NCBI GenBank assembly: GCA_030065855.1
Contig: JASJCT010000009.1
Coordinates: 1 to 64,000, forward strand
DNA from: Myxococcota bacterium
GTDB taxonomy: Bacteria; Myxococcota_A; Polyangia; JAAYKL01
Direction of reading: 5' to 3'
Length of the DNA stretch: 64,000 bases
In this document: positions 1 through 64,000 of the stretch, piece by piece
Layout: each line of letters starts with the position of its first letter
Position numbering within the stretch: position 1 is the first letter of the stretch
Notes under the pieces: generated by a model
What the model was told of the DNA's origin: nothing
Databases searched by the model: none
Seen by the model: only the letters and a program-made list of their open reading frames with translations
Position numbers and translations under genes: made by a program

Positions 1-45
1 CGTCCAATCGAATTTTACCTTTGAAAACAATTGCTTGGACAATTG

Positions 46-163
46 AAAATCCCCCTGCCCCCTTTTTCAAGGGGGATTCTTTTCTGGCGATCCTACGCTA
101 TAAAAACACCCAAAAATCCTTAACCGAATGCCATTGCTCGTAGGGAAGGGGGCCGGGGGGATG
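46..163. repeat. Dispersed C-rich/G-rich palindromic repeat, copy 1
   Basis: A unit at 46-79 reads AAATCCCCC, CCCCCTTT, then AAGGGGGATT, so it can fold on itself. A half unit in the opposite orientation lies at about 145-163 (GAAGGGGGCCGGGGGGAT). The same arrangement of two opposed units recurs at 22846-22936. I see no gene in positions 1-295; the short ORFs there overlap the end of the protease on the other strand. Confidence 0.7.
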
Positions 164-295
164 GGTTTTCGTAAAAAGGGCACTTCTGGGACGGGAACTA
201 TCTAGAAAGCAGTAGAAAAGATATCTTTTCCGACCGAGCTGGGCCGAGGTCTTTTATGCGATATAGTTGGGGTGAGATACGACGCCTATGGACGT

Positions 296-3268
296 CTATA
301 AAAGAGAGCGCAGCGCAACGACGAGAGGTGCTCGTACGTTGTCAGACCGGCCTGCGGCATTGCAGCCGCAACCGCTACTACCGGTGCGTCCCTCTTCTTC
401 GCTCTCATCCTTTTCAACATCGATTTCAAAGGCCTGTTCTACGGGTGTGTCGACAAAGCCGTCAGTGAGGGTCAAGACCACGTCATGGTCCCCATCATCT
501 CCGGATTCAGGCCTGCCCTTGAGCTTTGCAGTGCCGTCTCCGTTATCGGTCAAGGAGAGCCAATCCGGCAGCTCCGATGCATCGATGTACAGGGGATCGC
601 CGTCTGGATCGGTGGCTGTAATTTCATAAACGTATTTTTTATCCACCTCTCCATCGGTCTCGGGTTCGGAAGTGAACTCGGGGAGACCGTTTTCCGCGAT
701 TGCAAACAGGTCGTCACTTTCGTCTATAACGACCTCATTTTCTACGCAGATAATGCGAACGGCAAAATCAGTGCCACCGGCAAAGTCTTGGGGAACATCC
801 CACACAAATGCTCCTGTGTTGTCCGTGCTATCAGCCAATACCCCTTCGACAACACCGCCACGGAGCAGTTCGATTCTCACAGGCGATTCAAACGTCGCCT
901 CCCAGCTGATGTCGTAACTCAGACCTTGGCGCCATGCCTCTCCACCGTTGGGGATGAGCACAGTCACGGTGTGTGAGATTGGTATTTCGCCCTCGTAGGG
1001 TCGTATCCCAAAGCCCGTGGCCGTCACATAGAGCGCACCTTCCTGTTCTGGTAAAATCGTAAACGTCGCCTCTCCGGTTGGCCCGGTCTGCTGCACTTGA
1101 TGTATGTCCAGGTCTGGACCGTATAAACAAACGGTGGCGCCTTCAACACCTGTCTTTACGACAACCTCGCTCTCCAACCCCGGGGGAATCGCCTCTGGGT
1201 GCTCGACCATGAGGTCAATGGGTTGCAACAGCTGGACATAGGCCTCGGGATCGCCAAAGAGGTGGTAGGTGCGAGCGTGGAACTCAGCTGAGTTCGAGCT
1301 GCCAAACTGATCATACAGCCATATCCGACCAAAGTTGAACATCCCTGCCACGCGCTTTCCCTCTCCTTCAACGCCAATAGACGCCTGGGGCAGATCCTGG
1401 GTCCAGTCCGGGTCAGTTGATTGATTGTGCCATTCACGCCAGTCCTCGAACAATCCCATGAACAATCCATGGGCCAGCCAGTCGTTCGGGCCAGATTGGG
1501 TCACCTTGGTCGCACCGATAAACGCATATGCCCCCCCATTGGAGTGGGTGAGCCATGCCTTGGCAAAGTTGTTATCCTTGTGGTAGGAGCCGCTGAGGCA
1601 ATTGTTGGACAACACGAGGGGTCGGTTCTGGCCGTTGTTCAGATCCCACACATCACCCGAGTTGTAAGGGGGATCTGCCCATCCCCGCGTATAGCCGTGG
1701 TCCCGATGCTGCACGATACATGTGCCTTCATTTATCGCATCCGTGATGCGATTCGTCGCCTCTGAGTACCCGATGAATCGATCGTATACCCGGCTCCCGA
1801 TATACCGATCATCTCCTGATGCACCGGCCCATAGCACAGCCCAGGACCCGGTGTTCCATCGGCCGTTCTCATCCACGTCGTCCGGGTTGACCATCGCATG
1901 CGTCACATCGTAGTCAATGCCGCCCGGGTCATTCTCGAAATAGGTGATGATCGAATCGGCGGTCTCGCAGAACAGCCGATCCGCCACGTTGTTGGACCCG
2001 CCCTCGTTGTCTTGAATCTGACCGGCAACCACCATTTTTTGATACACATCGTCTGTCGGTGGGGTCCGGTCCTGGTCCATGACTTTCTCCAACATGCTGG
2101 TCAGCTCATCGTCGTCATCCGCAGGGAGGCGGCCGACAAACGCGTCTGGCAAAAAGTCAGACGTGGTCCTCAGGGCAAAGGCCAGATCAGAAGGCGCATC
2201 GCTGTAATAGTGAGTGGCCACGCCGCCATCCCGGTAGTGCATGCCGAGGATCAGTATATACGTCGGGTATTCTTCGTCAGGAAGGCCCCGGAGGTAGTCT
2301 GTGATATCCCCTGACGACGGCTCACCGCTGCTGTCAATGTCGCTGGTCTTGACCTGAACAACCCGGTTTCCCTTTCTCTGTTTCCAATCGATGAACTCAG
2401 CCAATTTTGCGTTGTCAGCAAATTGGTCTGCCATCAGGACCATGTACAAGGGCGGTTCTTCACGGTTTTCATCCAGTGGAGGCGCCCCGGCCAGGCCTTG
2501 TGTCATGACCTTATCGAATGCCGGGCTGGAAAGACCGCTGGGATCCTGAGGGGCGCTGCCTGCTGCAGCTGGCGAAAACGCAACTTCGATATCCAGCTCG
2601 CTGTGGATGCGCAGCTTGCCCTGTGCTGGATTGTATTGAATCGGCATGACGTTGATTTGCAGGATCCGATGGTTGCGCAACCAAACTTCTTTTACTTCAG
2701 TGATGAGGTCTTTGGGCGTATATGCATCCACTGTGTAAGCAGCGAGGTTCATTGTAAACGGCGGCGGCGAGTCGTCTTCAAAAAAGAGGGGCTGGGACGG
2801 CCATACCGTAGCTACCGTTGATTCAGACATGCGCTTATTCCGCACTGAAACCTGGTAGTCAACATCAAAGGGAATCTCCAAAAAGACATTTTTCATAGGG
2901 AGGAATGGGCGCCCTGGATCCCTATAGTTGACCCATGCTGGAATACTGATCTCGCTGAACGGACTGGCATTGTGTTGGCGGGATTGATTCATATATCCGG
3001 GAATGGCAATGTGGATGGCAAAGCCACTATCCGGGGCTGACATTAGGGGGTCGATGCTGATCACCGGGTTCACCCCTGAGACGCCGTTATTTGAGATAGC
3101 CGTAGGTGTCCAGCCTTCTATGAACGGCGTGGTTTGCTTGTCATTAAAAGATTGGATCGCATCGGCATTGCCCGGCGCCGCTTGGATGCTGTTATCTGCG
3201 CTGGGCCAAATCCAAACAGCGACCATAAAACACAAAACCAAAATAGGGTACTTGGCGTGCTGACTCAT
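296..3268 (-). CDS. Secreted C25 (gingipain-like) cysteine protease
   Basis: Predicted secreted cysteine endopeptidase of family C25, 990 residues. I start it at 3268 rather than the ATG at 3280, because the GGAGG overlapping that upstream ATG lies 5 nt before 3268 and serves as its ribosome site. A signal peptide (hydrophobic stretch near residues 7-30) leads a gingipain-type propeptide. The catalytic core carries His524-Gly and Cys557 (motif SNNCLSGSY), the C25 dyad. After it come an Ig-like C25 domain, a second beta domain opening VTVLIPNGGEAWRQG, and a cadherin-like Ig domain. The last 30 residues hold an acidic stretch, SSGCGC, and a short hydrophobic end, resembling the MYXO-CTERM sorting tail but with a weak membrane segment and no final Arg cluster. 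The M14 protease at 6093-8198 ends similarly. Monocistronic and divergent from lon. Confidence 0.9.
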   Translation of the reverse strand: MSQHAKYPILVLCFMVAVWIWPSADNSIQAAPGNADAIQSFNDKQTTPFIEGWTPTAISNNGVSGVNPVISIDPLMSAPDSGFAIHIAIPGYMNQSRQHNASPFSEISIPAWVNYRDPGRPFLPMKNVFLEIPFDVDYQVSVRNKRMSESTVATVWPSQPLFFEDDSPPPFTMNLAAYTVDAYTPKDLITEVKEVWLRNHRILQINVMPIQYNPAQGKLRIHSELDIEVAFSPAAAGSAPQDPSGLSSPAFDKVMTQGLAGAPPLDENREEPPLYMVLMADQFADNAKLAEFIDWKQRKGNRVVQVKTSDIDSSGEPSSGDITDYLRGLPDEEYPTYILILGMHYRDGGVATHYYSDAPSDLAFALRTTSDFLPDAFVGRLPADDDDELTSMLEKVMDQDRTPPTDDVYQKMVVAGQIQDNEGGSNNVADRLFCETADSIITYFENDPGGIDYDVTHAMVNPDDVDENGRWNTGSWAVLWAGASGDDRYIGSRVYDRFIGYSEATNRITDAINEGTCIVQHRDHGYTRGWADPPYNSGDVWDLNNGQNRPLVLSNNCLSGSYHKDNNFAKAWLTHSNGGAYAFIGATKVTQSGPNDWLAHGLFMGLFEDWREWHNQSTDPDWTQDLPQASIGVEGEGKRVAGMFNFGRIWLYDQFGSSNSAEFHARTYHLFGDPEAYVQLLQPIDLMVEHPEAIPPGLESEVVVKTGVEGATVCLYGPDLDIHQVQQTGPTGEATFTILPEQEGALYVTATGFGIRPYEGEIPISHTVTVLIPNGGEAWRQGLSYDISWEATFESPVRIELLRGGVVEGVLADSTDNTGAFVWDVPQDFAGGTDFAVRIICVENEVVIDESDDLFAIAENGLPEFTSEPETDGEVDKKYVYEITATDPDGDPLYIDASELPDWLSLTDNGDGTAKLKGRPESGDDGDHDVVLTLTDGFVDTPVEQAFEIDVEKDESEEEGRTGSSGCGCNAAGRSDNVRAPLVVALRSLL

Positions 3269-3568
3269 GAAAACCTCCATAAAGAACCGTTAGTGAGAGC
3301 AAAAAGACATTCGCTCAATTATGGATTTTATACTATCTCGCACTATATTTAAACCATATTTTAAACGGAAAAATATGAAAAAAATGAGTTCTGATATTAG
3401 ACAATGATGAGAAAAAACAGCTAAGATAAAATTTTACAAGAAATACCATATTACCAGTTATGTCGTTTCATTGCCATGAGCGCGGAGCCACATTACAATC
3501 ACCAACTGAAAAAAAAATGATCAGAGCCGATGAATAACTTTAGGACGCCACTTTCTACGGAGTGAAAC
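3269..3568. other. Divergent intergenic region, protease / lon
   Basis: 300 bp of A/T-rich DNA between two divergently transcribed genes, so promoters for both must lie here. The only sites I can name are the ribosome sites: GGAGG before the protease start and ACGGAGTG before lon. No clear sigma-70, sigma-32 or CIRCE-type element could be picked out by eye. Confidence 0.5.
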
Positions 3569-6046
3569 ATGAACGACGAGAACACGATCCTACTCGATGA
3601 AAAAGGACAGCCAGTACCACCTGACGGGCGAGAGATGGATGACAAGGCCATCATCCATATGTCTGGAGATCGGCCAGCCAATCTCATTCTCGTGCCTCTA
3701 GACGAACACGTGCTTTTTCCCGGCATGACCATTCCCATGATTCTCAGTCGTGCAAAGGTGCAAGAAGCGATCGATTTTGCCCTGTCCCAGGGCCCCTTTA
3801 TCGCACTGGTGCCCCGCGTGGAGCCGGTAGACGAGGATGAAGAAAAGGATTGGTCCCTCGAGGCCAAGGATTTGATCGATACAGGCACATTGGCGCGCGT
3901 GCTTAAGATGATCAACCTGCCCGATGGCAATCGGTCCGCTGTTGTGGAGTGCATCACCCGATGCCGCATTACGCGTATTGTTCGATCCACGCCGTTTATC
4001 ATTGCCAAGGTGGACTACCCGCCGGACACCTATGAAGACTCTCTTGAAAATAAAGCCCTATGGCGCGCATCTCGCATGTCTCTCCAAGAGCTCTTCAAGG
4101 AAATCCCAGGCCTGCCCGAGGGTTTCAACATTGCTGCGGCCAATCTAGAGGGCCCTGCTCAGCTAACGGATTTTGTGGCAGCACACGTGGATTTGCCGAG
4201 AAACGACCGCTTGGTGCTGCTAAAGCAAACACACGTGGAAAAGCGGCTTCGAACCGTCTCCGAGGCACTCACGCGAGAGCTGGAGCTCGCGCGCCTGGCC
4301 GGTCGTATTCGAGAGGAGATTAGAGAAAAAGTAGAAAAGACCCAAAGGGAGTATTACCTGAGGGAGCAGCTCAAGGCCATACGCAGAGAGCTCGGAGAAG
4401 AAGTAGATCAAAAGGAGTTGATAACCAAGGAAGTCGAAGAGAAAATTAACTTTGACGATTTACCAGAGGATGTGGCCAAACGGGCCCGTAAGGAGCTCAA
4501 GCGCCTGGAGGTCTTGAGCCCGGATTCGCCAGAATACAATGTTATTCACACTTATCTGGATTGGATAGTCTCGTTGCCATGGAACAAGGAGACCCAAGAT
4601 AACGACGACCTGAACCTGGCCAGGAAAATTCTCGAAGAGGACCACTACGGCCTAAAGGAAGTAAAGGATCGCATCATCGAATTTTTGGCTGTGCGAAAGC
4701 TCAAACCCGACCAAAAAGGCGCGATACTCTGCTTTGCCGGGCCCCCGGGCGTGGGTAAAACCAGCTTGGGCCAATCCATTGCCAGGGCCCTTGATCGCAA
4801 GTTCTTTAGGTTCAGCTTGGGCGGCATGCGCGATGAAGCCGAGATCAAGGGGCACCGCCGCACCTACATCGGCGCCATGCCGGGAAAGATCCTCCAGGGG
4901 CTCAAGCAAGCCGAGGTCAGAAACCCGGTCTTCATGCTCGATGAGGTGGATAAGCTTGGCAGTGACTGGCGCGGAGATCCCTCCAGTGCAATGCTCGAGG
5001 TGCTGGATCCGGCTCAGAACTCTGGATTTCTCGACCACTACCTGGATATTCCATTTGATTTGTCCCACGTGATGTTTATCTGCACTGCCAACGTCAAAGC
5101 CAACATTCCCGGACCCCTCCTCGACAGGATGGAAGTGATCGACCTGCCCGGATACATTCTCGAGGAAAAGGTAGCGATTGCCGAGCGCTACTTGGTGGCC
5201 CGTCAACGGGAGGCCCACGGACTAAAGGCCGCCAATCTAAAGATAGCAAAGAGCGTTCTGCCAAAGATCGTAGACGGCTGGACTGCCGAAGCAGGCGTGC
5301 GCAATCTAGAGCGGGCGATCGGCCGCATTTGCCGCAAGGTCGCGGCCCAGGTGGCGTCGGGCGATATTAAGTCCGAGCGGATTACACAGGCAAAACTCCC
5401 CGAATATTTGGGCAAGCGCAAGGTGTTCAAGGAGTCCTTGAAAAAAAGACCACCCGTGGGCACCATGATCGGTCTTGCCTGGACACCGGTCGGCGGTGAG
5501 ATTCTGCGCATCGAGGCCACGCGAATGCCTGGAAACGGCCGCTTTCGCGTCACTGGCAAACTCGGCGACGTCATGAAGGAATCCGTGGACATTGCTGTTT
5601 CCTACATCCGGCACCATCACGAACACTATAGAATCGATCCAACGGTCTTTGAAAAAGAGGACTTACACGTCCACTTTCCTGCGGGCGCGGTGCCCAAGGA
5701 CGGCCCATCCGCAGGCGTGACCATCACAACAGCCCTGATATCCCTGCTATCGGGAAAAGCCGGTATCCGCCCTGTGGCCAAGACAGCCATGACCGGCGAG
5801 ATGACCCTCTCGGGTGAGGTCCTACCAGTGGGGGGTATTCGCGAGAAGGTACTCGCCGCCCAGCACGCCGGGGTATCTACGGTTGTATTGCCGGCAAAAA
5901 ACCAGCGCGACGTCGACGAGATCCCCCCTCACATTATCAAGGGCATGGACTTCATCTTTGCCAAAACCTACAACACCGTCTACGACGTGGCACTGGGGAA
6001 GATGCCGGGGCAGCCATCAGCAGTTGCAAAAGCCAAAAACAAATAA
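3569..6046 (+). CDS. lon: ATP-dependent Lon protease
   Basis: Cytoplasmic ATP-dependent serine protease that degrades misfolded and regulatory proteins; 825 residues, usual for LonA. The N-terminal LAN domain (about residues 45-245, LVPLDEHVLFPGMTIP) precedes a coiled coil and an AAA+ module with Walker A GPPGVGKT near residue 390 and Walker B VFMLDEVDKL. The protease domain has the Ser714-Lys760 dyad (PKDGPSAG and GGIREKVLAAQHAG). There are 46 residues between the two catalytic positions, three more than in E. coli Lon as I recall that sequence. ACGGAGTG lies just before the ATG, fixing the start. It stands alone, divergent from the C25 protease and convergent with the M14 gene 46 bp downstream. 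Confidence 0.97.
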   Translation: MNDENTILLDEKGQPVPPDGREMDDKAIIHMSGDRPANLILVPLDEHVLFPGMTIPMILSRAKVQEAIDFALSQGPFIALVPRVEPVDEDEEKDWSLEAKDLIDTGTLARVLKMINLPDGNRSAVVECITRCRITRIVRSTPFIIAKVDYPPDTYEDSLENKALWRASRMSLQELFKEIPGLPEGFNIAAANLEGPAQLTDFVAAHVDLPRNDRLVLLKQTHVEKRLRTVSEALTRELELARLAGRIREEIREKVEKTQREYYLREQLKAIRRELGEEVDQKELITKEVEEKINFDDLPEDVAKRARKELKRLEVLSPDSPEYNVIHTYLDWIVSLPWNKETQDNDDLNLARKILEEDHYGLKEVKDRIIEFLAVRKLKPDQKGAILCFAGPPGVGKTSLGQSIARALDRKFFRFSLGGMRDEAEIKGHRRTYIGAMPGKILQGLKQAEVRNPVFMLDEVDKLGSDWRGDPSSAMLEVLDPAQNSGFLDHYLDIPFDLSHVMFICTANVKANIPGPLLDRMEVIDLPGYILEEKVAIAERYLVARQREAHGLKAANLKIAKSVLPKIVDGWTAEAGVRNLERAIGRICRKVAAQVASGDIKSERITQAKLPEYLGKRKVFKESLKKRPPVGTMIGLAWTPVGGEILRIEATRMPGNGRFRVTGKLGDVMKESVDIAVSYIRHHHEHYRIDPTVFEKEDLHVHFPAGAVPKDGPSAGVTITTALISLLSGKAGIRPVAKTAMTGEMTLSGEVLPVGGIREKVLAAQHAGVSTVVLPAKNQRDVDEIPPHIIKGMDFIFAKTYNTVYDVALGKMPGQPSAVAKAKNK

Positions 6047-6092
6047 TCTGGTTTGAGCAACAGCAATCGGCTGTGGTCGGCGACACCAATGG

Positions 6093-8198
6093 TTACATGT
6101 GATTGAAAAAGATCAAGAGCATTGGGGCAAGACGATTGTGCTCTGTCGCATATATACCTGTGGTGTGACATCCGCAGCCGCCGTCATCAACGCCGTTTGC
6201 TTCGTTATTTTCATCACCGTCGCTATCGCTGTCTGTGTCGCTGTCTGAATCGCTATCGCTGTCTGTGTCGCTGTCTGAATCGCTATCCGTGTCCGTATCG
6301 GTGTCCGTGTCCGTATCTGTGTCTGTGTCCGTATCCGTGTCCGTGTCCGTATCGGTGTCCGTATCTGTGTCTGTGTCCGTATCTGTGTCTGTGTCCGTAT
6401 CTGTGTCTGTGTCCGTATCCGTATCTGTATCTAGATCCGGTCCAGGCAGAGCCTCCACTGCGTCCAGGTTGTATCCACCTTCGAACTTCTCTGGCTCAGA
6501 TGAATCATCTGCGCTCCTGTCTGCGATTTTCAAGTAGTAGGCTTCAGATATGTCTGCATCTGACAGATCAAAGGTACAGGTCCCCTGTCCCTGGCCCAAA
6601 GAGGTCCAAGGTCCCCAGTAATCAGTGGCCACAAAGACCTCGATGTTTCCATTTTGTCCAGAGGATTCGTAGACCGTTATGTCGTCGCCTGGGTGATCGA
6701 CCATGGGAAGCACTGGCCCCATGTGCACAACCACGTACCCGCCCCGACCCAGTTTGAACCCCTCGTCATCTGGCGGACCCAGCAGGTCGATGGTGGATGT
6801 GGTGCTGTCTTCAGCGTCTCGTTTGGCGTTGTACATGAGCTTGTACGCGTGTATCAGCGGATCTGTCTGCAGTTCGAGCTGGGTCGATATATCGGCTTGC
6901 TGACCTTCGCTCACCTGTACACCGGTGATCTGCTTCTCCTCATACCCATTGGCCCATATTTTCATGTCATACGTTCCCGGCAGCAGGAATCGGTGGATAT
7001 CTCCGTGCGCGGGATCCGCATACGCCATCCATCGGGGGTCTTCAATTTCAATAACAGCTGCAACGGGATTGCCGTTCGACGCGTTTGTTATAACGCCGCC
7101 AAGGCCCTGGCCGCTCTTTTCGATGAGGTGCATACATGCCGCAACGTTGCGCGTGCACACCGCTGGTATCTGGCTGTACGGCGGAATCTTATTACTCGTC
7201 ACCTCGACAGTCCACGCCATCGAACCCAGCGCACCGTAGTGCACATCCTTTGAACTGCCTGCAATGACGCTCATAAGGTTAGACGCCTGACCGCTCGCCA
7301 TATCGGCTAGATCTCCGTAACCATCCCCAAGCGCATCCAAGTTGTTCGCATCTGCTGCAGACGATTTCTTAAAACTCCAAACGTAGACCAGTTTTACCGT
7401 GCCCCCGTGAAAACTGGAGACCATGGTGAACTGATTGTCGTGGGCCAGCGCGCCAATAGCTTTGGTCTCGGGTTGGGAAAACGGGGCTGTGGATCCAGAC
7501 CATCCATCCCACATATATCCAAAGTCCCGGTTGCAATCCACGCCGTTGGCGTTCTCTCTGTCAACAGACACCACCGCGTCTGGATTGACCATCGGGACTA
7601 TCCAGATCTCCCGATTATCCACCAACTCGGATATTTCATCATCCACACCGTAGTTCTCGGTCAGGTGATGGATAAGGGATATCGATACTTCAATGCCAGA
7701 CCACTCGTCGCCGTGGGTTGCCGCGTCAAACAGAATCTCCGGTTCGTTCTCGTCCACCTCGGCGTTGTCTGAAATTTTCATTGCGACAATATCCCGATCT
7801 TTCACCGATTGACCAATGACCTCGAGGTGGGCAATATCTGGGTAAGTAGCCACCACCGTATCCATCACATCGAGCATGTCCTGATAGGAATGGTAGTCAT
7901 CTGCGTCGGCGATATGCGGTTTCTTGCCAGCTGGTGCAGTGTCCATATCCTCGATGACAGTAGTGACCGCAAATCCAGCCTCGATCAGGGCCATATACGA
8001 GAGTGGGGATAATCGCGCCAATACACTGTCGCCATATCGCTCTTCTACAGAGACATCCATCCGGGCAAGGGTGAGCAGATCATGGGGATCAGAAATGTCG
8101 ATGCGTACCTTCATGTCCCCGGCCGAAGCTGGCATAGAAACCAACAGCACAAAGGCCCAACCCAGCAATGTAGATAACAGAAGCTTTGTTCTCGACAT
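6093..8198 (-). CDS. Secreted M14 zinc carboxypeptidase with Asp-Thr tail
   Basis: Predicted exported zinc carboxypeptidase, 701 residues from the start at 8198, chosen because a signal peptide (MSRTKLLLSTLLGWAF) begins there and AAGGGG lies upstream; a longer frame to 8276 has no such support. Zinc ligands are His162 and Glu165 (THGDEW) with His264 (SSFHGG); Glu332 (WTVEVTS) is the expected catalytic base. A carboxypeptidase-regulatory-like beta domain follows (GGVITNASNGNP onward), then a jelly-roll-like module. A linker of some 70 alternating Asp-Thr and Asp-Ser residues leads to a C-terminus with GGCGC and a hydrophobic end, a MYXO-CTERM-like surface-sorting tail. The acidic linker probably spans the envelope or binds Ca2+ (inference). 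Confidence 0.92.
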   Translation of the reverse strand: MSRTKLLLSTLLGWAFVLLVSMPASAGDMKVRIDISDPHDLLTLARMDVSVEERYGDSVLARLSPLSYMALIEAGFAVTTVIEDMDTAPAGKKPHIADADDYHSYQDMLDVMDTVVATYPDIAHLEVIGQSVKDRDIVAMKISDNAEVDENEPEILFDAATHGDEWSGIEVSISLIHHLTENYGVDDEISELVDNREIWIVPMVNPDAVVSVDRENANGVDCNRDFGYMWDGWSGSTAPFSQPETKAIGALAHDNQFTMVSSFHGGTVKLVYVWSFKKSSAADANNLDALGDGYGDLADMASGQASNLMSVIAGSSKDVHYGALGSMAWTVEVTSNKIPPYSQIPAVCTRNVAACMHLIEKSGQGLGGVITNASNGNPVAAVIEIEDPRWMAYADPAHGDIHRFLLPGTYDMKIWANGYEEKQITGVQVSEGQQADISTQLELQTDPLIHAYKLMYNAKRDAEDSTTSTIDLLGPPDDEGFKLGRGGYVVVHMGPVLPMVDHPGDDITVYESSGQNGNIEVFVATDYWGPWTSLGQGQGTCTFDLSDADISEAYYLKIADRSADDSSEPEKFEGGYNLDAVEALPGPDLDTDTDTDTDTDTDTDTDTDTDTDTDTDTDTDTDTDTDTDTDTDTDTDTDSDSDSDTDSDSDSDSDTDSDSDGDENNEANGVDDGGCGCHTTGIYATEHNRLAPMLLIFFNHM
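6219..6430 (-). repeat. Hexanucleotide microsatellite encoding (Asp-Thr)n/(Asp-Ser)n
   Basis: About 210 bp of imperfect 6-nt repeats (GTGTCC/GTATCT variants on the plus strand) inside the M14 gene. On the coding strand it gives Asp-Thr pairs, then Asp-Ser pairs. It is prone to length change, so repeat number may differ between strains or assemblies. The plus-strand Ser/Val reading is a shadow. Confidence 0.9.
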
Positions 8199-8309
8199 TA
8201 GGAATATACCCCTTTCTCGGCCTAGCCAAACCCGCCTATTCCCAATGATATTAAAAAATATAGAAAAAAATAACAAACAGAAAAATTCAGACTATGAAGA
8301 CTAAGGTAA

Positions 8310-9125
8310 TTATGAATCCCGGTGGACTGCAGGATATCGCCGGTCGGGCATTGCCTGAAGGGCCTCTGAAAATAGGCCTTCTGTGATGGACAGGGCGTCT
8401 TGCGTGTCAGTATTATCTGCTCTTTTAAGCATCAGGGGTGGTTCGACGATCAACCGGCCGGATCTGCCAGCCCGCGCCTCCACCAACACGAGCTCTGCCG
8501 GTAGGTCCAAACGCGGGTGGACCATTTTAAGACGTGTTCCTGAGAGGTGGGCTCTGTCCAACGCGATCATCAAGGCATCCAATCTTCTGGCTGGAAACAC
8601 CGTGGCGATCCGCCCCCGGCGATGGTTGAGCGCGCTTTGTGCTGCCTGGACCCACGCCTCAATGCCGCACTGGGATGCTTCGAAACACGCGATAAAGCGC
8701 TCCTCATTCTCTGGAAGATGACCGTTTGATACTGGCCAAAACGGTGGGTTGGCAACGATCAAATCAAACCTGTGCGCGGGCAAAAGGTCTTTTAGATTTC
8801 GGATATCTGCTCTGAGTACATCGCAGTCGGTATTGAGTCCATTGAGGGTTGCATTGCGCAGTGCCAATGCGGCTAGGGTCCGCTGTCGTTCAACCAGAAC
8901 CAAGCGCTGTGTCCATCCAGCAGCCCGGACGCCCAGTCCCACGACACCGCATCCTGTCCCCAAATCTATGGTCCATTTCGCTTTTCTGCCAGTGCACGCG
9001 AACCAGGTCAGGATGAGAGCGTCTATAGAAAACCGATATCCGGTTTTCGATTGCGCCAAAATCAGGCGGCCACAATAGATTGCATCTTGGGAAAATTTTT
9101 CTTCAATCTTCATTTGCGTTGCCAT
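8310..9125 (-). CDS. trmN6: tRNA1(Val) A37 N6-methyltransferase-like (TrmN6/YfiC family)
   Basis: Class I SAM-dependent methyltransferase, 271 residues, closest by eye to TrmN6 (YfiC), which methylates N6 of A37 in tRNA-Val. The N-terminus (YRFSIDALILTWFA) is typical of the family. SAM motif I is IDLGTGCGVVGLG, and the amino-methyltransferase motif IV is NPPF, as expected for adenine N6 chemistry. The start is uncertain: 9125 and 9113 are both possible and neither has a clear ribosome site. It lies 111 bp upstream of the M14 gene on the same strand and is divergent from the exported protein at 9197. A related substrate specificity cannot be excluded. Confidence 0.8.
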   Translation of the reverse strand: MATQMKIEEKFSQDAIYCGRLILAQSKTGYRFSIDALILTWFACTGRKAKWTIDLGTGCGVVGLGVRAAGWTQRLVLVERQRTLAALALRNATLNGLNTDCDVLRADIRNLKDLLPAHRFDLIVANPPFWPVSNGHLPENEERFIACFEASQCGIEAWVQAAQSALNHRRGRIATVFPARRLDALMIALDRAHLSGTRLKMVHPRLDLPAELVLVEARAGRSGRLIVEPPLMLKRADNTDTQDALSITEGLFSEALQAMPDRRYPAVHRDS

Positions 9126-9196
9126 ATTATAAAAAAGGTGAAGAAATTAAGCGATCTATTCGTCTTAATCGATTGAGGTACACAGGAGAGACTGCA

Positions 9197-9595
9197 ATGA
9201 AGAGGATTTTTAAGATAGCCAGTATCGCAATAGTGGTCATGGCGCTCCCATTGTCAGCAGACGCTGCAGGCCCAGATGCAAAAAAGGCGGACGATACTTT
9301 TTTTGATGTAAAAATAGATACAAAAGTCGTCAAGGACAAAAAAACAGCGACGATTACGGCGACTGGCAAAAACGGCTACCATTGTAACATGCTGTATCCA
9401 TGGAAGGTATCAATCAAATCCGGTACTGACCTGCCAGAGAAGAAAGTGTTGCGCAAGGGGGACGCAAAGACGTTTACCGAAAAAAAGGTGGTTTTTGAAC
9501 TTACCACAGGTACTGGCGAAGTCGGCATAGAGATGAAAATGAGCTTCTGCGACAACAAGGGCTGTAAAGCGGAAAAGCGATCCTACAAATTCTAG
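9197..9595 (+). CDS. Small exported protein, possibly DsbD-N-terminal-like fold
   Basis: 132 residues. The start at 9197 follows a good ribosome site (ACAGGAGAG); the frame is open further upstream but overlaps trmN6 without support. A signal peptide (MKRIFKIASIAIVVMALP, then ADA) indicates export. The mature part is Lys-rich and beta-like, with the patterns GYHCNMLYPWKVSI and MSFCDNKGCKAEK. A 'YPWK' strand followed by a C-terminal FCDNKGC motif recalls small myxobacterial exported proteins and the N-terminal domain of DsbD. Three cysteines remain in the mature protein. Function unknown; the DsbD resemblance is a weak inference. Confidence 0.75.
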   Translation: MKRIFKIASIAIVVMALPLSADAAGPDAKKADDTFFDVKIDTKVVKDKKTATITATGKNGYHCNMLYPWKVSIKSGTDLPEKKVLRKGDAKTFTEKKVVFELTTGTGEVGIEMKMSFCDNKGCKAEKRSYKF

Positions 9596-9608
9596 CCGGA
9601 ATCAATCA

Positions 9609-9754
9609 AACCACATATGCAGTCCTGGCGTGACTTCTCAAAAACTGCTGGCGAGCATGGCTTTTCTTGTAGGTGAGGGGTGTATCCCCTCACGTGTAAT
9701 ATCTTGTGATATGTCTGGCTTTTCAAAGCGGGGATAAACCACGCAGCTACATCT
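9609..9754 (-). repeat. Dispersed palindromic repeat, copy A (empty hairpin)
   Basis: The reverse complement of this stretch aligns along nearly its whole length with parts of 43203-43560: GATGTAGCTGCG, GTTTATCCCCGCTTTGAAA, GACATATC, a GTGAGGGG/CCCCTCAC palindrome at 9673-9693, and TTTTTGAGAAG. Here the palindrome has a 5-nt loop; in the other copy its loop holds over 200 bp of extra sequence. It lies between two genes that converge on it. Confidence 0.75.
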
Positions 9755-9774
9755 TGCCGCCACTTTCTGAAGAG

Positions 9775-10575
9775 CTAGGTACTGCAGTCATCACAGGTAC
9801 AAGGGCGATCCAAACCGGTTGTTTCATCGGTGCATTCCCCTGGAGCACCTGTCCACGTTGCACCGGGATTGTGATAGAGGCTGCGACAGTCTACTGGATC
9901 GCCCCCATTGGCCACGCCCAGGGTACACATACCGTGCCCATTTGGTTCCTCGCAGTAACGACTACACGGATCCATTTCATTGCAATTTCCCCATGCAATG
10001 AGGCAGCCGCAACACACTTCAATCGGAAATGTGAAATCAGGGGTTCTTACATCGGTGCCGCCCAACGTGTGCCCGATAAAGCGCGTCACCGAGTAGATAA
10101 GCCCATAGGACACACTTATCTCGTCCATATCGTAAGTCAACCTAGGGCAGCCATATTCCTCGGCAAGCGCATCCACAACAGAGCTCGGCAAGGCAATGCC
10201 CAACCAGACATCTGAGCTTTCAGGTGCCACGTAGTGCTCGAATTCATAATATTCTGTGTTCCCGAGCAAAGCGCCGTCTGTACCGCGCACGTAGACCTCT
10301 GTGCCGTCAATCACAATGCCGTTTGACTCGGTGACCAGATTGCCGAAGTCCTCCCTTGCCACAAGGCCGTTTGTCACCAGGTACCATCCGGTGTATGGGT
10401 TTCGAAAAATCAGATCGAGCAATCCGGCTGGAACGATGCCATCGCTCACTGTGACCTCGCAATCCGGCGCCTCAGGCTGTACTTTCACATGCTCGACGTA
10501 AAAGGATTGTTCGTTGTCGGCACAGGCCGAAGTGAGCATAAGGACACACAAGACCGTTGAAATTCTCCCTGCCAT
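9775..10575 (-). CDS. Cys-rich lipoprotein of unknown function
   Basis: 266 residues. The start at 10575 follows GAGGGATGTC; upstream ATGs in frame have no ribosome site and would run toward pilQ. The signal peptide ends in a lipobox (MLTSAC), predicting a lipoprotein. The mature protein is acidic and ends in a Cys-rich domain with about a dozen cysteines (VCCGCLIAWGNC, CSRYCEE, CTCDDC), likely disulphide-bonded in the periplasm or at the surface. I do not recognise a family. It lies 61 bp downstream of pilQ on the same strand, so co-transcription is plausible, though nothing in it points to pilus function. Confidence 0.8.
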   Translation of the reverse strand: MAGRISTVLCVLMLTSACADNEQSFYVEHVKVQPEAPDCEVTVSDGIVPAGLLDLIFRNPYTGWYLVTNGLVAREDFGNLVTESNGIVIDGTEVYVRGTDGALLGNTEYYEFEHYVAPESSDVWLGIALPSSVVDALAEEYGCPRLTYDMDEISVSYGLIYSVTRFIGHTLGGTDVRTPDFTFPIEVCCGCLIAWGNCNEMDPCSRYCEEPNGHGMCTLGVANGGDPVDCRSLYHNPGATWTGAPGECTDETTGLDRPCTCDDCST

Positions 10576-10636
10576 GACATCCCTCACAGATCCGTTTGGG
10601 CGACTTGCCATCCTGTTATTATAATCGCTTACCATT

Positions 10637-13600
10637 TTACTGCCCAATACTCTCGGCTCGATTGACGATGCGCGGCGTGATGAAGATGAGCATCTCGGAT
10701 CGCCGGTCTGAATCGCTGCGGCTCTTGAAAAGCCATCCTAAAATCGGGATATCCGCGAGAAAGGGGACCTTTTTATAGCTCGTGCCGTGGTTGCGCGTGA
10801 AAATGCCGCCTATCACTGCTGTGTGACCATCGCTCACGAGCAGTTCTGTTTCCGCTTCCCGCTTTAGGATGGTGGGATCTCCTCGCGCACCAGTGTTGTT
10901 GAAATCTGGCTCGTCCCGCATGACTTTCAATTGGAGCAGCACTGATCCATCTGCTGTCACGTGGGGCGTAACTGTCAGGTTGAGCTTTGCCTCTTTAAAG
11001 GCTGTCTGGATCCCTTGGGCAGAGATCTGACTGTACGGAATCAGGGTACCCTGCTCGATGTGGGCTTCCCTGTTGTCCAAGGTGAGGATTTTGGGCGACG
11101 ACAGGATGCGCAGGGTCCCGGTCTCCTCCAATGCCGATAATCTGAGGCTTAGGTTCGCATTGTTGGCGATCGATCCCAAGGTGATGCCCAGCGCACCACC
11201 AGATCCAGTACCCACTGCTGCCGGCAGGTTCACGCCAAAGTTGGGGTTTGGCTGAGCGCTCGGCACGGTCGTGAGTCCTGCAATGGGTGTCTTATTATCT
11301 GTCGCACCGCCGGCCACGCCGATTGAGCTAGGAAATGCGAGGCCGGTCGGATTCCCCGTGGCTGCACCGGCGGAAAAGTCTCCCCCCCACTGGATGCCGA
11401 TTTCCCGGGCGTAGATGCTCGCAGCTTCCACAATGCGGCTCTCAATCAAGACCTGTGGCGTCTGGGTGTCCAGGTTTCGAATGAGCGCTTCTATCTGATT
11501 GAGGGCGCCGTTGGTATCCCTAGCAATGATGACGTTGGTGCGCTCATCCACTGACAGGGTTCCCCGCTCTGTCAGCAAGTCTGCAGCCCTTGGTTTGAGT
11601 TCGGCTGCTGTAGCGTAGGAAACCGGGATCAATCGGGTTTCAATGGGCTCAAGGGCGATCTTCTGCTTCCTTCTCGCGATCTCCATTTCGCGTTCTTTTT
11701 CGAGCGTATCAAGGGGCGCGACGCGGATGAGGTTGCCTTCCCGAACCATCCCCAGTCGCTTGGCATTTAGAATCACTTCCAGCGCGTGATCCCAGGCCAC
11801 ATCCCGCATGCGGATCGTTACCGTGCCTGTGACATCGTCTCCTGTGATAATGTTGACATGACCCACATCCGAGAGGAGCCTGAGAATGTTTTGAATATCG
11901 GCATCCTTAAAATCCAAGTCGATATGCCTGCCCGTATAGCGCTTTTTCTTCTTTTTCGTCCCGAGCGACCCGGTCGAGGTGGTGTACCCGGCAGTGCGCT
12001 CGAACGGATATGCATAAGCTCGCTGATCTTCCTTTGCCACGGTGCGGGTCTTTGTTCCCTTGGGAAGGGCTGGCGCTGCGGATGCTGGCAAGGCAGCAGC
12101 CTGCGTTGGTTTAAAGATCCATTCAATGGTGTTGTCGTTTCGCTCAATGGCGTTCTGGGCCGTTCGCTCGACTGCCACTTCGATCCTGGTACCCTTACCG
12201 TCCCGATAGGAGCTGACATTGCCGATAACGCCGCCAAAGTCAGTAACGTCGAGGGTTCGTTCCAACCTGGGGGCAAGGGTGGCGGTTTTAAATGTCATGA
12301 TGGCGTTCCCGCTCGCATCTGACGTGGTGTTGTAGGCGAACGGTCCGTTGAGCGCGATAATGACCTTTTGCGCACTACCGTCAGTTGCAAACCGAATATC
12401 CTCAATTGTGTGCGCGGTTTTTGTCGCATCCGAGGTATTGCCGTTGGCAGGTGGTGATATCACCTTGGCATCCACTTCTCGGCCCTGCATTTTAGCAAGG
12501 CGCAGCAACCGCAGTTCCTCTTGGGATAGCTTCTTTTCTTCGCTTTTTGAGGACGATTGGCTCTCTTTTCCATGTTCTGTACTTAGGCGTTGATTCGCGT
12601 GGGCGAGCTCCTTTTCATACTTCTCGGCGCGCTTCTCACTGACGGCGGCCTTTTCGGAAACCCTGGCGAGCTTTTCTTCCATCTGTAGGGCGCGTTGTTG
12701 CTCACTAACAAATGCGGCGTTTTTCTGACTCAGCTGCTTTTCGATGTGCTTTGCCCGTTCCTTTTCTTTTGCAAATGCTGCGCTCGTCTTTGCTAGCGCT
12801 TCTTCGGTTCGATCTGCTCGGGTCTTTGCCATGCGGGCCTGTTCTCGGACCCGGCTGAGCTCTTTTTCCATCTTGCCCACGCGCTTTTCTGCAAGTGATG
12901 CGCGCTTGGTTGCCTGTGTGAGGGTTTCTTGAAGCGCGGTTGCCTTTTTATGCGCCTGGGTTGCCTTGGCCTTTGCCTTGGAGAGTGCTTGCTTCAGATC
13001 CTTTGCCAGGGCCTCTGCCCCAGCAACCTTCTTAGACATTTCTAACACCTGGCCATCTGCGGACTGGAGCGCGGCCAGGGCTTCTTCTTTTGCTTTTTTG
13101 GCAATATCGGCGTTTTTTTGTGCTGCTGCGATCCGCTTTTTTGACCTCAATTCAGCTGTTTTTCGATCCTTTTGGGCGGCCGCTTGAATTTGGACGATCT
13201 CGGCTTCGGCCTGCTGTTTTGCCAAAAGGGCTTTGGCTATTTGATCTTTGGCAATGCGGGCAGCCTGCTCTGCTTCTTGGCGCTTCTTCTCGGCCTTGGT
13301 CAATGCCTGTTCGGTGCGATTTTCGATGGTCGCCTGCTGCTCAGACGCCCGCTGAGAGGCTTTGATGGTCTGGCGCAGCTTTTTTCGGGCCGCTGCTAAC
13401 GCCTTGTGGATTGTATCTTTTTCTTCTTCAATCGTCTTTAAACGGTTGCTGGCCGCTGTTGCGCTTTTTTCTTTCTCCTTGAGGACGCGAAGCAGTTTTT
13501 CCCGCTCTCCCTTGGTGGCCTTCTCGTAGTCCTTTGCCGCTTTTGTTTGGGCTACGAGAGCAGTCTTGGCGGCTCGTGCCGCCTGCTCAGCTGCCTGCTC

Positions 13601-14782
13601 ACGCTGCACCGCTTCCCGCTTTAATTTAACCGCGCGCTCCTCTGCTTGGGCAAGGGCATGTTGCGCGCGTTTTTTTGCTTCCTTTGCCTCATCGAGCTGC
13701 CCATTCAAAGCGGTTAGTTTGAGTTCCATTGATTCGCGCCGAAGCCGCTCGGCTTTCATGAGCGCTTCGGCCTTTTCGACCTTTTCTCGATACGCTGCGA
13801 TTTGCTTTGCTGCCAGCTCGGTCTGTTTTGTTGCAGCTGTCCGATGCAGCTGCTCACTGCTTTGTTGAATCTTTTTTTCTTTTTTGAGTAGGACCAACGC
13901 CTTTTCGGCATTGCGCTTGGCTTGCTCTGCTTCGATTCTCCGCTTCGCACTTTCCTTTTTAAGGCGGCTTAGCTCTGCTTCAGCAGTGGCCTTTGCCTTT
14001 GTTGCAATGTCAGCTTCCTTGCGGGCTTTTGCGATCTCTTTTTTAGCGCGTGCTCCCAGGTGCTTTGCCGCTTCGGCAGCCTTCCGCACCTCTGCCATGT
14101 CGGCCTTTGCCCGGTTGAGCTCTGCTTCGGCGGCTATCTTTGCCTTTGTTGCAGTGTGCGCCTCTTTGCGGGCCTTTGCGATTTCTGTTTTTGCCCGTTG
14201 CTCAAGATCCCTTGCTGCTTCAGCTGCTTGGCGCGCCTTTGCCATGTCAGCTTTAGCCTGGGCTTGGGCAGCTTTGACCTCTGCTCGAACCCGCTTCATA
14301 TCATCCTGCGCAGTGGCGACACTGGCGGTGTTGGCTGAGCTGGGCGCCTTAGGCGCGCCGGTGAGCGACGCGACGAGCTTATTTCCATTCACCCGTACCC
14401 GATAGGCGACCTCCTCGCGAAAATTGATCATGACCCGGCAAATCGAGACACCTTTTACCGAGTATTCCGATACTGCCACGCCATTGATGATGCCGGTCTT
14501 GTGGTCGATAAGCGACGGTACGCCCCGAATCTGGCTGTCGGCAATGTCGATAACGAGCCGTTTGGGCGACTTAAGCCTGAAGGCGGTGTAGCTGGGTCTG
14601 CGCGATCCAGTGACCGTGACGACGGTTTTGTTCCCCTTTTTCCATACCCGAACGTCCCGGATTTGGTTGGCCGATTGCGATGCGGCAAATACCGGGGTTG
14701 CACAGAGTGCCGATATCAGCACCACTGCAAAGGCGATTCCCAGCCTCCGGTCAGTTTTTATTGAATCTGCGAACCCTTTCAT
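10637..14782 (-). CDS. pilQ: Type IV pilus secretin PilQ with giant coiled-coil insert
   Basis: Outer-membrane secretin through which type IV pili pass; 1381 residues, far above the usual 600-900. GAGGAG lies 6 nt before the ATG at 14782. Order: signal peptide; AMIN domain (about 38-145) for peptidoglycan binding; a Lys/Glu/Ala-rich coiled coil (about 160-760); a second AMIN (about 790-890); the STN domain (IDLDFKDADIQNILRLLSD, near 950); a NolW-like ring; and the secretin barrel (from LIESRIVEA near 1115) ending in LIFITPRIV. The insert between the AMIN domains is highly unusual and contains a 49-residue tandem duplication. It is separated from pilMNOP by two opposite-strand genes, so pilQ needs its own promoter. 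The secretin assignment is secure; the role of the insert (periplasmic spacer or partner binding) is inference. Confidence 0.93.
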   Translation of the reverse strand: MKGFADSIKTDRRLGIAFAVVLISALCATPVFAASQSANQIRDVRVWKKGNKTVVTVTGSRRPSYTAFRLKSPKRLVIDIADSQIRGVPSLIDHKTGIINGVAVSEYSVKGVSICRVMINFREEVAYRVRVNGNKLVASLTGAPKAPSSANTASVATAQDDMKRVRAEVKAAQAQAKADMAKARQAAEAARDLEQRAKTEIAKARKEAHTATKAKIAAEAELNRAKADMAEVRKAAEAAKHLGARAKKEIAKARKEADIATKAKATAEAELSRLKKESAKRRIEAEQAKRNAEKALVLLKKEKKIQQSSEQLHRTAATKQTELAAKQIAAYREKVEKAEALMKAERLRRESMELKLTALNGQLDEAKEAKKRAQHALAQAEERAVKLKREAVQREQAAEQAARAAKTALVAQTKAAKDYEKATKGEREKLLRVLKEKEKSATAASNRLKTIEEEKDTIHKALAAARKKLRQTIKASQRASEQQATIENRTEQALTKAEKKRQEAEQAARIAKDQIAKALLAKQQAEAEIVQIQAAAQKDRKTAELRSKKRIAAAQKNADIAKKAKEEALAALQSADGQVLEMSKKVAGAEALAKDLKQALSKAKAKATQAHKKATALQETLTQATKRASLAEKRVGKMEKELSRVREQARMAKTRADRTEEALAKTSAAFAKEKERAKHIEKQLSQKNAAFVSEQQRALQMEEKLARVSEKAAVSEKRAEKYEKELAHANQRLSTEHGKESQSSSKSEEKKLSQEELRLLRLAKMQGREVDAKVISPPANGNTSDATKTAHTIEDIRFATDGSAQKVIIALNGPFAYNTTSDASGNAIMTFKTATLAPRLERTLDVTDFGGVIGNVSSYRDGKGTRIEVAVERTAQNAIERNDNTIEWIFKPTQAAALPASAAPALPKGTKTRTVAKEDQRAYAYPFERTAGYTTSTGSLGTKKKKKRYTGRHIDLDFKDADIQNILRLLSDVGHVNIITGDDVTGTVTIRMRDVAWDHALEVILNAKRLGMVREGNLIRVAPLDTLEKEREMEIARRKQKIALEPIETRLIPVSYATAAELKPRAADLLTERGTLSVDERTNVIIARDTNGALNQIEALIRNLDTQTPQVLIESRIVEAASIYAREIGIQWGGDFSAGAATGNPTGLAFPSSIGVAGGATDNKTPIAGLTTVPSAQPNPNFGVNLPAAVGTGSGGALGITLGSIANNANLSLRLSALEETGTLRILSSPKILTLDNREAHIEQGTLIPYSQISAQGIQTAFKEAKLNLTVTPHVTADGSVLLQLKVMRDEPDFNNTGARGDPTILKREAETELLVSDGHTAVIGGIFTRNHGTSYKKVPFLADIPILGWLFKSRSDSDRRSEMLIFITPRIVNRAESIGQ
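13958..14251 (-). repeat. 49-codon tandem duplication inside pilQ
   Basis: Two adjacent 147-bp units (14251-14105 and 14104-13958) encode similar 49-residue segments starting ADMAKARQAAEAA and ADMAEVRKAAEAA and ending AEAELNRAK and AEAELSRLK. This is direct evidence that the coiled coil grew at least partly by in-frame duplication. Confidence 0.85.
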
Positions 14783-15158
14783 CATCGTCTCCTCGACCCC
14801 TGTAGTGCCCGTTGGGCGAGAATGTAGGGCCATGTAGTTACAAGTACGCTTCAATCCTACATGAGGTGGTCCCCACATCGCAAATTTTCTGTCTTTTTTT
14901 TATGGGGTCGGATTGGGGGCTACTATCCCCTTCAAGAAAAGCCGCCACCCCCACATTTGGCGATGTATGGCATCATCAGTGTATCGCCAGACATATATCT
15001 GACTGATTTTCGACGAAACCTTCAATGCGTCAAGGCTGCCTGGCTTGTATAGAGGTTGTGGGACTTGCATCGCAGGACAATGTAGGCAGATTCACTTGCC
15101 ATCCAATGCTCAAATGTGCTTTATTGAACGCTGTCTTTTACATTTTGAGAGTATAGAT

Positions 15159-15953
15159 ATGCCTTTGCGAAAGATTGAGATCGCTGTGGTCGGTATTCTC
15201 TTTTTTGTTGTCATGGATTTTGCTTGCAATACCGACACAGCGACTGAGGTGAGGTGGATCGAGATTCAAGGCGGCGCTTACCAGATGGGCTCGGAGGACG
15301 TCACGAGTGAGCAAGAACCGATACACGATGTGACCATCCAGGATTTTGCAATGACCAAAACAGAGATAACAGTGGGTCAGTATGCAGCATGTGTGGAAGC
15401 CGACGTGTGCTCATATCCAGGGTTGAGTTGGTTTTGTAATTGGCGCGACATTATCTACGAGCATCATCCGATAAACTGTGTGGATTGGGACCAAGCCCTG
15501 TCGTTCTGTGATTGGATTGGCGGCCGTCTGCCCACAGAGGCAGAATGGGAGTACGCGGCGAGAAGTGGTGGAAAAGAACAGCTTTTTCCCTGGGGTAACA
15601 AAGAACCGAGCTGTGACTATGCGATAATGGATAGTACAGGTGAAGGCTGTGAACGGATTCACACCTGGCCAGTTTGCTCAAAAACTGCGGGCAATAGCGA
15701 CCAGGGGCTGTGCGATTTAAGCGGCAATGTACTGGAATGGGTAGCGGATTGTTGGCACAGCAATTACAACGATGCTCCTGATAACGGCAGTGCCTGGACA
15801 GAAGAGTGCGATTCGAATGGACGCGTTCTTCGCGGCGGTGGCTGGACCTCAAGAACAGGTGAAACCTTGAGCGCGACGTTCAGGACCAGCGATGATCAAT
15901 CTGATAAGCGATATTACAGCGGATTTCGGTGTGCTCGGGATGGCGATAGTTGA
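15159..15953 (+). CDS. SUMF1/FGE-fold lipoprotein lacking catalytic cysteines
   Basis: 264 residues. A signal peptide starting MPLRKIEIAVVGILFF leads to DFAC, a plausible lipobox. The rest is a formylglycine-generating-enzyme (sulfatase-modifying factor) fold: GGAYQMGSE, MTKTEITVGQYAAC, PINCVDWDQALSFCDWIGGRLPTEAEWEYAAR (motifs spread over residues 90-140), LCDLSGNVLEWVADC, RVLRGGGW and YYSGFRCARD. True FGE has an active-site Cys pair shortly after the GGGW motif; here that stretch (TSRTGETLS) has none, so it is probably a binding or structural domain. Several other cysteines are likely disulphide-bonded. It is the first of two plus-strand genes lying between pilP and pilQ. The start is supported mainly by the signal peptide, with a weak ribosome site. 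Confidence 0.85.
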   Translation: MPLRKIEIAVVGILFFVVMDFACNTDTATEVRWIEIQGGAYQMGSEDVTSEQEPIHDVTIQDFAMTKTEITVGQYAACVEADVCSYPGLSWFCNWRDIIYEHHPINCVDWDQALSFCDWIGGRLPTEAEWEYAARSGGKEQLFPWGNKEPSCDYAIMDSTGEGCERIHTWPVCSKTAGNSDQGLCDLSGNVLEWVADCWHSNYNDAPDNGSAWTEECDSNGRVLRGGGWTSRTGETLSATFRTSDDQSDKRYYSGFRCARDGDS

Positions 15954-15980
15954 GCGGACTTGCATAACAAAGGAGGCAAC

Positions 15981-16646
15981 GTGTTTCGATACAATAATCT
16001 AAGATTGCTCAAGTGCTTAGTGATGTATTTATTTGTCATCATCAATATCAATCTCACGACCGTTGACGCGTTTTCGCAATTCGATCAGCCATCGACTCAG
16101 GCCCCTGCCCAAGAAAGCGGATTTGCTCTGGAGATACACTTGGGGACAAACGTTATGCCGGGCATTGCCTATGCAACAGGTGTTATTACATCAAATATTC
16201 GGGGAGGATTCTTGGCTGGATATAAGACGGATAGCATTCTTTTGGGCATGGGCATTGATTTTGTTAGGTATTCCTTTTTCCTAGACTCAGGTGACGATAC
16301 AGCCGAACTATCTATGACATCGTTGCTAGCTGTCCCCGGGATTCGAGTAGTGCTGGCCCAGTCTCGAGATAGGTCTGTTGATCTAATAACGGCATTGAAT
16401 GCCGGGTTTGGGTTTTATAATGCGTCGTCAGAAGGGGATCCGTATACGAAACATAACGATACATCCTTTTTATTTAGCTATGACGTCGGCATTGGCCTGC
16501 GCTATTGGATACACCCTCAATTCGCACTTGGCGGATCTAGCGGGTTCTCTGGTACGTTAGAGCGCAAAACCAGAAACGCCGATCGTTCCCGGGTCATCCA
16601 TCAGATGGGGGTCTTTGCCGGCCTTTTGCTGCTCGGCGTCTTCTAG
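15981..16646 (+). CDS. Predicted outer-membrane beta-barrel protein
   Basis: 221 residues from a GTG at 15981, chosen because AAAGGAGG lies just upstream; the ATG at 15960 has no such site. The signal peptide is MFRYNNLRLLKCLVMYLFV onward. The mature part alternates hydrophobic and polar residues in strands (LEIHLGTNVMPGIAYATG, GGFLAGYKTDSILLGMGIDF, VGIGLRYWIHPQFALGGSSG), as in small outer-membrane barrels. It lies 27 bp after the FGE-like lipoprotein gene, so the two are probably one transcript, and it converges with pilP. No family recognised. Confidence 0.75.
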   Translation: MFRYNNLRLLKCLVMYLFVIININLTTVDAFSQFDQPSTQAPAQESGFALEIHLGTNVMPGIAYATGVITSNIRGGFLAGYKTDSILLGMGIDFVRYSFFLDSGDDTAELSMTSLLAVPGIRVVLAQSRDRSVDLITALNAGFGFYNASSEGDPYTKHNDTSFLFSYDVGIGLRYWIHPQFALGGSSGFSGTLERKTRNADRSRVIHQMGVFAGLLLLGVF

Positions 16647-16673
16647 AAGATGTTGATGATGCGAGGGAATTCC

Positions 16674-17312
16674 TTACATATTGGGATGGAGCGGTAAAAA
16701 CCGGGTAATATCCACGCCCTTGGCTGCGGTTGGATCTTCGCGGATGAGGTAAACGCCCCGCTCTTCTTCCTTGCCGCTGCCATGAATGCGAGCAACCCGC
16801 CAGTTTACTTGAATTTGTTCGCCGCGGCTGCCTTGATTGACGAAATCCGCCTTGCCCACGTAGTCACCGCGTTTCAGGACAAAACCCGTGCCGTCCGGCA
16901 CGACCACCATTGCCCTGGGATCGCCTATTTTTGTGATGATACCGATGAGCTTTAGATCTGAAATATCGTATTCCTTTAACTTCACTTCCCGCTGGATTTG
17001 CCGCTGTACATCTTTTTGTTCCGTCAGCAGTTCGATAAACGGCTCAAACGGGTCCCGTCGCCTGGGTCCTTTGATAAAATCCGTTTCCTTTAATTGAGCA
17101 ACAACGGTGCTTTTTTTTGATGTTTCACCTTCTTTTTCAGGTGACAGGGGTGCTTCCTTCTTATTTTTTGGAGCGCGGGCGCCGGGGGCTGATTTTTTAG
17201 TGGGGGACTCGTCGCTACTTGAATCTGCACCTTCGCCACATGTACCTAACAGGAAGACGAAGACCGCGAAAAGGATCAACAGCAACCTACTGCAAGATAC
17301 GTTCTTACGCAT
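16674..17312 (-). CDS. pilP: Type IV pilus assembly lipoprotein PilP
   Basis: 212-residue inner-membrane lipoprotein that links the PilN-PilO platform to the PilQ secretin. The signal peptide ends in LLGTC (lipobox). A Pro/Lys-rich linker to about residue 75 is followed by the PilP beta-sandwich: RRRDPFEPF, SDLKLIGIITKIGDPRAMV, VLKRGDYVGK and a C-terminal YLIRED. Last gene of pilM-N-O-P, 6 bp after pilO. In most genomes pilQ would follow directly; here two plus-strand genes intervene. Confidence 0.92.
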   Translation of the reverse strand: MRKNVSCSRLLLILFAVFVFLLGTCGEGADSSSDESPTKKSAPGARAPKNKKEAPLSPEKEGETSKKSTVVAQLKETDFIKGPRRRDPFEPFIELLTEQKDVQRQIQREVKLKEYDISDLKLIGIITKIGDPRAMVVVPDGTGFVLKRGDYVGKADFVNQGSRGEQIQVNWRVARIHGSGKEEERGVYLIREDPTAAKGVDITRFLPLHPNM

Positions 17313-17318
17313 GCGTAT

Positions 17319-17918
17319 CTATCCCTTCTTTGCCTTCGGTTTCGCAGCATCATCCCTTTCTACCGATCTAAAAGTTGTGGCCAAGACTTCTGCCACGAGT
17401 TGAATCCCAGAATCGTCCATTCCGTCCGGTTTTAAAGAGATATTTTCAATATTAATGATGCGATCGACATTTCCGATTAAATAAAAGAACTTAGCGAGCT
17501 GGAGAAAGTTTCCCTTTAACATCAGCCGGACTGGAATGCGGGCGTAGTATTGGGCTGCCTCTTCCTTTTGGGGCTTTACCGATTTGAGCTCCAATCCGAC
17601 CAACTCGGCTTGTGTATTCAAGCTCGCTAAGAATGAAGACATCTCCGATTCAGTGGGAAGCGCCCGTAGCTGCTGCGCATAGGTTTTCTTGAGCTCATCC
17701 CGGTAGTGCCGGTCTTTATCGTATGTGGATTTGCGACGGATGGCATCGTCCCTGCGCCGCTCGAGATCGGCGTATTGGCTTTCAAGGGACGAGAGCTCGT
17801 TAGACAATTCGCTATAAAACTGAAACCAGTAGACAGCTGCTATCAGTCCCAGAACGACCGCTAAGACGGCCAACTTCTTGGGAAGTGCAATTTTTGTTAG
17901 TTGTTCTAAGCTGCTCAT
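17319..17918 (-). CDS. pilO: Type IV pilus inner-membrane protein PilO
   Basis: 199 residues. A short cytoplasmic N-terminus, one membrane helix (LAVLAVVLGLIAAVYWFQFY), a periplasmic coiled coil (ELSSLESQYADLERRRDDA) and a ferredoxin-like domain with the family signature near VKPQKEEAAQYYARIPVRLM. PilO pairs with PilN to form the inner-membrane alignment complex. It starts 9 bp after pilN and is followed 6 bp later by pilP. A charged, Lys-rich tail closes the protein. Confidence 0.92.
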   Translation of the reverse strand: MSSLEQLTKIALPKKLAVLAVVLGLIAAVYWFQFYSELSNELSSLESQYADLERRRDDAIRRKSTYDKDRHYRDELKKTYAQQLRALPTESEMSSFLASLNTQAELVGLELKSVKPQKEEAAQYYARIPVRLMLKGNFLQLAKFFYLIGNVDRIINIENISLKPDGMDDSGIQLVAEVLATTFRSVERDDAAKPKAKKG

Positions 17919-17927
17919 CCCACCCCC

Positions 17928-18602
17928 CTACTCGTCCTTTTGGCGGTAGAGGACTTCACCGTTCACTTCGAAGTGTACCACCGGGTCCATTTTTTTATCT
18001 TTGGGTTCCGTGCCTGGGAGTTTCGGCTTGGCCAGGTCTGTTGAAATCAGCTCGTTCGCGACAAAAAACTGTGACAGGTTGATTCTCCTTAAAAACTCTG
18101 CCACGTCCTCGTGGGTCTTGGCCTGGCCTTTTATCGATACTTTGCGATCCTTCTCCTTAAAATCCGACAGCCATAAATGGCGATAGTCCCAGTTTTCATC
18201 AAATCCGGCACTGGAGTCGATGCGGAGCATTTCTTGATATTTGTCGTTATCCACATGGGGCCGGCCGTTTTTGCTAAGGATGTTCGAGAGCTCCAGCATG
18301 ACGAACACCGGTCCGGTCCGTGCGGATTGTAACCCGTCAATTGCTGCCTGCCGCTTTTCGTATTCTTTTATCTCATCCAGAATTTTTTGATGATCAGAGA
18401 TCTGTTTTTGGATGCGAGTGACCTCGGCTTGGACGATGTTGTTTTTGTTGCGTTGCGCATCGATGTCGCTCCCGATGCTCATGCTGATCATGACGAAAAT
18501 AGCGATTTCTAAAAGCAGCACACACAGGCCGATAGCGATCTGATTCCTGCCAGCCTCGCGGCGTCGATCCTGCTTTACCGGCAAAAGGTTGATTCTGATC
18601 AT
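17928..18602 (-). CDS. pilN: Type IV pilus inner-membrane protein PilN
   Basis: 224 residues. It begins MIRINLLPVK, the INLLP motif that docks into the PilM groove in characterised systems. One membrane helix follows (IGLCVLLLEIAIFVMISMSI), then a coiled coil (KNNIVQAEVTRIQKQISDH) and a periplasmic domain matching the PilN fold (VSIKGQAKTHEDVAEFLRRI). Its start directly abuts the pilM stop, and pilO follows at 9 bp, so translation is likely coupled. Confidence 0.92.
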   Translation of the reverse strand: MIRINLLPVKQDRRREAGRNQIAIGLCVLLLEIAIFVMISMSIGSDIDAQRNKNNIVQAEVTRIQKQISDHQKILDEIKEYEKRQAAIDGLQSARTGPVFVMLELSNILSKNGRPHVDNDKYQEMLRIDSSAGFDENWDYRHLWLSDFKEKDRKVSIKGQAKTHEDVAEFLRRINLSQFFVANELISTDLAKPKLPGTEPKDKKMDPVVHFEVNGEVLYRQKDE

Positions 18603-19664
18603 TCAGACCCGCTCCTTTTGCTTCCGTAGCGATAGGCCCAGGCAAATCGTTGCCTGGGGAGCCTGCGCTTTGAGAACTTCTGGGTTGAATTGACGCTCGT
18701 CAAAGACGACGCGACGGAACGGATCCAGCAATACAACGGGCACGCGGGAACGTCGCTCTACCGCTGATCGGAGATAGGGAATCTTTGATGTGCCACCTGT
18801 GATGAGAATGCGCCCGATCTCTCCATGGCTCGTGGTCGCCATATAAAAATCCAGGGATCGCTGGATTTCAGCGGCGAGCGCGTCCACGACGTTGGAAATA
18901 ATCTCGTCCACTTCCTGCGGTACCACTTCTTGAGAATTCAAACCGCCACCGGCCTTGTACGCCTCGGCTTCCTCAAAGCTGACTTGCAATTGCTTTTGAA
19001 TTTCTTCGGTGATGGACGCGCCGCCGTTGGTAATATCCCGTGTGAATTGGGATACTGCGCCATTCAGAATATTCATCGTGGTTAGCGACGCCCCCACGTT
19101 TAACAGGGCAATGGTCTCTGCCTCATTGAATCCGTAATTAAGCTCATAGACGTTCTGCATCGCAAACGCGTCAATGTCCACCACCATGGGTTTGAGCTTT
19201 GCCTGGCGCACGACTTCTACCAGGTCTTGTATCTCTTCTTTCTTAGCCGCGACGAGCAGCACGTCCATCTGTCCGGCTTCGGTGTTTTGCCACAAAATAT
19301 TGTAATCGATCTCAACTTCGGAAATTTCGTAGGGAATATGCTGCTCAGCTTCCCATTGTATTTGCTCCTCGAGTTCTTCGCGCTTCATGAGGGGCAGGTT
19401 GAGTTTTTTAATGATGACCGAGTGACCGGATATGGACAATGCCACGTCCCGCTGCACGATGTGTAGATCTTTGAACACGCGGTTTAGGGCATCCACCACG
19501 GCGCTACCGTTCATCACGTGCCCATCCACGATGGACTGGGGCGGCAGGGGTTCCACGCCGTACTTCATCAAATGAATCCCCTTGGACGACTGCCGGATCT
19601 GAATGACCTTTACAGATGAGGTACCAATATCGACACCGACGAGATTTTTGCCTTCAAACGCCAT
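18603..19664 (-). CDS. pilM: Type IV pilus actin-like ATPase PilM
   Basis: 353-residue cytoplasmic FtsA/actin-like protein that binds ATP and the N-terminus of PilN. Actin-like phosphate loops are visible: VGVDIGTSSVKVIQI at the N-terminus and ILITGGTSKIPYLRSAVE near residue 285. The SHS2-type segment IKKLNLPLMKREELEEQIQ is also typical. The ATG comes immediately after the TAG of the upstream HTH gene. First structural gene of pilMNOP. Confidence 0.95.
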   Translation of the reverse strand: MAFEGKNLVGVDIGTSSVKVIQIRQSSKGIHLMKYGVEPLPPQSIVDGHVMNGSAVVDALNRVFKDLHIVQRDVALSISGHSVIIKKLNLPLMKREELEEQIQWEAEQHIPYEISEVEIDYNILWQNTEAGQMDVLLVAAKKEEIQDLVEVVRQAKLKPMVVDIDAFAMQNVYELNYGFNEAETIALLNVGASLTTMNILNGAVSQFTRDITNGGASITEEIQKQLQVSFEEAEAYKAGGGLNSQEVVPQEVDEIISNVVDALAAEIQRSLDFYMATTSHGEIGRILITGGTSKIPYLRSAVERRSRVPVVLLDPFRRVVFDERQFNPEVLKAQAPQATICLGLSLRKQKERV

Positions 19665-20123
19665 CTAGTCGTCCTTGAATACCATTCGCCGATCCGACAG
19701 CTTGAGCCCCAGCGCTTTTAGTATCTTGCGCTTGGTGTCCATACGGCATCCGTAGCCTTTTTCGATGCGGTCGATGGTCAGCACGGATAGGCCTGCCTTT
19801 CTCGCAAGCTCCGCCTTGCTCATCATCTGTTCGATGCGAAGCTCTCGCAAGTTGTTGCGTCCGGATTCGCCGCGCGGACGCGCCTGGGTTTTCTCCGCTT
19901 GACCCTCAACCCCATTGTGAGAATTAGAAAGAGAACCAGTATCTTTACCCTCGGCGTCATTGCCATGGTGAGCGCCGTCTTTGTTGCTTTCTCTTGCAGC
20001 CATGTGACCTCTTAGGCTTTCACTTTTTGACACGCCTTTATTTCCGTTCTCGCGCGAGTTCCTGCCCAATCTGACTGAGTCTTCAGACTGCGTCCGTTTA
20101 TTTTTCTCGTTGTTTTGTTTCAT
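19665..20123 (-). CDS. HTH (XRE-type) regulator preceding pilM
   Basis: 152 residues from the ATG at 20123; 20138 and 20153 are possible alternatives, and the choice rests on GGGCGG a few bases upstream. The first 90 or so residues are polar and low-complexity (Ser, Asn, Lys, Glu, Gly), probably disordered. The C-terminal third is an XRE helix-turn-helix: LRELRIEQMMSKAELARKAG, LSVLTIDRIEKG, TKRKILKALGL. Its stop codon touches the pilM start, so it belongs to the pil operon and is a candidate autoregulator of pilus assembly genes (inference). The long disordered N-terminus is unusual. Confidence 0.8.
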   Translation of the reverse strand: MKQNNEKNKRTQSEDSVRLGRNSRENGNKGVSKSESLRGHMAARESNKDGAHHGNDAEGKDTGSLSNSHNGVEGQAEKTQARPRGESGRNNLRELRIEQMMSKAELARKAGLSVLTIDRIEKGYGCRMDTKRKILKALGLKLSDRRMVFKDD

Positions 20124-20435
20124 GGTCTTGCCGCCCATTAAAACGCGCATCAAAATAAAAAAATATACTATAAAAATTTTTACTAAAAGTTAAAAATTGT
20201 CAAGATAATTACATCTAAATCATATTTAAATTTGCAACTTTTTTAGATGTCATTAGCCTGTTAATCCCGCCTTCTGTTGGCAGTGCTCTGCCAAAGGTAT
20301 TTTCCAACGTCACTGAGGCGGGGTCAACTTTTTGCCTATTAAGTCGTGGAAAAGGCTTGGAAAAGGCTCGGAAAAGCGGACATTGATGGCTCTTTTTTCA
20401 ATGTTAAAATAATAATATGCTCGACATATAATGAT

Positions 20436-20490
20436 AACCTGTGAATAATATGGGAAAAACTTGGGTGTAAATAGGCGTTATTCACAGGTT
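20436..20490. promoter_or_regulatory. 13-bp perfect inverted repeat with DnaA-box-like arms
   Basis: AACCTGTGAATAA (20436-20448) is exactly mirrored by TTATTCACAGGTT (20478-20490), 29 bp apart. Each arm contains TTATTCACA, which fits the DnaA-box consensus TTATNCACA. It could be a DnaA-responsive operator or a site for another dimeric regulator. There is no dnaA, dnaN or gidA nearby, so a replication origin is not claimed. Confidence 0.5.
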
Positions 20491-20512
20491 TTTCAAGGGA
20501 ATTGAAGGAGTT

Positions 20513-20545
20513 ATACCCCGGGTCAAATTGACCCCCGTGGGGTAT
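20513..20545. promoter_or_regulatory. Nested palindrome upstream of sigma factor gene
   Basis: ATACCCC, then the palindrome GGGTCAAATTGACCC, then GGGGTAT close a nested dyad; AATTGACT follows directly. The inner 15 bp are a perfect odd palindrome. It lies 244 bp before the sigma factor start and is a candidate operator or RNA hairpin. Confidence 0.45.
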
Positions 20546-20788
20546 AATTGACTCATGCGAGGTTTATTTTCTCAGTATTGTGGTAATATGGGCAATATAT
20601 CCCGATCCGATGTATTATTAGACGCTGTTTTTAGTCCGCTTGTGGGTATCAAATAACCCACTTTACCCACACTCTTTCCACAGCCTAAGTTACAGTAATA
20701 ACAGCAAATTTGAGCTTTTTTGAAATGCGGCACAGTTCTCGCTAGGCCAATAGGAAAAACGGCCAGTACAACCGTGCAGGAGGCTACG

Positions 20789-21406
20789 ATGGCGCTCACA
20801 CATCCGGGAGGCCCACCCAACGCTCCCGACGAGGATCTCATCCGCGAACACATGCCGCTCGTTAAGATCTTTGCCAGGCGATTTTCCAGGCGATTGCCCC
20901 CGAGTATTGCACACGATGATTTACTCGGTGCTGGCGCGCTTGGCCTGATTGATTCGGTTGTCAGACGTCGCGGTAGCGATAAGAGTTCTTTTGCTTGCTA
21001 CACGCGTATCCGTATCCGCGGTGCCATGTTTGACGAACTTCGCTCCCATGACTGGTTGCCCAGGCGCTCCCGATCTCAGGAGCGGCAAGATACCGGCGGG
21101 GTGCCCCATCCAGTGGCAGTTGTTCATTTCGACGATCTGCCTGCTGGCGCTGATCGAACACCAGCCGATCCCACGAATTACGGCGATCCCCTCGAAACCC
21201 TGGCGCGCAAGCGCATTGCTTCGGCACTCAGGCAGGAGCTGGATCAACTGCCCGAAAGAGATCGACTGGTCCTACATCTCCACTACTTCAAGGGAATGCG
21301 CCTCAAAGAGATCGGCAGGTTGCTCGGTGTTTCAGAGGCCCGGATTTCCCAAATACACCACCGCGCCCTGCACCAGCTCCGGCCCAAGGTCAGATCCGCT
21401 GCATAA
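20789..21406 (+). CDS. Sigma-70 family factor, FliA/WhiG-like
   Basis: 205 residues. The start at 20789 follows CAGGAGGCTACG; the frame is open further upstream without a ribosome site. Region 2 (LIREHMPLVKIFARRFSRRL, DDLLGAGALGLIDSV, FACYTRIRIRGAMFDELRS) is close to group 3 (FliA/sigma-28) factors. Region 4 is LDQLPERDRLVLHLHYFKGM, LKEIGRLLGVSEARISQIHH. The part between them (region 3) is short and Pro/Gly-rich, making the protein some 35 residues shorter than E. coli FliA. No flagellar genes are in the window. It may drive another regulon; target unknown. It converges with gcvPA 15 bp away. Confidence 0.87.
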   Translation: MALTHPGGPPNAPDEDLIREHMPLVKIFARRFSRRLPPSIAHDDLLGAGALGLIDSVVRRRGSDKSSFACYTRIRIRGAMFDELRSHDWLPRRSRSQERQDTGGVPHPVAVVHFDDLPAGADRTPADPTNYGDPLETLARKRIASALRQELDQLPERDRLVLHLHYFKGMRLKEIGRLLGVSEARISQIHHRALHQLRPKVRSAA

Positions 21407-21421
21407 CATCCCTTGTTTTTC

Positions 21422-22795
21422 TTAAAGGCTTCTCAGTGCGTCGAGATACCGATCGAGCGTCTGCTTGGTGTGGCATTCGGTTGTCGCAACGAGGAACGCG
21501 TCGCTCAGTTCTGGATTGAAACGCCCCAAATCCACGCCGCCTAATATGCCCTGATCTAAGAGTGCGGCGAGGATCTCTTTTGCCGTGTTGTGTTTGCAAC
21601 GGACGGCGAATTCGTTGAATGTGGGGCTGGTAAAGCAGATGGCAAATGCATCCATTGCGGCGATTTGCTTTTTGAGGTATGCCGCGCGGGTCAGGCACCC
21701 CCTGGCAGTACGTTTAAACCCGGTCTCCCCGAGCAGACTTAAATTGACCGTGACCGCCAAGGCGCACAAGCCGTGGTTCGTACAAATGTTGGATGTCGCC
21801 TTTTCGCGCCTGATATGCTGTTCACGGGTGGCCAGGGTGAGCACATAACCGGTCTTTCCAGTCGCGTCTGTGGTCTGGCCACAGAGCCGGCCTGGGATCT
21901 GCCTGGCCAACTTCCTATCATCCCTGCAGGCAAACAAGCCGAGGCCAGGACCGCCATAGGATATGGGAACGCCAAGGGATTGGCCCTCTCCGACAGCAAT
22001 GTCCACCCCCAGGTTCCCAGGTGCTGCTAGCACGCCAAGGGCAAAGGGTTCGGTCGTGACGCTTACCGATAGGGCACCTATGGCTGATGCTTTGGCTGCT
22101 ATCTGATCGAGGGGGTCGATCACGCCAAAGAAATTTGGATAGCCGATGAGGACCGCGGCCACGTCCTCGCCCATAAGGTCGTCCAGGGCGGTCGTGTCGG
22201 TCGCGCCGGTCTCTGGCAATAGAGGGATGAGATCTATTTTGGGCGCGCCACTGTCAAGCCCGGCCAGATAGGTGCGTATGACCGCCTGGTATTCGGGATG
22301 CAAGCCAGCCGAGATAAGGAGGCGTTCCCGCTTGGTTACCCGGCGCGCCATAAGGGCGGCTTCAGCTGCGGCTGTCGCACCATCGTACATGGACGCGTTT
22401 GCCATGCCCATGCCGAAAATGCGACAGATCATGGTTTGAAACTCAAAAATCGCCTGCAGGGTGCCCTGGCTGATTTCGGGTTGGTAGGGCGTGTAGGCGG
22501 TGTACAGCTCTGAGCGCAACAGGAGTTGATCCACTGCAGGGGGTACGTGATGACAATACGCGCCCGCACCCATAAACGAAATTCGACCGCCAGCAGGAGC
22601 TGGGCCGGCGAGCTCAGATAGATGGGCCATGAGCTCGGGTTCGGACAGGGGTTGTGGCAGATTGAGCGCACCTTCGAACCTCAGGGGGGCTGGGATCTGT
22701 TCAAACAGCGCGTCAATACTGCGGGCGCCTATTTTATTGAGCATCAGTTCAATATCTGCTGCTGTATGGGGAATATACCGCACGCGATCCTCCAT
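21422..22795 (-). CDS. gcvPA: Glycine dehydrogenase (decarboxylating) subunit 1
   Basis: 457-residue N-terminal half of the split P-protein of the glycine cleavage system; with GcvPB it decarboxylates glycine using PLP and passes the aminomethyl group to lipoyl-GcvH. Family motifs include RYIPHTAADIELMLNKIG, FMGAGAYCHHVPPAVDQLL, YTAYTPYQPEISQGTLQAIF and NICTNHGLCALAVTVNLSLL. The catalytic PLP lysine belongs to GcvPB, which is not encoded next to it: the gene downstream is a convergent sigma factor. It is the last gene of gcvT-gcvH-gcvPA, separated from gcvH by 179 bp holding the dispersed repeat. Confidence 0.93.
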   Translation of the reverse strand: MEDRVRYIPHTAADIELMLNKIGARSIDALFEQIPAPLRFEGALNLPQPLSEPELMAHLSELAGPAPAGGRISFMGAGAYCHHVPPAVDQLLLRSELYTAYTPYQPEISQGTLQAIFEFQTMICRIFGMGMANASMYDGATAAAEAALMARRVTKRERLLISAGLHPEYQAVIRTYLAGLDSGAPKIDLIPLLPETGATDTTALDDLMGEDVAAVLIGYPNFFGVIDPLDQIAAKASAIGALSVSVTTEPFALGVLAAPGNLGVDIAVGEGQSLGVPISYGGPGLGLFACRDDRKLARQIPGRLCGQTTDATGKTGYVLTLATREQHIRREKATSNICTNHGLCALAVTVNLSLLGETGFKRTARGCLTRAAYLKKQIAAMDAFAICFTSPTFNEFAVRCKHNTAKEILAALLDQGILGGVDLGRFNPELSDAFLVATTECHTKQTLDRYLDALRSL

Positions 22796-22845
22796 TAGGG
22801 GTAGCTAGTGCTCAGTCCAGTCTGCAGTGTCGGGGAAGATCCTCC

Positions 22846-22936
22846 CCCTTCGCAAAGGGGGCCGGGGGGATTTCGTCTTTTCCGCTTGCTTTGGGAAGTG
22901 ACAAAATCCCCCTATCCCCCTTTTTCAAAGGGGGAA
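22846..22936. repeat. Dispersed C-rich/G-rich palindromic repeat, copy 2
   Basis: Two opposed units lie between gcvPA and gcvH. 22846-22873 reads CTCCCCCTTCGCAAAGGGGG then CCGGGGGGATTT; 22903-22936 reads AAAATCCCCC, TATCCCCC, TTTTTCAAAGGGGGA. Each can form a stem, and together they match the pair at 46-163. Such units are common intergenic repeats in many genomes; inside an operon they may act as mRNA processing or attenuation hairpins. Confidence 0.75.
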
Positions 22937-22974
22937 TGTTCAATTTTACCCGACAGCAGTCACTTGACATGGGA

Positions 22975-23364
22975 CTATTCTTCCAAGGTGCTCAGGTGGG
23001 ACTTATACGCGTTGGCATCGAGCAGGGTGTCCATTTGCGCGGTGTCATCGACCTGGATTTCAAATATCCACCCTTGCCCATAGGGGTCTTCGTTTACCTG
23101 CTCGGGTGCATCTTCCAGGGCTGTATTGACCTTGGTTATGGTGCCGGACAGGGGCGAATACAAGTCTGAAACTGCCTTGACCGATTCGATCACACCGACC
23201 GTATCTCCCGCACTTACGGAGTCCCCTACCTCTGGCAGCTCTACGAGTGTGATGTCGCCCAGTTGTTCTACGGCAAATTCAGTGATGCCCACTGTGGCGG
23301 TGTTGTCCTTGGTGCTGGTCCACTCGTGGTCCTGTGTGTATCGGCGTTCTTTGGGAATGTTCAT
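22975..23364 (-). CDS. gcvH: Glycine cleavage system H protein
   Basis: 129 residues, the normal length for the lipoyl carrier that shuttles the aminomethyl group between P-, T- and L-proteins. The lipoylated Lys is Lys63 in VIESVKAVSDLYSP. Other family motifs: YTQDHEWTS, VGITEFAVEQLGDITLVELP and GQGWIFEI. A Gly-Ala-Glu-rich ribosome region (ACCACGAGG) precedes the ATG. It is 22 bp downstream of gcvT, so the two are co-transcribed. Confidence 0.96.
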   Translation of the reverse strand: MNIPKERRYTQDHEWTSTKDNTATVGITEFAVEQLGDITLVELPEVGDSVSAGDTVGVIESVKAVSDLYSPLSGTITKVNTALEDAPEQVNEDPYGQGWIFEIQVDDTAQMDTLLDANAYKSHLSTLEE

Positions 23365-23386
23365 TTTTTTTCCTCGTGGTTCAGGG

Positions 23387-24499
23387 TTATTGGGATCGCT
23401 TGTAAAACGGTGTCTTTACAACTTTTGCCCGGACCACCTTGCCTCGAATAACAATGCCAAAGGGCTTGCCCACTTTATAGCCTTTCTTTGGCAGGTAGAC
23501 GAGCCCGATATTTTTTTCAAGGGTGGGTGAGGGTCCGCCAGAGGTTACCGCGCCAATGGGCTCGGCATCTGGTGTTTCGGCGTCTGGAATGGCTGGATAT
23601 CCGTGCCGGGCAATGCCCTTTTCCACCATTTCGAACCCGGCCAAGCGCCGTGCAATGCCGGTCTCCTTTTGTTTTAATAGCGCTTCCTTGCCGCAGAAAT
23701 CACCAGCGTCGAGTTTGACGGTCCAGCCCAGCCCAGCTTCCAAAGGGGTGGTGGTGTCGTCGATGTCATTGCCGTACAGACAGAGCTTGGCCTCCAGGCG
23801 GAGGGTGTCCCGGGCACCCAGGCCGATGGGTTGAATGCCCAAATCTTCACCCGCATCCATCAGGGTATTAAAGACCGCCACTGCGTCGGTGTTATCGCAG
23901 TAGATTTCGTACCCATCTTCGCCCGTATATCCGGTCCGGGAGATGAGACATTGTCTACTGGCCACGGTTCCCTGAACAAAGTGAAAAGAAGCCAAATCCC
24001 TGTACTTCTCATCTGTTAGGCGGGCCAATAGGTCGACGGCCAATGGGCCCTGGACAGCGAGCTGACTGGTGTCATAGCTGCGGTCGACAACGGTCACCCG
24101 CCCCCTGGTGTTTTCCTGCACGTGGCGCAGATCCTTGTCGTGGTTTGCCGCATTGACGACCAGCAAGAAGCTGTCCTCGCGAACTCGGTACACCAGCAAA
24201 TCGTCGACAATGCCGCCCGTGGGCAGGCACATCGGCGTGTAGGCGGCCTGCCCATCTTTTAGGGCGCGAATGTCGTTTGTCACGAGCCAGTCCACATAGT
24301 CGAGGGCATCGTTGCCCTCGACCCAGATATCGCCCATGTGACTCACGTCAAAGATCCCTACCGCGGTTCGAACAGCCCGATGCTCGGCCTTGATGCCGGC
24401 AAACTGAACGGGCATCTGGTAGCCGGCAAAAGGGACCATTTTTCCGCCGCGGCGCTTGAGTTCATCGTATAGGGGGGAGTGTAAGAATTTTTCAACCAT
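23387..24499 (-). CDS. gcvT: Aminomethyltransferase (glycine cleavage T protein)
   Basis: 370 residues. It releases ammonia from the aminomethyl-lipoyl H-protein and gives 5,10-methylene-tetrahydrofolate. Family motifs: MVPFAGYQMPVQF, TAVGIFDVSHMGDIWVEG, VVNAANHDKDLRHV, SRTGYTGEDGYEIY, LGARDTLRLEAKLCLYGNDI and FCGKEAL. First gene of gcvT-gcvH-gcvPA. The 143-bp upstream region shows no glycine riboswitch that I can recognise; it holds a small hairpin (GCAATGCTTAAAAGCGTTGC, 24601-24620) just beyond the K+ channel gene end. Confidence 0.95.
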   Translation of the reverse strand: MVEKFLHSPLYDELKRRGGKMVPFAGYQMPVQFAGIKAEHRAVRTAVGIFDVSHMGDIWVEGNDALDYVDWLVTNDIRALKDGQAAYTPMCLPTGGIVDDLLVYRVREDSFLLVVNAANHDKDLRHVQENTRGRVTVVDRSYDTSQLAVQGPLAVDLLARLTDEKYRDLASFHFVQGTVASRQCLISRTGYTGEDGYEIYCDNTDAVAVFNTLMDAGEDLGIQPIGLGARDTLRLEAKLCLYGNDIDDTTTPLEAGLGWTVKLDAGDFCGKEALLKQKETGIARRLAGFEMVEKGIARHGYPAIPDAETPDAEPIGAVTSGGPSPTLEKNIGLVYLPKKGYKVGKPFGIVIRGKVVRAKVVKTPFYKRSQ

Positions 24500-24642
24500 G
24501 GGTCATTTCAGCCATTGTTATTACGCACCCGTCTTGGGGCGGGGCCCTAGATTAGACGCCATTTGTCACCTGAGCAAGATATAAAAGACCTTTTAGATAG
24601 GCAATGCTTAAAAGCGTTGCATGTGTAACTTGTTGTGGAAAT

Positions 24643-25698
24643 TCAGTCGATTAAGCTGATGGTGGGCGAACGGGCACTGAGCGACTTTCTTAGGCGGATA
24701 ATAGAATTCATAGAACCCAGCACCACCATCGTGGCGCCTGCTTCGATCAGGGTGTCTGGGCCGGGATTATAGACGTAGTCCCCGGATTGGTTTCGCACGG
24801 CAATGACGAGGACATCGGTTGCTTTTCGGATGTTGGTCTCAGCGAGCCGCTTGCCAGCAAGGGGCGAGTCCTCAGACAGTACGATTTGCTCGATGCGGGT
24901 ATTTTGGGTTTGGTCCCTGAGCATCATATCGAGGAATTCCACCACCTGGGGGCGGATCATTTCCGAGGCGATTCTAAGGCCGCCGATAAAATTGGGCGAT
25001 ACCACCCGGTTCGCGCCGGCGTGGATCATTTTGGGCGGGGCGTCTTTTTCTGTGGCCCGGGCCACGATACGCAGTTTTGGATTGGCCTGCCGCGCTGAAA
25101 GGATAATGTAGAGGTTGTCCTTATCGCTGGGCAGGGCAGCCACGAGGCCAAAGGCCCGTTCCAGGCCGGCCTGTTCCAAAAGGCGATCCTCAGTAGCGTC
25201 GCCGATGATATATGGGTGGTCTCGACCGTCGACCTCTGCGATCTCGCCCAGCTCTCGGATGCGCTCTTCATGGCTTTCGAGCATGATAAACGGCGTCTTG
25301 GCGGCGATGAGCTCTGTTACCACGTGGGCGCCGGTCGTACCCACCCCGCACACGATCACGTGATCATGTAAGTTTTTGATATTTTTCTGCATTCTCTTCC
25401 TCCGCCGCATTTGTGTGAGATCGAATTCAATAAAAAACGCGATCACCGTGGAGCCAAAGTAGATGAGCGAGCCCATGCCGAACACGATGAGGACCGAGGC
25501 AAAAAACCGCGTGGGGCCGGTCATGGGGATGATCTCTCCGTACCCAACAGTAGACAGGGTAATGATGGTCATATAGAGGCAGTCGCCCACGGTCACCACC
25601 TGATCGCTCAGGAACCAAAATCCAATAGTGCCGACCGTCAGCGAGAAAATAACAACAGCGAGTGCACGTAAAACCCTGGGGCCTGTATTTTTTTCCAT
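24643..25698 (-). CDS. Potassium channel with RCK (TrkA-N/TrkA-C) domains
   Basis: 351 residues, a two-transmembrane K+ channel subunit. TM1 is ALAVVIFSLTVGTIGFWFL, the pore helix and selectivity filter are TIITLSTVGYGE, and TM2 is SVLIVFGMGSLIYFGSTVIA. A cytosolic Rossmann RCK domain follows with GVGTTGAHV (dinucleotide-binding loop, near residue 117), then a TrkA-C domain (DSPLAGKRLAETNIRKATDV). Four subunits would form a ligand-gated channel of the MthK/Kch kind. It lies 143 bp upstream of gcvT on the same strand but probably forms a separate unit. The next genes upstream are tRNAs on the other strand. Confidence 0.92.
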   Translation of the reverse strand: MEKNTGPRVLRALAVVIFSLTVGTIGFWFLSDQVVTVGDCLYMTIITLSTVGYGEIIPMTGPTRFFASVLIVFGMGSLIYFGSTVIAFFIEFDLTQMRRRKRMQKNIKNLHDHVIVCGVGTTGAHVVTELIAAKTPFIMLESHEERIRELGEIAEVDGRDHPYIIGDATEDRLLEQAGLERAFGLVAALPSDKDNLYIILSARQANPKLRIVARATEKDAPPKMIHAGANRVVSPNFIGGLRIASEMIRPQVVEFLDMMLRDQTQNTRIEQIVLSEDSPLAGKRLAETNIRKATDVLVIAVRNQSGDYVYNPGPDTLIEAGATMVVLGSMNSIIRLRKSLSARSPTISLID

Positions 25699-25727
25699 TT
25701 CAGGTCATTTTATAGGCTGTAGGTCTC

Positions 25728-25755
25728 TTGACAATACCCATCTCATAGGTAAGAA
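25728..25755 (+). promoter_or_regulatory. Possible sigma-70 promoter for the tRNA genes
   Basis: A perfect -35 hexamer TTGACA (25728-25733) is followed after 16 bp by TAAGAA, a poor -10. It lies about 65 bp upstream of tRNA-Lys and points toward it. The -35 is convincing, the -10 is not. Confidence 0.3.
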
Positions 25756-25817
25756 GACTCATCTCGGTTTTGCGGCTGGCGTTTTGGCGTCTAAGCCGCA
25801 TATTTGAAAAGAGATTT

Positions 25818-25890
<73 letters not shown>

Positions 25891-25957
25891 CAGCTGGCGA
25901 AACAGTGAGGCGCACTGGGCACGCGCCATCGCCGGGCTAACGCGAGGACACATACAT

Positions 25958-26030
25958 GTCCCCATCGTCTAGAGGCCTAGGACACCGGCCTTTCACGCCG
26001 GAGACACGGGTTCGACTCCCGTTGGGGACG
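25958..26030 (+). tRNA. tRNA-Glu (TTC)
   Basis: 73 nt. Acceptor stem GTCCCCA/TGGGGAC, anticodon arm CCGGCCTTTCACGCCGG with anticodon TTC, T-arm CGGGTTCGACTCCCG; CCA not encoded. Its 3' end is the insertion point of the island that follows: a near copy of the last 20 bases, plus the following C, recurs at 30720-30740. Confidence 0.97.
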
Positions 26031-26031
26031 C
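26011..26031 (+). repeat. att-like direct repeat, left (in tRNA-Glu)
   Basis: The last 20 bases of tRNA-Glu plus the next base, starting TTCGACTCCCGTTG. It matches 30720-30740 except for one G/A change. Typical of integration by a tyrosine recombinase that restores the tRNA 3' end. Confidence 0.75.
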
Positions 26032-26035
26032 AAGG

Positions 26036-26063
26036 AAACCCTGGCAGAAATGCTAGGGTTTTT
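26036..26063 (+). terminator. Rho-independent terminator after tRNA-Glu
   Basis: AAACCCTGGCA and TGCTAGGGTTT form an 11-bp stem (one G-U) around a GAAA tetraloop, followed by Ts. A similar terminator follows the duplicated tRNA end at 30745-30774. Confidence 0.85.
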
Positions 26064-26275
26064 GTACGTTTAGGGAACTTTTCTCCGTTCCTCCATTCCT
26101 TGACTTTCCGAATGTGCCCCTGGACGGTTCGTCCAGGGCGGCCACGGCCTCAGTTTTCACACCCGGGGCCAGGTGTGAATATCGCATCGTCATTTGGATC
26201 GTGGAGTGGCCGAGAAGCTCCTGGACCTCCTTCAGAGAACGGTCCCTCATCACCAGGTGCGAAACGAAGTGGGGT
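26053..26275 (-). pseudogene. C-terminal remnant of tyrosine recombinase (integrase)
   Basis: The minus strand encodes HFVSHLVMRD, then SLKEVQELLGHSTIQMTMRY and SHLAP. This is the C-terminal catalytic end of phage-type integrases, with the box-II HxxxxH-like segment, the LGH motif and the tyrosine nucleophile in RYSHL. A stop codon (TGA) cuts the frame directly upstream of HFVSHL, so the N-terminal and core regions are missing. Its end points toward the tRNA-Glu gene 23 bp away. It is the decayed integrase of the island. Confidence 0.8.
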
Positions 26276-26286
26276 CATCAGATGAT

Positions 26287-26798
26287 GTGTCCCTGATCAT
26301 CTCTTTCTATAAGGGAGGCAACTTCCGAACCGTCAAATCAGTGCTGAGTGCGGTGTCAAACTTGGACATCGAGAAGGCAGAGACCTCCTCATCCGCGCCC
26401 TGGACGATCCTCGCATTGGTGTCTGTAAGCCAGCCTTCCGGATTCTTGATGACACTGGGGTGTGGTTGATCTGGCACCCAGTGGCGAATCTAATCGAGAA
26501 GGGGAGACACCCCCACACGATTCTGTTCGCCCTTCGGCTTGTGACGAAAAAACATGAATGGAAGATACTGCCGATCATCCTCCGCGCCCATCTCCACCCT
26601 GATGAGGCAGTCGTCGAATTGGCATCGGAGCGACTTACTCAAGGGGTTCCTGAGTATCGACACGGCAGTTACGCAATGCCGGAGCCAACAGAAGAGGAGT
26701 ATCAATGCGCTCAACTCGTTTTTGCCGAGTCGCGGAGCCAGCTGGATGAGCAGTACGAGTCCTCAATCTCGACGATCCTAAAAAACCTAGTAAGATAG
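26287..26798 (+). pseudogene. Frameshifted HEAT-like alpha-helical repeat gene
   Basis: Two overlapping frames read as one protein if a single base is missing near 26380. The first gives SLIISFYKGGNFRTVKSVLS and AVSNLDIEKAE; the second continues DLLIRALDDPRIGVCKPAFR, then WLIWHPVANLIEKG and ILPIILRAHLHPDEAVVELA. The helix-turn-helix rhythm of about 35-40 residues resembles HEAT/ARM repeats. The start is uncertain (GTG at 26287 is one choice). The stop is 7 bp before the reverse transcriptase gene, so the two probably form one operon. Either a decayed gene or a one-base sequencing error. No known family recognised. Confidence 0.55.
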
Positions 26799-26805
26799 GA
26801 ACACC

Positions 26806-28749
26806 ATGTCTGCCAAGAGGAAAATATCACTTTGGGATCAGCTTCTCAGGCCGAAATGCCTGAAGCGTGGGTGGCATATCGCACGATCGGAGTTGCACCA
26901 GGATTTCGCTGAAGACCTCTATTGTGCTGATGTTATCGCTGTAGACTTGGAGGGGGTTGTTAAAGAGACTATCAACAGACTTGAAACCTGGACATATTGT
27001 CCTCGACCATTGTTGCATATCGAAGTCCCAAAGGGGTCATTAGGCTTCCGCCCGGGAACAGTAGTCTCGATACATGATCGAATGATCCTCTCAGCAGTCG
27101 TGTTCCTAATGGCAAAGAGGATTGATCCCAAGTTGCCAGAGGCAGTTTTCAGTTGGCGTCTAAAGGAGCCCCTACCCAAAAAAGGGCCAATTTTCAAAGA
27201 AACAACCATTGTCGATTTTCCATATCTAAAAAAGAAGACGATTAGCCAGAGAATCGACCCTTTCGAGGCTTGGTATACAGCGTGGCCTGAATTCGATGAA
27301 AAATCGAGAGAAGCATTTGGTGAAGACGGATTTCGTTACCTTGTGACTTCAGATATCGCGGCCTACTTCGAAAACATTCAACTTCAGATTCTTAGAGACC
27401 AACTTCAAAAACACTTACCTGATGAACAACGCATAATTAACCTTTTGTTTTCATTTCTTGAATCATGGGCGATTCGTACTGATGAAGAGCGGCCCTATCT
27501 GCGAGGGATCCCACAGGGGACCTCAATCTCGAGTTTTCTAGGGAACGTGTTTTTACTGCCAGTCGATGAAGTATTTGAAAAATTGTCCCGTAAACACGAG
27601 ATCAAGTACTTTAGGTATATGGATGATGTGCGAGTGTTCGTAAAGGATATCACCACTGCACGGCTCGTAGTCTTTGAGATGATAAGAGTTCTAAGATCGC
27701 TACATCTAAACGTTCAAACTGCGAAAACGAAAGTCCTTGATCAGAAAAAGAACCAAGAGATTTCAAGAGAACTGTTGGACTCGCGTGTGGATGAGCTGTC
27801 AAAGATTCTCGAAGAAATCAAAGACAAATTCGCCGAGAGTCCCGTTCCGATTGCACAGAGAAAGAAATACCTTGAACGATTAAAGAATATTGCAAAGGCA
27901 AGGCCCAATGACAGGCAGCCTATTACTGGCTCTCATCGTCCTCTCTCTGGATTGTCGATGAGAGCCTTCATGAGATGGGTGTCCTGCCACATACGTCTGG
28001 GAAGCCGCGAACACATACAAAGACTGCTTAGAGAGATTGAGACCAACCCTGATCACCGCCTGACCAGAAAGGCAATACGTTGTAGCAGAGAGTTTCCCTC
28101 ACTGAATTCGATACAAACACATTTGATGAAATTCATTAAGTCTGAAGACTGCATATTTCCCCACCAAAGAGCTGAATGCCTTCGAGCGATACGGTACTTG
28201 CGTCGAATCGACAGGGACACAGCGAAGTACTGTCGGGAGGTTCTTTATAATGAGAAGAACGATCCATATGAACGAGTCGAAGCAGCATATCTTCTCGCGA
28301 GAACAGAACTTGACAAGAAATCAATCAAGAAATGTATGGATCTCTTAGAAGGGGAGCGAAGCCCTTATGTCCAGGTTGCATTGGCGGGGCTTGTAGTCCA
28401 GCGTAGACAAAACAACGATGAAATCGTCAGAACGCTCGTCTTTCACCCGAACGCGAATGTAAGGGAAATTGGGGGGCTGTTCCGTCAACTCAAGACAGAT
28501 CCACAACTTGCCGAAGATCGATTGAAGCACGTTTTCCGGGAAGATCGAGACTGGATAGTTTGTGACAACATGCCATTCATTCACCTGATGTCAGTTTCCA
28601 ACAATCCCAAAGTACTTGAAGTTCTGGTTTCCTACATCAAGAAGCCGTCAAAGACACTGAAGATCGTTGACATCAGAGAAATGCTTAAAAGAATCCTTGG
28701 GAGAGTCAGTGAGGAATTGAAGTCCAGAGAGTCTGAACGGACAGGTTGA
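26806..28749 (+). CDS. Reverse transcriptase with C-terminal alpha-helical repeats (Abi/UG-like)
   Basis: 647 residues. The palm domain has the RT motifs: Asp183 in SDIAAYFENI (motif A/RT3), GIPQGTSISSFLGNVFLLPV (RT4), FRYMDDVRVF with Asp273-Asp274 (RT5), and LNVQTAKTKVL (RT6). No maturase (X) or HNH domain of group II introns is visible and no retron msr-msd was seen, so it is not an ordinary intron or retron RT. From about residue 400 it is helical, with HEAT-like repeats (RVEAAYLLARTELDKKSIKK, VQVALAGLVVQRRQNNDEI). RT plus helical-repeat tail is the layout of abortive-infection and 'unknown group' RTs (AbiK, AbiA, Abi-P2, DRT), several of which are anti-phage. Assignment to a specific subgroup is not possible by eye. 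Ribosome site GATAGGA lies upstream. It is the core of the tRNA-Glu island. Confidence 0.85.
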   Translation: MSAKRKISLWDQLLRPKCLKRGWHIARSELHQDFAEDLYCADVIAVDLEGVVKETINRLETWTYCPRPLLHIEVPKGSLGFRPGTVVSIHDRMILSAVVFLMAKRIDPKLPEAVFSWRLKEPLPKKGPIFKETTIVDFPYLKKKTISQRIDPFEAWYTAWPEFDEKSREAFGEDGFRYLVTSDIAAYFENIQLQILRDQLQKHLPDEQRIINLLFSFLESWAIRTDEERPYLRGIPQGTSISSFLGNVFLLPVDEVFEKLSRKHEIKYFRYMDDVRVFVKDITTARLVVFEMIRVLRSLHLNVQTAKTKVLDQKKNQEISRELLDSRVDELSKILEEIKDKFAESPVPIAQRKKYLERLKNIAKARPNDRQPITGSHRPLSGLSMRAFMRWVSCHIRLGSREHIQRLLREIETNPDHRLTRKAIRCSREFPSLNSIQTHLMKFIKSEDCIFPHQRAECLRAIRYLRRIDRDTAKYCREVLYNEKNDPYERVEAAYLLARTELDKKSIKKCMDLLEGERSPYVQVALAGLVVQRRQNNDEIVRTLVFHPNANVREIGGLFRQLKTDPQLAEDRLKHVFREDRDWIVCDNMPFIHLMSVSNNPKVLEVLVSYIKKPSKTLKIVDIREMLKRILGRVSEELKSRESERTG

Positions 28750-28783
28750 GTTCTTATGCTCGGTTATATTGCATTGCGGAGTG

Positions 28784-29569
28784 CTAGAAGAGCTCAAGCG
28801 TCGTTTTAGGGGGCCAAAACGTGCCGAGAACCAACCATGTGTTGAATGGAAAACGAGTTCCCATGAAAAACCGCGTGTCCCTTTTTGGCGAGCCGATATC
28901 GGATAGGTACTTATCACGAACACTTTTCGCAGCACCCTCTTCGCCCTTACTATCTCTTTCCTTCAGGTAAAGTGCACCGAGTTCCCAATCCTCGATCATA
29001 CGGGAATACGGTTGTTCCCGGTCTTCGCACTGGAACACATAACTCCACTTGAATGGTAGTTTCTCCAACGGTTTTGTTGGTGGACCGAACAGTGACATTT
29101 GGTTGAGTGCAGCTTGCCATTCCGGCTTCCATTCTGGATCAGCCTTCTCGATTGTAACGTCCAGAATCTCCTTTGGACGAATAATACCTAGAGAGGACTT
29201 GTCGAGCTCGTGCTGCTCTTCCAATTGTTTATAGGTGTGGTGGGGCAGCCGATCGATAAACTGGCGTCTTTCACGCCATTCATCCTTGCATCCGATCGGA
29301 TCCCCAAGAACCCATAGTGTCGATAGGTCCGGTTTTCGGCTCTCTTTGCGATTGTCGTTGCCATGGCCCACCGGCTCCAGGTCTACTTCAATCCACTGAT
29401 ATTTGTGGATGCGTACGTCTTGGTATCGCAACGGGATTGGATAAAGTCGCACCCAGTCCCCCTGAACAGTGATTCCAGCCGTACAAATGAGTTCCTTGTA
29501 CTTAGTAGATGGATGCGGGTACGTGAGCACTGTGATCAGTATTTTGGTTTTTAACAATGTCGGATTCAT
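28784..29569 (-). CDS. Hypothetical protein, partner of DUF488 gene
   Basis: 261 residues, no signal peptide or membrane segment. The N-terminal pattern ILITVLTYPHPSTKYKELIC then TAGITVQGDWVRLYPIPLR is a conserved-looking beta-rich start that I have seen in uncharacterised bacterial proteins beside DUF488 genes (recollection, not checked). The rest contains RKPDLSTLWVLGD and a C-terminal beta strand. Its ATG overlaps the stop of the upstream DUF488 gene by 4 bp, so the two are translationally coupled and likely act together. It converges with the reverse transcriptase gene 34 bp away. Function unknown. Confidence 0.75.
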   Translation of the reverse strand: MNPTLLKTKILITVLTYPHPSTKYKELICTAGITVQGDWVRLYPIPLRYQDVRIHKYQWIEVDLEPVGHGNDNRKESRKPDLSTLWVLGDPIGCKDEWRERRQFIDRLPHHTYKQLEEQHELDKSSLGIIRPKEILDVTIEKADPEWKPEWQAALNQMSLFGPPTKPLEKLPFKWSYVFQCEDREQPYSRMIEDWELGALYLKERDSKGEEGAAKSVRDKYLSDIGSPKRDTRFFMGTRFPFNTWLVLGTFWPPKTTLELF

Positions 29570-30432
29570 GCTTGGGCGAGGTCTCTCACCAGCAAATCAG
29601 TCATTGCGGAGAGTCGTTTCCCCAGATGTGTGCGATGACAGAACGCCGGATCAGCTTCACTGCAAACTAAAACGGAAGGATACCTCTCTATAATTGCAGC
29701 CACTTCCTCAACAGCATCGTTTTCTTGTTTTAGAACGGTTCGTTCATATTCCTCGAATAGCCTTTGATAAGCGGATGGATTGGTAAGATTCTGCCGTTTC
29801 TCAGACCGAATACCAAGCTCCGGGAAATGATGATATCGTATGCCCAGCTTCTCACACAGTCTGTTCAGGGTCTTCTTGTGAAAACCATATCGTCGAGCGA
29901 TAGGGTTCTTACGGACATCTACCAGGCACGATATGCCGTTCTGAACTAGTCGATTCAGGAAAGCGTCTATGGAGAGTCCCTCATACCCCGCGGTGTAGAC
30001 AAGAAGTTCGGCGTTAGGCCGTTCCTCCAAACTGCGAATCTCACTCAGAATGGTGTACCAGGGGTGCCGATTGTAGATGTCGTCAATCATTGCTCGCTCC
30101 GACATCTCTCCGTACCGCTTGGCTATGATGTGAATATCCTTACGAATTTCAAACGGTAGGGTTCCAATATTTGAAATCCCCTTGCTGGTTATGCTCAAAT
30201 GGTCCTTGTCATCCTCGTTCAGTAGACCTGCAACACACAGTTTGCCCATCTCTTGATACAAGGAAAATGAGAATGGACCATATTTGTAAGGCACAAAGTT
30301 ATAGAACGTTGCTCCCCCACCACTTTCACTGTCTTTGGACAGCGCAAATGCCCATTTTGTAAGTTGAAAACGGGAGAGTTGCCCCCCTGCAACTTTGAAC
30401 ATATGGAGAATTGTCCTCTGACGCACCAACAT
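29566..30432 (-). CDS. DUF488 protein with N-terminal winged-helix/Panacea-like domain
   Basis: 288 residues in two parts. The N-terminal 130 residues (LSRFQLTKWAFALSKDSE, YNFVPYKYGPFSFSLYQEMG) resemble the DUF4065/Panacea or SocA-like fold found in antitoxins, or a winged helix. The C-terminal DUF488 domain has VYTAGYEGLSIDAFLNRLV, CLVDVRKNPIARRYGFHKK, YHHFPELGI and the closing motif CSEADPAFCHR with paired Cys and His, all hallmarks of the family. DUF488 proteins have been linked to stress and nucleic-acid processes but have no settled biochemistry. It is the first gene of a coupled pair on the island. An AGGA-type ribosome site was not obvious. Confidence 0.8.
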   Translation of the reverse strand: MLVRQRTILHMFKVAGGQLSRFQLTKWAFALSKDSESGGGATFYNFVPYKYGPFSFSLYQEMGKLCVAGLLNEDDKDHLSITSKGISNIGTLPFEIRKDIHIIAKRYGEMSERAMIDDIYNRHPWYTILSEIRSLEERPNAELLVYTAGYEGLSIDAFLNRLVQNGISCLVDVRKNPIARRYGFHKKTLNRLCEKLGIRYHHFPELGIRSEKRQNLTNPSAYQRLFEEYERTVLKQENDAVEEVAAIIERYPSVLVCSEADPAFCHRTHLGKRLSAMTDLLVRDLAQA

Positions 30433-30719
30433 TCTTCTTTATATACAGAGAAAGACCATAAGGGGCAATTTGTTCGCAGGGCCTCGGAGTCGTGAAATGA
30501 CAGTCGTGAAATGACAGAATGCCTGTGGACTAAAACCGGTCGAAAATTCACAATGGGCTTGTGCCCCCATTGTGCCACTGGTTCGTAACCTGAGTCGGAT
30601 TCTGTCGGATTCATTTGGTTCGAAACGGAGCGAAACGGATAATCGATTGTTCAATTGAATCGGGTGATTTGGGGTCAAGCTCTCGTATTCGCTTGTTTTT
30701 TTCGATTCCTATAATCTGA
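30433..30719. promoter_or_regulatory. Upstream region of DUF488 pair with short tandem duplications
   Basis: No gene. It holds a perfect tandem duplication of TCGTGAAATGACAG (30490-30503 and 30504-30517), a hairpin CACAATGGG/CCCATTGTG (30549-30557 and 30566-30574), a doubled GTCGGATTC near 30596-30614, and doubled CGAAACGGA near 30621-30639. A promoter and operator for the DUF488 operon are likely within it. The segment ends at the right att-like repeat. Confidence 0.45.
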
Positions 30720-30740
30720 TTCGACTCCCGTTGAGGACGC
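30720..30740 (+). repeat. att-like direct repeat, right
   Basis: Near-identical copy of the tRNA-Glu 3' end at 26011-26031, one mismatch. It is followed by its own terminator and by sequence similar to that after the tRNA (GTTTAGGAAATCTTTTCC against GTTTAGGGAACTTTTCTCC), probably the original downstream sequence of the tRNA before insertion. Confidence 0.75.
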
Positions 30741-30744
30741 TGCG

Positions 30745-30774
30745 AAACCCCGAGGATTTCCTTGGGGTTTTTTT
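30745..30774 (+). terminator. Terminator following duplicated tRNA end
   Basis: AAACCCCGAGG and CCTTGGGGTTT form a stem with a G-U pair and a short T-rich loop, followed by TTTT. It is the counterpart of the terminator behind the intact tRNA-Glu. Confidence 0.75.
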
Positions 30775-30826
30775 GTGTTTAGGAAATCTTTTCCGCTTCT
30801 CGTACTTGGGGGCTATGGCTCGGCGG

Positions 30827-31576
30827 CTATTTCCGAGCCACGGCCAGGGCTGCCCAGCTCTGGGCTGTGGGCATTACCTCGATGCTGTTGATGTTGACGT
30901 GGGCTGGCTGGGCTGTGGCCCAGACCACGCATTCTGCGATGTCTTCGGCGTACAGAGGAATGGTGCCTTGGTAGACCGCGGCAGCTTTTTCCTGGTCCCC
31001 TTTGAAGCGCACCACTGAGAATTCGGTTTGGGCCAGACCCGGTTCGATGTTGGTGACCCGCACACCAGTACCGTGCAAGTCAGCCCTCAGGTTTCTGGAG
31101 AACTGGGCCACAAACGCTTTGGTAGCGCCATAGGCATTACCACCGGGATAGGGCCAAGCGCCTGCGATCGATCCAATGTTGACGATGTGGCCCTGGCCGC
31201 GTTCGATCATGTTGGGCAGGATCGCGCGGGTGAGGTAGGTCAAACCTTTGATATTGGTGTCAACCATGGTTTCCCAGTCGTCCAGATCAGCTTGCCAGGC
31301 CGGGGAGAGGCCCACGGCGAGCCCCGCGTTGTTGACCAGGCAGTCCACATCTTTCCACGCGGCGGGCAGGTCTCCGATGGTCTGAGCTACGGCTGTCCGG
31401 TCCCTAACGTCCAGCCCGATCGCCAGTGTGCGATCCGCGCTCAACTCCTGACGCAGCGCATCGAGGCGCGCCACGCGCCGGGCTACCAAGATCTGTCGTT
31501 TCCCTTGGGCACCGAATCGCCGAGCAATGGCGGCCCCAAAACCGGCACTGGCACCGGTAACCAGAACTGTATCCAT
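30827..31576 (-). CDS. SDR-family NADP-dependent dehydrogenase, YdfG-like
   Basis: 249 residues, classical short-chain dehydrogenase. The cofactor loop is TGASAGFG near the N-terminus, NNAG is at 82-85, and the catalytic triad is Ser136, Tyr149, Lys153 (NIGSIAGAWPYPGGNAYGAT). The segment EPGLAQTEFSVVRFKGDQEK matches the YdfG type, which oxidises 3-hydroxy acids such as L-allo-threonine and 3-hydroxypropionate with NADP+. It lies just outside the island and has no operon partner. The substrate is inferred from overall resemblance only. Confidence 0.88.
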   Translation of the reverse strand: MDTVLVTGASAGFGAAIARRFGAQGKRQILVARRVARLDALRQELSADRTLAIGLDVRDRTAVAQTIGDLPAAWKDVDCLVNNAGLAVGLSPAWQADLDDWETMVDTNIKGLTYLTRAILPNMIERGQGHIVNIGSIAGAWPYPGGNAYGATKAFVAQFSRNLRADLHGTGVRVTNIEPGLAQTEFSVVRFKGDQEKAAAVYQGTIPLYAEDIAECVVWATAQPAHVNINSIEVMPTAQSWAALAVARK

Positions 31577-31843
31577 GATCTGTTTTCCTCCGTGTAAGTC
31601 CCCGATTCTGACGGTTCCGATGGATTCGGCTCGTTATGACATTCCTTTCCAAAAAAATGAAGAGATCTCGTCGCCAAGGACTTTCACAACACCCTTTCAG
31701 CGTCTCAGCTCTCTCTTGCCGCAGCAAACTTCGTGTTTTATAAAACCTAGAATCCATGTGCTGCCCCAAAGTGGTGGCCCAAAAGCAGCGCCAAACGATA
31801 GGACTGGCATGGATTTGTAGGCTCGACGCCTGATGGGGGCGCT

Positions 31844-32374
31844 ATGGCAAATGGAGATCTTAAGGTATCGCTGTTGGAGTCTGGTGTGGAACAATACTCC
31901 TTTTTTATTTCCGACGAACCCCAGACCCGTCGATTCGGCGCTCGACTCGCCGAGTTGCTGCGGCCAGGGGACGTGGTCGGCCTCTGCGGGGATCTAGGCG
32001 CTGGAAAGACCTATCTGGCCGGTGCGATCGCCCATGGTCTAGGCGTACCAGACGAGGTGGCGGTAACCAGTCCGACCTTTACGTTAATAAAGGAATACAT
32101 AGGGGTCGTACCCATATACCATATGGACCTATATCGACTGGGGGATCCGAGCGAGCTATACGACCTTGGCCTGTGGGAGTACTACGACGGCGCTGGTGTG
32201 TGCCTGGTCGAGTGGTGCGATCGATTCGAGGATTTGTGGCCAGGGTCAGCCCTTGTCCTCACCCTGACCCTGGGTCGGGATACAGAGAGAACCATCAGGG
32301 CTGAAGGCAAGGGCAGGGGGGCCGACCTGGTCCAGGCACTAGCAAAAAAGTGGCACTCCCCGTTGGAGAAGTAG
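31844..32374 (+). CDS. tsaE: tRNA t6A biosynthesis ATPase TsaE
   Basis: 176 residues; P-loop ATPase that works with TsaB and TsaD to place threonylcarbamoyl on A37 of ANN-decoding tRNAs. Walker A is GDLGAGKTYL, followed by the family motifs TSPTFTLIKEY and YHMDLYRL, with LVEWCDRF near the C-terminus. GGGGGCGCT precedes the ATG. Slightly longer than E. coli TsaE because of a 20-residue N-terminal extension. The other t6A genes are not in this window. Its end lies 7 bp from the convergent vapC. Confidence 0.95.
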   Translation: MANGDLKVSLLESGVEQYSFFISDEPQTRRFGARLAELLRPGDVVGLCGDLGAGKTYLAGAIAHGLGVPDEVAVTSPTFTLIKEYIGVVPIYHMDLYRLGDPSELYDLGLWEYYDGAGVCLVEWCDRFEDLWPGSALVLTLTLGRDTERTIRAEGKGRGADLVQALAKKWHSPLEK

Positions 32375-32381
32375 GGGCTAC

Positions 32382-32777
32382 TTAAAACCGTAAACCGTGA
32401 GAAGAGAAATGCCTATCAAAAGCAAACGCCCGGTCGATCCGCTGCGCATTCATCTGTGCAAAGCTGACCGCATCGACCAAAGATAAGCGTCGCTTGGATT
32501 GGTCAGCCAAGAGGTCAAGCCCAGCTTCGTGCATCTCTTCGTCGACCCAGGTTACATTGAGCAACGGGGCAAAATTATTTCTAAAGCGACGTACCGCACT
32601 AGCGCCGAACCGTCTACCGAGCAGGGCGTAGGTTTCCACTAATACGTATGAGTTGGTGACGAGCTCGGCTTTCTCAAGCCGAAGTGCATCGAATTTGTGC
32701 ACGGCATCATCGTGGTTCTCGTCGTTGGCCACCAGAAGTGCAAGTATTGCCGAGGTATCTACAAACACCCGGCTCAT
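32382..32777 (-). CDS. vapC: PIN-domain ribonuclease toxin (VapC-like)
   Basis: 131-residue PIN-domain RNase. The acidic residues for Mg2+ are present: Asp7 (VDTSAIL), Glu48 (VLVETYALL), Asp102 (SLVDAVSF) and Asp121 (FAFDRHF). Its ATG overlaps the stop of the upstream antitoxin gene by 4 bp, the usual VapBC layout with antitoxin first. The RNA target cannot be predicted. Confidence 0.88.
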   Translation of the reverse strand: MSRVFVDTSAILALLVANDENHDDAVHKFDALRLEKAELVTNSYVLVETYALLGRRFGASAVRRFRNNFAPLLNVTWVDEEMHEAGLDLLADQSKRRLSLVDAVSFAQMNAQRIDRAFAFDRHFSSHGLRF

Positions 32778-33025
32778 TCGAAAGCCGACTCGAGGTAGGT
32801 ATCGTGATCTGAAGAGAGATTGGTCGCGCCCATCTTTTCGCTGAGCGAACCGATCAGCTGAGCAGCCTGTTTATACTTGATGTCAATATCATTAGTTTCG
32901 TCATCCAGAAGCATGCGGTCAATACAGCGCCGCACTGCTTCGGCCAAAGATATCCCTTTGGCCTGGGCATAGCGCCGAAGTACCCGTTCTTGTTGGGGGC
33001 GCAACTGAATCTGTGTTCGTATCAT
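32774..33025 (-). CDS. Ribbon-helix-helix antitoxin
   Basis: 83 residues from the ATG at 33025, which has AGAGG upstream; a longer frame from 33073 would cross the operator. The N-terminus RTQIQLRPQQERVLRRYAQA, GISLAEAVRRCIDRML is a ribbon-helix-helix DNA-binding fold; the C-terminal part would bind the PIN toxin. It is coupled to vapC. A perfect palindrome at 33054-33065 is a likely operator for autoregulation. Confidence 0.85.
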   Translation of the reverse strand: MIRTQIQLRPQQERVLRRYAQAKGISLAEAVRRCIDRMLLDDETNDIDIKYKQAAQLIGSLSEKMGATNLSSDHDTYLESAFE

Positions 33026-33053
33026 CTGAAAACCTCTGAAGATTAGTGTAAGC

Positions 33054-33065
33054 ACATCATGATGT
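33054..33065. promoter_or_regulatory. Palindromic operator upstream of antitoxin
   Basis: ACATCATGATGT, a perfect 12-bp palindrome 29 bp before the antitoxin start, with a further half-site-like ATGTCAATCAT beyond. It fits autoregulation by the ribbon-helix-helix antitoxin (inference). Confidence 0.5.
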
Positions 33066-33141
33066 AATGTCAATCATTTCTTAAGGTCTAATCATAAGCT
33101 GTCAGGGTGATATTTTAAATGTTCAATGGTATTGTCCAGGC

Positions 33142-35865
33142 ATGTCACTAGTTGGTCGAACTCTATCGCAATACGATATACTTGATCCATTGGGCAAAGG
33201 TGGCATGGGGGTTGTCTATAAGGCGCGGGATAGAAACCTCCTCAGGGATGTAGCGGTAAAAATACTGTCCAAAGAAAATGCAAATGAGAAGCAGCGCAAG
33301 CGATTCATCCAAGAGGCACGGGTCGCTTCTGCCCTCTCACATCCGGGAATTGTTAACATCCACGATTTTGGACAGAGCGAAGATCTCGACTACATCGTGA
33401 TGGAGCTGGTCGACGGGATTTCTCTAGCCCAAAAACTCAAATCCAGCATGCCGTCTCTGCAGGAAGTGCTCGACTGGGCAAAGCAGATTGCCAGTGCCAT
33501 GGCTGCTGCCCATGCCGCAGGGATTATCCATCGCGACCTAAATCCACACAACATTATGGTCACCCCAACTGGCCAGGTAAAAATCCTCGATTTCGGCATT
33601 GCCAAGCTGAACCCGGCTGCTGATCGCGAAGGAAGCATGGAGACGATACACACCGAGCTGACCGGCCGTGGTCACGTGCTCGGCACACTGTCGTACATGT
33701 CTCCGGAGCAAGCAGTGGGAGACCCGGTGGATGCCAGATCTGACATCTTTTCGTTTGGCATTGTGCTCTACGAACTGCTTTCTGGAAAGCGGCCGTTCGA
33801 AGCCACGAGCGAAACATCCCTATTGCGCAAGCTCCACTTTGACACGCCGGCGTCCCTCAGGTCGATCAGGCCGGAGGTACCCCAATCCCTGGACCAAATC
33901 ATCCAGACCGCGCTTGCCAAGCAACCTGAGAAGCGCCACCCATCCATGGCCCACATCCGAGACGCCCTGGACACGGTGTCTGTGGATCCGGGGTTTCAAA
34001 GCTCGCTCCCAGCGCCAGCAGCGCCAGACACTGGGGCGATATTAGAAACTGTGGACTCCGTCTCAACCCAACCAACCCCCTTGCTGAGCAGGGCCTTAAT
34101 AAAACTGGCTGAAAAGCCGCGAACACTATTGGGTCTAACCGCAGTGCTAGTGGTTTTTGCAGTGGTTACCACGTTGTTCCTAACCGAATTTCTGGAGACC
34201 AGGTACCAAGCCCATCCCCAGGTGTCTGATTCCCGATTAGCCATCCTGCCCTTTGAAAACATCGGTAACGACCCTGACCTAACGACCCTGTGCGTGGGCC
34301 TAACCGAAAGCCTGACCAACGGGTTAGGGCAAGTCAACGAATTCAAGGACAAGCTGCAAATCGTCCCAGCAGCAGAGGTACGGAATTCGAACATAAAGAC
34401 CGCCAAACAAACAAGGGAATTGTTTGGTGCTGGTTTGGTTGTCGGCGGTAGCTTGCAGAAAGAAAACGACCAAATTCGATTGAACATCAATTTGGCAATG
34501 GGAACCATACAGCTATCTGCTTCGACTGCAACCATCTCGGTGGCAGAGCAACAAGAGCTAAAGGACATTGTGCTTCGTAAAACCGTTGGATTTTTGCGTC
34601 CAAGATTTGGCCAGGTTTACGGCCGCCAAAAGCAGGAAGCGAAACCAGTAGGAGATGATGCTTACGCATTCTTTGAAAAAGGAATGGCGTTTCTGCAAAG
34701 CTATGCTAAGAAATCAGATAATATAGAAAAAATAGATTCTGCAGTAGCCCAGTTTCAAAAAGCGCTTGAGCTTGATTTGGAGTTTTCATCGGCCTTTGCA
34801 GGGATTTCTCGAGCCTATTTGCGAAAATACCAAGAAAACGGAGATCCAATGCTGATTGACCAGGCGACCAACACTGCAAAACGGGCTGTTGAGTTGAATC
34901 CGGATCTCGGGATCGCACGGGTGAGTCTGGGGTTGGCATTAGTCGAAACGGGTGAGCTCAAAGAGGCAGAGAAAGCATTTGAATATGCCATCGCGCAAGA
35001 CCCATTTTCTCCTGATGCGAATCTGGGGCTCGGTAAGGTTTGGGTGGAGCGGGGTGAGCTCGATAAAGCATTAGTTTTTTTGGAAAAGGCTTTGGATTTG
35101 GGACCTTCAGATCGAGAAATCTTGAGCTGGCTGGGTACCGTTTATACGCGTACAAGTAAGTACACCGAAGCCGAGCATGTCTTTTCTCAGGTGGTTGAAT
35201 TAGTACCAGAGAGCTTTAAAGCCCATAGCAACTTGGCGGGTACCTATTATATGCAAGGCAAGCTTGCACAGGCAGCAACAGAAATGCAAAGAGCATTGGA
35301 GATAGAACCGAGTTCGTTATTGTATCATAATCTCGGTACTCTATATTTTACGCAAGGACGATTTAACGATGCTCTGGTGGCTTATAAAAAGGCCATTGAG
35401 ATGCCTGGAGGCGCAAATTACTATCTCCGTTGGGCCAATCTTGGCAATGCATATCGCTTTACAAAAGAAAACGAGTCAAAATCGAAAGAAGCCTATCAAT
35501 GTGCCATTGATTTGTTGCAGGAGAAACTGGACAAACAACCAGCAAATGTCGAGTTGAAGACCCTAATGGCACTATACCATGCAAAAATGGGCGACAGTCG
35601 CCGAGCGGTACAAGAGATGAAAAACATCAATATAGAAGGGATTCAAGATACACAACTATTTTTTCATTTGGGTATGGTAGCAGAAATTGTCGGACAGCGA
35701 AAACAAGCATTAGATCTGGTTGAGAAAGCATTAGTTTCTGGATACTCATTGGACTACACTAAGCGCGATCCTGATCTTGCTGACCTTCGTCAGGATCCGA
35801 GATTTCGAACTATGTTGGTAAGGGTAAAGGCACTTCAGCCAAACGATGCGCAGGAATCCCAATAG
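33142..35865 (+). CDS. Membrane Ser/Thr protein kinase with FlgO-like and TPR domains (paralogue 1)
   Basis: 907 residues. The N-terminal PknB-type kinase (about 9-270) has the Gly-rich loop GKGGMGVV, Lys40 (VAVK), and DFG; the catalytic loop is HRDLNPHN at 130-137, where the usual Lys after HRDL is Asn134. One membrane helix lies at about 327-350 (LLGLTAVLVVFAVVTTLFL). Outside the membrane come a TolB/FlgO-like domain starting LAILPFENIGNDPDL and TPR repeats from about residue 505 to the end. The layout suggests a transmembrane sensor with an exported ligand-binding half. A close paralogue follows at 36255. The Asn134 change may lower kinase activity. A palindromic operator and the antitoxin lie upstream on the other strand. 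Confidence 0.92.
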   Translation: MSLVGRTLSQYDILDPLGKGGMGVVYKARDRNLLRDVAVKILSKENANEKQRKRFIQEARVASALSHPGIVNIHDFGQSEDLDYIVMELVDGISLAQKLKSSMPSLQEVLDWAKQIASAMAAAHAAGIIHRDLNPHNIMVTPTGQVKILDFGIAKLNPAADREGSMETIHTELTGRGHVLGTLSYMSPEQAVGDPVDARSDIFSFGIVLYELLSGKRPFEATSETSLLRKLHFDTPASLRSIRPEVPQSLDQIIQTALAKQPEKRHPSMAHIRDALDTVSVDPGFQSSLPAPAAPDTGAILETVDSVSTQPTPLLSRALIKLAEKPRTLLGLTAVLVVFAVVTTLFLTEFLETRYQAHPQVSDSRLAILPFENIGNDPDLTTLCVGLTESLTNGLGQVNEFKDKLQIVPAAEVRNSNIKTAKQTRELFGAGLVVGGSLQKENDQIRLNINLAMGTIQLSASTATISVAEQQELKDIVLRKTVGFLRPRFGQVYGRQKQEAKPVGDDAYAFFEKGMAFLQSYAKKSDNIEKIDSAVAQFQKALELDLEFSSAFAGISRAYLRKYQENGDPMLIDQATNTAKRAVELNPDLGIARVSLGLALVETGELKEAEKAFEYAIAQDPFSPDANLGLGKVWVERGELDKALVFLEKALDLGPSDREILSWLGTVYTRTSKYTEAEHVFSQVVELVPESFKAHSNLAGTYYMQGKLAQAATEMQRALEIEPSSLLYHNLGTLYFTQGRFNDALVAYKKAIEMPGGANYYLRWANLGNAYRFTKENESKSKEAYQCAIDLLQEKLDKQPANVELKTLMALYHAKMGDSRRAVQEMKNINIEGIQDTQLFFHLGMVAEIVGQRKQALDLVEKALVSGYSLDYTKRDPDLADLRQDPRFRTMLVRVKALQPNDAQESQ

Positions 35866-36254
35866 AGTATATGCCCGGAAATGACGACTTGGGTGGAATG
35901 GATATCGGATTTTTCAATTCAGGGTGCGATTAGGTCAGAGACCCTTGCTAAGGGCTCCACCCCATGATTCTTGGCATCACTTGCTTGTGGATCTTCTGCC
36001 AATCGAGTGTCAGAACCTGGTCCACCGAGATTATTTTCCAAGATGGATACAAGGTATGGCCTAAGCTCCAAAAAAGCATCGGATTTAGATACATTTTCAG
36101 GAAAAATACGACCCGCGTTTGTGGCTTTTCTTTTCTAACTTCGGTGGTAAGATGCTCGGATCGATGGTTGGATCTATAACGCTTGGATTTTGTATGGCGC
36201 TTAGTCGCAACACAGTGCAATGATTCTTATGGCACCGGGGGAGATCGGAATACA
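35866..36254. other. Intergenic region between the two kinase paralogues
   Basis: 389 bp without a recognisable gene. A 90-codon minus-strand frame (35948-36220) resembles nothing I know. GGGGGAGATCGG just before 36255 is the probable ribosome site of the second kinase. Confidence 0.45.
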
Positions 36255-38963
36255 ATGGTCGGCGCGCGTCTCTCTCATTACGAGATTCTAGAACCTCTCG
36301 GCACCGGTGGTATGGGCGCGGTGTATCTGGCCAAGGACACCCGCCTGCTTAGACAAGTCGCGCTTAAAGTACTATCTAGCGAGAGTACGTCAGACACCCA
36401 ACGACAGCGATTTATCCAAGAAGCAAGGGCTGCTTCGGCCCTGAATCATTCGGGAATTGTTGCGGTATACGACATCGGCAACGACCAGGGGCAGGACTTT
36501 ATCGCAATGGAGTATGTCAAGGGCCAGTCCTTGGCCCAGGCCCTGGCAGCCAAAGAGGCCCTGCCATGGCCTCAGGTCCACAAGTACGTCCTGCAGATCG
36601 CCGGCGCCATGCGCACGGCCCACGACGCTGGCATTGTTCATCGCGACCTAAAGCCCCATAACGTAATGATTACCGAAGACGACCACATCAAGATCCTCGA
36701 TTTCGGCATTGCCAAGCTCAACCCGGTCGCTGATTTCGACCTGGGCCAAGAGACGATGAAAACCGCCCTAACCGGTCAGGGTCACGTGATCGGCACCCTG
36801 GCCTACATGTCTCCGGAACAGGCAATCGGCGACCCGGTGGACAAGCGGTCTGATATCTTCTCCCTGGGCATTGTGCTGTACGAAATGCTGGCAGGCCGCC
36901 GACCGTTCGAGGCTGACAGCGATACCTCCCTAATGCACCAGCTTCACTTTGACATGCCCGAGCCCCTGACCCAGATCCGCGAAGACGTACCTGAAGGCGT
37001 GGACAAGATCATCCAGACCGCCTTGGCCAAACGACCCCAGGATCGCTACCAATCAATGGAGCACCTGGCCAGCGACCTGGAGGCCTTGTCAGTGGATCGG
37101 AAGTTCATCCCGCCAAAGCCAAGACCCGCCCCAACAGCGCTCGCCGGCCCCCAGGCCCAGCCAGCGAGGGATTCGGGCTTGCCCCAAGACACCAGTCTGA
37201 GCCGGGTATTCATAACCCTGGCCAAAAGACCCAAACGCAGCCTACTCACTCTCGCAATACTGGTCCTCAGCTTAGGAGCCATCGTCGCCTTTGGCCTGAT
37301 CCAGGGGTTTGAACGACCGACAGCAAAAAAAGTAGAAGTAAGCGACACCACCCTGGCCATCCTGCCCTTTGAAAACATCGGCAACGACCCCGAACTGGCC
37401 ACATTATGCGTGGGCTTAACCGAAAGCCTGACCAACGGTTTAGGGCAAGTCAACGAATTCAAGGGCAAGCTACAGATCATCCCGGCAGCCGAGGTACGCA
37501 ATTCGAACATTAAGACCGCCAAACAAGCCAGGGAGTCATTTGGCGCTGGTTTGATCGTTGGCGGTAGTCTCCAACGGGAAGACCAGGACGTTCGAATGAA
37601 TGTCAACCTAGTCAAAGGGACGTCTCAGCTGGCTGCAGCAAACAGTGCTGCTGGGATGAAGGAAATCGATGCCTTACAGCGTAGGGCGCTTTTGAAAATT
37701 GTCGGCTTTTTACGTAGCCAAGAAAAAGGCGTTCTGCCCAATGAAGATCAAACGAATCGCCCGGATAAACCCAATGCGGTGTCATTTTTCAAGCAGGGCA
37801 TGAAAAAACTAGATGACTATGTCAACACGCCGGGGGATTTGGAAACAATAGAGAGCGCCATAGATCTATTTCAAAAAGCATTGGCGATTGATCCCAACTA
37901 CGCAGCCGCAAGTGCTGGATTGTCACAAGCATACGGGAGAAAATACCTTGCCAACAAAGACGGGATGTGGTTGGAAAAGGCGCTTCAGCTAGCCCAACGG
38001 GCAGTCGAGCTCGATCAGCACTTGGGAATTGCTCGTGTCAGCCTGGGATTGGCCCATGTAGAAAAAGGCAACGACCAAGAGGCATTGGATGCATTCAATC
38101 AATCTCTGATACTGGATCCATTTTCTGCTGATGGAAAAGCAGGATTAGGTCAAGTATGGGAAGTACGCGGTGATATCGAAAAAGCAGCTGTCTTTTTTGA
38201 GGAAGCGGTGGATTTAGACAGTTCCAATCGAGAATTGCACGATCTTTTAGGCAATGCGTACTATCATCTAGGCCGTTATCAAATGGCTGAAGTGGTCTAT
38301 CTGAAGAGCGTTGAATTGGCCCCAAACAGCCGGCTGGGGCATTCAAACTTGTCAAGTATTTATGTCATGCAGGGAAAATACAACCTGGCGGCCACCCATC
38401 TGCAACGAGCTCTCGAGATTCAACCCAATCCAACATTGTATAGCAATTTGGGCACATTGTACTTTTTTCAAGGTAGGTACACAGATGCCGTGTCAGCCTT
38501 CAAGAAGGCTGTGGCCATGCCAGGAGGGGCCAATAACTTCATCTTGTGGGTCAATTTAGCAGACGCGTATCGATGGACACCTGATAACGAGGTTAACGCG
38601 AAAAAAGCTTACGAATGCGCAATACGTATGATTAACGAAAAATTGAAAAACTCTCCGGATAGTGCGGATTTGATTAGCCGAAAGGCAATCTGCTTGGCGA
38701 AAATCGAAAATCATTCCCAAGCATTGAAAATATTAAAAAGAATTAAATCGAAATCTATACAGAATCCACAAATACACTATAGGATGTCCGTTGTCTTTGA
38801 GATTTCTGGAAAGCGAGAGCTCGCCCTCAAGTCCTTAGAGCAAGCGGTTCGGAACGGTTACTCCATCGAAGATGTACGAGTCGACCCAGAGCTCGAGAAG
38901 CTTCGGCAAGATCCAAAGTATCATTTGCTGTTTGTCGATCTCGGGAAAACGGAGAAAAAGTGA
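36255..38963 (+). CDS. Membrane Ser/Thr protein kinase with FlgO-like and TPR domains (paralogue 2)
   Basis: 902 residues from the ATG at 36255, which aligns with the start of paralogue 1; a longer frame from 36183 lacks support. The kinase is complete: GTGGMGAVY, VALK, HRDLKPHN and DFG. A membrane helix lies near 327-347 (LLTLAILVLSLGAIVAFGLI), then a FlgO-like domain (LAILPFENIGNDPELATLCV) and TPR repeats. It matches paralogue 1 throughout; the FlgO-like domain is the closest part, with long runs of identical DNA. Unlike paralogue 1 it keeps the catalytic-loop Lys. Its TGA overlaps a small hydrophobic ORF by 4 bp. Probably phosphorylates cytosolic partners such as the FHA regulators downstream (inference). 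Confidence 0.92.
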   Translation: MVGARLSHYEILEPLGTGGMGAVYLAKDTRLLRQVALKVLSSESTSDTQRQRFIQEARAASALNHSGIVAVYDIGNDQGQDFIAMEYVKGQSLAQALAAKEALPWPQVHKYVLQIAGAMRTAHDAGIVHRDLKPHNVMITEDDHIKILDFGIAKLNPVADFDLGQETMKTALTGQGHVIGTLAYMSPEQAIGDPVDKRSDIFSLGIVLYEMLAGRRPFEADSDTSLMHQLHFDMPEPLTQIREDVPEGVDKIIQTALAKRPQDRYQSMEHLASDLEALSVDRKFIPPKPRPAPTALAGPQAQPARDSGLPQDTSLSRVFITLAKRPKRSLLTLAILVLSLGAIVAFGLIQGFERPTAKKVEVSDTTLAILPFENIGNDPELATLCVGLTESLTNGLGQVNEFKGKLQIIPAAEVRNSNIKTAKQARESFGAGLIVGGSLQREDQDVRMNVNLVKGTSQLAAANSAAGMKEIDALQRRALLKIVGFLRSQEKGVLPNEDQTNRPDKPNAVSFFKQGMKKLDDYVNTPGDLETIESAIDLFQKALAIDPNYAAASAGLSQAYGRKYLANKDGMWLEKALQLAQRAVELDQHLGIARVSLGLAHVEKGNDQEALDAFNQSLILDPFSADGKAGLGQVWEVRGDIEKAAVFFEEAVDLDSSNRELHDLLGNAYYHLGRYQMAEVVYLKSVELAPNSRLGHSNLSSIYVMQGKYNLAATHLQRALEIQPNPTLYSNLGTLYFFQGRYTDAVSAFKKAVAMPGGANNFILWVNLADAYRWTPDNEVNAKKAYECAIRMINEKLKNSPDSADLISRKAICLAKIENHSQALKILKRIKSKSIQNPQIHYRMSVVFEISGKRELALKSLEQAVRNGYSIEDVRVDPELEKLRQDPKYHLLFVDLGKTEKK

Positions 38964-39031
38964 ACAAAATAGTCAAGATGGTTATATTGGCACTAATTTT
39001 GCTTTTGCCATTCCATCAAAGCTCAAAGTAA
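38960..39031 (+). CDS. Small hydrophobic ORF overlapping the kinase stop
   Basis: A GTG overlapping the kinase TGA by 4 bp opens 23 codons: a basic N-terminus (NKIVK), then MVILALILLLPFH, then QSSK and stop. It looks like a signal peptide or a single membrane helix with nothing after it. It may be a real small membrane peptide translated by coupling, or the remnant of a secreted protein gene. It is followed 27 bp later by the ribosome site of the next gene. Confidence 0.35.
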   Translation: MNKIVKMVILALILLLPFHQSSK

Positions 39032-39058
39032 GCGATTGATAAGGAAAAGGAGGATGAT

Positions 39059-39712
39059 ATGCGAAAGGGACCAAGAGCAGGGGAGTATATTCTAAATATG
39101 GAATTTGATGGAGAAGATCCAGAACCGATCGGCTGCCTGAAATACGAAATACTTGAAGCCAAATACTATGATGAGGGCTTTCAAAATGACTTTGCCCTGC
39201 CGACGCCCGTCAAGACTGATAATAACACCCCCCCAGGTACTCAAGATTCCATTTATCGGCTTAAATCTGGAAGCATGTTTACGTTTGTCATTCGTGGGAC
39301 AAACATGACAAACTTGCCTGGAGCGACAATTGCTCCCCCGGTGCTCGAGTTCGAGTTCAGGCAGAACGGTAAAGTTGTAACGCCGCCGATATACTTGGGT
39401 AGACAGAGCATTGTCGATTTGGATAGCAGAAAGGGTTTGATATCCCGGCAGCAGGATGAATCCCCTCAGGATTTCTTCAATAGAACCCGTAGGCCCTTAA
39501 GGGGCGTCATCCCAGTTGCCCCAATCGAGGGTAGCACGGTTTGGGCATTTGTTGGAACACCACAGAGTATGGGTAGAGACACGCCGTACAGAGCTTGGTA
39601 TGTACGTAAAATTAAAGAGGAACAGCCCGATGAGCGATATCAGTTAAACGTTTCCCTCGTAATCTGTGGCAAGCTCTATAAATTTGATCCTGAAGTTATC
39701 GTAGAACACTAA
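39059..39712 (+). CDS. Hypothetical protein downstream of kinase
   Basis: 217 residues, start backed by a strong AAAAGGAGGATGAT. No signal peptide or membrane segment. It appears beta-rich (YILNMEFDGEDPEPIGCLKY, MFTFVIRGTNMTNLPG, VLEFEFRQNGKVVTPPIYLG), ending with VSLVICGKLYKFDPEVIVEH. No family recognised. Position after two kinase-TPR genes on the same strand suggests a shared role in that signalling unit, possibly as a kinase partner. Confidence 0.75.
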   Translation: MRKGPRAGEYILNMEFDGEDPEPIGCLKYEILEAKYYDEGFQNDFALPTPVKTDNNTPPGTQDSIYRLKSGSMFTFVIRGTNMTNLPGATIAPPVLEFEFRQNGKVVTPPIYLGRQSIVDLDSRKGLISRQQDESPQDFFNRTRRPLRGVIPVAPIEGSTVWAFVGTPQSMGRDTPYRAWYVRKIKEEQPDERYQLNVSLVICGKLYKFDPEVIVEH

Positions 39713-39901
39713 AATTAAATCAAACTCAATAAAATGAGTGAGCGATGTCATTAACTAAATTCGCTAAGTCAAGCTTAGCACTATTATCTGCGCTACTTCT
39801 GAATACACCTACAACCTACTGGTCATTTCGAAAGTAGCACCAGGCCCTATTTGGCAATTTAGTTGTAGTTTTTCCATGCTTTGGCTACCTTGTGCGTAGC
39901 C

Positions 39902-41593
39902 ATGAGCGACGCGAATAAGACATCTGAGTTTCAGAATGCTGTGACCCATTCGGACGACGCTTCAGAGACCATTGATACCTGGCAGCGCCACCTATCCACT
40001 GGTACCCGCTCTTCTACACATGTGCTAAGTGAGGTGAAAAACCTTAGGATTCCAGGGCTTACGGTAATTTGGCACACCAATCCCTATCGCATCGGCGAGT
40101 TCTGTGCATTTACCAAGTTGGCACCTGGCGCGTCAGTCGAGGTATCCCGGAAGGAGCCCAATTTTATCTCTTTGCCCAGTGGCGAGCAGCGTCCTATGGC
40201 CGATCCCCACATCAGCCGGGGGCCTATTCGGTTTCATTTAATTGACAATGGCGGTATTCGGATCGACCGTCGGGCTTCCAGCACCAAGGTTGAGGCCAAC
40301 GGGGTCGCGCTTGAGACCGAGTCTTGTTTTTGCCGCGATGAGCTGGCCGCCGGGGTAGTGTTGCTTTTGGCCAAACGCATTGTCTGCTTGCTTCATCTCA
40401 TGGAACCACCGGTCATGGCCCCGCCCGAGGATCTAGGACTGATCGGCCAAAACAGCGAGCTACTCAGGGTCAAGCGGGATATTCTCAAGATCGCAGACCT
40501 GCCCGGCCCGCTGCTGATCACTGGTGAATCAGGCACTGGCAAGGAGCTGGTGGCCCATGCGATTCACCGCAACGGTGCCCGGTCAGATAAGCCGTTCTTC
40601 AGCGTGAACATGGGGGCAATACCCCCGACCTTGGCCGCTTCAGAGCTGTTCGGCGCCAAAAAAGGCGCGTTCAGCGGGGCCGACCAAAGCCGGTCCGGTT
40701 TTTTTCAGCGCGCCCACACCGGCACCCTGTTCCTCGACGAAGTCGGCGAGACCGCCAGGGAGGCCCAGGTGATGCTCCTTCGGGCACTGGAGACTGGAGA
40801 GGTGCAACAGGTAGGCGCGGATCGGTTCCAGCAGGTCGATGTACGAGTGATCGCAGCCACAGATGCCAATCTCAAGGCAGCCGTGGAGACCGACGGGTTT
40901 AAAGCGCCGTTGCTTCACCGGCTCGCCGGCTACGAAATCGCCTTGCCTCCACTTAGGGAGCGGCGCGAGGATATCGGTCGGTTATTGTTTTACTTTTTGC
41001 AAAAAGAGCTCGAGGCATCGGGCCAGGCGCCTCTGGTGGATCCCGGCCCCTATGGAACCCCCTGGTTGCCTGCCAAGCTGGTCAGCCAATTGGCCCTTTA
41101 CCCCTGGCCGGGCAATGTCCGCCAGCTAGCCAATGTGGCTCGACAGCTAGTGATTGACAGCCAGGGGCACACAGTGGCGCAAGTATCCAATAAAATAGAG
41201 AAGTTGGTCGATTCAGCCGGAGCTGCTGAACACGCGCCTGCTCTGTCAGATCAATCCGACCCCGACCACAATCCCAATCCCAACACCAAGGCCAGTGGGC
41301 CCTCCCTCGCTTATCGGGAGCCGTGTGACGTGGATCAGGACGAGATGCTCTCTGCCCTGCGCAAGCATCGCTGGAACCTCAAGCGGGCTGCTGACGAGCT
41401 GCGCATTTCCCGCCCCTCCCTTTATTCGTTGATCGATAATTGCGACCAAGTGCGCAAAGCCGGTGAACTCACCCGGGAGGAGATCGAGCAGTCGTACGAA
41501 CAGTGCGGTGGGAATATCAACGCCATGGTGGACGAGCTGATGGTCTCCAAACGGGGCCTCATGATGCGGATGAAAGAGCTGGGCATGCGGTAA
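39902..41593 (+). CDS. FHA-domain sigma-54-dependent transcriptional activator
   Basis: 563 residues from the ATG at 39902. An N-terminal FHA-type domain (YRIGEFCAFTKLAPG, ADPHISRGPIRF, SSTKVEANGV) would bind phosphothreonine, linking it to the kinases nearby. The AAA+ domain has Walker A GESGTGKE (208-215), the sigma-54 contact loop GAFSGA (255-260; consensus GAFTGA), Walker B GTLFLDEVGE and RVIAATDANL. Near residue 490 is a Fis-type helix-turn-helix (HRWNLKRAADELRISRPSLY), then a second, similar segment (EQCGGNINAMVDELMVSKRG) ending LGMR. Two tandem HTH-like segments are unusual. No receiver domain. A close paralogue follows 46 bp later. Confidence 0.92.
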   Translation: MSDANKTSEFQNAVTHSDDASETIDTWQRHLSTGTRSSTHVLSEVKNLRIPGLTVIWHTNPYRIGEFCAFTKLAPGASVEVSRKEPNFISLPSGEQRPMADPHISRGPIRFHLIDNGGIRIDRRASSTKVEANGVALETESCFCRDELAAGVVLLLAKRIVCLLHLMEPPVMAPPEDLGLIGQNSELLRVKRDILKIADLPGPLLITGESGTGKELVAHAIHRNGARSDKPFFSVNMGAIPPTLAASELFGAKKGAFSGADQSRSGFFQRAHTGTLFLDEVGETAREAQVMLLRALETGEVQQVGADRFQQVDVRVIAATDANLKAAVETDGFKAPLLHRLAGYEIALPPLRERREDIGRLLFYFLQKELEASGQAPLVDPGPYGTPWLPAKLVSQLALYPWPGNVRQLANVARQLVIDSQGHTVAQVSNKIEKLVDSAGAAEHAPALSDQSDPDHNPNPNTKASGPSLAYREPCDVDQDEMLSALRKHRWNLKRAADELRISRPSLYSLIDNCDQVRKAGELTREEIEQSYEQCGGNINAMVDELMVSKRGLMMRMKELGMR

Positions 41594-41639
41594 TGTCGAT
41601 TGTTATCCCGAGTGATTTTGTTTAAAGTTCAGCATCACC

Positions 41640-42959
41640 ATGGAACGAAACCCTGACAACCGAGCGATCTCGGAAGATACGGATGCACCTCGGGAGGCGG
41701 ATCGTTGGGAGCAGGGCCTTGGCACCAGCACCCGGTCGACCACCCATACGGCATCTGCTGTACAGCATCTTCGAACGCCCGGGCTCACTTTGCTTTGGCA
41801 TACCAACCCCTATCGCATCGGCGATATCTATGCGTTTACCAGCCTGTCAGAAGTGCCGGTACACCTATCCCGGACCGAGCCAGGGTTTGAAGCGCCCCTG
41901 GGTGGATCCTCCCGTGCTCTGGCCGATCCCCATTTGAGTCGACAGCCCATACGATTTTCGACCAACGAGGACGGGGCAATACTTCTGGATCGGCTGGATT
42001 CGAGTACAAAGGTCGAAGCCAACGGCGTCCCGGTCGAAACCCGCGCGTGCTTTTGTCCGAATGAGGTCGAGGCTGGGGTTGTCCTGCTCCTTAGCAAGCG
42101 CATTGTCTTATTGCTCCATATGATGGACCCGCCCATGGCCGACGTACCAGACATGAACCTCATCGGCTGCTCAAGTGCTCTGGTTCGGGTAAAGCACGAG
42201 ATTATGGAGGTGGCCGACCTCTCGAGTCCTGTATTGCTCTGCGGTGAGACCGGCACAGGCAAGGAGCTCGCAGCCCACGCCATTCACGCCATGAGCGATC
42301 GCCGGGACAAGCCGTTTTACTGCGTCAATATGGGCGCGATCCCACCCAATCTAGCGGCTTCCGAGCTCTTTGGCGCGACCCGGGGCGCATATAGCGGAGC
42401 CGACAGGAACAGGGCCGGGTTCTTTCAGAACGCCGATACCGGCACCCTCTTTTTGGATGAAATCGGCGAAACCGCACCTGAAAACCAGGCCGCACTGCTT
42501 CGGGTGCTGGAAACCGGCGAGATTCAACAGGTCGGCGTCGCAAAGAGAAAAAAGGTAAACGTCCGCGTCATTGCTGCGACAGATATTGATCTGGCCCAAT
42601 CTCTGAAAGTAAGCAAGTTCAAATCCCCGTTGTTCTATCGACTGGCCAGCAACGAGATCATCCTGCCCCCACTGAGAAACCGGCGAGAGGATATCGGTCG
42701 GCTGTTTCTCCACTTTGTGAACGAGGCGCTCGCTGAAGGCAGGCGGGAAGCGCTCGTAGATCCAGGGCCAGAGGGGCGACCCTGGTTGGCCGCGCCCCTC
42801 ATGAGCCGCCTGGCGCTCGGTGACTGGCCCGGCAACGTCCGTCAACTGCGCCATGTGGCCCGCCAGTTGGCGCTAGCAAGCCCAAAAGCCGATCGAGTTA
42901 ATTTCGAGGAAAAAATCGAACGCCTGATTGGCAGTGAATCTGTCCACACTAAATCCTAG
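41640..42959 (+). CDS. FHA sigma-54 activator paralogue lacking its DNA-binding end
   Basis: 439 residues. FHA-like domain (YRIGDIYAFTSL, ADPHLSRQPIRF, SSTKVEANGVPV), AAA+ domain with GETGTGKE, GAYSGA (249-254; consensus GAFTGA), LFLDEIGE and RVIAATDIDL. It closely parallels the preceding activator up to the end of the AAA+ lid (WPGNVRQLRHVARQLA), then stops at KIERLIGSESVHTKS without any helix-turn-helix. A fragment of the lost C-terminus remains out of frame just downstream (42965-43033). It may act from solution, form mixed hexamers with its neighbour, or be decaying. No good ribosome site was seen at 41640. Confidence 0.85.
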   Translation: MERNPDNRAISEDTDAPREADRWEQGLGTSTRSTTHTASAVQHLRTPGLTLLWHTNPYRIGDIYAFTSLSEVPVHLSRTEPGFEAPLGGSSRALADPHLSRQPIRFSTNEDGAILLDRLDSSTKVEANGVPVETRACFCPNEVEAGVVLLLSKRIVLLLHMMDPPMADVPDMNLIGCSSALVRVKHEIMEVADLSSPVLLCGETGTGKELAAHAIHAMSDRRDKPFYCVNMGAIPPNLAASELFGATRGAYSGADRNRAGFFQNADTGTLFLDEIGETAPENQAALLRVLETGEIQQVGVAKRKKVNVRVIAATDIDLAQSLKVSKFKSPLFYRLASNEIILPPLRNRREDIGRLFLHFVNEALAEGRREALVDPGPEGRPWLAAPLMSRLALGDWPGNVRQLRHVARQLALASPKADRVNFEEKIERLIGSESVHTKS

Positions 42960-42964
42960 ACCGG

Positions 42965-43033
42965 GCTACCCAGGCCTTGGAGGTATCCAAACGGGGGCTT
43001 AAGCGCCGTATGAAAGCCCTCGGCATGGGGTAG
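42965..43033 (+). pseudogene. Out-of-frame remnant of activator C-terminus
   Basis: In another frame than the gene above, this stretch reads QALEVSKRGLKRRMKALGMG then TAG. It matches the end of the preceding activator (LMVSKRGLMMRMKELGMR). It shows that the second activator once had the same C-terminal HTH and lost about 100 codons plus frame by deletion. Confidence 0.7.
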
Positions 43034-43034
43034 G

Positions 43035-43089
43035 ACACTGTGTTAGCACTGTCACCCCTGACACAGTCTGACATTAGCTGACACAGTGT
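43035..43089. promoter_or_regulatory. Multiple dyads, possible activator binding sites
   Basis: ACACTGTGTTAGC (43035-43047) is mirrored by GCTGACACAGTGT (43077-43089) with one mismatch. Between them is CTGTCACCCCTGACACAG, a second dyad. CTGACACAG-type half sites recur four times in 60 bp. This clustering is typical of upstream activator sites for sigma-54 regulators; the target could be the kinase at 43666. No -24/-12 promoter was found by eye. Confidence 0.4.
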
Positions 43090-43202
43090 GACGGTTTTTT
43101 TCACGATCTGTCACAAGCCGTGCAACGGCGAATGACGCTCTCCCTCATGCGCCACAAAGCGACAAAGTCATACGTTCCCAAAAGTGCTGGCAAAAACAAG
43201 AA

Positions 43203-43560
43203 ATAGATGTAGCTGCGGGGTTTATCCCCGCTTTGAAAGGCTAGACATATCAGGATATTTCAAGTGAGGGGATAAACCCCATATGCGTTAACTATTTGGC
43301 CGACCACTGGGAAACCCCGAAGGGGTTGCCCATACTAGCCCGGGGCAACGCCCCGGGATTATTTAAAACCTGATGGATCGCCCTTACAGGGCTTGTATCT
43401 TCTTTTTTCTTAATGATCCGAGGGCGTTGCCCTGGGCTGAGATGGTAGACCCCCTTGGGGTCCACCTGCCGCCATTGCCTTAGGTTAACGCATATGGGGA
43501 GTAACCCCTCACCGACAAGAATTTGGACGTTGGCCACTGGTTTTTGAGAAGTTACAGCTC
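43203..43560 (+). repeat. Dispersed palindromic repeat, copy B, with five-hairpin cassette in the loop
   Basis: The outer parts match the reverse complement of 9609-9754. The central palindrome is split: GTGAGGGG...CCCCATATGCGTTAAC (43264-43292) pairs with GTTAACGCATATGGGG...CCCCTCAC (43484-43512), 24 of 29 positions complementary. The interior holds five successive hairpins: AACCCC/GGGGTT (43313-43327), CCCGGGGC/GCCCCGGG (43339-43357), GCCCT/AGGGC (43380-43392), AGGGC/GCCCT (43421-43433) and GACCCC/GGGGTC (43448-43462). A minus-strand frame through it encodes SPGQRPRII and NNPGALPRASMGNPFG, a reading I recall from similar intergenic repeats; it is not a gene. Confidence 0.75.
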
Positions 43561-43665
43561 CAGCTGAAAACCGGCCCGCATATTGCAAAGGAATGGTGGC
43601 GTTTTTGATAGCTGTCGACCCATCGCGAAAATGGGAGGGGGGCGACGAGAAGGACAGGTAGGAAC

Positions 43666-44658
43666 GTGAAACACATGGCGCAAAGTCTTCCACCCATCAC
43701 GCCCGGAACAATCGTGGGCAGATACGTGGTCATAGGGGAGCTGGGCCGAGGGGGGATGAGCGAGGTGTTTCTAGCCCGCGATACATGGCTCGATCGAAAT
43801 GTTTGTTTAAAGATGATTCCCTTGGAACCGATCGCAGAGGCGGCAATTAGGGAGCGATTTATGGCCGAAACCCGCGTGCTGGCTCGGTTCAACCATCCCG
43901 GTATTATCTCTATCTACGGGGTGGGTGAACATGCCGGTCGGCTCTACGCGGCCCTGGAGTTCGTCGATGGTCACCCCCTGCGGGATCAGATCTCGACAAA
44001 AATGCCCCTTGCGGCAGCCGCGCGCATCGGACTGACAATAGCCGCTGCCCTGTCAGCCCTGCACGCCCAGCAGATACTCCACGGGGATCTAAAGCCAGAG
44101 AACGTTATGATCAATCGAAACGGGACAGCTCGCTTGGTGGATTTCGGGCTGGCCGATACGTTTGAAGATCCCATATACGCCCGGAGCTACAGCTCTAACA
44201 TAGAGTTGGCCCTCAAAGAAGCCCTCGGGCTTGCCCGGCCAGAAGGCTATGAACGGAGATATACCCGGGAGTTATCCGGCACACCCCTATACATGGCGCC
44301 GGAACAGTGGAAACAGGAGCCGTTGAGCGGCGCTACGGACATTTGGGCCCTTGGCTTGATACTTTACGAGGTGTTAAGCGGTACCTTGCCTTTTGATGTG
44401 TCCAACGCCTGCGCAACCTCACTCTGCGCTCGGGTATGTTCCAATATACCGCTCTCTACCCTATGCGATAGAGACGATATACCTCGAGACGTAGGGCAGT
44501 TCGTGGATCGCTGTATGAACAAGAAACCTAAAAACCGACCCACTGCCTTGGAAGTCGTGAGCTTCATGGAGAGGAAGGTACGCGCAGAGGCGCACCGACA
44601 CAAACCTCACGCCAATGAACTGTCGGTTTTGAGAAGCCCCTCGTATCGAGCGGCATGA
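43666..44658 (+). CDS. Soluble Ser/Thr protein kinase with HGD catalytic motif
   Basis: 330 residues from a GTG at 43666 with AGGTAGGA upstream (ATG at 43675 possible). The kinase domain fills the protein: GRGGMSEV Gly-rich loop, CLKM Lys, HGDLKPEN at 139-146 (Arg of HRD replaced by Gly), DFG, and GTPLYMAPEQW. The loss of the HRD Arg suggests it does not need activation-loop phosphorylation. An insert of about 30 residues (YSSNIELALKEALGLARPEG) lies between DFG and the APE motif. No membrane segment or extra domain. Last gene of the signalling cluster; FHA regulators upstream are plausible partners. Confidence 0.9.
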   Translation: MKHMAQSLPPITPGTIVGRYVVIGELGRGGMSEVFLARDTWLDRNVCLKMIPLEPIAEAAIRERFMAETRVLARFNHPGIISIYGVGEHAGRLYAALEFVDGHPLRDQISTKMPLAAAARIGLTIAAALSALHAQQILHGDLKPENVMINRNGTARLVDFGLADTFEDPIYARSYSSNIELALKEALGLARPEGYERRYTRELSGTPLYMAPEQWKQEPLSGATDIWALGLILYEVLSGTLPFDVSNACATSLCARVCSNIPLSTLCDRDDIPRDVGQFVDRCMNKKPKNRPTALEVVSFMERKVRAEAHRHKPHANELSVLRSPSYRAA

Positions 44659-44795
44659 GCGTACACGTAATCAACGCGATGCAAACCAACTGGTTTCAAG
44701 CTTGCGCAACTACCCGATCGGTTGACCGCAGGTTTGTTACATTTCCCATCGCCCTGGGGAGATTGGGAAACCTAAGGGGAGGGGGTTGTCGGGAA

Positions 44796-44862
44796 GTGGA
44801 GCAAGGACTCCGATAGTCGTAATAATCTTCCACCAAACACCAGCTATCGGAGTCCTCTCCAC
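44796..44862. terminator. Long hairpin between convergent genes
   Basis: GTGGAG-CAA-GGACTCCGATAG is mirrored by CTATCGGAGTCC-T-CTCCAC (12 + 6 paired bases, 27-nt loop). It sits between the convergent kinase and TOPRIM-like genes. There is no T-run, so it may be a Rho-assisted or bidirectional terminator, or the end of a lost mobile element. Confidence 0.45.
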
Positions 44863-44900
44863 CTGTCCGATGACATCGGTTGAGCATTGGGCCGCCGTCT

Positions 44901-45713
44901 CTAAAGAATCTCGCTAAGCCGAACACATATTTGATGTCCCACTACTTTCGGTTCAATATTTGGATCCTGTAAAAACTTCCTTAATAAGTACTCCCCCCAG
45001 CCAGTTTTGTTTGTGATAAAATCGCCACGCACTTGTTTGAGGACAGCTGGTTTTGGCCTTAGCCGGCGTATCGCCTTCAGCGCCGGTTTTAAGATCGCAC
45101 TGTCCGGATGACGCTCCTGAGGATCTCCCCAGCCCTTCGTGGGCCAGCCTGGTATTTGTCGATTGACTACACCCAATGCCCGCTTTACCCCCTGCTCGTC
45201 CTGTACTAAAAGATTTTCGAACATGGGCTCCATGCATACGGCCAGTATGGTGCCTTTTTCCAAGCGAGTCGTGTTCGTTTTAGCTCCTGGGTTGGACCGT
45301 TGACTAAGATCCTTTAACCGCAACTTCGCGCACTCCCGCCACAGGTCGGGCAGGACCTTTGAATGGGACAGCAAGTTGTATAAATCAAGAGTTTCTCTCC
45401 ATCTACAAAAGCTGCCTGACGGATTCCAAGCGGGGACAAGGTCCCAAGCAACCACGGCGGCATCAAATGGCGTCTTCGTCATCTGACGCATCATGCGTTG
45501 ATCGAGTCCTTCGGATGCGCCGCTCATTTTAGGCTTGTCTGGATCCATTGCGATGAGGTGTTTCTTGGAGATCGGAACAATAAGATCGAATGGTTCAATT
45601 TTGAGAGCCTCGACCAGGTCTTCATTCCAGATTCTAATTAATGGGTCGAGTTGTCGGGGAGTGGGGGGCGACTCGCTACCTTCTACAAACAGAGCTACTC
45701 GCAGTGCTGCCAT
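44901..45713 (-). CDS. TOPRIM/DUF4276-like partner of ATPase
   Basis: 270 residues, no signal peptide. It begins VALFVEGSES with Glu11, and has FDAAVVAWDLVP with Asp91 after a hydrophobic strand, the spacing of acidic residues seen in TOPRIM-type nucleases such as OLD, DUF4276 and AriB-like proteins. The C-terminal half is helical and basic (ALKAIRRLRPKPAVLKQV). The start codon overlaps the stop of the ATPase gene by one base (TAATG), so the two proteins are made together. ATPase plus TOPRIM pairs include known anti-phage systems (PARIS, Gabija, OLD). The family assignment is inference from context and weak motifs. Confidence 0.65.
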   Translation of the reverse strand: MAALRVALFVEGSESPPTPRQLDPLIRIWNEDLVEALKIEPFDLIVPISKKHLIAMDPDKPKMSGASEGLDQRMMRQMTKTPFDAAVVAWDLVPAWNPSGSFCRWRETLDLYNLLSHSKVLPDLWRECAKLRLKDLSQRSNPGAKTNTTRLEKGTILAVCMEPMFENLLVQDEQGVKRALGVVNRQIPGWPTKGWGDPQERHPDSAILKPALKAIRRLRPKPAVLKQVRGDFITNKTGWGEYLLRKFLQDPNIEPKVVGHQICVRLSEIL

Positions 45714-46903
45714 TACTCTTCCCGCTCGACTAGGTTTACATATCTGGTACCGGCCGGGATTGAGCCGTGAAAATTCAACACTTCTGGTTTCTCTGCGAAG
45801 TTTTCATACTGGGTTGTCCCCACCACACGGCGTACATGAATGATGGAGTTCAAAGGGACATCATCCAATACCCATGGGGAGTGGGTTGTGATGATCACCT
45901 GTACGCCCTCGTCTGCGGCAGATTGTAGGTGCCTGAGAACTGCTTTTACGGTCCAGGGATCGAGACCGTTCTCGACCTCTTCAATGCAGATTAGGGACGG
46001 TCTGGGCTCTCGACACAGAAGAGCCAGTATCGCAGTGATTCGCCTGGTGCCCTCTGATAGCATCCAGGCTGGAATAGGGAATTGAGACCGCCCGGAACGT
46101 CCGCTATACGGCATGCGCTCAAGCAGGTTGTAGTAAACTTGAGCGTCTCTGCCTGTAGGCGCGTCGGACACCTCTACATTCCGAATACCGTCGAGAATCT
46201 CTCTAATGCTCTCAACAAGATCCTTACGCTGCTCATCGTTTAGCTCATGCAACAGTGCCGGCAGTGTCTGACCTTCCTCGTCGAGGATTGGCTCAAATGA
46301 TCTGCGAGTGGCTGCTGAACCGTGCGCAAGCCGATTGGGGCTTAGCCTGAGAAAAACAGCGCCCTGCCAGAATTCATTTAAGAATGAGGGACTCATTTCT
46401 TGATCGCCCTCAAAGTCAGTCGACCGGCTAAGGGCCAGGCGGTCCGGTTCTCGTACAGGGAACTTTCCAATCGCGCTTGACTCCCCGCTCGGAAATACCC
46501 AACGAACACCATCCACGGTTGTAATGAAACTCTCTGCTGTTCTTCCGGAATCCCGCAAAGAGCAAAGTCTCTCATCCATGATTTCCGGTAACCCTTTTTT
46601 GTCCGCCACTCGAATGATGTAGCGCCACTTCGAAGCATCTGCTTCCCCCCATTTCAAGTCCAATTCGAAATAGGGAATCCTAGTGCGTGAGCGGAGATTG
46701 ATGAGATCGGATGCACCAAAATATCGATCACAGGCTTCGCGGGCATCTCTCCTTATTGTGGCGTCGAGCCATTGCAGCGCCTCGAGCAGAGTACTTTTAC
46801 CACTGCCATTCCGCCCGATGATGACATTAAAACCTCTTAGCGAAACCGGTTCCGGCGTGAATGCAGCTTTGAACCGCGATACCCCTACTTCTTTCAGAAT
46901 CAT
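45713..46903 (-). CDS. RecF/OLD-like ABC ATPase (AAA_21 type)
   Basis: 396 residues; start at 46903 set by GATGAGGATATC. Walker A GRNGSGKS at 30-37, an ABC signature-like WMLSEGTRRITAIL, Walker B SLICIEEVENGLDP and a switch His in ITTHSPWVLDD show an SMC/RecF-type ATPase without a long coiled coil. Proteins of this type act as sensors or motors in DNA repair and in phage defence together with a nuclease. It is directly coupled to the TOPRIM-like gene and lies 73 bp after the SNF2 helicase gene on the same strand. Confidence 0.88.
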   Translation of the reverse strand: MILKEVGVSRFKAAFTPEPVSLRGFNVIIGRNGSGKSTLLEALQWLDATIRRDAREACDRYFGASDLINLRSRTRIPYFELDLKWGEADASKWRYIIRVADKKGLPEIMDERLCSLRDSGRTAESFITTVDGVRWVFPSGESSAIGKFPVREPDRLALSRSTDFEGDQEMSPSFLNEFWQGAVFLRLSPNRLAHGSAATRRSFEPILDEEGQTLPALLHELNDEQRKDLVESIREILDGIRNVEVSDAPTGRDAQVYYNLLERMPYSGRSGRSQFPIPAWMLSEGTRRITAILALLCREPRPSLICIEEVENGLDPWTVKAVLRHLQSAADEGVQVIITTHSPWVLDDVPLNSIIHVRRVVGTTQYENFAEKPEVLNFHGSIPAGTRYVNLVEREE

Positions 46904-46976
46904 GATATCCTCATCGCTTTCCTGGCTGAGTGAAGAGTGAATTGACAATAGCCCAAAACAGCATGGGCGTATAGGA

Positions 46977-49652
46977 TCATCCGGCTGGCAGCAGTCGGGC
47001 CAGGTTTTGCGCCAGGGTATCGAGGATTGCCGCGTCGGGGAGCGTAACAGTCAGCTTGACCCGACCGTGTTCATCCTTTTCGATGCATTGGTCCATACTC
47101 TTACGCAGTTGATTGGCAAGTGCTTCAGATTGTGGGGTTGTCGGCATTTCCGGCAGCATTTCGCCCATGAAACCAAAGGCGGCCTGCAACAACTGACCGC
47201 CGGCCAAGGACAATTTTTCTTTGCGCTCGGCCACGGCTCGCATTTGGGCTTCGGTTTCAGCTTGTTGTCCCTTGTGCTCGGGCGCCTGCTGTTTAGCACC
47301 GAGCAGCTTCTCCAGCCGGCGTTTGAGCTCTTCCATGCCGCTTTCCAACTCGACCATCGATACTTCTGAACCCAGATCCAAGGCGGCCAAGGCCAATTCG
47401 TGCTTGGCCGACAGCGTGACAAGCAGGTTCTCCTCGATGGTTTCCTCGGTGACCAGCAGGTAGACCTGGACCGGATTCTGTTGGCCCATTCTATGGGCCC
47501 GGCTGATCCGCTGCTCGAGCACAGCCGGATTCCAGGGCAGATCTACGTTCACCACTGTGTTGGCCATTTGCAGGTTGAGACCCGTAGATCCGGCATTGGT
47601 GGTGATGAAAAAGCGGCATCCCGCATCTGTTTGAAATTGATTGACCAATCCCTGGCGCTTTTTCTGGGGTACTGATCCATCGAGTCGAACAAACGGCAGG
47701 CCGTTCTTTTCGAGCAAGGGCTCGATCAGATCCAACATGGTGGTCCACTCGGAAAACAAGACCACCTTGCGGTCCGGCTCTGCAGCAAATCCCCTGAACA
47801 GCTCGTCGAGCCGTTCCAGCTTGCTTGAATAGGCCTGCTTTTTTTGACGATTGACCAGAAAGGTGCTGTTGGCCACTAGCCGGCACATCAACAGGGCTTT
47901 CTGCAGGCGCAGCAGATCCATTTCAGTAAGGTATTCTTTGCGGACGATTTGCTGAACGATCTGCATGAAGCTTCCGTGTACTTGCAGCTGCTCCTTGGTT
48001 GGCTCGATCCGTTCAATGGTCGTCGTGCGCGCCGGCAATTGCTGCATCACCGAGCTTCGCGTGCGGCGCAGCAATACCGGCCGCAGCTTTTCCCGCACCT
48101 CATCGAGCCCTTCGTAGCCGAGCACCTTGCCAAACGCGTCCACAACCCGATGCCGGTTGAAAAAGCGAAAGGCCGGTCCCAGCCGCCGGTCGTCGATAAA
48201 TTCGACAATGGAAAACAGATCATCGAGCCGATTTTCCAATGGCGTCCCGGTGAGCACCAGCGCAAACGGCGATTGCAATCCCTTGATCACTCGGGTCGTC
48301 TTGGCCTCCCAGTTCTTGATACGCTGGCCTTCATCGAGAATGATCAAATCCCACTTAACTCGCTCTATGGCAAGGATGTCCCGCAATACCTGCTCGTAGT
48401 TGCAGATGGTGAAAAATGCGTCGCCCGCGTATTGCTTGGCCCGCTCCTTTGCCGCGCCCAGCACCGGGGCTGCGCTGCGATCACAAAACCTGCTGATTTC
48501 ACTGCGCCACTGGGATTTGAGCGATGCTGGGCAAACCACGAGCACCTTTTTGATACCTACCTTGCGGGCGAGCAATTCGGCGATACCAATACCCTGAATG
48601 GTTTTGCCGAGCCCCATATCATCGGCCAACACGGCCCGTCCTGCGCCCACGGCAAAGGCGATACCGTCAAGCTGATAGGGCAAAAGCTCGGCATGCAGCA
48701 GGGTCGTACGCAAAGTGTGGTTCTCTGGATCCTGCCGGATTTCTTCGCTCAGCCGGGCCAGGCGAACCTGCAGGGAGCGAGCCTGGATCAGCTCTTCCGC
48801 GTCCGGGTAGATCGCGACTGGATAACCACACCCTTCGATTTGACCCACTCGGTTAAATAGATCGCCAGGGTCTTGGATCGGTCTGTTGAGCAACGGCCCT
48901 GCGATATCGACCGTCTCAAGCGGAATTTGGTCTGGGGCAAGCAGTCTGAGGGCTAGCTGATCGCTGTAATCTACGATTACACTGAATCCCTGCCGGACAT
49001 ACGGCGCTGACCGCTGTTGGGCATTGAATTTGCGCTTCGTCCAGTTTTGCACCCGAAAGATATGCTTGCACACGCCGAGGGTGTTTTTGCGAAAATCCGG
49101 GCACGAGCAAAACGACACCCCTGGCTCAAATCCCCGCAAGGCCACCCGGTAGGCCCTGCCCGAAGTGCGATTCGTGACCAAGTAGTCAGTCCAGATCTGT
49201 TGGGGATTGCTGCTGCGCACCTCCATCCGCTCTTCTTTGGCCCGGGTCCGTCGGTCCGCAATGGCCCGGTCGATGATTTCGGCCTCGGTCAAGCTGCCCA
49301 AAGGCGCCATATCCGGCCGCAGTGCTGACAGGCCCAGGGCCATCTTTTCTTCTAAAATCAACGACACCGCGGCCCCGATATGTTCGCACACACCGTTGCC
49401 GCAGCTGCAGTCAAACAGCAACCGCCGGCGCCCCCTATCGCTGAGCCAGATTCTGGCTTCGATATCGCCGAAGCAGAGACAAAATGCGTCATCGTTTAAG
49501 TTCACCTGCTCATCGATGTTGATATCCCAGGCGCCACCGCGGATCAAAAATCGCTCAGACCCCTCGCCGAGCAGCTTTTTGGCTTGTAGAAAATTGAGCC
49601 GGGACAGGCGATCTTTAAGCGTCAACTCCTTACTGTTTTTTGTAGCCGGCAT
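46977..49652 (-). CDS. SNF2-family helicase with two SWIM zinc motifs
   Basis: 891 residues if started at 49652 (AAGGAT about 10 nt upstream); the ATG at 49664 sits right on AAGG and is less likely. The N-terminus has two SWIM-like zinc motifs, CSCGNGVCEHIG and CSCPDFRKNTLGVCKHIF. The SNF2 motor follows: DDMGLGKTIQ (I), ILDEGQRIKN (II), LTGTPLENRLDDLF (III), FSEWTTMLDL, and QRISRAHRMGQQNPVQ (VI). It would translocate on double-stranded DNA and remodel protein-DNA complexes. Such proteins occur both as housekeeping RapA-like factors and in defence islands. Neighbouring ATPase and TOPRIM genes on the same strand suggest the latter (inference). Confidence 0.92.
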   Translation of the reverse strand: MPATKNSKELTLKDRLSRLNFLQAKKLLGEGSERFLIRGGAWDINIDEQVNLNDDAFCLCFGDIEARIWLSDRGRRRLLFDCSCGNGVCEHIGAAVSLILEEKMALGLSALRPDMAPLGSLTEAEIIDRAIADRRTRAKEERMEVRSSNPQQIWTDYLVTNRTSGRAYRVALRGFEPGVSFCSCPDFRKNTLGVCKHIFRVQNWTKRKFNAQQRSAPYVRQGFSVIVDYSDQLALRLLAPDQIPLETVDIAGPLLNRPIQDPGDLFNRVGQIEGCGYPVAIYPDAEELIQARSLQVRLARLSEEIRQDPENHTLRTTLLHAELLPYQLDGIAFAVGAGRAVLADDMGLGKTIQGIGIAELLARKVGIKKVLVVCPASLKSQWRSEISRFCDRSAAPVLGAAKERAKQYAGDAFFTICNYEQVLRDILAIERVKWDLIILDEGQRIKNWEAKTTRVIKGLQSPFALVLTGTPLENRLDDLFSIVEFIDDRRLGPAFRFFNRHRVVDAFGKVLGYEGLDEVREKLRPVLLRRTRSSVMQQLPARTTTIERIEPTKEQLQVHGSFMQIVQQIVRKEYLTEMDLLRLQKALLMCRLVANSTFLVNRQKKQAYSSKLERLDELFRGFAAEPDRKVVLFSEWTTMLDLIEPLLEKNGLPFVRLDGSVPQKKRQGLVNQFQTDAGCRFFITTNAGSTGLNLQMANTVVNVDLPWNPAVLEQRISRAHRMGQQNPVQVYLLVTEETIEENLLVTLSAKHELALAALDLGSEVSMVELESGMEELKRRLEKLLGAKQQAPEHKGQQAETEAQMRAVAERKEKLSLAGGQLLQAAFGFMGEMLPEMPTTPQSEALANQLRKSMDQCIEKDEHGRVKLTVTLPDAAILDTLAQNLARLLPAG

Positions 49653-50037
49653 GTTGTTCCACATCCTTTCTCAAGGCACGTGCGTTGACCTGCGCAAGGC
49701 ACCGTTTGCTGGCTGCGATTTTCCCTTGTGGTTTTCCCAAAAACGAACGCAACTCGCAAGCCCCAAGAGCAACGCATCCCCCCAACACGTCCAATCCAAA
49801 CAAATGCCTACTTGTCGAAGGGAATATTTTTGCGATGCTCGAGGGCAATGGAGAAGATATCTTATGCGTCACATCGACATAAAACTCCTGCAGGACCTGG
49901 GTGCTGATTGCTAGGGTTGCCGCCGAGATGGTAGCCAGTATCCAGCCAGGATCTTTACCCTTGAAATGGTTTCCTTGTCGAACGTGTGGCACGCATTAAA
50001 CGTGATATCAATGGCGGGTCTGGCTTCCTCTTGTGGT
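49653..50037. other. Intergenic region with PIN remnant
   Basis: 385 bp upstream of the SNF2 gene and downstream of the M32 gene. Apart from the PIN fragment at 49825-49932 I see only a perhaps older decayed reading frame; no hairpin or promoter stands out. Confidence 0.45.
49825..49932 (-). pseudogene. Fragment of a PIN-domain gene
   Basis: The minus strand encodes LAISTQVLQEFYVDVTHKIS then SPLPSSIAKI, which matches the conserved segment of PIN proteins that carries the second acidic residue (ISTQVLQEFY). The flanking frame shows no other PIN motif and no start, so it is a relic of a toxin gene. Confidence 0.5.
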
Positions 50038-51546
50038 CTACAACCTATAAAGCTCGCCGTACTTGGTCTCGCAGTAGTGCATGAAGTGGCCTGGATCTGG
50101 ATCGCTTCCTGTGGCGTGACGCATGAGATCGACCGGTCGATAGGTGCCCCCTAACCCGTGGATATGGTGCCGTAGCCATTCCAGTAAGGGTTGAAATTCC
50201 CCTTTCTCAAACTGGCCTTCAAGATCTCCAACTGCCTGCTTGGCTTGGGAAAAGAGCGCTGCCGCGTAGAGGTTGCCCAGGGTGTACGTGGGAAAGTAGC
50301 CCACCAGGCCCGCGGACCAATGGACGTCCTGCATCACCCCATTTACCATGTCCAACGGCTCGACCCCGAGGTAGGTCTTCATGGTTTCTCGCCAGGCGTC
50401 TGGCAAATCCGCTACGGTCAAGTTGCCGCGCATGATCGCGAGCTCCAATTCGAACCGCACCAGGATGTGGAGGTTGTAGGTAACCTCGTCTGCCTGCACC
50501 CGGTTCAGGCTCGGTCGAACAGCGTTCACTGCCCCGACAAATGTTGAGAGGGAGACGTCATCGAACGCGCTAAAGGCGGCCTGGAACTTGGGAAAGAAAT
50601 AGCGCCAGAAACCAAAGGAGCGACCCACGAGGTTTTCCCATAGCCGGGATTGGGATTCGTGGATGCCGTATGATGGGACCGATCCGCGGGGGGTGCCCCA
50701 GTGTTCTGTGGGAAGGCCCTGTTCGTAGATGCCATGGCCAGCTTCGTGAAGGGTACCGAACACCGCACTCGCAACCCTGTCTTCAGCGTACCTGGTTGTA
50801 ATGCGCACATCACGGGGACCCATGCCGATGGTAAACGGATGCGCTGTGGTGTCGATGCGGCCCGCGTCAAGATCGTATCCAATGGCCTGCGCGAGTTCTC
50901 GGACAAATCCCTTTTGGGCATCGATTAGGCACCGCTGGGACAGTATTTCTGTTTTGGGTCGAACTGCGCTGCCTTTGATCGCGTCGACCAACTGAACGAG
51001 GAACGCGCGTAATTTGGAAAAAATCGGTTCAATGGACGCAGCGGTTTGCCCGGGTTCGTACTCATCGAGCAATGCATCGTATGCCTCGTCCCCACCGCCG
51101 ATGGCCTGGGCTTTTTCGTCGAGCAGCTGAAAGACCTTGGCCAGCTCCGGGGCAAATGCATGCCAATCGCTCGTCGGCCGGGTGCGCTCCCAAACCGTCT
51201 CGCACCTGGACGTGGCCCGGGCGAGCTCTTCGGCAATGCGTTTCGGCACCTTGGTATCCCGGTCATAAGCGCGACGCCAGTCGCGGATGTTCACGGCCGC
51301 AGCTGACGTTGGATCTGCTGTCATTTCCGTACCCTCTACATCGGCCAAGCGCTCGCCAATGAGCGGATCTGTGGACCGCTCGTGGATCAGGCGGGTCAGT
51401 AGGGCCAGCTGCTCGGCCCGGTGGGCATGGCCCTGTGGCGGCAGATAGGTGCGCTGGTCCCACGCCATGGCGCTGCCCATGGACGCAAAAGTGCTGATTT
51501 CCCTGCTGTTTTGAAGCAGCCAGTCATAGGCGTCTTGTGGCGTCAT
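50038..51546 (-). CDS. M32 family metallocarboxypeptidase (Taq type)
   Basis: 502 residues, full length for a thermostable carboxypeptidase of family M32. The zinc site is H267EAGH271 with Glu297 in GIHESQSRLWEN; other signatures are MAWDQRTYLPPQGHAHRAEQ, HPFTIGMGPRDVRITTRY and YNLHILVRFELE. A cytoplasmic Zn/Co-dependent enzyme that removes C-terminal residues with broad specificity. Its ATG overlaps the stop of the ankyrin lipoprotein gene by 4 bp. Confidence 0.95.
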   Translation of the reverse strand: MTPQDAYDWLLQNSREISTFASMGSAMAWDQRTYLPPQGHAHRAEQLALLTRLIHERSTDPLIGERLADVEGTEMTADPTSAAAVNIRDWRRAYDRDTKVPKRIAEELARATSRCETVWERTRPTSDWHAFAPELAKVFQLLDEKAQAIGGGDEAYDALLDEYEPGQTAASIEPIFSKLRAFLVQLVDAIKGSAVRPKTEILSQRCLIDAQKGFVRELAQAIGYDLDAGRIDTTAHPFTIGMGPRDVRITTRYAEDRVASAVFGTLHEAGHGIYEQGLPTEHWGTPRGSVPSYGIHESQSRLWENLVGRSFGFWRYFFPKFQAAFSAFDDVSLSTFVGAVNAVRPSLNRVQADEVTYNLHILVRFELELAIMRGNLTVADLPDAWRETMKTYLGVEPLDMVNGVMQDVHWSAGLVGYFPTYTLGNLYAAALFSQAKQAVGDLEGQFEKGEFQPLLEWLRHHIHGLGGTYRPVDLMRHATGSDPDPGHFMHYCETKYGELYRL

Positions 51547-52661
51547 TTGTTTTTCCCGTTGTCGAGGGTTTTGATGAAAACCGCATGCCCGTTGTGCTCG
51601 GCTATCGACCGTGCTGTCTGGCCATAGCGATCTGCCTTGTTCATATCAGCACCTGCGTCAATGAGCAATCGCGCCACATGGGCGTGCCCGCGACCCGCCG
51701 CGAACATCAGGGCGCTCCAGCCTTCGGTGTTGACCTCGTCCACGTGGGCACCGCGGGCTAGCAACAGGGCCACGAGGTCGCCATGCCCCTCGCCAGCTGC
51801 ATACATCAGGGATGTCCAGCCGTTTCTCTTTCGCCTGTTGAGATCGGCGCCACGATCCAAGAGTGCCCGGGCAACAGCAGTTTGACCCATGCGAGCGGCT
51901 AACATGAGGGCATCTTGCCCCCGGTTATCAGACGCCGTGGGATCCGCGCCTCGGTCGAGCAACAGCTGGGTCACCTCGGCATTCCCGCCGATGGCTGAGA
52001 ACATGAGGGCTGTGCGGCCGTCCTTCTTTTTTTTGTCTACCAACCCACCCCGCGTCAGCAGTAGCCCGACCATTGCCACGTGCCCCTCGGCAGCTGCGGC
52101 GATGAGGGGTGTTTCCCCGCTGACTTCTTCAGCATTGGGATCGGCGCCGGCATCGAGCAGGATGCCCGCTGTGGTCGTCGCCCCTTTCATGGCTGCAAAC
52201 ATCAACGCGGTCATGTGATCCGGTTCAGTACGGGCATCTGGTGTTGCGCCTTGCTTGAGGAGAAACCTCGCAATATCAGGGCGGTCGAGTCCAGCAGCCA
52301 TCATCAGTGGGGTTGCCCCGCCCTGAGATGCGTTCACGTCAGCCCCGTGTGAGATGAGCAGCTGCACCGACTCCAGGTGGCCAACCATCGCTGCGGTTAA
52401 AAGCGCTGTCTTACCGTTCTCTCCTGGGGCATCCACATCGATGCCAGAGGCGATAACAGCAGTGATGGCAGCGGTATCGTTGTTTTCTGCAGCGGCGAGG
52501 AGGTCCTCAATCCGTTGGTCCTCAGTGGGTGGGATCACGGTTACCTTTACGGTAGTTTCTTCGACAGGCGCACTCCCGCACCCCAGCCCAAACATGCCGA
52601 TGATCGCTGCTGTACATGCGAATTTGCAGCACCGCTTGCATATCTGATTTTTTCGATACAT
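51543..52661 (-). CDS. Ankyrin-repeat lipoprotein
   Basis: 372 residues. The start at 52661 follows TTTGAGGAGAGAT. A basic N-terminus, hydrophobic core and lipobox (FGLGC) give a lipoprotein signal. From about residue 55 there are about ten ankyrin repeats, easily seen as TALLTAAMVGH, TPLMMAAGLDR, TALMFAAMKGA, TPLIAAAAEGH and so on to the C-terminus. Periplasmic ankyrin lipoproteins usually bind other proteins; the partner is unknown. First of two genes, translationally coupled to the M32 peptidase, although that enzyme has no export signal. Confidence 0.9.
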   Translation of the reverse strand: MYRKNQICKRCCKFACTAAIIGMFGLGCGSAPVEETTVKVTVIPPTEDQRIEDLLAAAENNDTAAITAVIASGIDVDAPGENGKTALLTAAMVGHLESVQLLISHGADVNASQGGATPLMMAAGLDRPDIARFLLKQGATPDARTEPDHMTALMFAAMKGATTTAGILLDAGADPNAEEVSGETPLIAAAAEGHVAMVGLLLTRGGLVDKKKKDGRTALMFSAIGGNAEVTQLLLDRGADPTASDNRGQDALMLAARMGQTAVARALLDRGADLNRRKRNGWTSLMYAAGEGHGDLVALLLARGAHVDEVNTEGWSALMFAAGRGHAHVARLLIDAGADMNKADRYGQTARSIAEHNGHAVFIKTLDNGKNK

Positions 52662-52815
52662 ATCTCTCCTCAAATGATTGTGCTATCAATCAATTTATAT
52701 TGAACTTGATAAGTATAGTTTACGAGAAAATGCGAGATTATCATGCCCAAATCGGACGGCCGTGGCTTTTGCCAAGCTGGCCGTCAAATAAGGGGCCTAT
52801 TGAGGAGATAGCTGA

Positions 52816-54996
52816 ATGCGCCAGAAGTCTTCATTAAAAACTGAAAAAACCGATGCGCAGACCCAGACTGCGTTGCTCAGTGAGTTCGAAAAACCCACAT
52901 CCGAGGCGTGGCAACAGGCTGCCATCGCTTCACTCAAAGGGGCGTCGTTTGAGAAAAAGCTCGTTTCCAAGACCCCTGAGCACATTTCTATTCAACCCAT
53001 CTATACAGCTGCGGATATTCGTGATCTAGGGCATCAAAAAAACCGACCCGGAACAATGCCGTATGTTCGGGGGGCATCTCAGGATCGGGATCCAGACCAC
53101 CCCTGGCGCATTTGTCAGGACGCGATCGGGGCAACACCCAAAGAGATACGCGCCACCCTGGCCCATGACGTTCATTGGGGCCAGACCGCGATCCGCTTGG
53201 TGTTTGATTGGGCAGTCCAACGCCGCGTCGATCCCGATGCAGCACCCAAAGACAGCGCGCGGGAAGGGGTATCCATTGCGTCCCTTGCTGAATTGCAAAC
53301 CGCACTCGGCAGTGTGGATCTCACCACATATCCCATCTACTTGGATGCTGGGGCTGCGTTCATGGCTGCGGGCGCACTGTTTTTTGCCCATCTCCGCGCG
53401 AGCGGTGTGCCGTTCACCTCGGTCGCGGGATGCATTGAATCAGATCCGCTGGGCGTACTGAGTCGCAGGGGACAATTGCCCGTTTCACTGGCCCAAGCCT
53501 ATGACGAAATGGCTGGCCTGACCTGCTTTGCGATCGACAATGCACCAGACCTAAAGACCATTGCAGTGCGCGGGCATCCTTACAGCGACGCTGGGGGCAG
53601 TGCTGTCCAAGAACTGGCCGCAGTCATTGCCACGGCTGCCGAGTATTTGCGCGAAATGACAAGGCGCGGTCTCAACATCGACGACCTCAGCCAGAAGATA
53701 CACTTTGCGTTCTCCATCGGTGGCGACTTTTTCATGGAGGTGGCCAAATTACGCGCTGCCAGAATGCTGTTCACGACCCTCATCTCAGCATTCGGAGGCA
53801 GTACAGAAGCGCAGCAGTTGACCATCTACGCCCGCACTTCTGCCTGGACCAAGACCCGATGCGATCCCCACGTGAATATGCTTCGCAGTACCGCAGAGAC
53901 GTTTTCCGCTGCTGTTGGCGGGGCAGACGTTATTTGTACGGGTCCTTTTGACGAGCTAATCCAGGCGCCCACCGAGTTCTCCCGTCGCATCGCGCGCAAC
54001 GTTCAAATTATTCTTCAAGAGGAAAGCCACGTGGGCCACGTGGTAGACCCGGCTGGCGGATCCTACTACGTGGAGCATCAGACCGATGCAATCGCAGCGC
54101 AGGCCTGGACCCTGTTCCAAGAGATAGAAGGGGAGGGCGGCATGCGGGCCGCCCTTGCCAATGGATTTGTGCAACGGGCAATCGCAGCCACAGCCACGGC
54201 CAGGGCTCAGGCCATTGAATCGCGTGCGTCCGCCATTGTCGGCACCAACATCTATCCCGACACCAACGCACCCCTGGTCGAAGTCGAAGCAATTGAGCTG
54301 GAGCAGGCAGGGCAGATGGACAGTGACGGTACAATGCCTCACCCGGTGGGTGACGCGAATCGTCCGCCGCACGTTGCGCCGCTCCTCGATCGACTGGCCC
54401 AGTCATCACCGACTACGAGTGCCAAAACCGTTGTGCTCGCTATCGACGCTGCTAACAGCGGCGCCACCATAGGCCACATCAGTCAGGCATTGGCAACAGG
54501 GATGGCATCGACTGAGCAGCCCATCTCCCCCCTCTGCATTCACCGCGCAGCGGAAACGTATGAGCGGCTCCGCATGGCGACCTACCGGTTTGCTCAGAAG
54601 ACTGGAAAGCAGCCCGCTGTCTTTCTCGCCAACATGGGGCCCATCCCCAAGCATAAGGCCCGGGCCGACTTCAGCACTGGATTCTTCGAGGTGGGTGGGT
54701 TCGACGTGATCGGCAACGATGGGTTTGCCACGCCAGCATTGGCAGCGGACGCAGCCGCTGCGTCTGGTGCAGCCATCGCGGTCATCTGTGCCACAGACGA
54801 TGCATATCCAGACCTGGTGCCGCCCTTTGTTAAACGCCTACGGGCTACCAATAACAAAATGAAAATAGTGCTCGCTGGATATCCCAAAGGTCAGATCGAC
54901 GCGCATAAGGCAGCTGGTGTGGATGCCTTTATTCACATGAAATCAAATAATTATAAAGTGTTAGCAGAATGCTTGGAAGAGATCGGAGTGACCCTA
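52816..54996 (+). CDS. mutA: Methylmalonyl-CoA mutase small (beta) subunit
   Basis: 726-residue small subunit of adenosylcobalamin-dependent methylmalonyl-CoA mutase (52816-54999 with stop), which interconverts (R)-methylmalonyl-CoA and succinyl-CoA with MutB. It has a TIM barrel ([55 protein letters not shown]) and a degenerate B12-like C-terminal domain that lacks the DxHxxG motif, as in other small subunits. TTGAGGAGATAG precedes the ATG. The stop overlaps the mutB start by 4 bp. No meaB or epimerase gene is adjacent in this window. Confidence 0.93.
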
Positions 54997-57179
54997 TGAG
55001 CCGGGCTCCCAATTTTTGTGAAATAGACTATCGCGGTGCAACGCACCCAACAGAAGAGATGGATCAGAAACGGGTTGCGCCAGAGGGCGATCCGTCTGGT
55101 GGGACGCCCAAGTGGCGTACCTACGAGGACATCGAGGTCAAATCCCTTTATACGGAGGAAGACATCGACACCCTAGAGCACCTCGGGTTCACTGCTGGCC
55201 TGCCGCCGTTTCTAAGGGGGCCGTATCCCACGATGTACGCCACACGCCCTTGGACCGTGCGGCAGTATGCCGGGTTTTCAACAGCCGAAGAGAGCAATGC
55301 ATTTTATCGCCGCAACCTGGCCGCGGGTCAGCGGGGCCTGTCCATCGCCTTCGACTTGGCCACCCATCGGGGCTATGACTCAGACCACGAACGGGTAGTG
55401 GGCGATGTGGGCAAGGCGGGCGTGGCTGTAGATTCGATCCTGGATACGAAAATACTCTTCGACGGCATCCCCCTGGACCAGATGTCAGTGTCCATGACGA
55501 TGAACGGTGCGGTCTTGCCTGTGATGGCGTTCTATATCGCAGCAGCTGACGAACAAGGGGTCGATTCAGAAAAGCTAACAGGTACCATTCAGAACGATAT
55601 TCTAAAAGAATACATGGTGCGCAACACCTACATTTATCCACCCGAGCCGTCCATGCGTATCATTTCGGATATCTTTGCGTTTACCTCGAAGCAGATGCCC
55701 AAGTTCAACGCCATCAGCGTTTCTGGGTACCACATGCAGGAGGCAGGCGCCCCAGCTGACATCGAGATCGGGTATACCCTGGCCGATGGATTGGAGTACC
55801 TGCGAGCGGGAACAGGTGCTGGCATCCCTATCGATGCATTTGCGCCGCGCATCTCGTTCTTCTTTGGCATGGGCATGAATATTTTTATGGAAGTGGCCAA
55901 ACTGAGGGCCGCCAGAATGCTCTGGGCCAAGCTAGTGCGGCAATTCAATCCCCAAAACCCAAAATCCATGGCCCTGCGGACCCACTGCCAGACCTCCGGG
56001 TGGAGCCTGACCGAACAGGATCCGTTTAACAACGTCACCCGCACCTGCATCGAGGCCATGGCCGCGGTTTTTGGGCACACCCAGTCGCTCCATACCAATT
56101 CGCTCGACGAAGCCATTGCACTACCCACTGATTTTTCAGCACGGATATCGAGAAATACACAGCTCTATCTGCAGCGCGAGACCGGTATTTGCAGGGTGGT
56201 GGATCCATGGGGGGGATCCTATTACGTAGAGTCCCTGACCGATAGTCTCCTCAAACGCGCATGGGCCCATATTCAAGAGGTCGAATCTTTGGGCGGCATG
56301 GCCAAAGCAATTGAGGCTGGGGTGCCCAAAATGCGGATCGAAGAGGCATCGGCCCGCAGGCAGGCGATGATCGATTCGGGCAAGGAGCCGATCATTGGCG
56401 TGAATAAATACCGGCCGCCCGAAGAGGACCCCATCGATATTCTGGAGGTGGACAACACAGCCGTACGCGAGGCCCAACTCAAGCGCTTGGCCGAGTTGCG
56501 CGCCCAAAGAAACGATACCGAAGTGGCACGCGCGCTCGATGCACTCACCCGCGCTGCTGAGACCGGTGAAGGCAACCTCTTGGACCTCAGCGTGGCAGCG
56601 GCCCGGTCCCGCGCGTCATTGGGAGAGATCTCACTGGCCCTGGAAACGGTATTCGGGCGGCATCGCGCTGTGGTTCGATCCCTTTCCGGGGTGTACACCG
56701 CTGAATTCGGCGACGATGAGGCAATCGCCGAGGTGCAACAAGCAGCCGCGGGCTTTGAGAACCTGGAGGGTCGCCGGCCGCGCATTTTGGTCACCAAGAT
56801 GGGGCAGGACGGGCACGACCGGGGTGCCAAGGTCATTGCCACGGCCTTTGCCGACATGGGATTTGACGTCGACATCGGCCCTCTTTTTCAAACGCCTGCT
56901 GAAGCGGCCCGCCAGGCAGTGGAAAACGACGTGCACGTGGTCGGCCTGAGCACCCTCGCCGGTGGTCACAAGACCCTGCTCCCCCGTCTTATCGCCGAAC
57001 TCAACGGGCTGGATCGGGGAGATATCATGGTCGTGGTCGGCGGTGTGGTGCCGGCCAAAGACTATCCGCTTTTAAGGGAAAGCGGTGCTGCAGCGATCTT
57101 TGGACCAGGTACGGTTATCCCTGTCGCGGCAAGCCACATCTTAGCGGTGCTCAGTCGCCGCTTGGGACATCCGAAGTAG
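54996..57179 (+). CDS. mutB: Methylmalonyl-CoA mutase large (alpha) subunit
   Basis: 727 residues from the ATG that overlaps the mutA stop (ATGA). The catalytic TIM barrel holds [67 protein letters not shown] and [19 protein letters not shown]. The C-terminal B12 domain has the cobalt-binding His607 in [15 protein letters not shown], followed by [12 protein letters not shown]. Together with MutA it serves propionate and odd-chain fatty-acid catabolism or the reverse. Confidence 0.97.
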
Positions 57180-57224
57180 TCACTCTGTCAGTTATTTTTG
57201 TGGGGGGGATAAGGGGAGATTTCA

Positions 57225-58139
57225 GTGACATCGCAAAAAATATCTCAGGAGATAATCTTCGAAAAGATTTCGGTTCGCCCCCCCTACTACAGACTTGGGG
57301 AGTTGACACTTCAAGGGGGAGAAGTGCACGCAAAGATCATACCCGAGCAACCCCTGAGTAATGAGCTAGGTCCGATTGGGGCGCCTGAGGTAGGCAGGCA
57401 CCTGGCCATTCTCGGCTCGTGTGCTGTTGGGTTGCAAAATCCCAGCGGTCAAAGATCCTTCTACTTGGCAGATAGGGCAAAGATGCGGCGGTTGCGCTAC
57501 GGATATCCGTCCCAAGCTGGGTCTGCGTACCTCATGTGCCGGGGACGGGGAGAGATGTTGGATAAACGGAGCGCCGTGGCAGAGTGCGTCATGGGATATG
57601 AAAACAAAGACCTGTTTGAAATCCAAGTGCACTATAAAGTCCTCTCGAAGTCACTGTTTTCAAAGCTATTTAAAGAACAGAAGATGGATATGAGAGCTTC
57701 CCCTCGGCCAGAGACCGAGAGCGAGGAGGATAAAAAACAATACATCCAAATGCGCAGCAACCCGTTCCTGGATGATATCGCTCTCTGCGATGTGGCCATT
57801 GCCAATAACACCCTAACAGGCACAGTTGAGCAAATAGACCCAACCCTGTGCAAAGGACATTTCCCGGAATATCCAGCGTTGCCGGTTGCAATACTGATGC
57901 AGTATTTTAAGAAATCACTAGAACCCTTGGTCAAGCATATGCTGGGTAGAAGCGATGTTGTCTTCTACATTAAAGAAACGACTATCGAAGCTGAGCATCT
58001 CGCATTTCCCGGGGAGGCAATAACCATCAAAGCCGAGCTCCAAAATACAAGCGGAGACGATCTCCCGTTGTCCATCATGGCCACTGCCAGGGATGGCAGG
58101 TGTATTGGCAAAGCATCGGGTATATTAACGGTAACTTAG
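57225..58139 (+). CDS. Double hot-dog protein, 3-hydroxyacyl dehydratase-like
   Basis: 304 residues from a GTG at 57225 with AAGGGGAG upstream. Two hot-dog-type halves are visible: the first has NELGPIGAPEVGRHLAILGS, the second has LCKGHFPEYPALPVAILMQY, the latter being the GHFPxxPxxP signature of FabA/FabZ dehydratases. In FabZ the His is catalytic and it is present here. The first half keeps the central helix pattern but lacks a catalytic His. It lies 45 bp after mutB and may belong to the same transcript, suggesting a role in acyl-CoA or fatty-acid metabolism. Substrate unknown. Confidence 0.7.
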   Translation: MTSQKISQEIIFEKISVRPPYYRLGELTLQGGEVHAKIIPEQPLSNELGPIGAPEVGRHLAILGSCAVGLQNPSGQRSFYLADRAKMRRLRYGYPSQAGSAYLMCRGRGEMLDKRSAVAECVMGYENKDLFEIQVHYKVLSKSLFSKLFKEQKMDMRASPRPETESEEDKKQYIQMRSNPFLDDIALCDVAIANNTLTGTVEQIDPTLCKGHFPEYPALPVAILMQYFKKSLEPLVKHMLGRSDVVFYIKETTIEAEHLAFPGEAITIKAELQNTSGDDLPLSIMATARDGRCIGKASGILTVT

Positions 58140-58181
58140 AGATCCATAGAACGGGAAAGGGAAAAAGTCGGTGATCCCATT

Positions 58182-60032
58182 TTGGCGTCTGACCAAAGCG
58201 TGCTCAGTACCCTAAGGGAAAAACTCGGTACTGCTCTGGTTCAATTGCGGTATCTCCCTCAGGTATGGTCCCTCGTATGGACCGCATCTCGGGGATGGAC
58301 CGTTGCTTGGGCAGTATTGTTGGTCGTTCAGGGGTTGATTCCGGTTGCGACCGTATATTTAACGCGCGTGCTTGTGGATGCATTGGTGGCTGCCGTGGCA
58401 TCCGGGTTGAGCTGGCAGTCTGTTTCCTCGGTGCTGTGGCCTGCTGCGTTTATGGGCGGCGCGCTCCTGCTAGGAGAGATCACATCCGGGGCCCTCGGCC
58501 TTGTCCGAGAGTACCAAGCCGAGCTGATTCAGGACGGCATAGCAGCGCGCATCCACGATACCTCCACCTCGGTTGATCTGGCGTTTTACGAAACCCCGAG
58601 CTACTTCGACCACCTGCACCGGGCGCGCAATGAGGCGTGGTATCGCCCGCTAAAGCTAGTGGAAAATGCCGGTACCCTGGCGCAGAGTACCATCACCCTG
58701 CTGGCCATGGCTGTGGTGCTCTTTCGGTTCAGCTGGTGGGTACCTGTGGTTCTGATCGCGAGCACCATGCCCGCGCTCTTTGCGGTTTTTCGCCACGCTG
58801 TTCGCCAGCACCGGTCCCGGCTGAAGCACACCCCTGACGAGCGCCGCACCTGGTATTACGATTATCAGATGACCACTGCATTGCCGGCCGCAGAGCTCAG
58901 GCTCTTTTCCCTTGGGTCCTATTTTAAAGAACGCTATCGCACCACCCGGGCCTTGCTGCGCACCGAACGCCTGCGCCTCCTCAAGCACCGAGGCCGAACC
59001 GAGATCGGCGCCAGTATTGCCGCTCTTTTAGGCGCAGCCGGCTGCATGGCCTGGATGGGATGGCGCACCTTAAATGGGGCCCTCACCCTGGGGGAACTGG
59101 CCCTTTTCTACGCCGCATTCAGGCAGGGACAACAGATGATGCGTTCCCTGCTCGGTGGCATTGGCGACATATATCGGAACGTCTTATTCCTGGGAGACCT
59201 GTTTGAGTTTCTCGGTCTGAAACCCGGGATTGTCGATCCCGAGCGCTCCAAGGAGTTGCCGCTCACCTTAAAGAGCGGGATTGTTTTCGATAATGTAACA
59301 TTTGCATATCCCCAATCAGATCGGGCGGTCCTGCGGGATTTTAATCTGACGATACCCAGCGGTCAGATGGTGGCCATTGTGGGGCCCAACGGTTCGGGCA
59401 AGAGCACCCTGCTTCGCCTTTTGTGCCGCCTCTATGACCCCCAATCCGGATGTGTTGCTTTTGACGGCGTTGATGTGCGGGCGTTTCCAATCGCCGATCT
59501 CAGAAAAAGAATTACTGTTTTGTTTCAGGAACCGGTCCATTACAGCGCTACGGTTAACCAAAACCTGGCCTTTGGGGATTTGGATGGCAATCCAGGCACA
59601 GCGGCCATTGCAGGGGCCAGTCGGGCAGCCGGACTGGACCCGGTGGTTGCTGCGCTGCCGGACGGATATGAGACGCTGCTGGGCAAATGGTTTGAGGGGG
59701 GAAAAGAGCTCAGCGTTGGGGAATGGCAGCGGGTGGCATTGGCTCGGGCGCTGTTAAAGGATGCCCCGCTGATCCTGCTCGACGAGCCCACCAGCGCGAT
59801 GGATTCCTGGGCAGAGGCAGATTGGATGGCGCGGCTGAGATCTCTGATACAGGGCAAGACCGCGGTGATCATCACCCATCGGTTTACCACGGCCATGCGG
59901 GCCGATATCATCCACGTCATGCAGGGCGGGGCCATTGTGGAATCGGGCAGCCACGGAGCATTGCTGGCAAAAGGCGGGCTGTACGCGACCTCCTGGCAGT
60001 CCCAAATGGACCTGGCCGCATCACCACCGTGA
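58182..60032 (+). CDS. ABC exporter, fused membrane and ATPase domains
   Basis: 616 residues in the longest frame, which opens with TTG at 58182; GTG at 58200 is another possible start and neither has a clear ribosome site. An N-terminal membrane domain with about six helices (VLLVVQGLIPVATVYLTRVL to LTLGELALFYAAFRQG) is followed by an ATPase: Walker A GPNGSGKST near residue 402, the Q-loop LFQEPV, signature LSVGEWQRVALARA (LSVGE, not LSGGQ) and Walker B LILLDEPTSAMD, then THR. It acts as a homodimeric exporter of lipid, peptide or drug type; the substrate cannot be told. It is 42 bp after the hot-dog gene, possibly in one operon with mutAB. Confidence 0.9.
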   Translation: MASDQSVLSTLREKLGTALVQLRYLPQVWSLVWTASRGWTVAWAVLLVVQGLIPVATVYLTRVLVDALVAAVASGLSWQSVSSVLWPAAFMGGALLLGEITSGALGLVREYQAELIQDGIAARIHDTSTSVDLAFYETPSYFDHLHRARNEAWYRPLKLVENAGTLAQSTITLLAMAVVLFRFSWWVPVVLIASTMPALFAVFRHAVRQHRSRLKHTPDERRTWYYDYQMTTALPAAELRLFSLGSYFKERYRTTRALLRTERLRLLKHRGRTEIGASIAALLGAAGCMAWMGWRTLNGALTLGELALFYAAFRQGQQMMRSLLGGIGDIYRNVLFLGDLFEFLGLKPGIVDPERSKELPLTLKSGIVFDNVTFAYPQSDRAVLRDFNLTIPSGQMVAIVGPNGSGKSTLLRLLCRLYDPQSGCVAFDGVDVRAFPIADLRKRITVLFQEPVHYSATVNQNLAFGDLDGNPGTAAIAGASRAAGLDPVVAALPDGYETLLGKWFEGGKELSVGEWQRVALARALLKDAPLILLDEPTSAMDSWAEADWMARLRSLIQGKTAVIITHRFTTAMRADIIHVMQGGAIVESGSHGALLAKGGLYATSWQSQMDLAASPP

Positions 60033-60094
60033 ATAATCTTCTTTAAATATCCGAAATACTCGTAATTCATATTTAATTTGGTTATACTTTTAGT

Positions 60095-60331
60095 ATGAAA
60101 ACTGCCATTTCAATTCCCGATGATATTTTTCAAGAAGCAGAACGATACGCGCGACGCACCAATAAGTCGCGGAGTCAATTGTTCAGAGAAGCGCTTATCG
60201 AATATCTCGCTCGCCACGACAGCGAGCGCATCACCACAGCCATGGATAAGATGTGCGAGAAAGTGGATACGCATCCCGATCCGGTTTTTGATGCAGCGGC
60301 GAGGCGCGTGCTCGAACAGAGCGAATGGTAG
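60095..60331 (+). CDS. Antitoxin, ribbon-helix-helix (MazE-like)
   Basis: 78 residues. MKTAISIPDDIFQEAERYAR, SRSQLFREALIEYLARH is a ribbon-helix-helix DNA-binding domain; the C-terminal part (PDPVFDAAARRVLEQSEW) would block the toxin. It overlaps the toxin gene by 7 bp. A -10-like TATACT (60083-60088) ends 6 bp before the ATG and there is no ribosome site, so the mRNA may be leaderless. Confidence 0.88.
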   Translation: MKTAISIPDDIFQEAERYARRTNKSRSQLFREALIEYLARHDSERITTAMDKMCEKVDTHPDPVFDAAARRVLEQSEW

Positions 60332-60669
60332 TTTCACAAGGAGAAGTTTGGTGGGCTGCGCTCGGGAACCCAGTTGGGTCTGGGCCTGGCTTTCGGCGCC
60401 CGGTCGTTGTGATTCAGGGAAACGCGCTAAACAGAAGCCAAATCGCTACGGCAATCTGCGTTCCGCTTACCAGTAACCTGCACTGGGCCGAAGCACCTGG
60501 AAACCTCTTGGTACGCAAAAAGAGTTCTGGCCTACCCAAGGATTCTGTGGCCAATGTATCCCAGATCATTGCCATCGATCGCCGGATGCTCACTGAACGG
60601 GTCGGCCGGCTCTCCACTGGGCAACTCGAGGCGATCTTCGCCGGCCTCGATCTCGTGCTTGGCCGCTGA
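60325..60669 (+). CDS. mazF: MazF-family endoribonuclease toxin
   Basis: 114 residues. Family motifs: GEVWWAALG at the N-terminus, RRPVVVIQGNALNRSQIATA, ICVPLTSN and SVANVSQIIAIDRRMLTERVG. MazF toxins cut single-stranded RNA at short sequences. It overlaps the antitoxin gene, with the antitoxin first, the normal order. Cleavage specificity unknown. Confidence 0.92.
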   Translation: MVVSQGEVWWAALGNPVGSGPGFRRPVVVIQGNALNRSQIATAICVPLTSNLHWAEAPGNLLVRKKSSGLPKDSVANVSQIIAIDRRMLTERVGRLSTGQLEAIFAGLDLVLGR

Positions 60670-60734
60670 ATCTTGATATTCAAGCCCATTGCTGGTAGGC
60701 GAAAGGGAAGATACATGCGTAAGGAGAAGACGCC

Positions 60735-61190
60735 ATGGGTATACTCAAGGACAAGCTGATGGAGGATGGCATACGACCCACACTGATCGCGGATTGCGTC
60801 GCGTTGGTCGAAAGTGAAGTTGCGTCCAAAAAGGGCGTTACGGGTCTCATGATAAAGGGTGGATACAAAGCATTTAAAGCGATTAAACCAAAGATTGTTG
60901 CCGAAGCTGTGGATCACCTACTCGACGATTTTGTTGGGGTGCTGGATCGCCATTACGACGCGTATCAAGAGCAGCATCCAGATGGGTCCCCACCGTTCGA
61001 CACCTATGCGGTCAGCCGGGATACCCGCATTGCCGACGACCTGCTCGGCATCACCGACGATATTTTGAACAGATCCAACAAAACCGCCCTAAAGAAAATC
61101 TACCAAGGCATGCGAGGTGTTGCCGAGCGCAATGTGGCCCAGGCAGTGCCGGGCATCGGGCGTCTCGTCCAAAAACATGTGGCGGGTTGA
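60735..61190 (+). CDS. Small helical protein, DUF6918-like
   Basis: 151 residues, no signal peptide. Mostly helical: MGILKDKLMEDGIRPTLIAD, CVALVESEVASKKGVTGLMI, GYKAFKAIKPKIVAEAVDHL, then RNVAQAVPGIGRLVQKHV at the end. The opening and the KGG..AFK..KP segment recall the uncharacterised DUF6918 family (recollection). GTAAGGAGAAGACGCC lies before the ATG. Between the MazEF pair and the envelope genes; no functional link visible. Confidence 0.75.
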   Translation: MGILKDKLMEDGIRPTLIADCVALVESEVASKKGVTGLMIKGGYKAFKAIKPKIVAEAVDHLLDDFVGVLDRHYDAYQEQHPDGSPPFDTYAVSRDTRIADDLLGITDDILNRSNKTALKKIYQGMRGVAERNVAQAVPGIGRLVQKHVAG

Positions 61191-61208
61191 GGTATCTTGG
61201 GGGCTTAA

Positions 61209-61997
61209 GTGTGCTTGAAGATGAATAGCGGCTGCCTATTGCTCATCCTCGCCTTGTCCAGTGCGTTTATCAGTGCTGCCCATGGGGAGGAGATTGACAC
61301 GAGAACAGCTGACGACGCTGCTCTCAGATGGGCGTTTAACGCCGGACTGGTAGAACTGGAGGCAGACGAGACAGACTATGGCGTTCAAGTGGATCGGTTT
61401 GGCCATTCCATTGTTCTTAGGGCGCGGGGCCCGCGGGATGCACCCGAGATAAAGCTCAATTGTGTGCTCTGCACAGCAGGTGAAATGCTCTCTTTGGCCC
61501 GATCCCTCGGTGCCATGGTGTGGGCTGCAAAAACAAAACGAGACACGGCCTGGGTGATGACCTCTGGTTCGCCAGCGGGCGATGCTTTTTTTCTCGACGG
61601 TGTACCAGTGGTGCCCGAAGGTTCAAAACACCCTGTGGTGCCTGGAAAGCACCGGGTCGAGAGGCGGGGAAATCGCACGACGTCTCATGCAGCGGTCGTC
61701 ATCGAACCTGGACGAACCTTGGATCTTACAACGGTTGAGACAAGAGAAGCCTCTAACAGCCGCAGTAAAGTAAGACCGGCTGTGGCATTGCTGGGACTTG
61801 GACTGACCACCGCTGCCCTTGGGGGTATTTTTCTCTGGCTGGATGGGAATTGCGCCGACGTTCAATGCAAAGACGTTCATGGGGTAGGTGGTACGGGATG
61901 GGGACTCTTGGCCGGTGGCATCGCAATAGATGCTGCAACGCTCATCTGGTTGTTCTGGCCAGAAAAACCCGCATCAAAGCGGAGTATCACCCAATGA
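61209..61997 (+). CDS. Exported/membrane protein with C-terminal helices, unknown
   Basis: 262 residues from a GTG at 61209 with GGGGG upstream; ATG at 61221 is also possible. A signal peptide (CLLLILALSSAFISAAHG) is followed by a periplasmic domain (LRWAFNAGLVELEADETDYG, DAFFLDGVPVVPEGSKHPVV, a PEGA-like turn) and two C-terminal membrane segments (VALLGLGLTTAALGGIFLWL and GLLAGGIAIDAATLIWLFW). Its stop overlaps the next start by 4 bp. The gene downstream has the same layout, so the two are probably partners. Confidence 0.72.
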   Translation: MCLKMNSGCLLLILALSSAFISAAHGEEIDTRTADDAALRWAFNAGLVELEADETDYGVQVDRFGHSIVLRARGPRDAPEIKLNCVLCTAGEMLSLARSLGAMVWAAKTKRDTAWVMTSGSPAGDAFFLDGVPVVPEGSKHPVVPGKHRVERRGNRTTSHAAVVIEPGRTLDLTTVETREASNSRSKVRPAVALLGLGLTTAALGGIFLWLDGNCADVQCKDVHGVGGTGWGLLAGGIAIDAATLIWLFWPEKPASKRSITQ

Positions 61998-63331
61998 CGC
62001 GAATGGAAACACCGCGGTTTTTATGGATCTTGATGGCAGTGGGTCTCGTGCCTCAGGCTGCGATCGCAGTGGATCGAGAAGATGACGTCGCTATACCGAT
62101 CATCATTATCGATGTCACTGCATCTCCAGACCAGGCGGGCATCGATCAACTCGCAAATACCATTGACGCGCCGACGATCCGAGGACCTGACCTGTTCGGC
62201 AGGCTCGGCCTGCTCGCGCCGATAGCCCCTGGTTTTGAGGAGGAGATAACGAGACGGTTTAACCAAGCGCAGGATGACTTTTTCACTGGGGCGCACGAGA
62301 AAGCCGAGGCCGGCTTTAAAGATATTATTAAGCGCGCCCACGATACCCCCAACAGCCTGCTCAATCCATCTCCGGTGAGGGAGGTTGTGTTCAAAGCGCA
62401 CATTTTCCTCGCTATTTTGGCCCACAGCGAAAAGGACGAGCCCCGTGTCGAGGACGAACTCAGGATCGCAGCAGAGCGTTTTTTGGATTTGTCACCGTCG
62501 CCGATGGAGTTTCCACCTTGGGTTCGAGAGCAATTTGCCGCAGTTCGCAAATCAATCGGCACCCGATTTGGAGACATTCACTTAGACGCGCCAGCCGATT
62601 GCGACCTCGTACTGTCAGGGCAGGTGCTCGGCCCAGGTGAAGTATTTAAGGATATAAAAGCGGGCGACTACGTGGCCCAAGTGCGGTGTTTGGATCAGCT
62701 CAGCCCGTCCCAGCGATTGGTGGTCGCAGATAAGCCAATAACCTACCGCCCAATGGTGCTCAGCAACGCTGCCCTTCATGTAGGGGATAGGGATATATTT
62801 TTAGAAACAACTGGCGATGCAACGCCGTCAGAGCTGATCGGCAATGCGGTTTCCATTGCACGTTCCGGGCAGTGGGAGCGGTTGATCGCCATTGTCAGTC
62901 GGCCTGAAGGAACGGAGTTGTGGCTGATAGATGCCAGTAGGGGCATTGTGCTGCGTCAGGCGTCCGTAGAGCTCGCAGATGCAGCTTCCTGCCGACATGC
63001 ATCTGCATCCCTCGTTCGGGACCTGTCCGACCTTCAATTGGCCAGCACGCGTGTTCGTACAAACAGACCTTGGTTCAAGGACGGGCTCGCGTGGACCCTG
63101 GTAGCCGTGGGCGCCGCTGCGCTCGGCACTGGCATTTTTCTAGGTCAACACGAGGACCACGGCAAGAAAACCAAATCCGAGGTATGGGCGTGGACCTTGC
63201 AGACCGTCGGGATCGGCGCCCTCGGCACTGGCACTATACTCTTTTTCATTCCCGCCCCATTGGTAGTGACGCAGGATCGACCCCGAGATCGGCCATTAGC
63301 AATAGGTCTTGTCGGGAGCGTTTCATTTTAG
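61994..63331 (+). CDS. Exported/membrane protein with PEGA-like part and C-terminal helices
   Basis: 445 residues; ATG at 61994 overlaps the previous stop (ATGA). Signal peptide (RFLWILMAVGLVPQAAIA), then a helical domain (FNQAQDDFFTGAHEKAEAGF, REVVFKAHIFLAILAHSEKD; TPR-like), a PEGA-like beta segment (IHLDAPADCDLVLSGQVLGP), a further periplasmic domain and two membrane helices at the end (WTLVAVGAAALGTGIFLGQ, IGALGTGTILFFIPAPLVV). This resembles envelope proteins of myxobacteria with a TPR-PEGA layout. Function unknown; likely acts with the gene upstream. Confidence 0.75.
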   Translation: MTRMETPRFLWILMAVGLVPQAAIAVDREDDVAIPIIIIDVTASPDQAGIDQLANTIDAPTIRGPDLFGRLGLLAPIAPGFEEEITRRFNQAQDDFFTGAHEKAEAGFKDIIKRAHDTPNSLLNPSPVREVVFKAHIFLAILAHSEKDEPRVEDELRIAAERFLDLSPSPMEFPPWVREQFAAVRKSIGTRFGDIHLDAPADCDLVLSGQVLGPGEVFKDIKAGDYVAQVRCLDQLSPSQRLVVADKPITYRPMVLSNAALHVGDRDIFLETTGDATPSELIGNAVSIARSGQWERLIAIVSRPEGTELWLIDASRGIVLRQASVELADAASCRHASASLVRDLSDLQLASTRVRTNRPWFKDGLAWTLVAVGAAALGTGIFLGQHEDHGKKTKSEVWAWTLQTVGIGALGTGTILFFIPAPLVVTQDRPRDRPLAIGLVGSVSF

Positions 63332-63483
63332 CCATTTCGGAACGAACACTAGCTAGTTACTTAATCGATGGTTTATGAGAAATCCCAAAAGAGTGTCTCG
63401 CGGCAGGTTAATATGATATCATGTCAAAAACAAAAACTGATTTTATATTTGACACAAATTTAAAATAATTCAATAAATATATT

Positions 63484-64000
63484 ATGTTAAAGAGATCACT
63501 GTCCGATGTCATCGTTTCCAGCGCTCGGAAAATGCCCATCATTACCGTAATTGGTCCCCGGCAGTCCGGGAAAACCACTCTGGTTCGAAACATCTTCCCA
63601 GAACTAGCCTATTTTTCCCTGGAAAACCCAGCAAACCGAGAAGCTGCCCGCGTCGATCCGGAAGGTGTTCTTGTTCGATTCAGCAAAGGTGTCATCTTTG
63701 ATGAGGCGCAGCGCGTGCCGGATTTGCTCTCCTACATCCAAACATCGGTAGATGATAATGATACACCAGGGCGATTCGTGCTGACGGGTTCTTCGAATTT
63801 TCTACTCATGCAATCCGTGTCCCAGACCCTTGCAGGTCGCACTGCGATTTTTACGCTGTTGCCCTTCTCGATCCGCGAGCTGATCCAAATGCCAGCGATT
63901 GACCCACGAGATCCCCTTTCTAGATACGAATCAAAGGAGCCGTCCCTCAGCATGTGGCAAATGCTTTTTACCGGACTCTATCCCCGAATTCACGACAAAG
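63484..64000 (+). CDS. ATPase of AAA_14/DUF4143 family, partial (runs off window)
   Basis: 172 codons open from the ATG at 63484 to the window end with no stop. Walker A GPRQSGKTT at 24-32, then FPELAYFSLENPANREAARV, Walker B KGVIFDEAQRVPDLLSYIQ, RFVLTGSSNFLLMQSVSQTL and GRTAIFTLLPFSIREL are the standard AAA_14 motifs. A DUF4143 domain should follow beyond the window. These ATPases are common, often scattered or mobile, with no settled role. No ribosome site seen; the 150 bp upstream are A/T-rich. Confidence 0.9.
   Translation, partial: MLKRSLSDVIVSSARKMPIITVIGPRQSGKTTLVRNIFPELAYFSLENPANREAARVDPEGVLVRFSKGVIFDEAQRVPDLLSYIQTSVDDNDTPGRFVLTGSSNFLLMQSVSQTLAGRTAIFTLLPFSIRELIQMPAIDPRDPLSRYESKEPSLSMWQMLFTGLYPRIHDK

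Follow-up and report, generated by a model that had tools for sequence, protein, structure and literature searches.

A probable decayed integrative element at tRNA-Glu with two candidate defence modules in a Myxococcota bacterium

The 3' end of a tRNA-Glu gene occurs twice in a 64,000-nucleotide stretch of DNA from a Myxococcota bacterium (contig JASJCT010000009.1; the whole stretch is hereafter called the window), which raises the question of how the genes lying between the two copies came to be there and what they do. A preliminary description of the locus saw in them a compact 4.7-kb defence or satellite island at tRNA-Glu, with the C-terminus of a tyrosine recombinase next to the tRNA, and our analysis supports a compact island with defence-type cargo that a tyrosine integrase inserted there. 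The locus is, in our view, likely to be a tRNA-Glu integrative element that has decayed but retains two independent, apparently intact candidate defence modules. Its features are listed below, with the basis of the assignment in brackets.

25958..26031, plus strand: tRNA-Glu (TTC), reconstituted attachment site (ARAGORN; Rfam tRNA, 63.4 bits)
26011..26031, plus strand: attL core, left copy of the 21-bp direct repeat
26034..26063, plus strand: terminator 3' of the left copy; likeness to the right copy extends to 26083
26053..26268, minus strand: tyrosine integrase remnant, C-terminal ~70 codons, pointing at the tRNA (Pfam/PHROGs)
26286..26798, plus strand: relic of a HEAT-like gene, 5' end missing, frameshift near 26385 (codon-bias frame switch)
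26806..28749, plus strand: UG21 reverse transcriptase (RT), 647 aa, with a C-terminal helical-repeat domain (PADLOC RT_UG21, 2.1e-128; Pfam RVT_1; model)
28784..29569, minus strand: PDC-M19B, predicted tandem OB-fold protein, 261 aa (PADLOC PDC-M19B, 2.8e-75; model, Foldseek)
29566..30432, minus strand: PDC-M19A, N-terminal domain plus DUF488, 288 aa (PADLOC PDC-M19A, 6.3e-84; Pfam DUF488, 7.6e-27)
30720..30740, plus strand: attR core, right copy of the 21-bp direct repeat, one mismatch
30744..30771, plus strand: terminator 3' of the right copy

ARAGORN places tRNA-Lys at 25818-25891, followed by tRNA-Glu(TTC) at 25958-26031. The last 21 nucleotides of the latter, TTCGACTCCCGTTGGGGACGC (26011-26031), recur at 30720-30740 with a single mismatch, as had been noticed, and the pair is unique in the genome: there is no third site in the 64-kb window at up to 3 mismatches, where shuffles expect 0, and no further copy elsewhere in the 7.1-Mb genome when up to 2 are allowed. 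By local alignment, the repeat reaches 26011-26083 and 30720-30793 (74 bp in total), running through the terminator into TTTAGGGAA.CTTTTC. The likeness beyond the 21-mer outscores 500 of 500 dinucleotide shuffles, and the regions downstream of tRNA-Glu in relatives score lower against either end of the island. The similar terminators already described after each copy both fold, at -18.7 and -19.3 kcal/mol. G+C content is 0.44-0.49 between the repeat copies and 0.54-0.58 on both flanks. The simplest reading derives the attachment site of the element from the 3' end of a tRNA-Glu plus the terminator behind it and takes the right copy for the displaced original; the terminator at 30744..30771 would then probably be the one that once followed the host tRNA-Glu.

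The tyrosine-recombinase C-terminus reported next to the tRNA is real, but it is a remnant only. Its homology spans 26268 down to about 26107, and it is 57-71% identical to four intact integrases at tRNA sites (L093, L094, L096 and L097). The reading frame breaks off at an HTFASH motif, where it abuts the HEAT-like relic, and thus the element is no longer able to move itself. All integrase relatives in the host family whose surroundings were read lie directly at tRNA 3' ends and face the tRNA; the sites are tRNA-Glu (genome G005), tRNA-Ala, tRNA-Asp, tRNA-Met and tRNA-Ser, the tRNA-Ala relative being located on contig 82 of the window's own genome. In G005 (contig C100), the intact 496-aa frame of L093 ends about 12 bp past tRNA-Glu, and no second repeat copy closing the G005 element was found. 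A TIR-domain gene adjoins this integrase, and the contig stops before any cargo becomes visible. Overall, tRNA-Glu emerges as a site that integrases of this group have used more than once within the host family. As a separate observation, two paralogous integrases of another genome, G002 (L091 and L092, at tRNA-Asp and tRNA-Ser and at contig ends), both break off at one and the same codon, immediately ahead of HTFASH, where they run into an identical 99-bp repeat-like end. That end is present at several contig ends, and the remnant in the window breaks at the same motif. This 99-bp end is possibly an insertion sequence targeting integrase genes.

The 5' end of the HEAT-like relic abuts the integrase remnant. 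Codon bias follows one frame over 26286-26384 and another over 26388-26795, and such a switch within the relic points to a real, frameshifted coding sequence, which confirms the frameshifted HEAT-like gene of the preliminary description and adds to it the missing 5' end. The frameshift itself could be an assembly error, the genome being a multi-contig draft. No homologue of the relic was found among viral contigs, plasmids or 189 genomes of the phylum, and nothing was found to support its being the C-terminal part of a second RT. From the repeat, the drop in G+C and the related integrases at tRNA genes, we conclude that the island is probably a site-specific tRNA-Glu integrative element; it is now immobile, the integrase being truncated and the HEAT-like gene both truncated and frameshifted. 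There are no replication, packaging or capsid-hijacking genes between 26032 and 30719, so the term satellite, once suggested for the island, does not apply.

Eight genomes of the family carry the GcvP/GcvH/GcvT-TrkA-tRNA-Lys-tRNA-Glu order, whole or in part, without the island; in most of these loci, a terminator follows tRNA-Glu directly and unrelated genes come next. The region to the right of tRNA-Glu is not collinear, and a strict empty site joining both flanks was found in none of the family genomes. On the right flank, the SDR gene is absent from the family at E <= 1e-50 and no tRNA lies near its homologues, so it was rejected as the ancestral right neighbour, while TsaE is located on other contigs in relatives. 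A PIN-type gene with a small upstream gene occupies 32382-33073 of the window, 1.6 kb past the right repeat, and in genome G001 (L014, 7694-8167) the gene right after tRNA-Glu, oriented alike, is a PIN gene with 53% identity to it, which hints weakly at the ancestral order.

We infer the following history. The element's own copy of the tRNA-Glu 3' end would have recombined site-specifically with the tRNA-Glu of the chromosome, so that the left side kept an intact tRNA and the right side received the displaced 3' end with its terminator. A later deletion may then have joined the last ~70 integrase codons to a truncated, frameshifted HEAT-like gene, at the cost of mobility.

The RT with helical repeats seen at first inspection has an open frame, a YMDD motif and a predicted helical C-terminus. 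PADLOC assigns it to RT_UG21 with 427 bits, the next best profile being UG19 with 174, and the UG21 profile scores no more than 165 elsewhere. The RT itself turned up in this genome alone when 379 genomes of the phylum were searched (E <= 1e-40), and plasmids, phages and IMG/VR gave no UG21 match. A scan of a genome collection returned four clear homologues, all UG21 by profile: from a Halieaceae bacterium (L033, 54% identity), a gammaproteobacterium (L034, 53%), a member of Planctomycetota (L035, 38%) and one of Nitrospirales (L036, 34%); RYMDD, at residues 270-274, is invariant across the five sequences. In the Nitrospirales locus, the gene of a type IIG restriction enzyme ends 8 bp before the RT, and a gene for an HKD/Snf2-type helicase lies further upstream. 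In Planctomycetota, it comes after a relaxase-like gene, identified by reading rather than by a profile, and an Mrr-type endonuclease is encoded two genes downstream. Sites resembling attC, read as RYYYAAC...GTTRRRY, follow the RT in L033 and L034 and also precede it in L034; the site after the RT in L034 folds with a z of -4.0, the other two folded sites with -1.8 and -0.6. These sites suggest that UG21 RTs travel as integron cassettes, and together with the relaxase-like and restriction contexts they make UG21 appear mobile on its own. In the same two loci (L033, 7.9-10.5 kb; L034, 5.8-8.55 kb), a HEPN gene comes after UG21 in the former and an 8xMP membrane-protein gene before it in the latter.

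No functional study of UG21 was found in the literature consulted. Mestre et al. 2022 reportedly defined the UG classes. Class 1 is marked by a C-terminal alpha-helical repeat domain (PMC13174585), and template-independent synthesis has been reported for its members (PMC13174585; PMC13275509). In the model of our RT, residues 385-646 form a helical repeat with a pLDDT of about 90, the pTM of the whole model being 0.52. Foldseek matched this model to AbiA, DRT6, DRT4/UG15 and AbiK and also to DRT9, which belongs to class 2; TM-scores were low and group II intron RTs scored best, so the class of UG21 remains a lead. Judging from predicted architecture, UG21 most likely works like class 1 Abi/DRT enzymes, a placement to be taken as tentative. 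Upon infection, the RT and its helical-repeat domain would polymerise DNA without an RNA template, probably from a protein primer, and this synthesis would lead to abortive infection. In the window, the space beside the RT amounts to 7 bp on the upstream side and 34 bp on the downstream side; upstream, it is 8-15 bp in L035 and L036 but about 370 bp in L033. Rfam gave no ncRNA match in the island.

The coupled pair with a DUF488 protein also stands as first described: both genes lie on the minus strand and overlap by ATGA according to their ORF coordinates. Both products match PADLOC PDC-M19 over their whole length, and M19A keeps the D.R and C.E...CHR residues common to its relatives. The M19B model (pLDDT 80, pTM 0.81) retrieved tandem OB-fold proteins, RPA, Teb1 and telomere-end-binding proteins, all weakly (TM about 0.3), which suggests a tandem OB fold for the hitherto unknown half of PDC-M19. 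M19A and M19B are neighbours in each of the ten viral loci and each of the eleven same-class relatives examined. M19B occurs patchily: of 241 genomes of the class, 16 carry it, and it is also present on 22 plasmids. In three phage contigs (L051, L052 and L053), the pair sits between gpA-type terminase and portal genes, as phage-carried cargo. No functional data or mechanism for PDC-M19 were found in the literature consulted. We read the genes as a translationally coupled pair in which M19B, with its predicted OB folds, probably binds nucleic acid and M19A is probably the effector or its regulator; that a sensor of nucleic acid works here with a DUF488 effector is a tentative view of ours.

Could the RT and the M19 pair form one system, in which DNA made by UG21 during infection is sensed by M19B and cell death or arrest is brought about by the DUF488 protein? 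The modules share a small island and point at each other across a 34-bp gap, and M19B resembles OB proteins that bind single-stranded DNA. However, they lie on opposite strands with no common operon, M19 is absent near the four UG21 homologues, and the DNA examined around M19 in the 10 viral loci and 11 relatives shows no UG21 or other RT. We therefore see no support for a new combined RT system and regard a joint system as highly improbable. The RT is a catalogued UG21 and the pair a separately catalogued PDC-M19, not found together elsewhere, against the earlier suggestion of a possibly new RT-based system; PADLOC and structure searches matched both. The two modules are thus independent and the island is a new example, not a new system.

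A genuine island might also carry cargo unrelated to defence, serving host regulation or element maintenance, as a toxin-antitoxin-like M19 would. Along with the lack of functional tests in the literature consulted, the weak similarity of M19A to DarG (an antitoxin) and to type I specificity segments would fit this, as would the placement of M19 in phages, which it must then serve too. Nevertheless, restriction and defence-type genes neighbour UG21, and those UG/Abi RTs that have been studied act against viruses (PMC13174585, PMC12632851), so we find cargo of this kind unlikely. Integration itself could be disputed, the second repeat copy being a tRNA-Glu pseudogene made by local duplication and the genes ordinary residents. 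The likeness between the two ends does continue 50 bp past the tRNA, and the family genomes yielded no empty site. Yet an integrase remnant adjoins the tRNA, an intact integrase occupies the same site in G005, the RT is absent from the relatives searched and composition steps at the borders; a local duplication seems very unlikely to us. We therefore retain the reading of a decayed integrative element with two separate candidate defence modules.

Among known systems, tRNA-targeted tyrosine-integrase islands, in which the integrase faces the tRNA, are represented by L093 of G005 at tRNA-Glu. It shares with ours the tRNA, the integrase group, the orientation and a defence-like (TIR-domain) neighbour, whereas in the window only the C-terminus of the integrase is left and the element cannot move. 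Relative to PDC-M19, a PADLOC phage-defence candidate, the pair has both components at full length, adjacent and overlapping, although the known system is itself only a candidate. The RT agrees with catalogued UG21 (PADLOC RT_UG21, UG/Abi family) in its 427-bit match, full RT motifs and C-terminal helical region, and differs from the homologues found by standing at 34-54% identity. With AbiK, AbiA, DRT4/UG15 and DRT6 of class 1, it shares an RT followed by a predicted alpha-helical repeat domain, but it belongs to another sequence group and group II intron RTs give its best structure scores; the window, unlike the L033 locus, leaves little room for a flanking ncRNA. Because the UG21 RT of the window has an open frame, a near-minimal genetic context, a predicted class 1 architecture and homologues in four further lineages, this uncharacterised DRT group becomes directly testable.
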